Notes: generated by a model from the letters alone, not told the origin. DNA of 39,500 bases from Candidatus Cloacimonadota bacterium (GCA_004375965.1 SOIS01000074.1:1-39500); one strand, 5' to 3'. Shown: positions 1 through 39,500, numbered from the stretch's first letter. A program made the numbers and translations.

Positions 1-924
1 TTATTAGGTCCCTATTTCTATTTGTTACCAGCGTTGGTAATAATAATTATTTTCAGATTTTTTCCGATGCTGTATGCTTTCAGGGTGAGTTTTTATAAAT
101 GGGGAATGGGTGGTGCTGAAAAATTTCTTGCATTCAAAAACTATATCACTATCCTCAAGGACAGCAATTTCTGGCAGGCTTTCGGTAATACAATCTATTT
201 TTCTCTTGGAGTTGTTCCGACTTCTCTTTTCCTTTCGCTTTTTATAGCGATACTTCTGCATCAAAAGATCAAAGGCGGAAGGTTCTTCAGGACTATTTAT
301 TTTCTCCCTGTTATCACATCAATTATAGCAGTATCAATGGTCTGGAAGTGGATATACCATCCTCAGGTAGGTCTTTCAAATAACATACTCCGTCTATTTG
401 GAATTAAAGGATTTAATTGGCTTTCTGAATGGAGAGGAATTTTCCAGATGTTTTTTTCCTCACTGAGCATGCATGCGCCGATAAAGGGTCCTAGCCTTGC
501 TCTCTGTTCACTTATTATAGTAAGTGTCTGGAAAGGACTTGGTTATAATATTGTCCTTTTCTTAGCAGGACTCGAGAATATACCCAAGCAGTACTATGAG
601 GCTGCAAAGGTGGATGGTGCAACTCGGTGGCATGTCTTTCGTTACATTACCTGGCCTCTACTTTCACCCACCACATTCTATGTTCTTATAATAACAAGCA
701 TTGTTTCATTCCAGATGTTTGCCTATGTCTGGATGATGACAGGTCCACCTGCAGGTGGACCTCTTGGTACCACAAATGTGCTTGTATATTACCTCTATGA
801 CCACTCATTTAATTTTTCCCAGTATGGATATGGAACCGCTGCTGCATTTATTCTGTTCATTATTATTCTGACGTTTACCCTCATACAGAGGAAATTTGTA
901 GAGAGAAGGGTGTTCTATGGCTAA
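1..924 (+). CDS. Sugar ABC transporter permease (MalF/UgpA-like), 5' truncated by window start
   Basis: The frame is open to base 1 (LLGPYFYLLPALVIIIIF...), so the TTG at 22 is internal. Multi-TM protein with EAA-loop-like motif EAAKVDGATRWHVFRYITWPLL. Confidence 0.9.
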   Translation, partial: LLGPYFYLLPALVIIIIFRFFPMLYAFRVSFYKWGMGGAEKFLAFKNYITILKDSNFWQAFGNTIYFSLGVVPTSLFLSLFIAILLHQKIKGGRFFRTIYFLPVITSIIAVSMVWKWIYHPQVGLSNNILRLFGIKGFNWLSEWRGIFQMFFSSLSMHAPIKGPSLALCSLIIVSVWKGLGYNIVLFLAGLENIPKQYYEAAKVDGATRWHVFRYITWPLLSPTTFYVLIITSIVSFQMFAYVWMMTGPPAGGPLGTTNVLVYYLYDHSFNFSQYGYGTAAAFILFIIILTFTLIQRKFVERRVFYG

Positions 925-1741
925 GAAAACAACAGGTAAGATTATAATAATTTTACTTCTCTCTCTTATGGGCATCACCATGGTTCTTCCCTTCTACTGG
1001 ATGATAATCACATCCTTAAAGACCCCCCTTGAAGCGATTCAGTTCCCTCCTACATGGTTTCCACACCATTTACGCTTTCGTAATTATATTGAAGCATGGA
1101 AGCAGGTTCCCTTTCCAAGATACTTCCTGAACACTATTATCATAACTGTAGCAACCCTCGCTGGTGTTCTTATCACTTCTTCTCTTGCAGCATACTCCTT
1201 TGCAAGTATGCAATACAGAGGAAGGAACTTTATTTTTCTCAGTTTTCTTGCAATGATGATGATACCCCTTCCAGTTTACATAGTTCCTGGCTATTTAATA
1301 CTGATAAAATTCCACTGGGTAGATACATACCTTGCTCTAACAGTACCCTGGCTCGCTAATGTCTTTTCAATCTTTCTCTTAAGACAACATTTTCGGACGA
1401 TTCCAAAAGACCTGTACGATGCAGCAGTTATGGATGGATGCAGTAGATTTGGATTCTTATTAAAAGTTGTGATTCCCCTCTCAAAAGCTGCACTTATTAC
1501 TGTGTCTATCTTTTCTATAATAGGTAGCTGGAATGCTTTTATCTGGCCACTTGTTGTTACCTCTAAGGACGCATTAAGACCTATTCAGGTTGGGCTTGCA
1601 TACTTTGTGCAGGAGCAGAGCACAAATTATACATTACTTACTGCTGCAACAACATTTACTGTTGCTCCCATTGTTCTGCTTTTCTTTATCCTGGAGAAGA
1701 GGATTATTGCAAGTTTTGCAAGAAGTGGGTTAAAGGGATAG
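917..1741 (+). CDS. Sugar ABC transporter permease (MalG/UgpE-like)
   Basis: Overlaps the previous permease by 8 nt; MDGCSRFGFLLKVVIPLSKAAL EAA-loop-like motif; binding-protein-dependent permease hydropathy. Confidence 0.9.
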   Translation: MAKKTTGKIIIILLLSLMGITMVLPFYWMIITSLKTPLEAIQFPPTWFPHHLRFRNYIEAWKQVPFPRYFLNTIIITVATLAGVLITSSLAAYSFASMQYRGRNFIFLSFLAMMMIPLPVYIVPGYLILIKFHWVDTYLALTVPWLANVFSIFLLRQHFRTIPKDLYDAAVMDGCSRFGFLLKVVIPLSKAALITVSIFSIIGSWNAFIWPLVVTSKDALRPIQVGLAYFVQEQSTNYTLLTAATTFTVAPIVLLFFILEKRIIASFARSGLKG

Positions 1742-1825
1742 ATGTCTGATTCAATTATCTCCTGGTACAGTGGCTATAAAAGTAATGAACATCCTCTTTC
1801 GTTCCTATTAAATAATTTCATGTAA
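1742..1825 (+). other. Short ORF (27 aa) MSDSIISWYSGYKSNEHPLSFLLNNFM, possible gene remnant
   Basis: ATG directly follows the permease stop (TAGATG). The WYSGYKxNExPxxF motif resembles the N-terminus of a small conserved protein, recalled from memory and unverified. Confidence 0.3.
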
Positions 1826-1937
1826 TCTCTTAAAATTCCTGTTGATATAAAAATAATTTAGTTCTGCGTTCACATTTTTAATATGTGAGGTTTTAACTTC
1901 ATTCTATTGATGTTTCAGAGAGACTCAAAAAAAAACC

Positions 1938-1966
1938 TTGACATTTCGTTAAATTTTGATTAATTT
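1938..1966 (+). promoter_or_regulatory. Possible sigma70-type promoter for the PorV-like gene
   Basis: TTGACA at 1938-1943, 17-nt spacer, weak -10 TAATTT. Confidence 0.35.
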
Positions 1967-1991
1967 AGTGATATAAAAATTAGGAGGAAGC

Positions 1992-2933
1992 TTGAAAAAA
2001 TATATTGTCTTTATTCCGTTAATCATTTTTCTTTTTTCTGGAAAGGTAACAGGTGATTGGACAGATAATATTAGTGATTATTTTACCACTACTTCACCAT
2101 CTGTAGGAATGAGTTTTCTAAAGATTGGAATGGGTGCAAGGGCAGTTTCACTTGGAGGGGCATATTCGTCCGTTGTCAGGGATCCTACGGCAGTTTACTG
2201 GAATCCAGCGGCTGTTATATACACAGAAGGTATGGATGCAAGCTTCAGTCATTTATCACTTATGGAGGGTATTAACTATGAGTTCATTGCAGTATCAACT
2301 GGAGATAAAAACCAGGGAATAGGAATTGGGATGGGTGGAGTATTTTATGGAGGTATGGAATTAAGGGATGAAAGACCTTCAGAGGAGCCGTTAGGCACTT
2401 TTGACGCATACAGTTTTCTTGTTAAGCTTTCTTATGGTCATAAACTTGGAAGTGATATTGCTGCCGGTGTCTCAATAAGTGGTATCCTTGAAAGGATATA
2501 TGTTTATTCCACCCATACCTATACATTTGATTTTGGAGTGCTCTATTTTCCTCCCATAGTTAAGGCTGTTGTAATTTCATTGAATCTGAACAATATCGGA
2601 CCGAAAGTAACGTATCTTGATGAGTCTTTCAGACTTCCATTAACCACAAAACTTGGTTGTTCGTATAGAACAAGAAAGTGGAAAACCAACCTGACTTTAG
2701 CAACTGAAATTTCAAAATCTATTGATACACCTCTTTCAAGTGCTATGGGTATTGAAGCTGGTTTTTCCTACCTTTGTCTCAGGGTAGGCTACCGTTTTAA
2801 CGAGAAAAATATAGTTAGATGGTCTGGTGGACTGGGCATAAAATACAAATTCCTTTCCATCGATTATTCTATCTCGCCATATCTCAAGGATTTAGGGATA
2901 AAACATTGTGTTTCTTTAAATCTGGACTTCTAA
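1992..2933 (+). CDS. PorV/PorQ-like (UPF0164) outer membrane beta-barrel protein
   Basis: Signal peptide then SVGMSFLKIGMGARAVSLGGAYSSVVRDPTAVYWNPAA, the hallmark motif of the PorV/UPF0164 family; TTG start with SD aggagg. Confidence 0.8.
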   Translation: MKKYIVFIPLIIFLFSGKVTGDWTDNISDYFTTTSPSVGMSFLKIGMGARAVSLGGAYSSVVRDPTAVYWNPAAVIYTEGMDASFSHLSLMEGINYEFIAVSTGDKNQGIGIGMGGVFYGGMELRDERPSEEPLGTFDAYSFLVKLSYGHKLGSDIAAGVSISGILERIYVYSTHTYTFDFGVLYFPPIVKAVVISLNLNNIGPKVTYLDESFRLPLTTKLGCSYRTRKWKTNLTLATEISKSIDTPLSSAMGIEAGFSYLCLRVGYRFNEKNIVRWSGGLGIKYKFLSIDYSISPYLKDLGIKHCVSLNLDF

Positions 2934-2994
2934 GCTTCGCCACACTCTGATATAAATGGGGATAAGAACCGAAATAGGATAAAAAGGAGGATTT

Positions 2995-3954
2995 TTGCTT
3001 GGTTTTGTTTTAGATTTTGAAAGGCCTATTGTCGAACTTGAAAAAAAGATAGAAGAATTAAAAATGCTTGCAGACTCAGAGCATCTTGAGGTGAAGGATG
3101 AGATTCAAAGATTGGAGAAAAAGGCTAATCATTTAAGGAAAAATATATACTCACGACTGAACAGGTGGCAGAGGGTACGACTTGCCCGACATCCTGATAG
3201 GCCATATCTACTCGATTACATCAAATATTTTATAACCGATTTTATTGAACTTCATGGGGATAGACTTTTTGCTGATGATCCATCAATAGTTGCTGGGATA
3301 GGGAAGTTTCGTGACAGATCAATCGTTATCATAGGTCATCAGAAAGGAAGGACAACAAAAGAAAAGATAAGAAGAAATTTTGGAATGCCACATCCTGAGG
3401 GATACAGGAAGGCTTTAAGAATAATGAAAATGGGTGCAAAGTTTGGAATTCCAATAGTAACCTTTGTTGATACATCTGGTGCGTATCCTGGAATAGGTGC
3501 AGAAGAAAGGGGTCAGGCAGAAGCAATTGCAAGAAATATAAAAGAAATTGCCACCTTGCCTGTTCCTATTCTTACTATTATCACAGGAGAAGGAGGTAGC
3601 GGGGGAGCCTTAGCAATTGCCATAGCAGACAGGATTCTCATTATGGAAAATGCAATCTATTCTGTTATTTCTCCTGAAGGCTGCGCTTCAATCCTGTGGA
3701 GAGATGCATCGAAATCTTCAAAAGCAGCCGAAGCACTGAAATTAACAGCAAATGACCTTCTTGACTTAAAGGTTATTGATGGTATCATTTCAGAGCCACT
3801 TGGTGGGGCTCACAGAAATAAGGAAGGTGCAGCAGCACTTATTGCAGAAGAGATAGATAGATTCCTAAAAGAGACCGAAGATTTTGATGCTAATGAATTA
3901 GTCAGAGAACGATTAAACAAATTCTATAAAATGGGAATATTTAATGGTAACTGA
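2995..3954 (+). CDS. accA: Acetyl-CoA carboxylase carboxyltransferase subunit alpha
   Basis: LDFERPIVELEKKIEEL, HPDRPYLLDYIKYFITDFIELHGDR, VDTSGAYPGIGAEERGQAEAIARN; SD aaggagg upstream of a TTG start. Confidence 0.96.
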   Translation: MLGFVLDFERPIVELEKKIEELKMLADSEHLEVKDEIQRLEKKANHLRKNIYSRLNRWQRVRLARHPDRPYLLDYIKYFITDFIELHGDRLFADDPSIVAGIGKFRDRSIVIIGHQKGRTTKEKIRRNFGMPHPEGYRKALRIMKMGAKFGIPIVTFVDTSGAYPGIGAEERGQAEAIARNIKEIATLPVPILTIITGEGGSGGALAIAIADRILIMENAIYSVISPEGCASILWRDASKSSKAAEALKLTANDLLDLKVIDGIISEPLGGAHRNKEGAAALIAEEIDRFLKETEDFDANELVRERLNKFYKMGIFNGN

Positions 3955-4018
3955 AATGTATCCTCTATTTGAGTAATTAATCTTGGTTAATATACAGGAA
4001 TAAGAAAAGGAGGTATTA

Positions 4019-4645
4019 TTGGCTCTTCAAGGGGAATTGGAAGATTTTGAATTAACAGATATATTACAGTTAATCCATCTTTGCAAAAAGAATGGTGCTC
4101 TTGAGATTGAAACTGAAGGGAACAGGGGAGAAATCTATTTTGAAAATGGAAAGGTAATTTATGCAAAAACAATAGATATGGTAAACGAAGATGCAATACA
4201 TTATATACTAAGATGGACAAAAGGTAAATTTATGTTTACTCTTGAAAGGAGAGCACCTGAGAGGAAGATGGATGTACCCATTCAGAATCTAATACTTGAT
4301 GCTGCTAAACAGATAGATGAATGGAAGAGGCTTGAAAAACTCATTCCATCTGTTGAAATGATTGTAGATTTTGTTGAAGATCCAGATGTTAGTACTGAAG
4401 AGATAAACCTTTCACCTGATGAATGGAAGATTTTATCCCTCATAACAGGTGAAAGGTCTATAAGGGAAATTGCACATCTTGCTAAGTTTACAGAGTTTAA
4501 CGCAGCAAAGGTCTTCTATGGTCTTATCTCTTCCGGGCTCGTAAAACTAAAGAAACCTCAGAAAAAAGAAGACGAAAAGAAAGCAGAAGAGAAAAAAGAG
4601 AAAAAAGAAGTAAAGAAAAAAAGGGGACTTTTTAGAAGAGGTTAA
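4019..4645 (+). CDS. DUF4388 (PATAN-like) domain protein with Lys/Glu-rich C-terminal tail
   Basis: MALQGELEDFELTDILQLIHLCKKNGALEIETEGNRGEIYFENGKVIYA is typical DUF4388; tail KKEDEKKAEEKKEKKEVKKKRG. Confidence 0.75.
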   Translation: MALQGELEDFELTDILQLIHLCKKNGALEIETEGNRGEIYFENGKVIYAKTIDMVNEDAIHYILRWTKGKFMFTLERRAPERKMDVPIQNLILDAAKQIDEWKRLEKLIPSVEMIVDFVEDPDVSTEEINLSPDEWKILSLITGERSIREIAHLAKFTEFNAAKVFYGLISSGLVKLKKPQKKEDEKKAEEKKEKKEVKKKRGLFRRG

Positions 4646-4653
4646 TATAGTCC

Positions 4654-5190
4654 TTATCTAACGTAATCATACCAGCGAATAATTCTCCATAGTTTATCAT
4701 TACATTTTTTTACCCAGAAATGAACCGTTCCTTCTATGATTTCACCCTCTATTACAGGTGGTTCAAAATTGTAGGACCTTACAATAACAATCAGGGTATC
4801 ACCGTAACTCTGTTCATAACCGCCACTAAATATAGGTATTAACACAATATTCTTTTCCTCCATACTCTCAAAAATGGATTTTGTTGATAAGTATTCTTCT
4901 GTGAAACCCCAGGAATAATTTGTGATACCAAGTTGTTCAAGATATTCTTCAAGTCCTTCATCCTTGGGATCAAAAATGAAAACAAAATTTGTCGAGTCAA
5001 ATGTAGACTTGTAAAGGTCGATATCCCTATTTTGATAAGATAAAACAATTCTGTTAAGAACATTCAATGGGTCTTTTAGTGATATTGGATTCATCTCATG
5101 AACCTTGCCTTCCTGTGGCGCAAAAGGGTTCCAGCAGTTTGTGTAAAGGGTTAAAAATATAAGAGAAAAGAAAATAATTTTAACTTTCAT
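4654..5190 (-). CDS. Hypothetical secreted lipoprotein
   Basis: N-terminal signal with Cys (FLTLYTNCWNPFAPQ); directly downstream of recN on the same strand. Confidence 0.6.
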   Translation of the reverse strand: MKVKIIFFSLIFLTLYTNCWNPFAPQEGKVHEMNPISLKDPLNVLNRIVLSYQNRDIDLYKSTFDSTNFVFIFDPKDEGLEEYLEQLGITNYSWGFTEEYLSTKSIFESMEEKNIVLIPIFSGGYEQSYGDTLIVIVRSYNFEPPVIEGEIIEGTVHFWVKKCNDKLWRIIRWYDYVR

Positions 5191-5200
5191 CTGTTGATTT

Positions 5201-6901
5201 TTATGTTTTTTTTAGTATGGTTCGTGCATGTTCTAAGGCTGTTTTAGTAAGTTTTTCACCACTTATTAGTCTTGCAATTTCCTCTATTCTTTCTTCTTCT
5301 TCGAGCACATTTGCGTAGGTATATGTCCTTCCATCTTTTTCCTTTTTCTCTACCTTTATGTGATGAACCCCTTTTGATGCAATTTGATGAAGGTGCGTAA
5401 GGGTAATTACCTGTCTCTCCTTGCTGATTTTCTTCATCTTATCACCGACTTCTTCTGCAACCGCTCCTCCTATTCCAACATCTGCTTCGTCAAAGATCAT
5501 GCAAAAAATTTCATCAAGCGAAGCAAGTATAGATTTCAAGGCAAGCATTATCCTCGAAAGCTCACCACCTGACACCACCTTTTTCAGTTGCATACATGGC
5601 TCACCAGGATTCGTGGAGATCAGAAATGCTACCTGGTCAATTCCTTTCTCCTTTATGCTATATTTTTTTCCGTCGGGAAAGGATAACCCGTCCTCTTTTT
5701 CAAACCTTTTTGCATCAATATAGAATTCACTTGAACCCATACCTAACTCTTTTAGCTCTCTATTTACCCTTTCCTCAAGTTCCTTTTTTCTTTTCATCCT
5801 TTCCTCAGAGAGAGAATATGAGGAAGTACTGAGTTTCTCTTCTATCTCTTTGATTTCGTTTTCAATCTCCTCTGTCTTTATTTCCACATCCTCAAGTTCC
5901 TTCAACTCTTTTTGCCTTGCATTCCTGTATTCATTTATTTCATTAATGGTACTGACGTATTTCATCTTCAACCTGTTTATCAAGTCGAGTCTTTTTGTAA
6001 CTATCTCTAATTCATCAGGGTCGAATTCCATCTTGTTAAGATATGAAGAGAAAATCTGAGAAATCTCTTCTACTCCGAAAAGAGCATTATCCAGTTGCAC
6101 TTTCCCCTTCTCAAGGCTTTGATCGATATCACAGAGGGGTTCTATATGTGCCTTTATCTTATTAAGTATCTCAAAAACTGAACCTTCCCTTTCGTACAGC
6201 ATCTCGAATGAATCTTTTACCGTCTGGATGAGTTTCTCAGCATTCTCAAGGATGTGCTGTCTTTTCTCGAGTTCCTCATCTTCCCCAGTTTTCAGTTGCG
6301 CATCATCTATCTCTTGTATCTGAAACCTGTAGAGTTCTTCTTTCTCTTTCAGTTCTTTTATTCTCTTTTTTCTCTCTTCCAATTCTCTTTTCTTTTCCAG
6401 AAAACTGTTAAAGAGCGAACTTACTACTTCTCTTTTTTCCCCTAACCCAAGGAAGTTATCGAGATAGTCTATATGTTTTTCTGTTTTTAATAGATTCTGA
6501 TGCTCATGCTGTCCGTGTATGTCTACAAGTTCATCGCCTACTCTCTTCATAACCTTTAATGTAACAGGCTTATCATTAATAAAGTTTCTACTCCCAACTT
6601 CCTGATTAATCGTTCTTCTTAATATTAAGAGATTATCATCGGCTTCCATTCCAAGGTCAAAAAGTGTTGCTTTTAGTTTTTTGTTCTTCCCTATATCAAA
6701 AACAGCCTCGACACTTGCACTTTTACTCCCTGTTCTTATATCACTTGTGTCTGCCCTCCCACCAAGTACAAGGTTCAATGCTTCAATTATTATCGATTTA
6801 CCTGCACCTGTTTCACCTGTAAGAACATTTAGTTTACCGCTGAATGGGAGCGTAAGATTCTTAATTAAAGCAAAGTTTGCAATGTGAAGTTCACGGAGCA
6901 C
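5201..6901 (-). CDS. recN: DNA repair protein RecN
   Basis: MLRELHIANFALIKNLTLPFSGKLNVLTGETGAGKSIIIEALNLVLGGRA; VSGGELSRIMLALK; FDEADVGIGGAVAEEVG. Confidence 0.96.
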   Translation of the reverse strand: MLRELHIANFALIKNLTLPFSGKLNVLTGETGAGKSIIIEALNLVLGGRADTSDIRTGSKSASVEAVFDIGKNKKLKATLFDLGMEADDNLLILRRTINQEVGSRNFINDKPVTLKVMKRVGDELVDIHGQHEHQNLLKTEKHIDYLDNFLGLGEKREVVSSLFNSFLEKKRELEERKKRIKELKEKEELYRFQIQEIDDAQLKTGEDEELEKRQHILENAEKLIQTVKDSFEMLYEREGSVFEILNKIKAHIEPLCDIDQSLEKGKVQLDNALFGVEEISQIFSSYLNKMEFDPDELEIVTKRLDLINRLKMKYVSTINEINEYRNARQKELKELEDVEIKTEEIENEIKEIEEKLSTSSYSLSEERMKRKKELEERVNRELKELGMGSSEFYIDAKRFEKEDGLSFPDGKKYSIKEKGIDQVAFLISTNPGEPCMQLKKVVSGGELSRIMLALKSILASLDEIFCMIFDEADVGIGGAVAEEVGDKMKKISKERQVITLTHLHQIASKGVHHIKVEKKEKDGRTYTYANVLEEEERIEEIARLISGEKLTKTALEHARTILKKT

Positions 6902-7776
6902 TAAATCCCCCCCCAGTTCAATTTTGTTCTGAGGATTTCATAGAAATCCTTTCTGGTTGCCCTGACAAGGTTTATCTGGTAATCTGCCTTTGTGACATTG
7001 AACATAAAATTTTCTTCTGCCTCAATTGTCATCTGTCCATCAACTACAAAAATACCTCTTCCTTTCTTCACTTTAATAGAGATTTCTTCTTCAGAAGAAA
7101 AGACCATGGGTCTTAAACCAAGTGTATGTGGAGAAATTGGGGTGAGGATTTGTGCTGTTACACCGGGGTGAAGTATGGGACCACCAGCAGCAAGAGAATA
7201 TGCTGTAGAACCTGTTGGGGTTGAAACAATTAAGCCATCAGCAGAGAACTCAGCAAGTGGGCATCCATCAACTGCAATTTCGATACCAATAATCCTTCCT
7301 GAATGGCCCATATGGAGCACGAAATCATTGAGTGCAAAAAAGGTTCTTGAATCGGTTAACGTTGCCTTCAAAACAGTTCTCTTTTCAAGTCTGTAATCTC
7401 CATTAATAATTCTTTCTAAGGTTGGGTATAGTTCATCAACTACTATCTCTGTTAGAAATCCAAGACTTCCTAAATTTACCCCGATAAGTGGTATGCCACT
7501 CTCTTTTATGTATCGAGATGCTCTGAGAAGTGTTCCATCTCCGCCCATTGCTATAACGAAATCGGATTTTTCTTTGAGGACCTCAGGCGAAATAAAAAGG
7601 GAGGAATCAATAAAATCTAAATTCTCCTCTTTAACAACAAAGACATTGATATTTTTCTTTTTGAACCACTCTATAGTTTCAGGCAGGAGTTTTTTTGTTA
7701 GCGGCTTCGCTGGATTTACAACAATGCCAATAGATTTCACAGTAATTCCTTTTTCTTTATTATTTTTTATCTGCAT
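6901..7776 (-). CDS. nadK: NAD kinase
   Basis: FVIAMGGDGTLLRASR, GVNLGSLGFLTE, DGLIVSTPTGSTAYSLAAGGPILHP; TAGTG 1-nt overlap with the recN start. Confidence 0.95.
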   Translation of the reverse strand: MQIKNNKEKGITVKSIGIVVNPAKPLTKKLLPETIEWFKKKNINVFVVKEENLDFIDSSLFISPEVLKEKSDFVIAMGGDGTLLRASRYIKESGIPLIGVNLGSLGFLTEIVVDELYPTLERIINGDYRLEKRTVLKATLTDSRTFFALNDFVLHMGHSGRIIGIEIAVDGCPLAEFSADGLIVSTPTGSTAYSLAAGGPILHPGVTAQILTPISPHTLGLRPMVFSSEEEISIKVKKGRGIFVVDGQMTIEAEENFMFNVTKADYQINLVRATRKDFYEILRTKLNWGGI

Positions 7777-7899
7777 CGTTTATATCTATAACAGATGAAA
7801 GACCAAAAAGCAAGGAAAATTTTTACATTTCTGCTTGTAACTTGCGAATGTATTGGTAATGGTGGTAATGGGGTCAGGATAAGAAATAAGAAATAGATA

Positions 7900-7928
7900 T
7901 TGACAGATTCATTAGGATATGATAGAAT
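7900..7928 (+). promoter_or_regulatory. Sigma70-type promoter upstream of the transposase remnant
   Basis: TTGACA (7900-7905), 17-nt spacer, TAGAAT (7923-7928). Confidence 0.55.
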
Positions 7929-7934
7929 AACATA

Positions 7935-7995
7935 ATGGCAAGGAAACCGAGGATAGAATACTCAGGAGCATTTTATCACGTTATCACTAAAAGAA
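7935..7995 (+). pseudogene. 5' remnant of an IS200-like/RAYT Y1 transposase
   Basis: MARKPRIEYSGAFYHVITKR matches the stereotyped N-terminus of this family (MARxPRIEYPGAxYHVxxRG); it then runs into the antisense 3' end of the glycosyltransferase gene. Confidence 0.75.
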
Positions 7996-7999
7996 GAAT

Positions 8000-9097
8000 C
8001 TATCTCTCTTGCATCAACTCGTTGTAAACCTCAGCAGTCTTTCTGATCATTATTTCCTTACTAAATTCTTTTACCCTCTTTTTACCATTTCTGCTCATTT
8101 GGTTAGCTAAGGTTTTGTCTTTAAGCAACTTTATGATCGCTTCTGCCAAGGCTTTAATGTCATGTGGCGGAACAAGTAGACCATTTACGCCATCCTTAAT
8201 AATCTCAGGAATGCCACCTGTCTTTGTTGCTACTACCGGTACTCCGGCTGCTTGAGCATCTAAAAGTGAGGTGCAGAGCCCTTCTAAGTAGGAAGATAAA
8301 ACGAACAGATCTAAAATAGTTAGAATTTGCAACACATCTTCTCTGAACCCTAAAAATTTAACCTTATTATCTAAATTTAGCTTTTTACATAGTTCCTCAA
8401 GATTTCTCCGTAATCCTCCTTCACCAACGACTAAGTATTGTACCTGAGGTAGGCACGATGAAACTATCGAAGCTGCATTTAAGAAATTTCGGTGGTCTTT
8501 ATGTCCGGCTAAGGCAGCAATTATGCCGACCACTGGCTGAGTTGGGTCTAAGTTAAGTTCCTGATACAAATTATTAGCCTTTAGGTTAACCTCAAATCGA
8601 CTTAGATCAATACCACTATAAACAACAGTAGTTTTCTTCATAGCCAGCCCATCTTCTATTAAGACTCGTTTAATCCCCGAAGAGACTGCAATTATCCTAT
8701 CTATCCCAAATCGGTACTTATAATAGCTTATTGGATTCTTTCTAATATGAAAGTCTACTCGTCTGGAAAGTACCAACCTGGTTTTTGAATTAAAACCAAA
8801 TGTTCGAGCCATTTGAGCCAAAGTATGTGCACATGCCGAATGAATATGCATAATTTGTGGCTTTTCCTTACGAATCAGACGAGCTATTTGCCAAGCGGAA
8901 TGAATATCCCATTCTCCAAGCATCTTTACTGGATAGTTTGTTAAGCCTGCCAATCGACATTTTTCAAAGAGAGGTCCAACTCTCGGACAGACTACAACTA
9001 TGTGATAACCACGTTCTTTTAGTCCTGAAGCTAAATAAAACACCTGTGCTTGTCCACCACGCCAGGTCTTTTCTGAATCTAAGTGAAGTATCTTCAT
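8000..9097 (-). CDS. Glycosyltransferase family 4 (GT-B)
   Basis: MKILHLDSEKTWRGGQAQVFYLASGL; VGIIAALAGHKDHRNFLNAA; YLEGLCTSLLDAQAAGVPVVATKTGGIPEII. Confidence 0.9.
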   Translation of the reverse strand: MKILHLDSEKTWRGGQAQVFYLASGLKERGYHIVVVCPRVGPLFEKCRLAGLTNYPVKMLGEWDIHSAWQIARLIRKEKPQIMHIHSACAHTLAQMARTFGFNSKTRLVLSRRVDFHIRKNPISYYKYRFGIDRIIAVSSGIKRVLIEDGLAMKKTTVVYSGIDLSRFEVNLKANNLYQELNLDPTQPVVGIIAALAGHKDHRNFLNAASIVSSCLPQVQYLVVGEGGLRRNLEELCKKLNLDNKVKFLGFREDVLQILTILDLFVLSSYLEGLCTSLLDAQAAGVPVVATKTGGIPEIIKDGVNGLLVPPHDIKALAEAIIKLLKDKTLANQMSRNGKKRVKEFSKEIMIRKTAEVYNELMQER

Positions 9098-9099
9098 CT

Positions 9100-9450
9100 T
9101 TAAGTGATAGCAAGTCGTATGCCGCTTAACTGCTTCCGAAAGATGTTTACCATTTCGCGATATATTTCTTCTTTGGGTAAATCAGCTATGCATCTGAATT
9201 TTTCATCAGCATCAATGGAAAGGATCCAATTACAAGACGTTATTGAAAGAGTTACATTTTTCTGTTTAACATATCCTGACCAGTGATATGAAAAGACCTT
9301 ATCTGTATGCTTATGACATAGTTTAACAGTTAGATTACTACTGTGAGCATCAACGACGATAATCTCATCTGCCCAGGATACACTTTTCAAGAAATCACAG
9401 ATATTCTGCTCTTCATTGTAACTAATAATTGTCACTGAAATTTTATTCAT
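9100..9450 (-). pseudogene. Truncated glycosyltransferase family 2 (WaaE/KdtX-like N-terminal part)
   Basis: MNKISVTIISYNEEQNICDFLKSVSWADEIIVVDAHSSN...WILSIDADEKF is a GT2 N-terminus, but the ORF ends ~50 residues later; only ~116 aa where roughly 250 or more is usual for this family. Confidence 0.65.
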
Positions 9451-9543
9451 ATTGACTGTTAGATCTCTCTTTTGTCTTTTTCGTATTATAATTTGCAGTA
9501 ATGATAAAGTCAAGGGAAAAGCTGACTGCAGCCTCTAATATAA

Positions 9544-10113
9544 CTATTGAGATTGACAGGATGGGTCGTTCCATTTTCTATCAGGGAAAAAGCCATTAAA
9601 AATTCTGGTAAGAACGACCCGATAGGAAGGGTTTTCATTTCTTCTATACATTTCAGAATGTGTGATGTGGGTAACCCCTTTTAACATTATCTCACTCGCA
9701 CAAGCCAAAACCTCATTGTAGTAAAAATCCAATTCACCCTTTTGAACGAGTGTTTTGAATCTTTCCCATAATTTTATTAACTCTTCCTTATCTGGGATAA
9801 AATTTTCTGCGGATTTTACCATAATATTGAAAAGCGGTTCGATGTCACTGAATTTCCTTTTATACGGTCTGAGATTGACGCGCGCTACCGTACCATCAAT
9901 GCTCACATGTTCAATGAGTTCCTCATCGGTTATGCAATCGGGTTTAATCCTCTTAAATTCCTTTTTCAGTTTGGTGAAAGCCTTTTCCTTATCATTCATT
10001 ATATGTTGAGGACCCATCGTCGCCTGAAAAAGAACCTTGTAAACATCCTGCACGGTCAAGGATGGGTGTAGTCTTTCATGATACGTGATAAGTGCTTTCA
10101 AATTTTTTGTCAT
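9544..10113 (-). CDS. Conserved hypothetical protein
   Basis: Uninterrupted 189-aa ORF with normal composition; no family recognised from sequence. Confidence 0.6.
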   Translation of the reverse strand: MTKNLKALITYHERLHPSLTVQDVYKVLFQATMGPQHIMNDKEKAFTKLKKEFKRIKPDCITDEELIEHVSIDGTVARVNLRPYKRKFSDIEPLFNIMVKSAENFIPDKEELIKLWERFKTLVQKGELDFYYNEVLACASEIMLKGVTHITHSEMYRRNENPSYRVVLTRIFNGFFPDRKWNDPSCQSQ

Positions 10114-10167
10114 TCTCGTTAACTTTTACTAAAACAAAAGAAATATCAACTATCGTTTTTGTATTGT

Positions 10168-11421
10168 TTATTTTGGAATGGGTTTTTTTCTAAAGAATAT
10201 ACACATACCAGTAAATGCAACAACGCCTGTACCGAGAAGTGCAATTTCCACTTTGAAAAGGGGATTTAGTGGTAAAAAGAGCAGGATTATAAGAATACCA
10301 AATGCAACAGCCCAGGAGATGGTTAATTCCTTTATCATAGATTTTGCGAGTAAGACCCTGTTGAAAAGTTCACAGAGCAGGAAAAAACCTGTAAAGAGTG
10401 ACATCAGAAAGAGATGGATTCTGTCTATTACAAATTCACTTCCGTAAAGAAACTTTAATATTGTTTGTCCAACACTAAATGAAGTAATTATTAATACAAT
10501 AAAGACAAAGGTAACAAAGATGAGACCGTTTCGGATGATCCTGTTTAACAGCTGGTAGTTCTTAAGAGCCTCCTGTCGTGAAAGATGGGGGAAAATGCTT
10601 ATAAATAATGCAGTGAGGGCTGTTTTTGCTCCCTTGAATATTATGAGAGAAGCAGTGAAGATGCCGGCAAGTGTGAAATTGCCCAAAAATTTGATTAAAA
10701 GAGGTCCCAGCAGCATGATAAATCCACTGGAGAAGTTGATAAAACTTGTTGGTATTACGAATAATAGAAGTGTTTTTGTATCAGGAAGTAAAGAAGGTTC
10801 TGGGGAAAATCTTCTTTTGTGCTTGGATATTATTAATGTAGTAAAGAATAGTGAAAAGAGAGGTGCAAGTAAAATACACACTCCAGCCAAACGTAGGTCT
10901 TTTGCAACAAAGAAGAAAAGAATAATAAGGAAGAGCAATAGCGTTGAATACTCAACTATTATTGAGATGGCATTATCCTTCAATTCCCTTAATCCCTGGA
11001 GGACTCCCCTCAGGAAGAAAAGTAAAAAATAGAACACGCAGCTTATGATAAAAAAGATGTAGAGACTCAAGAAATTGGAAAAGAGGCTATTGGTAAGTAC
11101 CTTAAAAAGTATGAAAGAGATAAGAAGAAAAAAGAGGGTAATGGAAATGGTGAATTTAAGATTTTTGAGGAAGACCTTTGTCATCCCTTTCTGGTCGTTA
11201 ATTGCCTCGTGGTGTGAGATAAACCGTGTTGACCCATCCTTTATTCCTGTGGTGAGAAAACGTGAAACAACCATGATTGATGTCCAGAGAACACTGATAA
11301 TACCGAATTGTTCTGTTCCCAAACCACGTGCTGCAACGATGTTAAAAATAAAAAGAAATAGACCTGAAAGGGTATAGGCTGTAAAATTGAGGAATGTTCC
11401 CTTTTTAATATTTTCCGGCAT
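10168..11421 (-). CDS. Polysaccharide flippase (Wzx/MATE-like MOP superfamily)
   Basis: About 12 TM segments; GTFLNFTAYTLSGLFLFIFNIVAARGLGTEQFGIISVLWT is typical of the polysaccharide_synt N-terminus. Confidence 0.8.
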   Translation of the reverse strand: MPENIKKGTFLNFTAYTLSGLFLFIFNIVAARGLGTEQFGIISVLWTSIMVVSRFLTTGIKDGSTRFISHHEAINDQKGMTKVFLKNLKFTISITLFFLLISFILFKVLTNSLFSNFLSLYIFFIISCVFYFLLFFLRGVLQGLRELKDNAISIIVEYSTLLLFLIILFFFVAKDLRLAGVCILLAPLFSLFFTTLIISKHKRRFSPEPSLLPDTKTLLLFVIPTSFINFSSGFIMLLGPLLIKFLGNFTLAGIFTASLIIFKGAKTALTALFISIFPHLSRQEALKNYQLLNRIIRNGLIFVTFVFIVLIITSFSVGQTILKFLYGSEFVIDRIHLFLMSLFTGFFLLCELFNRVLLAKSMIKELTISWAVAFGILIILLFLPLNPLFKVEIALLGTGVVAFTGMCIFFRKKPIPK

Positions 11422-11432
11422 TTCTAAAAATC

Positions 11433-12983
11433 TTAGACAATCTTCTTTGCAACGGATTTTGCCTGGAGGAAAAGAAGCAGATAATCCCGTCCACCCGCCT
11501 TACTGTTTGTTCCTGACATATTAAAACCACCAAACGGTTGAGCCCCTACAAGAGCACCCGTGCACTTCCTATTAAAATAGAGGTTGCCACAGTGGAACAG
11601 TTTTTTTGCCTTTTCAATCTTCTCCCTGTTCAGTGTATATACCGCGCCAGTAAGCCCATAGTTGGTATCGTTTGCTACGGTGATTGCTTCATCGTAATCT
11701 TTTGCCTTGATTACCGCAAGAACCGGACCAAATATCTCCTCCTGCTCTATGGTGTCTCCAGGTTTTACATCAGCAATTATAGTTGGTTTTATGAAATATC
11801 CATTTCCCTCAGCAGGTTCACCTCCTGTGAGGAGTTTTCCCCCCTCCTCTTTTCCCTTCTCAATGTAGGAAAGCATTGAATTATAGGCTTTCTCATTTAT
11901 CACGGCACCCATGAAGTTATCATATAATTTTGTAGGACCAACAGTAAGTTTTTTTGTTTTCTCTACAAGTTTATTAAGAAATTCATCGTAGACTTCAGTA
12001 ACTACTATTGCTCTTGAACAGGCTGAGCATTTCTGCCCCTGAAAACCGAATGCCGAATAGAGAACACCATCAACTGCAGATTCAAGATTTGACTCATTAT
12101 CAATAATAATTGCATCCTTGCCACCCATTTCAGCAATAACCCTTTTAATCCATATCTGACCCTCTCTTGTAATTGCTGCCTGCTCAACGATACGTAATCC
12201 CACCTCTTTTGAGCCTGTAAAAGCTATGAATCTTGTTTTTGGATGCTGAACAAGGTAATCACCCACTACGCTTCCGCTTCCTGTTACATAGTTAACAACG
12301 CCTTTTGGAAGACCTGCTTCTTCAAGGATTTCCATAAATAGATGGCCTATCTTTGGAGCATCACTTGATGGTTTAAGGATAACCGTATTTCCTGTGACAA
12401 GTGCTGCAGACGTCATTCCGCAAAGGATTGCCATAGGGAAATTCCAGGGTGGTATAACAATACCCACTCCGAGTGGAATATAGAAAAGTTCTTCCTTTTC
12501 CCCTGGAATCTGGACAACCGGTTGTTCCCCTCCATATCTTAGCATCTCCAATCCATAGAATTCAAGAAAATCAATAGCTTCTGCAACATCGGCATCAGCC
12601 TCAATCCATCCTTTTCCTTCTTCAAGGATTTCCCAGGCATCTATTTCAAGCCTTCTACTTCTCATTATCTCTGCAGCCTTAAAAAGGTATCCTGCTCTCT
12701 CACTCGGTTCTACAGATTTCCATTCCTCAAAAACCTCAAGTGCTTTTTTCATTGCCTTCTCACCGGTATCTTTATCTGCTTTCTGAAATATTCCTATTGC
12801 CTGTTCCTTTTCAGCAGGATTAAATGATTTGAATTTTGTTTCAAGCGTAATGTTTTCGCCACCAATAATTATCGGGTATTCCTTCCCGAGTTGAGATTCT
12901 GCCTTTTTTATTACATCTTCCATTTTCGAGCGATTCTCTGGGTTGGAGAAATCTATGTATGATTCGTTCTTAAACTCTTTCAT
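11433..12983 (-). CDS. rocA: 1-pyrroline-5-carboxylate (L-glutamate gamma-semialdehyde) dehydrogenase
   Basis: YIPLGVGIVIPPWNFPMAILCGM; ELGGKDA-type motif AEMGGKDAIIID; FGFQGQKCSACSRAIV catalytic Cys; WIEADADVAEAIDFLEFY. Confidence 0.93.
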   Translation of the reverse strand: MKEFKNESYIDFSNPENRSKMEDVIKKAESQLGKEYPIIIGGENITLETKFKSFNPAEKEQAIGIFQKADKDTGEKAMKKALEVFEEWKSVEPSERAGYLFKAAEIMRSRRLEIDAWEILEEGKGWIEADADVAEAIDFLEFYGLEMLRYGGEQPVVQIPGEKEELFYIPLGVGIVIPPWNFPMAILCGMTSAALVTGNTVILKPSSDAPKIGHLFMEILEEAGLPKGVVNYVTGSGSVVGDYLVQHPKTRFIAFTGSKEVGLRIVEQAAITREGQIWIKRVIAEMGGKDAIIIDNESNLESAVDGVLYSAFGFQGQKCSACSRAIVVTEVYDEFLNKLVEKTKKLTVGPTKLYDNFMGAVINEKAYNSMLSYIEKGKEEGGKLLTGGEPAEGNGYFIKPTIIADVKPGDTIEQEEIFGPVLAVIKAKDYDEAITVANDTNYGLTGAVYTLNREKIEKAKKLFHCGNLYFNRKCTGALVGAQPFGGFNMSGTNSKAGGRDYLLLFLQAKSVAKKIV

Positions 12984-13028
12984 CGTGGAACCTCCTGTTT
13001 AATCGTTTTTGTAATTATCAATTGATTT

Positions 13029-13051
13029 GAAATCCAAGTGTCCTGGATTTC
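13029..13051. repeat. 8-bp perfect inverted repeat GAAATCCA-N7-TGGATTTC
   Basis: Read directly; lies at the predicted 5' end of the rocA transcript. Confidence 0.7.
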
Positions 13052-13056
13052 GATGC

Positions 13057-13085
13057 ATTATAGTGAAGAATTTCACATTTGTCAA
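13057..13085 (-). promoter_or_regulatory. Consensus sigma70-type promoter for the P5C dehydrogenase gene
   Basis: On the minus strand: TTGACA (13080-13085), 17-nt spacer, TATAAT (13057-13062). Confidence 0.85.
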
Positions 13086-13155
13086 TAAGATTTCACATAA
13101 AATTTGTAATCTGGACGCAGTTTTTCACTGATTGGATATAGTTGTAGTAGTTGAG

Positions 13156-14868
13156 TTATTCAAATTGAGAATAGGGTGTTACTCTCCATCTCTTTCCTTT
13201 ATCACTATATTCAAATATGTACGGTTTTCTTTCTTTGAATTCATTGATTAACATGATATTCTTTTCTTTGCCAAGGTCTTTTGCATAGATTATATCACCG
13301 TTACTTAGTACAGGTTCGTTTCGGAATGCAACGGAAAGGTAATTATGCCTGTTTATTGTTCTTTCATATTCATCCTTCCCAGGAAGGTCTTTTATAAATA
13401 CAATTGCACTGTGGATAGACATTTCTTTGATTTCATTGTAACAATTAAGGTTTGTTCCCCATACAGTATTGAAGATGCGTAATCCATAAGGTATGTATAT
13501 AAAAATATTAAAGATTAAAAGAAGGGCAATAAGGGGTCGTATGTTCAATTTTCTGATTCCTCTAACAGTCAGAAGCACAAGGAGCGGTACTATCTCGAAA
13601 TAGTATTTAGGTCCCATAGGACTGATTCCGTGAAACCAGTATAATGCGAAGAAAATTAGTGAAGAAATGATTACGAGGATTGCAAAAAGGTCCCATAAGT
13701 TCTTTTTCCATCTTAAAAATGCAAACGGGATGAAGAGAAGTGATAATAGTGGCCACCCGTAGAGGTGTAAAGAGAATACAAAAATATTGTAGAGAAAATT
13801 TATGAGTGCCTTGAGCGGTGTATGCCCGGGGATGTTGAAGGTTGCTTCACCCTTTCCCATTCCGAAACCTAAACTGTGTAGGTTCAGTTCATTATGAAGA
13901 ATATAACCGAAGCGGAAGACGTTTCCTGAATATATTAAGTTATCAATGAATTGAATAGAGAAAGCAGGTAAAAAACCGATGAGGAAAAATGAGAGCATTC
14001 TCCCTCTTTTCTCCTTGTTAGCGATAAAGAGAAGGATAATTATTGCAGGGATAAATACAACCACTGTTGTTCTTGAAAAGAAAGCGAGCCCGGTGAAAAA
14101 GCCTGAGAGAAGGGGGAAAAATCGATTTGTATTTTTAATACTAAGGCTGAGGAAAAAGAGGCTCAAAAGGATAAGAAAGAAACTCGAATTCTGGTTGAGA
14201 TAGGAAGATGCTATGAAAAGAAAGGTTGGTGAAAGCAGGAGTAATAATGTTCCCTCTTTTGCAATTTTCTCATCAAAACAATTTCTTAAGAAAAGAAAAA
14301 AGATGATAAGAGAGAATGAACCCAATAGAGGAGAAAGAAGCCAGGGCAATCGAACTAATATGAAAGGTGTGAGAAATAGGGAATGCCCATGTTGAACCAT
14401 ACTGAACCATTTTCCCTGATTTATTACCATCGCTTTCAGAAAAAAATCGGGAAATTTTGGAGGGAAGCCCCAGAGATAACCTCTTGAAAATATCTTTGCC
14501 TGAAAGAATGTTGCAACTGCATCACCCTGAGGGATATGGTCATAATAGAGCAAGGAGATAAGATTTGTAATGACAAGGGAAATTAAAAAGATGGATATGA
14601 GATATGATCTAATACTGCACTTGTTAATAAAACTTGAATAGTTAAGAAATCTTCTTAGAGGAAGGATGGAAAAAAGAAAGAGCGAAAGTGGCAAACACGG
14701 TATAATTAAGAATAGTTGATTAATGTAATAATTGAATGTAATATGTCTCGTGGCATCGAATCTATGAGTTAAAGAAGGGAGGAGAAAAAGAATTAAGAAG
14801 TAAAAAATCAGAGAGGAGAAGCTAAGGATTAACAATCTTTTATCAAAGATCCTCCTGGCGTATAACAT
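13156..14868 (-). CDS. Multi-TM glycosyltransferase family 39/ArnT-like membrane protein
   Basis: Many TM segments; YYDHIPQGDAVATFFQAKIFSRGYLWG loop and LNQNSSFFLILLSLFFLSLSIKNTNRFFPLLSGFFTGLAFFSRTTV pattern. Confidence 0.65.
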   Translation of the reverse strand: MLYARRIFDKRLLILSFSSLIFYFLILFLLPSLTHRFDATRHITFNYYINQLFLIIPCLPLSLFLFSILPLRRFLNYSSFINKCSIRSYLISIFLISLVITNLISLLYYDHIPQGDAVATFFQAKIFSRGYLWGFPPKFPDFFLKAMVINQGKWFSMVQHGHSLFLTPFILVRLPWLLSPLLGSFSLIIFFLFLRNCFDEKIAKEGTLLLLLSPTFLFIASSYLNQNSSFFLILLSLFFLSLSIKNTNRFFPLLSGFFTGLAFFSRTTVVVFIPAIIILLFIANKEKRGRMLSFFLIGFLPAFSIQFIDNLIYSGNVFRFGYILHNELNLHSLGFGMGKGEATFNIPGHTPLKALINFLYNIFVFSLHLYGWPLLSLLFIPFAFLRWKKNLWDLFAILVIISSLIFFALYWFHGISPMGPKYYFEIVPLLVLLTVRGIRKLNIRPLIALLLIFNIFIYIPYGLRIFNTVWGTNLNCYNEIKEMSIHSAIVFIKDLPGKDEYERTINRHNYLSVAFRNEPVLSNGDIIYAKDLGKEKNIMLINEFKERKPYIFEYSDKGKRWRVTPYSQFE

Positions 14869-14937
14869 GCTATCTATTCAAAAACATTTTAATAGGACGC
14901 AGGTTTATTTTTTTCTGATTATATTGAAATTATGAAA

Positions 14938-15002
14938 TTAACCGCAGAGTTCGAAGAGTGTTAAATCTATTTTTAATAATTCTTTACATCCTCTGTGGTT
15001 TA
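14938..15002. repeat. Imperfect inverted-repeat intergenic element (TTAACCGCAGAG...CTCTGTGGTTTA)
   Basis: 10 of 12 bp complementary arms in the gap between two minus-strand genes; resembles the widespread 'AACCGCAGAG' intergenic repeats (recalled). Confidence 0.55.
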
Positions 15003-15018
15003 ATCTTTTTTCAAGGAA

Positions 15019-17868
15019 TCAGAATTCACTGCCAAGTGAGAAATGCGTATACATCCTTGAAACGCTTTCAAGGTTTGTGTGCCAGGCAAAATCTAATTTG
15101 AGAATAGCAATGCTTATGTTTATTCTTATCCCTGTACCAAATCCAACCTTCAAATCATCAAGTTTGATTTGCCCTTTAGATTTTATTGCTGTTTTAAAAT
15201 TCTTTAATTCATCTGTAACACCACCAATGTCACAGAAAGTCACTCCTCTTACGCCCCTTATATCCAAAGGAAGGGGAAACCGCATTTTTAACCTCTCAAT
15301 AAATGGGTATCTTAATTCGAGATTTAAAAATCCTGCTTTCGTTCCATAAAAACTATAATAATCGTAACCTCTCACACTTTCGCTTCCACCGAGTGGATAG
15401 TATAATGCATCTTTCCCCCATGAGCTGAATCCATAAATTCTTGTTGCAAAAGAGAAACCCTGTGAAATCCTGTTGTAGTTCCTTATATCACCGTAAAGGA
15501 TGGAGTAATCAAAGGAGTGTTTTGCAACTTGTGGTATAGATTTTGCAAAAGAAAATTTCCACCTTTCTCCATTTATAGGGCCCGTGTATCCCCATAAAGC
15601 TGTATCCCTTATCCAACTGATTGTTGGCAGGACAACATAATGGGGAACTGTCCTTTCCTCGACTAATTCTCCCCATTCATCTATCCATTCAAAAACCTGT
15701 TGAACAGAAAAGGCATCCGCTCCAACATCAAATCTATGAAACTTATCTATGGGGAGACGAAGAAGAACACTACCTCCACGTAATATCTCTTGCATAAGAG
15801 TTACGTTTCCTTCTGTAGAAGAAGGAAAGATTAAATAGTAACTCTTTTCCTGGAAAATGGCAGCACCAAGGTCCCATCTTTTGGGCAGAAACCAGTAGAT
15901 AACTTGAAAGTTTGCATCGAGTAAATTACGTGAGTAGAGGTCAAAAGCAAAGTACAACCTGTTATTACCAAGAACATCGCTAAACGCAATCGCCATCAAA
16001 CTCCGAAAACCATAACCACTGGCAAAAACAAGGTAACCCCCTGCCCAATCAGTAGAGAAATTTAACCCTGCTTTTTCTTCATTATCAAGTTTGTAATCAT
16101 TTTTAACAACTGTATACCGTCTGTTGTAATCTACCCTCTCTCCTGGTTCTGCTTTTGCGTAATCAAAGGGATTATGCATTATATAAACATCATAACCTCC
16201 TTCCTCATACCCAGTGAAAGCAAGTTTTCTATCATCTCTGGAAAGTGTTGGACTTGAAACGTTACTAAAAACATCCGTTAGACGGTAAATGTTCAGGTTA
16301 TCGATTTCAAGTATATAGAGATTATTCACACCTTCTATGTCTGAAACGAATATAATTTTTTTGCCATCTTCTGAAAAAGCTGGATTTCCAAGGTTCGATT
16401 CCCTCTCTGTAAGTTGTTCTATTCCTTCACCATTCTTTTCTATCTTGAAAAGTGCATAATTCCCGTAGTGCCATAAGGAATCGGATACATCTTCTCGGTC
16501 TGAAGAAAAGACGATAAAGTCTCCTTGTGGAGAAAAAACAGGATCTCTGTCATCATAGAGATCTTTTGTAAGCCTTGTGAGTTTTTGTGTCTCAACATCT
16601 ATAATGTAGATGTCGCTCATCCCATCCTTAATCCCGGTAAATACTATGCTATTCTCAACTGGAGAGAAATTTGGAGAGTAAACGGCATCACATTCTGGTC
16701 TCAGTACTGAGAGTATACGTCCATGTTCCGCATCCGCAATATATATTACATCCCCTTTCCCCGATTTTGCGGAAAAAGCAATTTTATTGCCGTCACGAGA
16801 CCAGGATATACCAGGTCTAAGAATATGAAGGTTTTCAAATGTTGCTGATTGCGTGGCTCTGGCTATTTTCTTCAAGATTTCACCATCAATAGCAGATATT
16901 ATCAATATCTCAGTATATTCTTCTTTATCAGTTAAGAACGCAATTTTTGTCCCGTCAGGAGAAATAGATGGACTTACATTATATGCATTTCCCAGTTTCT
17001 TATGGTCGGTCAATTTTCTTGCGATAAGGTCGAGTTCATCTTTTTTATCATATAGTGGCCAGTATCTTTTTTTAAGCGATTTACTCCATTCTCTATTCAG
17101 TTGGTCAATTGAAAGGCCGATCGTACTTTTTAGTGCCTTTTCCAAACCCTTCTTCTGCTTGAGGGTATGAAATAATTCACCCATTTTTTTCCTTCCGTAG
17201 GTTTCACTTATAAACTTGTAAATAGATTGTCCTTCTTTATATACTGCGTATCCGTATACATAGTTGAGGGTTTGAATAGGGATCAATCTATTGTTTATGA
17301 CAGCATCCCTTAAGTAACTTTCTGTTTCCGAATCCCAGTTAAGCGATTCAAATTCTGCAAGACCCTCCATTACCCAGAGCGGTACACTCATCATGAATTC
17401 AGATTGCATGACACTACCAAGTCTTGAACCGAAGAGTATGTCAAACTGGAAAACATGGACAAGTTCATGGTTGATGACATGCCTGAATCTTTCATACGAA
17501 CCTTCGAAAGGAACAACCATTCTGTTTTTGAATATTTCTGTAAACCCACCAACAGATTCTTCAATGAGTGAAGTAGTAACATTTGTCTGTTCGAAATCGT
17601 TATGTGAGTTATATATAATGAGTGGCATCCTTTTCCTGAACGTATGGCTTAAATCCTCCTTAAGTTGATAATATGAATCTTCTGCAACCTGGGCAGCAAA
17701 TTTTGCGAGTTCTTCTTCTCCTTGATAATAGTAGATAGTAAAATGGGGTGTTTTAATATGTTTCCAATCAAAGTCTTTATACTGTATCTTATTCTTCCCG
17801 AATCTCTGTGAATGGAGCAAGGAAAAGAGAAGAATAAACCATAATAGAAAAAAACATAATCTTTTCAA
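15019..17868 (-). CDS. Secreted fusion: peptidase MA-like metalloprotease + TolB/PD40 propeller + BamA/D15-like C-terminal barrel
   Basis: HELVHVFQFD (HExxH) followed by VMEGLAEFES; repeated [ND]xSPSxSPDGxKIAFxSD-type motifs; C-terminal YPLGGSESVRGYDYYSFYGTKAGFLNLELRYPF, DIGGVTDELKN, ending ...HFSLGSEF. Confidence 0.85.
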   Translation of the reverse strand: MKRLCFFLLWFILLFSLLHSQRFGKNKIQYKDFDWKHIKTPHFTIYYYQGEEELAKFAAQVAEDSYYQLKEDLSHTFRKRMPLIIYNSHNDFEQTNVTTSLIEESVGGFTEIFKNRMVVPFEGSYERFRHVINHELVHVFQFDILFGSRLGSVMQSEFMMSVPLWVMEGLAEFESLNWDSETESYLRDAVINNRLIPIQTLNYVYGYAVYKEGQSIYKFISETYGRKKMGELFHTLKQKKGLEKALKSTIGLSIDQLNREWSKSLKKRYWPLYDKKDELDLIARKLTDHKKLGNAYNVSPSISPDGTKIAFLTDKEEYTEILIISAIDGEILKKIARATQSATFENLHILRPGISWSRDGNKIAFSAKSGKGDVIYIADAEHGRILSVLRPECDAVYSPNFSPVENSIVFTGIKDGMSDIYIIDVETQKLTRLTKDLYDDRDPVFSPQGDFIVFSSDREDVSDSLWHYGNYALFKIEKNGEGIEQLTERESNLGNPAFSEDGKKIIFVSDIEGVNNLYILEIDNLNIYRLTDVFSNVSSPTLSRDDRKLAFTGYEEGGYDVYIMHNPFDYAKAEPGERVDYNRRYTVVKNDYKLDNEEKAGLNFSTDWAGGYLVFASGYGFRSLMAIAFSDVLGNNRLYFAFDLYSRNLLDANFQVIYWFLPKRWDLGAAIFQEKSYYLIFPSSTEGNVTLMQEILRGGSVLLRLPIDKFHRFDVGADAFSVQQVFEWIDEWGELVEERTVPHYVVLPTISWIRDTALWGYTGPINGERWKFSFAKSIPQVAKHSFDYSILYGDIRNYNRISQGFSFATRIYGFSSWGKDALYYPLGGSESVRGYDYYSFYGTKAGFLNLELRYPFIERLKMRFPLPLDIRGVRGVTFCDIGGVTDELKNFKTAIKSKGQIKLDDLKVGFGTGIRINISIAILKLDFAWHTNLESVSRMYTHFSLGSEF

Positions 17869-18248
17869 AATATCCTCCCTAGTATAAAACCTATAACAAT
17901 GCCGATAAGAAGTGCAGTGGAAATAATTCTTGCACGAACAATATCTCTTTTTAGACCCATTCGTAATGCAAAAAAAGTAAAAAGGTATGCAAGTGCATTG
18001 AGTAATAGAAAAAAAGGAAGTGTAACAATCTTTACTATCATCGGTCCTATTGCTGGAATGGTCCCAATCATTCCAATAAGACCACTGAATGCCTGCGTAA
18101 GAAAACCTGTAAGGATAACTACAAGGGCTATGATTTTTTTGTCAAAACCCAAGATTATACTTATGATGATAAAGAGAACTATTACAAGCCAAATAAGTAT
18201 AAACTTCCTGTAAGCATTCCAGAAATCTTTTACTTTTTTGTTTATCAC
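17865..18248 (-). CDS. Small multi-TM hypothetical protein
   Basis: 127 aa, about three hydrophobic segments; stop overlaps the start of the downstream fusion gene. Confidence 0.55.
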   Translation of the reverse strand: MINKKVKDFWNAYRKFILIWLVIVLFIIISIILGFDKKIIALVVILTGFLTQAFSGLIGMIGTIPAIGPMIVKIVTLPFFLLLNALAYLFTFFALRMGLKRDIVRARIISTALLIGIVIGFILGRIF

Positions 18249-18285
18249 GATTCCTCTCTGTTTTGTTCGAAGTTCAACTTTGTAT

Positions 18286-18314
18286 AAGATAACACAAGAG
18301 AATCATTTTGTCAA
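18286..18314 (-). promoter_or_regulatory. Sigma70-type promoter
   Basis: Minus strand TTGACA (18309-18314), 17-nt spacer, TATCTT (18286-18291). Confidence 0.55.
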
Positions 18315-18322
18315 ATTTTTTC

Positions 18323-18350
18323 TTGACTGTTTCTCTGTGTTCACTACAAT
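18323..18350 (+). promoter_or_regulatory. Sigma70-type promoter (tandem copy 1)
   Basis: TTGACT, 16-nt spacer, TACAAT. Confidence 0.5.
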
Positions 18351-18364
18351 TAAATTTTTTTCTC

Positions 18365-18393
18365 TTGACTTTCTTTGATATTATGTATATAAG
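18365..18393 (+). promoter_or_regulatory. Sigma70-type promoter (tandem copy 2)
   Basis: TTGACT, 17-nt spacer, TATAAG. Confidence 0.5.
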
Positions 18394-18406
18394 TAAAGGA
18401 GAATAA

Positions 18407-18559
18407 ATGAAAATGATATTTACAGATAAAAAACATGCAATAAATCTCCGGATATCTGAGTGCAAAGATTATAAAGATAGATTATTCAACTCGTTAGAAA
18501 TAAATATTATCTTACAGGTAAGAAGAGGAAATGCAAAGATTTACTTACAGAATATATAA
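18407..18559 (+). CDS. Putative small protein (50 aa)
   Basis: ATG preceded by SD aaaggaga; MKMIFTDKKHAINLRISECKDYKDRLFNSLEINIILQVRRGNAKIYLQNI; below the ORF track length cut-off. Confidence 0.4.
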   Translation: MKMIFTDKKHAINLRISECKDYKDRLFNSLEINIILQVRRGNAKIYLQNI

Positions 18560-18628
18560 TTATTTACGGTTTAAGACTCATAAATCATTAGGAGCTGGAT
18601 TTAATAAAAAGATATTCTAGGAGGAAGG

Positions 18629-18925
18629 ATGATTGTTGTTGCTGTAATACTTATAGTTATTGCTTTTCTTTCTCTTTTCTTTGATACAGGTTACCTTGAA
18701 AGCCCCAGAATTGTACCTATAGTTCTTGACATTATTCTCTTTATTCTTTCGTTAATTGTTCTTGTAAGAAGTATAATTCTCTATAAAATAGGTGAAAAGG
18801 AGATGCTTTCAAAGAAGGTAAGAGACCTCGAGGCAAAGGTTGATTTTCTAACAAAGAAGGAAAAAGAAAGGATTAAATTTAGCAAGACAATGGCTCCGGA
18901 AGACAAAAAGATAACAAATCGATAA
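18629..18925 (+). CDS. Small membrane protein with C-terminal coiled coil
   Basis: SD aggagg; two TM segments then KKVRDLEAKVDFLTKKEKER. Confidence 0.6.
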   Translation: MIVVAVILIVIAFLSLFFDTGYLESPRIVPIVLDIILFILSLIVLVRSIILYKIGEKEMLSKKVRDLEAKVDFLTKKEKERIKFSKTMAPEDKKITNR

Positions 18926-18936
18926 TAGCCCAACAC

Positions 18937-21021
18937 ATGAGAATTTTTCGTTTTTTTAGCATTACACTTTTTATACTGTTTTTTATTTTTCTCGGTATAG
19001 TAGGTTCAGCCATACTATGGTTGAGAAAGGATCTTCCTGATACAAAATGCCTTGAAGATTTCTCTCCACCTGTTGTGAGCAGGGTTTTCGATAAGGATGG
19101 CAATCTTGTTGGAGAATTCTTTATTCAGAAAAGATTGCCAGTTGACCTCAGAGAGATTCCAGAGGAAATGATATATGCAACCATTGCTATTGAAGATAGA
19201 AAATTTTATAGGCATTGGGGTGTTGATGTTGTAGGAATAGTAAGAGCCGCTCTTCAGAACATTAAGGCTAGAAAGACTGTTCAGGGTGCAAGCACAATTA
19301 CACAACAGCTTGCGAGAAATCTTTTCCTCACTCAGGAAAGAACAGTTGTTCGAAAAATGAAGGAAATACTTTTAGCAATACAGATTGAGAGGCGCCATTC
19401 AAAGGATGAAATTCTAACAATGTATTTTAATCAGATATATTATGGAAATGGAGCGTACGGTGTTGAAGCGGCTGCTCTTACCTTTTTTGGAAAGCATGCG
19501 AAAGAACTGACCCTCCCTGAAGTTACGCTACTTGCTGCGTTACCTAAATCACCTATTTATTTTGACCCGACAAAGAATCCAGAGAAGGCATTGATAAGAC
19601 GCAATGTCGTATTGAATGCAATGACAGCAACAGGTGCTATTAAGGAAAGTGAGGCTGAAAGGGCGAAGAATGCACCTTTAGGCTTAAATTCCCATATAGA
19701 TACCTTCAAGGAGGCTCCATATTTCGTTGAAGAGATAAGAAGAAGGGTATTTGAGAGATATGGTGAAAATATGCTATACAGAAATGGGCTGAATATATAT
19801 ACAACCCTTGATACAGATTTGCAAAAAAAGGCAAATAAGGCTATGGAAAAGTGGTTAAAACAGACAGAGAGGATGTATCGATTCAAGGTAGTGAGAGATA
19901 CAACAGAAAGGGATACTTCGGGTGGAATGACAAAGTATATCCAGGGAGCGGTGGTTGTTATTGAACCAGAAACAGGTGCTGTAAGAGCACTTATAGGAGG
20001 AAGGGATTTTGAAGATAGCGAATTCAACAGGGCGACACAAGCGAAAAGACAACCAGGCTCTGCATTTAAGACCTTCGTTTATACTGCATGTATTGAAAAC
20101 GGTTTTACGCCAAGTGATGAAGTGCTTGATATTCCCATTGTGATGATTTCAGGTGGTGTTGAATACAGCCCTACAAATTATGACCATAAATTTACTGGAC
20201 CAATTCCCCTTAGAAGAGCGCTTGCGCTCTCGAGAAATCTCGCAGCGGTGAGGTTAATTCGATATATAGGTGAGCAGACGGTTGTAGAATATGCAAAAAG
20301 AATGGGCATTAAATCGACATTGAAAGCAGTTCCTTCTTTGGCCCTTGGTTCTTGTGAGGTTACGCCCCTTGAGTTAACCGCTGCTTATACCGTCTTTCCG
20401 AATCTTGGGGTAAGGATAGAACCATATTTTATTGAGAAGATTGTGCAAAGGGGAGGAGATCTTATATATCAACACGAAGTTCAAAAGGAAGAGGTTATTT
20501 CACCTGCCACAGCCTATGTAATGATAGACCTTTTGAGTAGTGTTATTGATCAAGGGACCGCTGTAGGAGTAAGACTTGAAGGATTTACGAAACCAGCAGC
20601 CGGAAAAACAGGAACCACTGATGACTATAGTGATGCCTGGTTCATTGGTTTTACACCTGACCTTGTCTGTGGAGTGTGGGTAGGTTTCGATACAAGGAAG
20701 AAAATTGCCAGAGGTGCATCAGGTGCTACCTTTGCAGTTCCCATGTGGACAAGGTTTATGAAAGATGCTACAAAAGGCAAACCTATAAAGAAATTTCCTG
20801 TACCGAAGGGAGTTGTTTCAAGAACCGTCTGTACCCTATCCCATAAACTCGCAAACGAATATTGCCCTGATGTAAGAAGGGAAATTTACATTGCAGGAAC
20901 CGAACCAAACGAAATCTGTGATATTCATACAAAGGATGGAGTTTTATCAGACAAATTTTTATACAATCCTTTATATTTTGAGAAAATAGACAGAGAGAGC
21001 GTGAATAAAAAAGGATTTTAG
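18937..21021 (+). CDS. Penicillin-binding protein 1A (transglycosylase/transpeptidase)
   Basis: GT51: ATIAIEDRKFYRHWGVDVVGIVRAALQNI, QGASTITQQLARNLFL; transpeptidase: RQPGSAFKTFVYTACIENGFTP, AAGKTGTTDDYSDAWFIGFTP. Confidence 0.96.
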   Translation: MRIFRFFSITLFILFFIFLGIVGSAILWLRKDLPDTKCLEDFSPPVVSRVFDKDGNLVGEFFIQKRLPVDLREIPEEMIYATIAIEDRKFYRHWGVDVVGIVRAALQNIKARKTVQGASTITQQLARNLFLTQERTVVRKMKEILLAIQIERRHSKDEILTMYFNQIYYGNGAYGVEAAALTFFGKHAKELTLPEVTLLAALPKSPIYFDPTKNPEKALIRRNVVLNAMTATGAIKESEAERAKNAPLGLNSHIDTFKEAPYFVEEIRRRVFERYGENMLYRNGLNIYTTLDTDLQKKANKAMEKWLKQTERMYRFKVVRDTTERDTSGGMTKYIQGAVVVIEPETGAVRALIGGRDFEDSEFNRATQAKRQPGSAFKTFVYTACIENGFTPSDEVLDIPIVMISGGVEYSPTNYDHKFTGPIPLRRALALSRNLAAVRLIRYIGEQTVVEYAKRMGIKSTLKAVPSLALGSCEVTPLELTAAYTVFPNLGVRIEPYFIEKIVQRGGDLIYQHEVQKEEVISPATAYVMIDLLSSVIDQGTAVGVRLEGFTKPAAGKTGTTDDYSDAWFIGFTPDLVCGVWVGFDTRKKIARGASGATFAVPMWTRFMKDATKGKPIKKFPVPKGVVSRTVCTLSHKLANEYCPDVRREIYIAGTEPNEICDIHTKDGVLSDKFLYNPLYFEKIDRESVNKKGF

Positions 21022-21040
21022 TTGGGATAAAGGAGTTTAA

Positions 21041-21796
21041 ATGAATATTAGCAGAGTTAAGAATATATATTTTCTTGTTTGTTTTTTATTGCTTTGTATC
21101 TTTTTACATGGTTGTTTCTTTGGTACATTCCAGACAGCGGAGACACTCGGGGCAGGAAATGTTGGAAGTGTTGCATATGTTATGGTACCAACTTATGGAT
21201 TCAGTGATACTACAATGGAAGATATTGCAGAGAATATGAGTGCAGGTGGTTTTTTACAGATAGGAGCAACAGACAATGTTGATATAGGATTATGTTTTAG
21301 TACAGCAGGGATAGGAGCTCAGGGCAAATTGAGATTTACCCCGGGTAGTCGTACTTCAAAAAGGAGAAAATCAGGACGAACCCGTTCAACAGGCAGGAGG
21401 AGCAGAAAACGTTCATATAACCCTTTTGATATAGCAGCAATCCTTTCAGTTAATTACAATTTGTGGAGAGGTGGTTTAATTCCGAAGGGAGACCTCGTTG
21501 GAAGTATTCGGTTTGGAGAGCACTTTTCACTCTATGGTGGGGGGGAGATATTCTATGCTCCGAAAATAACAGATAAAAATCTAATAAATTATGTAAATAG
21601 ACAACTCTTTATTGGTTTTAATGTCAGAAGGAGTGAAAAGGTTAATCCTGAAATGGATTGGATACCGAGTTCAATATATATCGAATTCGGATACCCGTTC
21701 GATCTTGAGAAAAAGACCTTTATGTTCGGTCTGGGTATTGGTGGAGCAAATCTCCCTGTTCTTTTTGGGAGTTGCCTTGGTGCTATGGGGGACTAA
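21041..21796 (+). CDS. Outer-membrane lipoprotein-like beta-barrel with Arg/Lys/Ser-rich insert
   Basis: Lipobox-like LHGC; alternating hydrophobic strands; insert SRTSKRRKSGRTRSTGRRSRKRS. Confidence 0.6.
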   Translation: MNISRVKNIYFLVCFLLLCIFLHGCFFGTFQTAETLGAGNVGSVAYVMVPTYGFSDTTMEDIAENMSAGGFLQIGATDNVDIGLCFSTAGIGAQGKLRFTPGSRTSKRRKSGRTRSTGRRSRKRSYNPFDIAAILSVNYNLWRGGLIPKGDLVGSIRFGEHFSLYGGGEIFYAPKITDKNLINYVNRQLFIGFNVRRSEKVNPEMDWIPSSIYIEFGYPFDLEKKTFMFGLGIGGANLPVLFGSCLGAMGD

Positions 21797-21808
21797 AGAG
21801 GGGAAAGA

Positions 21809-22738
21809 ATGGATGTGTGGAAATTTCTGAAGTCAGTTTTTATAAGGACAAATAAAAACTGGAAACTCATTGTTGTGGAATTTATCACATCACTTATAAT
21901 GATTCCTATCATTATACTGGGAATAGTCATCCCGGTAATACTGATAGTAATACCTGTTGTTCAAGGTAATTTCGAGGCAGAAGATTTTATTCCTTTCTTT
22001 CTTAATCCGGATAACCTAATTTTTATACTTCCTGCTTTTTTCTTCTTTCTTATTTTCGCTCTCGCTTCTCTTATTTTATGGGCATTCGTTGCAGGCGGTA
22101 TAAGAGCTTCGTTGCTTGAAAACATCCTGAAAGAAAAGAGATTCGACTTGAATACCTTTATGGCATATAGTAAAAAGTTTTTTGGAAGGATGGTTGGGCT
22201 ATGGATACTTATCGGGCTTATCTACTTTGGCATCTTTGTTGTCCTGGGTGGTATTAGTTATTTGATATTGCTCTTCTGTCTTAATCTTTCTGAAACCTCT
22301 GAAGTATGTGCTATTCTTACAGGAGTTTTTTCCGGTTTTATTATCTTTTTTGTGTTTATGGTCGTTGGTTTCCTGATGGGGATTTTCTTAGCCATTGCCA
22401 ATACATATCTCATTGTTGAAGATGCAGAAGTAGTCAAATCAATGAAAGGAAGTTTCCGTTTTATAAAAAACAATCCTGGGCATACATTTCTTGTTGTTCT
22501 TCTTCTTGTTGTAATTGGTTTTGGCGTAACCTTTATATACTCCCTCATTACGATGCCTATAACAATGATTCCTTACATAGGAGCTCTTTTCAGTTTTGCT
22601 TTGATTCCTGTCCAGATGGGAATTAATTTATACATAGTTCTCTTCTCAACAACAGCCTATCTTATGCTCTATCTATGGAAAAGGAAAAAGTTAACGTCAG
22701 ATTTTCAGACCTCTACGACTCCTGAAAAGACAATGTGA
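21809..22738 (+). CDS. Multi-TM membrane protein (DUF4013/DUF975-like fold)
   Basis: About 5-6 long TM segments; Ala/Gly/Ile-rich; ...VKSMKGSFRFIKNNPGHTFLVVLLLVV motif typical of such families. Confidence 0.6.
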   Translation: MDVWKFLKSVFIRTNKNWKLIVVEFITSLIMIPIIILGIVIPVILIVIPVVQGNFEAEDFIPFFLNPDNLIFILPAFFFFLIFALASLILWAFVAGGIRASLLENILKEKRFDLNTFMAYSKKFFGRMVGLWILIGLIYFGIFVVLGGISYLILLFCLNLSETSEVCAILTGVFSGFIIFFVFMVVGFLMGIFLAIANTYLIVEDAEVVKSMKGSFRFIKNNPGHTFLVVLLLVVIGFGVTFIYSLITMPITMIPYIGALFSFALIPVQMGINLYIVLFSTTAYLMLYLWKRKKLTSDFQTSTTPEKTM

Positions 22739-23508
22739 GCCCGTGCCAGAAGATAAGGGATTAGTTTTCCTTTTGTTTGATTAAAAGAAACAGTAATGGT
22801 TTCTCCGGATGCTGTTTTTACATAAAGAGGTAAAGAAACCATCTTTTTTCTATACGCTATTGCTGAAGCGGCGGCGACACCTGTTCCGCAGGATAGTGTC
22901 TCACCCTCTACGCCCCTTTCGTATGTGCGAATAGTCAATCTATTTTTTCCTTCGTACCTGACAAAGTTCACATTCGTTCCATGAGTACCGAATATTTTCA
23001 GATTTCGGATCTTTCTACCCGTCCTCAAAACATCAATTTTTTCAATATTTTTCATGAAAATCACAACATGTGGAACCCCTACTGTAAGGAAAAAGCAATC
23101 GCATTGTTTCCCTTCTATTTTAAGTCCCATGTTTTTCTTGAAATCACAGGCGGGCAGTTCAACCTTTACACGGTTTCCTTTTAAGATTTCTACGCTGTGA
23201 ATTCCTGATTTCGACCTGAAGGAGAACTTGCGGGAAACAGCACCTTTTGAGAATGCATAGAGGGCAACGCATCGTGCTCCATTTCCACACATCTCAGCTT
23301 CGCTGCCGTCGGCATTAAAATATCTCATCATAAAAGGAAAATCATTATCCTTTTCTAATAGTAGTATGCCGTTTGCACCCACACCCTTCTTTCTCAAGCA
23401 GAGTTCTCTTTTTATCCCTTTTTTAAGATATGGGATAGCACCTTCCCTGTTGTCAATCAGTATAAAGTCGTTTCCTGCACCTTCTATTTTTGTAAATGCT
23501 ATCTTCAT
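22705..23508 (-). CDS. dapF: Diaminopimelate epimerase
   Basis: FTKIEGAGNDFILID; YFNADGSEAEMCGNGARCVA; YERGVEGETLSCGTGVAAA. Confidence 0.95.
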   Translation of the reverse strand: MKIAFTKIEGAGNDFILIDNREGAIPYLKKGIKRELCLRKKGVGANGILLLEKDNDFPFMMRYFNADGSEAEMCGNGARCVALYAFSKGAVSRKFSFRSKSGIHSVEILKGNRVKVELPACDFKKNMGLKIEGKQCDCFFLTVGVPHVVIFMKNIEKIDVLRTGRKIRNLKIFGTHGTNVNFVRYEGKNRLTIRTYERGVEGETLSCGTGVAAASAIAYRKKMVSLPLYVKTASGETITVSFNQTKGKLIPYLLARAHIVFSGVVEV

Positions 23509-23562
23509 TTTTTTAGTCGCGCATTGTCACTGATTTTTATAGTAACAGACGAGGCTTCCAAC

Positions 23563-23584
23563 CTTGTGCGCTTGTGCCTTGTGC
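23563..23584. repeat. Three copies of CTTGTGC (minus strand GCACAAG)
   Basis: CTTGTGC at 23563, 23571 and 23578. Confidence 0.6.
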
Positions 23585-23595
23585 ACTTTTAGATA

Positions 23596-23976
23596 TTATC
23601 CGACTGCGATTACTGAGATTTCTACGAGAGCACCCTTAGGGAGGTTTTTAACTATTATAGTTGTCCTTGCTGGCTTCGTATGAGAAAAATAATTTGCATA
23701 AACCTCGTTCATGTCTGGAAAGTCTTCTAAAGTCGTTAAAAAGACTTCAGCCTTAACAACATCTTCAAGAGAATATTCTGCTTTTTTAAGAATAGCCGTT
23801 AAATTTTTTATAACTTTCTCTGTCTGCTCTTTTATTCCGCCTTTTACCATTTTCTGAGTGGAAGGGTCAAGGGCAATCTGGCCTGCTGTAAAAACAAAAA
23901 ACCCCACTTTTACAGCCTGACTGTACGGGCCGATTGCTTCTGGAGCCTCATCCGTACTGATTATCTCTTTCTCCAT
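23596..23976 (-). CDS. RidA family (YjgF/UK114) deaminase
   Basis: EAPEAIGPYSQAVKVGFFVFTAGQIALDP; KAEVFLTTLEDFPDMNEVYANYF; PARTTIIVKNLPKGALVEISVIAV. Confidence 0.95.
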   Translation of the reverse strand: MEKEIISTDEAPEAIGPYSQAVKVGFFVFTAGQIALDPSTQKMVKGGIKEQTEKVIKNLTAILKKAEYSLEDVVKAEVFLTTLEDFPDMNEVYANYFSHTKPARTTIIVKNLPKGALVEISVIAVG

Positions 23977-23987
23977 ATTTCCTCCTG

Positions 23988-24003
23988 GTATATTGGAATA
24001 TAC
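23988..24003. promoter_or_regulatory. 16-bp palindrome GTATATTGGAATATAC, possible operator
   Basis: Perfect 7-bp arms immediately upstream of the RidA SD sequence. Confidence 0.4.
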
Positions 24004-24082
24004 TTGATTACGCAGATTTTATAAGATTATATAGATTAAAAATAGATGAATCTTTGTTAGGTGAACAGCTGAGCAACGTTAG

Positions 24083-25006
24083 TTATGCTGCTTTCAGCAG
24101 TTTTACAAGTATTGCCTTCTCTGTATGAAGTCTGTTTTCTGCCTCATCGAGCACAACAGAATGTGGACCATCAATAACTTCATCTGTTATCTCTTCACCC
24201 CTATGTGCAGGTAGGCAGTGCATAACGATTACATCTTTTTTTGCTTTTGAAACAAGGTCAGTATTGACCTGAAAATCTTCGAAAATCTTTAGCCTTTTTA
24301 TTTTTTCATCCTCCTGCCCCATAGATGCCCAAACATCCGTGTATATCACATCCGCATCCTTTACCGCGGATTCGGGTTTATTGAAGACCATTAACTCAAA
24401 GGTCGCAGTTTGCATTTTATTTGCCTCATTCAGAATAGAGGTATGCGGTTCGTATCCCTTGGGTGATGCGATTCTTAGATTTAATCCATATATTGATGAG
24501 AATAGAATTATGGAGTTACATACATTGTTACTGTCTCCAATATAGGCAATATTAAGTCCGTCCAGTCTCCCTTTATGTTCAAGGATTGTAAAAAAATCTG
24601 CCAGAATTTGACAAGGATGTTCTTTGTCAGAAAGCGCGTTTATTACAGGAATAGTAGCATTCTCACTTAATTCTAAAACAGTGCTATGTGTAAATGTTCT
24701 TGCCATTATGCAATCAACCCATCTTGAAAGATTTCGAGCACAATCAGGAATGGATTCTCTCTCCCCGAGTTGAATATCTTTGGGACCAAGATAGATAGCA
24801 TGACCACCAAGTTGAACCATTCCTGTCTCAAATGTTACCCTTGTTCTTAAGGATGGTTTTTCAAAAATCATTGCAAGCGTTCTGTTTTTCAATAGATGAT
24901 GTTCTTTTCCTTCTTTTCCTTCCTTCTTAAGATGGGCTGAAAGACGAAAAATTTCATCTATCTCATCGATTGTAAGGTCAGCAATTGAAACAAAATCCTT
25001 TTGCAT
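24083..25006 (-). CDS. argF: Ornithine carbamoyltransferase
   Basis: EKPSLRTRVTFETGMVQLGGHAIYL; HPCQILADFFTI; VMHCLPAHRGEEIT. Confidence 0.94.
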   Translation of the reverse strand: MQKDFVSIADLTIDEIDEIFRLSAHLKKEGKEGKEHHLLKNRTLAMIFEKPSLRTRVTFETGMVQLGGHAIYLGPKDIQLGERESIPDCARNLSRWVDCIMARTFTHSTVLELSENATIPVINALSDKEHPCQILADFFTILEHKGRLDGLNIAYIGDSNNVCNSIILFSSIYGLNLRIASPKGYEPHTSILNEANKMQTATFELMVFNKPESAVKDADVIYTDVWASMGQEDEKIKRLKIFEDFQVNTDLVSKAKKDVIVMHCLPAHRGEEITDEVIDGPHSVVLDEAENRLHTEKAILVKLLKAA

Positions 25007-25038
25007 TCACCCTCCTTGCTCTGCAAAATATTCCTTTA

Positions 25039-25698
25039 CTAAGGCTTGAAGTCCTCTTCGCTTAGACCAATATTTATCTTAATATCCTTGTATATTGAAT
25101 AATGGACAATTTCACCGTTTCCTGTGAGTTGTTCTATTCGCAAAGGAAGAAAATTCTTTAAATCAATGAAGATATGCTCTTTTTTTGCTCCCCACAGTTT
25201 TATTGTATCCTTTGTCTCCGCAAAAAAAAGATATGCGGGTTTTTCAAGGTGTAACGTTTTTGTTACAGCGGTAAACTCATTCTGTTTATTATATTCTATT
25301 AATCTCTCTATCAATGTTTCCCAATCTCCCTGGTCAATCCTTTGTCCTCTTAGAGATGTAACTCTCTTATCCGTAATGTCGAGTGTAAGCACAATAAACT
25401 TAAAAAGTCCACTTTTGTACCCTTTCACTTTTTTTGTTATCGGATTATAGATACCAACTGACCCCTTTCCATTTCCATCTATGATTTTCATGTGTATCCA
25501 CTTGGGTTTTAGGAACTTCTGTTCTATTATGCTTCTCTCCTCCTTATTCCCCTTCTTTGTATATGACATAACTGTACAGGTATAATCGTTAATCGTATGC
25601 CATACTTCTTCTATCTTCTCGATTAAACCATCAATGTCTATCTTTTCTCCAGATAGGGATAAGGAAAACGAGAGAATCGTGAAAATTAAAATGAGAAT
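25039..25698 (-). CDS. LolA/DUF1571-like secreted protein; start extended upstream of the ORF-track call
   Basis: In-frame extension reads ILILIFTILSFSLSLSGEKIDIDGLIEKIEEVWHTINDYTCTV-MSYTKKGN..., a signal peptide plus the typical LolA-like N-terminus, with no ATG/GTG/TTG in frame. Confidence 0.55.
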   Translation of the reverse strand: MLILIFTILSFSLSLSGEKIDIDGLIEKIEEVWHTINDYTCTVMSYTKKGNKEERSIIEQKFLKPKWIHMKIIDGNGKGSVGIYNPITKKVKGYKSGLFKFIVLTLDITDKRVTSLRGQRIDQGDWETLIERLIEYNKQNEFTAVTKTLHLEKPAYLFFAETKDTIKLWGAKKEHIFIDLKNFLPLRIEQLTGNGEIVHYSIYKDIKINIGLSEEDFKP

Positions 25699-28124
25699 TT
25701 TCGTTTCTTTTTCTTTCTTTTACTCTTAGTCTTACGAGGATTCCTTTTCTTTCTTTCCAATGCTTCTTGTATCGCATCATCTATGCAGTCGATGAAGACA
25801 AATTTAATACCTCTCTTTACCTTATCAGAAATCTCTTCCAGATTGCTTCTGTTCTTCTCAGGTAGAATTATTTCCTTTATTCCTGCCCTTTTTGCAGCCA
25901 TAACCTTTTCTTTAACTCCGCCTATAGGGAGGATTTTTCCTCTCAGTGTAATCTCTCCTGTCATTGCAACATCTGGTTTTACAGGTTTTTCCGTGAGAAG
26001 GGATGCAAGGGCTACTGACATTGTTATACCTGCAGATGGACCATCCTTGGGGATTGCACCCTCTGGAATGTGGATATGTATGTCATACTTGTCGTAGAAA
26101 TTCCCATCTATTCCAAATCTCTTTGCGTTAGACCTTATATAGGAAAGTGCTGCTTCTGCCGACTCCTGCATAACATCTCCCATCTGACCTGTTAAGGTAA
26201 GACATTTCTTCCCGTGCATCTTTGTTGCCTCCACAAATAGTATCTCTCCCCCTGCTCGTGTCCAGGCGAGCCCAGTTGCAATACCGACTCCTCCTGTTCT
26301 CTCTGCAATTTCAGAATAATATTTTGCAGGACCAAGAAATTCTTTAACATTTCCTTTATTAACAATAGAAAGGGTTTTTCGTCCTTCTGCAACCTTCCTT
26401 GCCACCTTTCGACATATTGAACCTATCGACCTTTCAAGATTTCTTACACCCGCTTCTCTTGTATAATCATTTACAATTTCAAGAATTGCATTGTCTGTAA
26501 ATTTTATAAGTTTTTTTGAAAGCCCGTTTTCATTTACCTGTCTCGGTATTAAGAAACTTTTTGCAATCTCAAGTTTTTCCTGGATGATATACCCCGGTAA
26601 GGTTATTATCTCCATCCTATCTTTCAGGGCAGGAGGAATTGGATCGATTATGTTTCCTGTTGTAATAAACATTACCTTGGAAAGGTCAAATGCTACTTCA
26701 AGATAATGGTCACTGAAGGAATTATTCTGTTCAGGGTCAAGTACCTCCAGGAGTGCTGCAGCAGGGTCGCCTCTGAAATCGACCCCTATCTTATCTACCT
26801 CGTCCAGCATAAAGACAGGATTGTTTGAACCTGCGTGCTTTATTCCCTGTATAATTCTGCCTGGCAATGCTGCGACATACGTCCTTCTATGTCCCCTTAT
26901 CTCAGCTTCATCCCTTACACCTCCAAGGGAGAATCGGACGAATTTTCTTCCAAGTGCCCTTGCTATAGATTTCCCAAGAGATGTTTTCCCGACCCCTGGT
27001 GGTCCGATAAAACAGAGGATTGGTCCCTTTGAATCCTTTTTCAATTTTCTTACTGCGAGGAATTCTATAATCCTCTCTTTAACATCTTCAAGGTTGTAAT
27101 GGTCATCGTTAAGAACCTTTTCCACTTCTTTAATCGCAAGGTTGTCCTTTGTTTCTTTTGACCATGGTAAATTGACAAGCCAGTCAAGATATGTTCGTAT
27201 GACATGGTATTCAGCTGCCTGGACAGGAATTACTCCGAGTCTCTCAAGTTCTTTCATTGCAACCTTTTCAACATCTTTAGGCATCTTCGCTTTCTTTATT
27301 TTCTTCTTTAACTCCTCAATCTCTATGGTTCTTTCATCCTTTTCCCCGAGCTCCTTTTGTATTGCTTTTAACTGTTCTCTTAGATAGAATTTTCTCTGGT
27401 CCTCATCGATCTCGTCCTTTACCTGCGAACGAATCTTTGCACCGAGCTCAAGAATGTTAATTTCCTTCATCAGAATAGGTGTCAGGTTCTGAAGTCTCTT
27501 GACAGGGCCGAACGTTTCCAGAATCTTCTGCTTGTCTTCTAGTTCAAAGTTTAGATTTGCTACAATAAAATCTGCAAGTCTCCCAGGTTCTTCTATATTT
27601 ATTACAATTGCTTCGAGTTCTTCAGGAAGATGAGGAGAGAGCTCAATAAGTTTTTGGAACATTGAAACGATATTTCTCATAAGAGCCTCTACCTTAACCC
27701 CTTTTTCCCAGCGTTCTTCTATTATCTCTACCGTTGCTTTTAAGTAAGGCTCTTCCTGGGTAAATTCCTTTATCCTTATCCTGCTAATACCCTGAACAAG
27801 TAGCCTCAAACTTCCATCAGGAAATCGCAGCATCTTTGCGATGGTAGAAGCAGTTCCCACCCTGTAGACATCATCCTTTCCTGGGATCTCTTTTTTTAGA
27901 TTCTTTTGTGCAACAAGCCCAAGAATCTTATCGCCTTCCAATGCATCATCAATGAGTTTTATTGCCCTCTCTTTAACAGCAACAAGAGGTACAATAATCA
28001 GTGGAAAAACAATGGTTCCTTTAATTGGTAGAATTGGCAGTTCTTCAGGAATTTTCTTTACAGCAGGCTTTTTTTCACTTGCTTCCAATATATTAAAAGG
28101 ATTATTTCCGTTCTTGTTATTCAT
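25686..28124 (-). CDS. lon: ATP-dependent protease La
   Basis: LPILPIKGTIVFPLIIVPL; GPPGVGKTSLGKSIARALGRKFVRFSLGGVRDEAEIRGHRRTYVAALPG; PKDGPSAGITM catalytic Ser; TGEITLRGKILPIGGVKEKV. Confidence 0.97.
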   Translation of the reverse strand: MNNKNGNNPFNILEASEKKPAVKKIPEELPILPIKGTIVFPLIIVPLVAVKERAIKLIDDALEGDKILGLVAQKNLKKEIPGKDDVYRVGTASTIAKMLRFPDGSLRLLVQGISRIRIKEFTQEEPYLKATVEIIEERWEKGVKVEALMRNIVSMFQKLIELSPHLPEELEAIVINIEEPGRLADFIVANLNFELEDKQKILETFGPVKRLQNLTPILMKEINILELGAKIRSQVKDEIDEDQRKFYLREQLKAIQKELGEKDERTIEIEELKKKIKKAKMPKDVEKVAMKELERLGVIPVQAAEYHVIRTYLDWLVNLPWSKETKDNLAIKEVEKVLNDDHYNLEDVKERIIEFLAVRKLKKDSKGPILCFIGPPGVGKTSLGKSIARALGRKFVRFSLGGVRDEAEIRGHRRTYVAALPGRIIQGIKHAGSNNPVFMLDEVDKIGVDFRGDPAAALLEVLDPEQNNSFSDHYLEVAFDLSKVMFITTGNIIDPIPPALKDRMEIITLPGYIIQEKLEIAKSFLIPRQVNENGLSKKLIKFTDNAILEIVNDYTREAGVRNLERSIGSICRKVARKVAEGRKTLSIVNKGNVKEFLGPAKYYSEIAERTGGVGIATGLAWTRAGGEILFVEATKMHGKKCLTLTGQMGDVMQESAEAALSYIRSNAKRFGIDGNFYDKYDIHIHIPEGAIPKDGPSAGITMSVALASLLTEKPVKPDVAMTGEITLRGKILPIGGVKEKVMAAKRAGIKEIILPEKNRSNLEEISDKVKRGIKFVFIDCIDDAIQEALERKKRNPRKTKSKRKKKKRKFSF

Positions 28125-28136
28125 TTTCTCTCCTTT

Positions 28137-28574
28137 TTAAGCTATCTCGATAATTTTTTCCTCTTCATCGCCAATTTTCAATTTGGGAAGCGTAATTTTC
28201 AAGATTCCGTGCACGTAATCTACCTTCACACCCTTTACTTTAATAGGACAGGGAATAAAAACTACCCTTTCAAAGGGTCCAAAATTCAGCTCCATATAAT
28301 AGTAATTTCTCTTGCCATCTATTTTTGATGGATCTTCTCTAAAGCCTTTTACATTGAGGTAGTTCCCTTCGAGAGTTATCTTGAGTTCCTTCTTATCTAT
28401 TCCCGCTATTTCAATAAGTATAATAATATTTTCGTCTGTCTCATAAACATCGCAGGGAGGCATCCATACACCCCTGCCAGAGAATGGGAGTGATTCAGAG
28501 AAAACTCTCTTGAAAATTTTTTCCATTTTGACCTGAGTTTTTTTTATTCCTTTTAATAAATCATCATCAGCCAT
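28137..28574 (-). CDS. Hsp20 family small heat-shock protein
   Basis: WMPPCDVYETDENIIILIEIAGIDKKELKITLEGNYLNVKGFRE; VDYVHGILKITLPK. Confidence 0.92.
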   Translation of the reverse strand: MADDDLLKGIKKTQVKMEKIFKRVFSESLPFSGRGVWMPPCDVYETDENIIILIEIAGIDKKELKITLEGNYLNVKGFREDPSKIDGKRNYYYMELNFGPFERVVFIPCPIKVKGVKVDYVHGILKITLPKLKIGDEEEKIIEIA

Positions 28575-28659
28575 TTTCTCCTCCAGTAGGTAGAATTTTA
28601 TAAACGTCTATATAAACCTTCTCATCAGAATCTGCAAGGATACAAACTAACTTTTTCAT
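28567..28659 (-). other. Short upstream ORF (30 aa) overlapping the hsp20 start
   Basis: MKKLVCILADSDEKVYIDVYKILPTGGENG; its 3' end overlaps the hsp20 ATG by 8 nt in another frame; no clear SD. Confidence 0.25.
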
Positions 28660-28670
28660 ATGTTAATTAT

Positions 28671-29693
28671 TTAGAATTTTATCTCAACGTTTCTTTCACC
28701 TGCCACTACCTGACCAATTTCGTAGAACTCTTCTTTCTTTGATATCAGGTAATTCTCGAGCTCTTCCTTATTTTCTGCATCAACTATGAGCACCATACCA
28801 ATACCCATATTGAATGTTCTATACATCTCTGAAATTGGAATATCTCCTTGTTCTTTTAAAAAGTCGAATATTGGGGGTTTCTCCCATGTAGATGTGTCTA
28901 TTATACAGGAGCAGTTATGTGGAAGAATCCTTGGTATATTATCGTAGAATCCACCTCCTGTGATATGTGCATACCCTTTTATGATTCCTCTTTCTCTTAA
29001 AGGGGAGAGTAGTGGAAAATAGGACCTGTGAACCCTTAGTAATTCTTCTCCTACATAATTTTTTATCTCAGGAACATAATCCTCTACTGTAAGTTTTAGT
29101 TTACTGAATAAAATCTTTCTAACTAGTGAAAAGCCATTTGTATGAAGACCATTCGACTCGAGACCTATGAGGATATCGTCTGGTTTTACAGCATCTATAT
29201 CAGGGATCCTCTTTTTTTCAACGATACCGACAATGAAACCCGCAATGTCATAATGTTTCTCCTTATAAAAATCAGGCATTTCCGCCATTTCTCCACCGAC
29301 CAATGAGCAACTATTTTCTTTGCACCCCTTTGCAAGTCCCATAACAATCTCTTCTATTATCTTTTCATTAAGTTTTGGTGTTGCTATATAGTCGAGAAAA
29401 AAGAGTGGTTCAGCACCAACAGTCAAGATATCATTTACACAGTGATTCACAAGGTCGTGACCCGTTGTATCGTACCTCTCAGTCATTGTAGCAATTTCAA
29501 GTTTGGTTCCAACACCATCTGCACTTGAAACAAGAACTGGTTCAGCATATTTTTTCTTTATCTCAAAAAGTGCACCGAAACTGCCTATATCTGTAAGAAC
29601 AGAAGAAGAAAAAGTCTCCCTCGCTAATCTACGAATTTTTTTCACAGATTCCTGAGCTGCTTTAATATTAACTCCTGCATCTCTGTACTTCAT
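28671..29693 (-). CDS. purM: Phosphoribosylformylglycinamidine cyclo-ligase
   Basis: KYRDAGVNIKAAQESVKKI; SADGVGTKLEIA; HDLVNHCVNDILTVGAEPLFFLDY; LVGGEMAEMPDFY; AHITGGGFYDNIPRIL. Confidence 0.96.
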   Translation of the reverse strand: MKYRDAGVNIKAAQESVKKIRRLARETFSSSVLTDIGSFGALFEIKKKYAEPVLVSSADGVGTKLEIATMTERYDTTGHDLVNHCVNDILTVGAEPLFFLDYIATPKLNEKIIEEIVMGLAKGCKENSCSLVGGEMAEMPDFYKEKHYDIAGFIVGIVEKKRIPDIDAVKPDDILIGLESNGLHTNGFSLVRKILFSKLKLTVEDYVPEIKNYVGEELLRVHRSYFPLLSPLRERGIIKGYAHITGGGFYDNIPRILPHNCSCIIDTSTWEKPPIFDFLKEQGDIPISEMYRTFNMGIGMVLIVDAENKEELENYLISKKEEFYEIGQVVAGERNVEIKF

Positions 29694-29863
29694 TATTCTT
29701 CAGGTATAATTTTACCAGAGCACATTCCGGTTCCAGAAACTCCTTTAGGTATTCCACTCACCATACCTATAGTTACTTTTGCAAGTGGGGTAGATTTTTT
29801 ACAACCTTCAAGAGAAACTACAATCATAAGAATTAATATTAAAAAATTCCTTCTATTTTTCAT
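29693..29863 (-). CDS. Small lipoprotein (56 aa)
   Basis: MKNRRNFLILILMIVVSLEGCKKSTPLAKVTIGMVSGIPKGVSGTGMCSGKIIPEE; signal plus Cys (LEGC); stop overlaps the purM ATG by 1 nt (TAATG). Confidence 0.6.
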   Translation of the reverse strand: MKNRRNFLILILMIVVSLEGCKKSTPLAKVTIGMVSGIPKGVSGTGMCSGKIIPEE

Positions 29864-29894
29864 AATCTATTTCATTATTCTAAAAGGTACTAAG

Positions 29895-29923
29895 AATATA
29901 ATTACGATTCAGGCAAATGTCAA
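29895..29923 (-). promoter_or_regulatory. Sigma70-type promoter for the lipoprotein-purM-hsp20-lon cluster
   Basis: Minus strand TTGACA (29918-29923), 17-nt spacer, TATATT (29895-29900). Confidence 0.65.
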
Positions 29924-30044
29924 GGAAAAAATAAGGTGATGAGTCCACATGTCAAGATATGAAAATTTGAAATCCTAATGCTGAAATTCTTTTCAGGTCT
30001 GACTGTATGACCTCAAAAATCTTTGATTTCTTTGAAAAAAAGGC

Positions 30045-30072
30045 TTGACAAATTAATTAGCATAGATATACT
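30045..30072 (+). promoter_or_regulatory. Sigma70-type promoter for the 1444-aa repeat protein
   Basis: TTGACA (30045-30050), 16-nt spacer, TATACT (30067-30072); about 100-nt leader. Confidence 0.55.
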
Positions 30073-30176
30073 ATAATTGAGTCCTTTGAAATTATATTTG
30101 GTTGTGGATTATAGCTTGTTTTTAAAATGTTAGAAACATGCAAGAAATTTTTTAGGATGCTGAAAAAGGGGGTTTT

Positions 30177-33100
30177 ATGAATAAAATTATAATAATTTGT
30201 TTAACTCTTTTCCTTCTTTTTGGACAAATTTGGGCACAGAGTTTAACAATAACAATCCCAAACGGTGGTGAAGAATGGTTTGTTGGTAATAAACATCCAA
30301 TCCACTGGGATTGGTCAGGTTCTATTACTTCAGTCAGACTTGAGTATTCAACAGATGGTGGAGTAAACTGGATGCTTATTGCGTCAACAACAACAAATGA
30401 TGGTGATTATCTGTGGACAATTTCCAACACAATATCAGCAAACTGTTTCGTGAAAATCTCTGATGTATCAAATCCTGCAATCAATGATTTTAGTGATGGA
30501 AGTTTTTCCATAATAAGACCATCAATAGACATTAAAAAACCTGATGGTGGCGAGGTCTTGAGGATTGGTGAATATTATCCAATTCATTGGGACTGGTCAG
30601 GACAATTTAGCAATGTAAAGATTGAATACTCAACTGATGGTGGTAGTTCTTGGAACACAATCATTGCCAACACCCAGAACGATGGTGAGCACTACTGGCA
30701 TATACCAAATGCCCCATCAAATATGTGCCGAATTAAAATTACAAACCTTATTGATCCTGATTGTTTTAACATCAGCGACGATAACTTTACCATTGCAAAT
30801 AACACTATCACAGTTATCAAACCTGATGGTGGCGGGGCATATACAACAGGGCAGATTTATCCAATCATTTGGGACTGGACAGGAAGTTTTACTACTGTAA
30901 AAATTGACTATTCGACCGATGGTGGAACAACTTGGAATTCAATTGTAACTTCTACTGCAAACGATGGAAGTCACAAATGGACCATCCCAAATACTCCCTC
31001 AAATAGTTGTCGTATAAAGATAACAAATACTGCTGACCCAAACTGTTTTGATATAAGCGATAGCAATTTTACTATTTTGTCTACAGGGCTACAATTGGTC
31101 TGCCCAAATGGTGGAGAAATTTATGTTGTTGGCGATTTATGCCCAATTCACTGGGGTTGGCTCGGCACTATAAATTCAGTTAAACTTGAATATTCAACAG
31201 ATGGAGGCACAACTTGGCATACCATTATAAATTCAACAACAAATGATGGTGATTATGTCTGGACTATACCAAACATACCTTCAAACCAATGTCGGATAAA
31301 GATCACAAATCTTAGTGACCCGAATTGCTGGGATATGAGTAGTGCAGATTTTACGGTTGAGAGCCCTTCGTTTATTATATTTGACCCTGACAGTGGAAGG
31401 TCTTTGGTTGCCGGAGAGACATATCCAATTCATTGGAACTGGCGAGGAATAGTTAGCAATATAAAACTGGAACTATGGTATAAGGTTGCGGCTGGGGTTC
31501 AATGGTGGACCATTACATCAAATACACCTAATGATGGTAGCCACTACTTTACTGTCCCCTATTATATCTCCGATTCCTGCGGAATAAAGATAACAAGCAA
31601 TGTTGATGCAAACTGTTATGCATTGAGCGAGGTCTTCAAAATTGTCAGACCAACAATAAAGGTAATCTATCCCAATGGAGGTGAGAATCTCATTGAGGGA
31701 GAAGATATGGAAATTATCTGGGATTGGAATGGTAATTTCTCGAATGTAATGCTACAGTATTCGATTGATGAAGGTTCAAACTGGCAGACAATAACAACCA
31801 GCACATCTAATGATGGCAGTTACCACTGGACTATACCAAGTGGTATTTGGCTCACCTGTCTTTTGAAGGTCATAAATACCACTGACATTGATTGTTATGA
31901 TGTGGGAGATGCAAGTTTTAATATTTTAGATGCAACAATAGATGTAAAAAGGCCAAGTCTTGGAGACACATTCTACATAAAACGTAAGCATCCAATATAC
32001 TGGCAATGGACAGGTGGTTTTCCTACAGTGCGGATTATGTATTCAACAAACGGTGGTGGGTCCTGGCAAAATGTGATTTCTTCCGCACCTAATAATGGCT
32101 ATTATATCTGGACTTGTGATACCATTGTTTCAAATAATGCCCGCATTCAGGTAATAAGTAATCAGAATACTGGTGCCTTTAGCGTAAGCGACCCTTTTGT
32201 TATTGCTGATACTTCTTCTCTTACTGAACCACTTCGTGTTCTGGCACCGCTCCAAGGCGATTCCTTCCCAGTCGGTGGCAAATGTTGCATCACCTGGCAC
32301 AGTATTAATTTTGCATCCCCGAACCAAGTAAATCTTTACTATTCAATTGATGGTCCACCTTGGATTGGTATTGCAACAGTTTCAAATAGTCAAAAGCGAT
32401 ATGAATGGACAGTTCCAAATTATGTAACGGATAACTGCCGGATATTAGCAGAGGATGTTAATGGAACTGCCTCTGACATAAGTGAGAGTTTCTCAATTGT
32501 GCTCCAGAAGATAGAAGTTGTATCTCCAACCTCTGTAAAAGAGTGGGTTGTCGGAAGAAAATATTATATCCTCTGGAACTGGACTGGCGGCTTTTCCAAT
32601 GCAGTTATTGATTACTCTTATAATGGCGGTATTGATTGGGTGACTATTGCCTCACCTACATCCAATGATGGAGCGTATGAGTGGACAACTCCTAATACGC
32701 CTTCTACCCAGTGCCTTATTCGTATAAGAAATTACGAGAATGTAAATGTTGTTACAATCAGTGATACCTTTGCAATAAAACCGCAATCAATAACAATCAG
32801 TTATCCAATTGCTAGCGATAGTTTTATAGTTGGTAGAAAATATTATATTAGCTGGGATTATACAGGTGCTTTTTCCTCTGTGAACATAGAATATTCAATT
32901 GATGGAGGGATAAACTGGACATCAATTGTTTCATCAGCTGCAAATAATCAATATTATCAATGGACAATTCCTAATACACCGAGTAATCTTACAGTTATCA
33001 GGGTGATAAACTCAGCAAATCTCGATGTCTTTGGACTTAGCGATACATTCTCAATAGTTCCCCAGACAATAACCGTAACTTCACCAGTATTGAGTGACCA

Positions 33101-34511
33101 ATGGATTATAGGGAGGAAGTATTATATTACTTGGCTTTATACTGGTGGCTTCTCAAATGTAAAGATCGAATATTCTTATGATAATGGAAGCTCATGGAAT
33201 ACAATAAAGGAAAGCACATCCAATTCACGCAGCTATGAATGGACAATACCCAATACACCCTCAGATGACTGTTTTGTTAGAGTTTTAAATCATGATAATT
33301 TGTCGGTCTGCGATACAAGTGAATTGTTTAGAATACCTTTACAAACAATCGAACTAACATCGCCAAAGACCAATGACAACCTTATCTCAGGTAGAAAATA
33401 CTATATTACCTGGAGATGGACCGGGACCTTCACTTATGTTGATATTCAATATTCTACTGACAATGGAACAAACTGGAGTTATATCGCAAATAATGTAACA
33501 AATAACGGTAATTACGAATGGTCCATTCCAACAGCAAATTCTGAGAGCTGCTTTGTGAAATTGATAAACCCACAAAATCCAAGTGTCTATGATATAAGTG
33601 AAATGTTCTCTATCCTGCCCCAGGAGATTACAATAACATCGCCAATCTTCAGTGATACACTAATTGCTGGAAGGAAATATTATTTAACCTGGAGAACAAA
33701 GGGGTCTTTTAGTAATGCCGATTTGTGGTATTCCCTTGATGGAGGGCAAAATTGGGCTGTTATTGCAACCAATGTTACTAATAATGGCTATTATAAATGG
33801 ACTCTTCCTGAGGCACCCTCAAACCTTGCCTGTATCAAGATTGGCAACAGTGCGCAACCTCCAATCTTTGCCCTCAGCGATACATTCATCATCTCCCCAC
33901 CAATCTTAGAGATTACATCACCATCACTTGGTAATCTATGGTATTGTGATAGGAAGTATTATATTACCTGGAATTGTCTTGGCGGTATACAGCAGGTCAA
34001 TCTATTCTACTCGTTGGATGGAGGTGTTGATTGGGATCAGATTGTGGTGAATCAGCAGAATCAAGGTAATTATGAATGGACAATCCCCTCTGGAATCTCA
34101 TCCCAAAATTGTCGAGTGAAATTGGAAAGTAGTGCAAACTCATTAATCACTTATATGAGTGATTCATTTGCAATTGCTATACTGGGTATTGAAGAGAATG
34201 GTTTGCCTGAGCAATTACCAAAGGACTTCGCCTTACAGGGATTTTTGCCCAATCCATTTGTAAGAAGGGGAAACATCAGACTGGCGATACCCACAAATTC
34301 TAAAATAAAACTTGTAATCTACGATGCCTGCGGAAGACTTGTGAATACAGTCTTTGAAGGAAATATAGAGCCTGGATTTCATTCTTTTACCTTCAATGGT
34401 AAAAACAATCATGGTCAGAATTTACCTGGAGGTGCTTATTTCTTGAGGTTTGAGGCACGCAACAAAAAAGAAAAAATCTACGATTGCACAATAAAGATTT
34501 TGAAGATATAG
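30177..34511 (+). CDS. Secreted repeat protein: 14 tandem ~94-aa Ig-like (Kre9/KNH-like) repeats + T9SS type-A-like C-terminal domain
   Basis: Signal peptide MNKIIIICLTLFLLFGQIWAQ; repeats of form [IT]xPNGGExxxxGxxxPIxWxWxGxFxxVxIxYSxDGGxxWxxIxxxxxNDGxYxWTIPNxPSxxCxIKI; C-terminus PNPF...LVIYDACGRLV...LPGGAYFLRFEA...TIKILKI. Confidence 0.9.
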   Translation: MNKIIIICLTLFLLFGQIWAQSLTITIPNGGEEWFVGNKHPIHWDWSGSITSVRLEYSTDGGVNWMLIASTTTNDGDYLWTISNTISANCFVKISDVSNPAINDFSDGSFSIIRPSIDIKKPDGGEVLRIGEYYPIHWDWSGQFSNVKIEYSTDGGSSWNTIIANTQNDGEHYWHIPNAPSNMCRIKITNLIDPDCFNISDDNFTIANNTITVIKPDGGGAYTTGQIYPIIWDWTGSFTTVKIDYSTDGGTTWNSIVTSTANDGSHKWTIPNTPSNSCRIKITNTADPNCFDISDSNFTILSTGLQLVCPNGGEIYVVGDLCPIHWGWLGTINSVKLEYSTDGGTTWHTIINSTTNDGDYVWTIPNIPSNQCRIKITNLSDPNCWDMSSADFTVESPSFIIFDPDSGRSLVAGETYPIHWNWRGIVSNIKLELWYKVAAGVQWWTITSNTPNDGSHYFTVPYYISDSCGIKITSNVDANCYALSEVFKIVRPTIKVIYPNGGENLIEGEDMEIIWDWNGNFSNVMLQYSIDEGSNWQTITTSTSNDGSYHWTIPSGIWLTCLLKVINTTDIDCYDVGDASFNILDATIDVKRPSLGDTFYIKRKHPIYWQWTGGFPTVRIMYSTNGGGSWQNVISSAPNNGYYIWTCDTIVSNNARIQVISNQNTGAFSVSDPFVIADTSSLTEPLRVLAPLQGDSFPVGGKCCITWHSINFASPNQVNLYYSIDGPPWIGIATVSNSQKRYEWTVPNYVTDNCRILAEDVNGTASDISESFSIVLQKIEVVSPTSVKEWVVGRKYYILWNWTGGFSNAVIDYSYNGGIDWVTIASPTSNDGAYEWTTPNTPSTQCLIRIRNYENVNVVTISDTFAIKPQSITISYPIASDSFIVGRKYYISWDYTGAFSSVNIEYSIDGGINWTSIVSSAANNQYYQWTIPNTPSNLTVIRVINSANLDVFGLSDTFSIVPQTITVTSPVLSDQWIIGRKYYITWLYTGGFSNVKIEYSYDNGSSWNTIKESTSNSRSYEWTIPNTPSDDCFVRVLNHDNLSVCDTSELFRIPLQTIELTSPKTNDNLISGRKYYITWRWTGTFTYVDIQYSTDNGTNWSYIANNVTNNGNYEWSIPTANSESCFVKLINPQNPSVYDISEMFSILPQEITITSPIFSDTLIAGRKYYLTWRTKGSFSNADLWYSLDGGQNWAVIATNVTNNGYYKWTLPEAPSNLACIKIGNSAQPPIFALSDTFIISPPILEITSPSLGNLWYCDRKYYITWNCLGGIQQVNLFYSLDGGVDWDQIVVNQQNQGNYEWTIPSGISSQNCRVKLESSANSLITYMSDSFAIAILGIEENGLPEQLPKDFALQGFLPNPFVRRGNIRLAIPTNSKIKLVIYDACGRLVNTVFEGNIEPGFHSFTFNGKNNHGQNLPGGAYFLRFEARNKKEKIYDCTIKILKI
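30240..34185 (+). repeat. Coding tandem repeat, 14 units of about 280 nt
   Basis: Counted by the recurring SxDGGxxW and GxYxWTIP motifs in the translation. Confidence 0.85.
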
Positions 34512-34540
34512 AGCGCAAAAACCGCAGATTTTACCACGGT

Positions 34541-34560
34541 CCCCGTCCTGAAGGACGAGG
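34541..34560 (-). repeat. Hairpin CCTCGTCC-TTCA-GGACGGGG, IS200/IS605-end-like
   Basis: Minus strand stem of 8 bp (one G.T); resembles hairpins at IS200/IS605 element ends (recalled). Confidence 0.45.
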
Positions 34561-34668
34561 TATTATTAGGTGGATTTGCTTTTGATTCTCTCTTCTGGTA
34601 GCAGACTACGTATACTTAGGTCAATTTAGAAACAGGTGAAATTTTACGTATACGCAGATGTCACATGT

Positions 34669-35229
34669 CTACCATTGCCACGAAATTTTAAGGTCCTCTT
34701 TGGGAAGAAAATATCTTCTGGTTATGTAATAGAATTGTTTATCCTCCTCAGTTCTTACACTATCAGGTTCCATAGAAATGCTCAATTCCTTGAATTCCAG
34801 AGGTGCTTCAATGATAAACTGTAATTTATTGATTTTTTCCTTCCACAATTTATCTAAAATATAGACTGCGCTTTTGTTGTTTATCTTTTGCTTATATTCA
34901 ACAAATACTGTTTCTACACTATTAGGTTCAAAATGCAATACCCACTCTATACCATTTTTCTTTTTGGTTAGGTCTATGTGATTTATGGGGTCTAAAACAT
35001 TGATCTTTTCTGGGTATAGATGATTGCTGTTTATTGGGAATTGATAAACCATAATGACATCAATCTCAAAGTTGGATTTGTTTTCAAAAAAGTATAACCC
35101 CTGAACATGGACATAATTTTTTTCCAATTTAATATTTATCTCTCCTTTGAAGAATTTTATAGGCATCTCTGCAAAGGAGTACGAAATAAAATAGATAACA
35201 AAAAACATTGAAAGGATTAGTCTTTTCAT
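34669..35229 (-). CDS. Hypothetical secreted protein
   Basis: Signal peptide MKRLILSMFFVIYFISYSFAE; single uninterrupted ORF with its own promoter. Confidence 0.65.
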   Translation of the reverse strand: MKRLILSMFFVIYFISYSFAEMPIKFFKGEINIKLEKNYVHVQGLYFFENKSNFEIDVIMVYQFPINSNHLYPEKINVLDPINHIDLTKKKNGIEWVLHFEPNSVETVFVEYKQKINNKSAVYILDKLWKEKINKLQFIIEAPLEFKELSISMEPDSVRTEEDKQFYYITRRYFLPKEDLKISWQW

Positions 35230-35291
35230 AAAAAATTGTGATAAAATTTTAAGGTTTTCTCTTTTCTTCTGTCATTTATTAAGATAGATAA

Positions 35292-35320
35292 ATAATAGCA
35301 TTTTTATATAGGTATGTCAA
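35292..35320 (-). promoter_or_regulatory. Sigma70-type promoter
   Basis: Minus strand TTGACA (35315-35320), 17-nt spacer, TATTAT (35292-35297). Confidence 0.7.
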
Positions 35321-35397
35321 GGAAATTCAATTTAAACATCGAATTGAATGATAAAGTCCTCTTCAACCGAAAAAGCACTTGAAGATGAGATAAACTA

Positions 35398-35520
35398 TTT
35401 TGACCCCGATAAGATCTTGCTCATCAACCTTGCGTTGTCAAGCATATTGTGATTGTTGTTAAAGTAGACATAGCAGGATTCAGGATTCGCTTTAGTAATT
35501 CTTGAGGTCTTCAGTTTTTT
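35398..35520 (-). pseudogene. C-terminal remnant of a DUF72 (YecE-like) protein
   Basis: Minus strand reads KKLKTSRITKANPESCYVYFNNNHNMLDNARLMSKILSGSK*; the YVYFNN...NA motif is the DUF72 C-terminal signature. Confidence 0.55.
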
Positions 35521-35532
35521 TCAGAGACCCCG

Positions 35533-35829
35533 CTAAATTTCCTCTACTAATTTAAGAAATTGTTTGTAAGGAATAGCAGTCCAACTTTCTGCGCTTGATG
35601 CACCAAGTGAAAGACTTATCATTGACACTTTACAGGCAACTTCTTCAGTTGGGGCTTCGTAAATGTCCAGAAAGTCAAAAGAGCCAAGAAGCGCATAATG
35701 AGCAATAAACTTTACGCCCGGACATTTCTCCTTCACCCTTTTTATCCATTCCTCACCGATTGCTGCCCGCTCCTTCATCCTCTTTGATACTTCTGGTGAG
35801 AGTTTTGTCATTAATATATATGTCGGCAT
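35533..35829 (-). CDS. GYD domain protein
   Basis: MPTYILMTKLSPEVSKRMKERA... ; ATG preceded by AAAGGAGGTAT, so the start is 35829 rather than 35847. Confidence 0.8.
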   Translation of the reverse strand: MPTYILMTKLSPEVSKRMKERAAIGEEWIKRVKEKCPGVKFIAHYALLGSFDFLDIYEAPTEEVACKVSMISLSLGASSAESWTAIPYKQFLKLVEEI

Positions 35830-35997
35830 AATACCTCCTTTTTGCAAAATTATATATTAAAAAAAATGTTTGTCAATAAAAATTTGAGGTGGTTCTTACA
35901 TTTTGGGTATCAAGGGTAAAAGCGAGGGTGAAGTTTAGTGTCACTCCTTAAACTCAATCTCTACTCTGACTTCAGACTTCTGACATCTATTTTCTGG

Positions 35998-36792
35998 CTA
36001 CTCCTTACTCTCTATTGTCCTATAATAGATGTCAAAGGGTTTACCTTTTATATAGTTATCAAGAGTCTTTAGTGTTCTATGGGTGTGGTAATTGAACCAG
36101 TTTGAAAACAGCAAAAAAACCTCCCTGAAATCTTCTGTTCTCATCTTCTGGTAATATCCGGCTTCCTCATGTTCCCAACCTTTTTTCATAAAATGGTAAA
36201 CAGACTTACTCATTTCCACGGCGTGTAAGTCACTCTTTCTGCATTTCTCACAAAGTATTCCACCTTTTGGATTTGAGAAATAATGAGGAGAGAAACCCTT
36301 TCTTCCGCAAGCAGTGCATTTTTCAAGTTCTACCCTGAAACCAATAATAGAGGCACTCTTCATGAGAAATTGTGTAAGTATAAAGGGGAGGTCTTCTTTT
36401 TTTCCTTGATTAATTCTGTGCAAGGTAAAGAGCGAATACCGATAAAGTATCTTTGAAACCTGTTCTGTTGCAACAAGGTTTGAAAGAAAATCAGCAATAA
36501 CAGCAGCATAGTTAAACCTGAGAAGATTATTATGAATGTCCCAAAAGAATTCAACCATTTCTGCTTCCTTTACAAGATATATCTCGCTTGTCTCTTTTTT
36601 ATAAAATACTATTTCGGCATTAACAAAGCTCTGAAGTGCAGCAGCCATTCTACTCTTAGGGTTTCTAACACCCTTTGCTATGAGTTTTATCCTTCCGAAT
36701 CCTTCACTGAAAGCAGTAATAATTCGGCTGGTTTCGCGATAATCCATACCCTGAAGGATTATCACCTCAGTCTTCTTTATAAGTTCTTTCAT
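35998..36792 (-). CDS. recO: DNA repair protein RecO
   Basis: EVIILQGMDYRETSRIITAFSEGFGRIKLIAKGVRNPKSRMAAALQSF; zinc-binding CTACGRKGF...CEKCRK. Confidence 0.93.
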   Translation of the reverse strand: MKELIKKTEVIILQGMDYRETSRIITAFSEGFGRIKLIAKGVRNPKSRMAAALQSFVNAEIVFYKKETSEIYLVKEAEMVEFFWDIHNNLLRFNYAAVIADFLSNLVATEQVSKILYRYSLFTLHRINQGKKEDLPFILTQFLMKSASIIGFRVELEKCTACGRKGFSPHYFSNPKGGILCEKCRKSDLHAVEMSKSVYHFMKKGWEHEEAGYYQKMRTEDFREVFLLFSNWFNYHTHRTLKTLDNYIKGKPFDIYYRTIESKE

Positions 36793-37298
36793 TGTACAAT
36801 TGGGTCAGAACCTTTGAAAATATCTTCTATAATTTCTCTATGGCTTTTGAATGGGATCTCAGGTAGGTTTTGATAATCAAAGTAACGAAGGTCAACTGCA
36901 TCATCTCCGGCTTTTGCATTCCCTTTTATAACATCAAGGATATAAGCAAGGACAATAACACTTTTGTATCTCCAGCCCCTCTGTTGATACAGACCGAGGA
37001 GACTTCTTATTCTGCAGTCAAGGTTAATCTCTTCCCTCATTTCCCGTATAACGGATTCTTCTGGTATCTCGTCTATTTCAATAAAACCCGAGGGTAGTGC
37101 CCATCTACCAGTACAGGGTTCTTCTCCTCTCTTTACAAGGAGGATCCTCTTCTCTTTATCAAGGATTACACCAGCAACAACAGGGACAGGATTTTCATAT
37201 ATAAATTCTTTGCATCTTTGACAGAACAATCGCTCTTTGTCGTCCTCCTTCTTCGTGAAAAGTTTCCCCCCACATTTAGGGCAGTATAGAAATTTCAT
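36789..37298 (-). CDS. NUDIX hydrolase with N-terminal zinc ribbon
   Basis: CPKCGGKLF...CQRCKEF; NUDIX box GFIEIDEIPEESVIREMREEINL; ATGA overlap with recO. Confidence 0.92.
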   Translation of the reverse strand: MKFLYCPKCGGKLFTKKEDDKERLFCQRCKEFIYENPVPVVAGVILDKEKRILLVKRGEEPCTGRWALPSGFIEIDEIPEESVIREMREEINLDCRIRSLLGLYQQRGWRYKSVIVLAYILDVIKGNAKAGDDAVDLRYFDYQNLPEIPFKSHREIIEDIFKGSDPIVQ

Positions 37299-37360
37299 AC
37301 AGAGAGATTGTCACAGAATCTGAATAAAGTCAAGGAAAATTAGGCAAAAGTCCAATAATA

Positions 37361-37513
37361 GAGAGATTGCCATACCCACCCTCTAGGCAAAAAACATAAT
37401 ATTCTACAGCATTTCTTTGAATAGTGCATAGAAGACGGGTCTCGCAATGACAGAATGCGTTTGTGCGTCATTGCGAGTTCTTCTTCTTTGCTCTGCTTCC
37501 GCGAAGCAATCTT
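37361..37513. repeat. Composite inverted repeat with core CTCGCAATGAC-N15-GTCATTGCGAG
   Basis: Inner 11-bp arms at 37441-37451 and 37467-37477; outer arms AGATTGC (37364-37370) and GCAATCT (37506-37512). Confidence 0.75.
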
Positions 37514-37648
37514 GAATTTTTTGGAGTGAATCAAGTTCTCTCGTTAAAAACTCTAAGACTTATATTAGAATCCACTACATTAGTTATACCAGCAGCAGAT
37601 TTCAATCTGAGTGCTCATTTCAGAGTTGCTACCTTGCGAGAAATATGG

Positions 37649-37677
37649 TTGACTTTCCTTTATTTTTGTTGTATGAA
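37649..37677 (+). promoter_or_regulatory. Possible sigma70-type promoter
   Basis: TTGACT, 17-nt spacer, TATGAA. Confidence 0.4.
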
Positions 37678-37695
37678 ATATAAAATGGAGGAAAA

Positions 37696-38169
37696 ATGAA
37701 GAATGTTATCAGGTCACCATGCGTAGTGTTAATTGTTTTCTCATTATTTCTTCTCATTTCAGTCCACCTTAATAGTGATGAAATGAAGAAACATCCTGGA
37801 TGGGCAATTATTGCATCTGCTCTGCTCCCTGGCGGCGGACAGTTCTATGCAGAGAATTATGCACGAGGTATATTCTTCTCAACGCTTCAGATATCCCTTA
37901 TTTCTTTAACCCTTTACGAGAAGATCCAGGAAAGGGATTATAAAAAATTGTATGATGAAAATCATGACAAAGATACCTGGGATGAATTTAATAAACATAG
38001 AAGCAGGGTAAGAAACCTGCTCTGGTGGGATGCAGGAATTTGGTTCCTTTCATGCGCAGATGCATTTACAGATGCACACTTTTATGGATTTAATGAGCGA
38101 GTGGATTTATCAATACACTTCAAAAAAAATACAGGGACCCCACAGGTAGGAATAACACTCAGATTTTAG
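37696..38169 (+). CDS. DUF5683 domain protein
   Basis: KHPGWAIIASALLPGGGQFYAENYARGIFFSTLQI is the DUF5683-type motif. Confidence 0.7.
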   Translation: MKNVIRSPCVVLIVFSLFLLISVHLNSDEMKKHPGWAIIASALLPGGGQFYAENYARGIFFSTLQISLISLTLYEKIQERDYKKLYDENHDKDTWDEFNKHRSRVRNLLWWDAGIWFLSCADAFTDAHFYGFNERVDLSIHFKKNTGTPQVGITLRF

Positions 38170-38211
38170 GTGGTGTAAGCATCTCTATAGTTTTTTATAA
38201 AAGGAGGTGAG

Positions 38212-39483
38212 ATGAAAATTATTATAAGAATCCTTATATCTATCGCAGTTCTATTTCTCTTTCACTGTAAAGGGCCTGTAGAGAAGAAGATTGTAGTTAC
38301 CTTCTGGCATGCAATGGGAGGACCCCTCGGGAAAACCCTTGATAGTCTCATTACAGAATTTAACCAGACACATCCTGAGATAAAAGTTGATCATGTTGGA
38401 ATGGGAAATTACCAGGCATTGAGTCAGAAGCTTATGGCAACGGTTGCAGCAAAGAAGCCTCCAACAATATCGCAGGTGTTTGAATCCTGGACTGAACAGT
38501 TGTTTCGAGTTGGCGTACTTACACCTGTCGAGGAGTTGCTGACAGAAGATGAAATTAATGAACTAAAAAGGGATATATACCCGGTTTTTATTGAGGACAA
38601 TACGTGGAATGGTAAACTTGTAACATTCCCATTTAATAAAAGCGTTCCTGCCTATTTTTATAATAAAACACTTTTCAAGAACGAAGGGATTGACCACTTT
38701 CCTACAAATTGGGACGAATTTATAGAGACAGGTAAAAAAATAACGAAGGATACAAATGAGGATGGAACTCCCGATATTTGGGCAACTGCATTCCCTCTAA
38801 GTACCTGGATGTTTGAAACAATACTTTATCAGAGTGGTGGAAGGATACTTTCAGAAGACAATGTGACGCCACTCTTTAATAAAAAGGAAGGCATAGAGTC
38901 CTTGCAGTTTTTCCTGGACATTCTGAATAAACACAGGATAGGATACCTTACAATGGGATACCAACATCAGGATGATTTCCTTGCTGGCAAGGTTGCGATA
39001 ATCTCTGGTTCCGTTGTTTCTTATTCATTTATAATGGCACTAAAACCGGATTTTGATCTTGGAATGGCCCCTGTGCCTTCGGGGAGAAATAATGCGGTAG
39101 TTATTTCAGGAACAAATATAGCACTTTTTGCTAATGCATCAAATGAGCAAAAGCAGGCTGCAATGAAATTCATCAAATGGTTTCTATCAACTGAAATACA
39201 GGCGAAGTGGTCATATGGAACTGGTTATGTTCCCGTGAGAATCAAAAGCCTTGAAGAACCTCTTATGAAAAAGAGGATAGAGGCACTACCGGAGTTAATG
39301 GATGTTATTTCACAACTTGAGTTTGCTTATACTGAACCGCGAATAGCAGGGTGGCTTGGGGGAAGACAGATACTCGGAACAGAAGGGATAGAACCAGCAT
39401 TGATGGGTGTTAAGAGTCCAGAGGAAGCACTGAACGACTGTGCAAAAAAGATAGAGGAATATCTCAAAGCCGAAAAGGAATAG
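38212..39483 (+). CDS. Sugar ABC transporter substrate-binding lipoprotein (UgpB/MalE-like)
   Basis: Lipobox LFHC; VTFWHAMGGPLGKTLDSLITEFNQTHPEIKVDHVGMGNYQALSQKLMATVAAKKPP; SD aaggagg. Confidence 0.92.
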   Translation: MKIIIRILISIAVLFLFHCKGPVEKKIVVTFWHAMGGPLGKTLDSLITEFNQTHPEIKVDHVGMGNYQALSQKLMATVAAKKPPTISQVFESWTEQLFRVGVLTPVEELLTEDEINELKRDIYPVFIEDNTWNGKLVTFPFNKSVPAYFYNKTLFKNEGIDHFPTNWDEFIETGKKITKDTNEDGTPDIWATAFPLSTWMFETILYQSGGRILSEDNVTPLFNKKEGIESLQFFLDILNKHRIGYLTMGYQHQDDFLAGKVAIISGSVVSYSFIMALKPDFDLGMAPVPSGRNNAVVISGTNIALFANASNEQKQAAMKFIKWFLSTEIQAKWSYGTGYVPVRIKSLEEPLMKKRIEALPELMDVISQLEFAYTEPRIAGWLGGRQILGTEGIEPALMGVKSPEEALNDCAKKIEEYLKAEKE

Positions 39484-39500
39484 AGAATTAAGAAGACAGG

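Follow-up and report, generated by a model that had tools for sequence, protein, structure and literature searches.

A fourteen-unit Ig-like repeat protein with a T9SS-type tail, a likely surface stalk related to WOR-3 proteins

The gene at 30177–34511 (plus strand) of the window, the whole 39,500-nucleotide stretch of DNA analyzed, apparently encodes an exported Ig-like repeat protein of 1444 aa, which is likely secreted by a T9SS-like route and anchored at the surface as a stalk or adhesin. It is a protein of an ordinary kind, old and maintained. As a rule, duplication and homogenization would be expected to blur a long repeat protein; here, each bead keeps its positional counterpart across species, so that single beads can be investigated as distinct parts, each with a conserved role. 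A more surprising lead than the stalk protein is a possible motor-less T9SS: the translocon, the sortase, and the sorting tails were found, with the known motor and ring undetected, a result relevant to the definition of a minimal T9SS.

Unit layout and bead fold

The reading frame starts with ATG and continues without interruption. Behind an apparent Sec-type signal peptide, probably cleaved near Ala20-Gln21, 14 tandem units occupy aa 23–1335, each comprising 92–98 aa (94, 94, 94, 94, 95, 94, and 98 aa for U1–U7, 93 aa for each of the next six units, and 92 aa for U14). The initial annotation had counted about 14 units, and this number holds; the self-identity at an offset of 93 residues is 21.8%, compared with a maximum of 10.5% across all offsets in 200 shuffles, a repeat periodicity far beyond chance. 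The gene is composed of the following features, with the supporting analysis in brackets.

30177–34511, plus strand: whole gene (open reading frame, unit count, purifying selection)
30177–30242, plus strand: Sec-type signal peptide MNKIIIICLTLFLLFGQIWAQS (read by eye from the sequence)
30243–30524, plus strand: unit 1, N-type, first Cys only (unit count, tree)
30525–30806, plus strand: unit 2, N-type, Cys pair (unit count, tree, AF2)
30807–31088, plus strand: unit 3, N-type, Cys pair (unit count, tree, AF2)
31089–31370, plus strand: unit 4, N-type, Cys pair (unit count, tree, AF2)
31371–31655, plus strand: unit 5, N-type, Cys pair, over the PF10342 cut-off (profile scan, cross-protein match)
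31656–31937, plus strand: unit 6, N-type, Cys pair (unit count, tree, long-form match)
31938–32231, plus strand: unit 7, junction (14-unit tree)
32232–32510, plus strand: unit 8, junction (14-unit tree and five-protein tree)
32511–33905, plus strand: units 9–13, C-type, GRKYY[IL]xW (unit count, tree); U9 32511–32789, U10 32790–33068, U11 33069–33347, U12 33348–33626, U13 33627–33905
33906–34181, plus strand: unit 14, C-type, DRKYYITW (unit count, tree, long-form match)
34182–34508, plus strand: C-terminal linker and T9SS type A/FlgD_ig-like sorting domain (TIGR04183, FlgD_ig, AF2)

Adjoining the gene, an exported-looking protein of 186 aa is encoded on the minus strand (34669–35229), with no Pfam match at E 0.01.

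The best whole-unit sequence match of the beads is PF10342 (Kre9/KNH), for which the curated cut-off is 24.6 bits; scored as single units, U5 lies over it with 26.2 bits, and U12 (23.5 bits), U8 (18.2 bits), and U1 (15.7 bits) lie under it. The AF2 model of U2–4, calculated from a 74-row alignment, has a pLDDT of 96.2, a pTM of 0.76, and nine strands per unit. In a Foldseek search against the PDB, this model retrieves proteins with tandem Ig and Fn3 domains; over the three beads taken as one chain, the TM-scores stay below 0.5, probably due to differing bead-to-bead angles. The three units are thus modeled as Ig/Fn3-like beads with an Ig-like β-sandwich, a match to a fold and not to a family, and the PF10342-type fold proposed at the outset is borne out by the U5 score and the modeled beads. 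The whole-protein Pfam scan also returned Reelin_subrepeat-B (104 bits), CHB_HEX_C, BNR, and Tli3; none is accepted as family membership, since all of these matches rest on a repeated short Asp-box, YSTDGGxxW, an origin exposed by the single-unit scan. A sequence search of the PDB yields FlgD for the tail and, for the beads, only Asp-box fragments of reelin and sialidases.

Unit 5 is the most distinctive N-type bead. Its mean identity among orthologues is the highest (74%) and its identity to the other units is low (34%); in addition, it carries a two-residue insert and has lost the Asp-box at the usual place. Such a bead would be the best candidate for a specialized contact site.

Two unit subfamilies and the age of the array

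The two subfamilies first noticed by eye, U1–6 and U9–14, are recovered by several measures. The mean identity is 44.6% within U1–6, 43.8% within U9–14, and 36.5% between the sets, and among 924 ways of splitting the labels six to six, only this split and its mirror do as well (2/924). In the 14-unit tree, U1–6 are situated on one side of a branch with weak support (65/71), U7 joins them (83/85), U9–13 form a group (79/76), and U8 is placed with U14 (97/94). With 94 columns, a tree from one protein alone is weak, and the units of relatives were therefore added. In the resulting 121-unit tree, drawn from five proteins, a branch (SH-aLRT 88) separates all 57 N-type units from the rest; the other units make up the C-type, which the tree does not establish as a clade. 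The repeat phylogeny had been set beforehand as the refuting test, and units 1–6 do split from units 9–14. The term transitional for units 7–8 is loose, as U7 sides with U1–6 and U8 with U14. Both signature motifs of the initial annotation are right with corrections: NGGE...PIHWDWSG describes U1–6, except that U5 reads DSGR in place of NGGE and that U3 and U6 read PIIW and EIIW, and xGRKYYITW describes U9–14, with DRKYYITW in U14.

The Cys pair, C68 and C80 in the within-unit numbering, does recur in the N-terminal half, where it is confined to U2–U6, U1 possessing just the first Cys. Not most, as had been stated, but all of U9–14 are without the pair, and the first Cys is kept in four of the six (U9, U11, U12, and U14); C68 alone is common in both the N and C zones. 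In the AF2 model, C68 is located within a ten-residue strand (65–74), and C80 lies past the following loop, directly ahead of a short strand. Among the relatives, the pair is found in U2–U6 of L083 (81% identity), in U3–U5 of L088 (66%), in no unit of L082 (58%), in 2 of the 100 long-form units (see below), and in none of the 151 units from outside WOR-3. The two residues co-occur above chance (p 0.018 for the 14-unit orthologues, p 0.003 for all sets), in units that are related and not independent. From these distributions, the pair appears to be a young, lineage-limited feature of units 2–6. Disulfides are possible, but as a general property they are unlikely, because the pair is young, lineage-limited, and absent from the 58% relative; the intra-repeat disulfides proposed for the N-terminal half are weakened accordingly.

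The closest homologues, L083 (G002:C225, from the same family as the source genome) and L088, belong to candidate division WOR-3 bacteria. Together with L082 and the window protein, they make up the four 14-unit proteins. Against each of the three relatives, reciprocal best hits link 14/14 units, position by position and in order. Across the three comparisons, 14, 14, and 13 of the 14 units resemble their counterpart in the other species more than they resemble any other unit of the window protein. Compared with the 81% orthologue, dN is 0.10 and dS 0.87, with a dN/dS of about 0.12 that is low in all 14 units; the gene is under purifying selection, even along its length.

In a different WOR-3 family, the homologues are about twice as long, with 3131–3152 aa and 31–32 units (L084:3212–12667, L086:3251–12643, and L087:2903–12352; the long homologue of G045 is split over two contigs). 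The long forms are composed of N-type units 1–15, a junction, and then C-type units. Window units 1, 2, 5, and 10–14 match long-form units 1, 2, and 14 and the end block, and the support for units 3, 4, and 6 is less even; the reciprocal best hits are all in order. In the trees, U5 joins long-form unit 14 (99) and U6 joins long-form unit 15 (87), and U14 is the counterpart of the last long-form unit. The additional long-form units are not nested within individual short-form units. Since the families have in common the two zones as well as the end-bead identities, these features predate the split between them. Judged from these sequence relationships, the array is evidently old, beads having been gained or lost later in the middle between lineages, and the length differences would not derive from recent duplication or homogenization.

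Such a history bears directly on the proposal that the N and C halves arose by two independent and recent expansions of unit blocks, with the N half stabilized by disulfides. The two subfamilies seen by tree and identity would fit it, as would the co-occurrence of C68 and C80, with the dependence of the units noted above. However, the independent expansions put forward in the initial annotation are opposed by the same zones and end-unit identities in the 31–32-unit homologues of another family, by the units that are nearer to their counterparts in other species than to those of their own protein, and by the absence of the Cys pair from the 58% orthologue and nearly all other units. The word recent already appears to be contradicted, and the proposal as a whole is highly improbable.

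The same repeat was also observed elsewhere. An Ignavibacteriaceae MAG encodes a protein of 4838 aa with 46 such units and a T9SS-like tail end (L089:3416–17929), and a Sporocytophaga MAG (L091:4474–16673) contains three neighboring open frames with 14, 15, and 10 units, which may be a single gene interrupted by frameshifts; in that assembly, stops also interrupt SprA and GldM.

The sorting tail and the T9SS components of the genome

The tail contains the motifs PNPF, IYDACGR, GGAYF, and ...TIKILKI. With TIGR04183 (T9SS type A, cut-off 23 bits), it scores 28.5 bits in isolation and 24.2 bits within the whole protein, both over the cut-off, consistent with the type A-like C-terminus first suggested; among the homologues, 5/6 lie over the cut-off and the sixth has 21.8 bits. 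The top Pfam match is FlgD_ig, over its cut-off with 44.2 bits, and Por_Secre_tail (PF18962) remains under its cut-off of 27 with 22.5 bits. In the AF2 model, the tail consists entirely of strands (pLDDT about 80), and the model of U13, U14, and the tail matches PorU (6za2). The Lb3b4 glycine and the last-strand lysine are named as functional in T9SS tails (PMC11285876); by eye, both can be located in this tail, in DACGR and TIKILKI.

The source genome (2.29 Mb, 263 contigs, 95% complete) encodes an SprA/Sov translocon (G000:C245; 478 bits summed, cut-off 200) and a PorU sortase (G000:C232; 579 bits, cut-off 420) with porV adjoining. Seven PorV-family genes lie over the cut-off. One of them is located in the window, 27 kb from the stalk gene; it is not the porU-adjacent porV and has no Pfam match at E 0.01.

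1992–2933, plus strand: PorV-family protein (NF033709 141 bits, cut-off 90)

Several PorV paralogues may serve different cargoes. TIGR04183 has 42 matches in the genome, 41 of which are over the cut-off, and the proposed search for T9SS genes elsewhere in the genome thus returned SprA, PorU, PorV, and about 40 other tails. A clear SprA exists in all five genomes, namely the source genome and the WOR-3 genomes G002, G014, G020, and G035.

In the same five genomes, neither the PorM/GldM motor subunit nor the PorN/GldN ring subunit has a match, and both models recover their targets in the control Confluentibacter (465 and 273 bits, respectively). The PorL/GldL model, which has no positive control, also gives no match. 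In an Ignavibacteria MAG with an SprA of 1003 bits, the GldM and GldN models likewise find nothing. HMM absence is not absence of function, and the WOR-3 versions of GldM and GldN may have diverged; the motor and the ring in the WOR-3 genomes would be diverged, replaced, or absent. In Flavobacterium, secretion is powered by motor subunits (PMC8986121). Other FCB phyla, WOR-3 not among them, have been given as possible T9SS carriers (PMC11285876, 2024), and a search for literature on T9SS in WOR-3 found none. It is tentatively proposed that WOR-3 bacteria have a T9SS-type outer-membrane route in which SprA, PorU, and PorV handle about 40 cargoes with tails. This route would lack the PorLM/PorN motor and ring of Bacteroidota or would use an unrelated one in their place, and the window protein would be one of its surface stalks, with a fixed, ancient two-zone bead order.

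The proposed stalk and its relation to known systems

In the proposed pathway, the protein would be exported by Sec, and its C-terminal Ig-like domain would then be recognized by the SprA–PorU–PorV apparatus of the genome, so as to cross the outer membrane. As in the T9SS type A pathway, PorU would cut or exchange the tail, leaving the protein anchored or released. The 14 Ig/Fn3-like beads would form a rod, with units 9–14 nearest to the anchor and units 1–6 farthest out. Unit identity and order would be held by purifying selection, and the length would differ between lineages via the gain and loss of internal units.

Apart from the beads, no domain for binding or catalysis was found in the protein. 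The neighbors, an AIR-synthase-family gene, hsp20, lon, recO, and nudix, are unrelated housekeeping genes, and no window neighbor recurs at the counterpart place in the relatives; a PBP match in L083 was rejected as a shared neighbor because it is a paralogue-level hit (32%). Elsewhere in the window (15019–17868, minus strand), a 949-aa protein has the unusual make-up of a peptidase MA-like domain joined to PD40 β-propeller repeats and a C-terminus of the Omp85 superfamily.

Two other readings of the protein have to be weighed against the surface stalk. In one, no T9SS carries the protein, which is periplasmic or released, and its tail is simply a final bead, an Ig domain of the common FlgD-like type. 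The top Pfam match, the sub-threshold PF18962 score, and the failure to find GldM and GldN all point this way. However, the FlgD_ig score is no argument against a sorting tail, because the genome's own PorU tail scores likewise, and the TIGR04183 matches here and in the homologues, several of which have no FlgD_ig match, in combination with SprA, PorU, PorV, and about 40 such tails, make this reading unlikely. In the other, the repeats are not a passive stalk and act as a lectin-like or polysaccharide-binding scaffold, an idea that is in line with the Kre9/KNH-type domains and SGBP-like proteins among the weak sequence and fold matches; it is nevertheless very improbable, as the fold search returned generic Ig/Fn3 tandems, no match to a carbohydrate-binding family was obtained, and the gene lies outside any polysaccharide-use cluster. 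From the original alternative of a surface adhesin or polysaccharide-binding stalk, the surface stalk or adhesin thus remains as the best reading, based on the tail, the translocon, and the sortase, and no support was seen for polysaccharide binding.

The surface stalk can be compared with three known systems. Similar to T9SS type A cargo, it has an apparent signal peptide (by eye) and a C-terminal Ig-like sorting domain over the TIGR04183 cut-off, and SprA, PorU, and PorV are present in its genome; the differences are that the tail also matches FlgD_ig and that GldM and GldN are undetectable. With the bacterial PF10342 repeats, it shares the bead length, the pattern P..G...(V/I)G....I.W....VkieYS.DgG..W....NdG.Y.WtiP, and one bead, unit 5, over the cut-off, but most of its units fall under this cut-off and the C-type units carry GRKYY[IL]xW. 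PF10342 is named after fungal cell-wall proteins, and such a function is not implied here. Compared with the tandem Ig/Fn3 stalks and adhesins of bacteria, no hook or catalytic tip was found, and a fragment of the Aureispira grappling hook protein GhpA (9flw), ranked 40 by Foldseek, is a generic fold match with no shared sequence shown. What the protein has in common with these stalks and adhesins is the predicted architecture, a rod of many Ig-like beads ending in an anchoring C-terminus.
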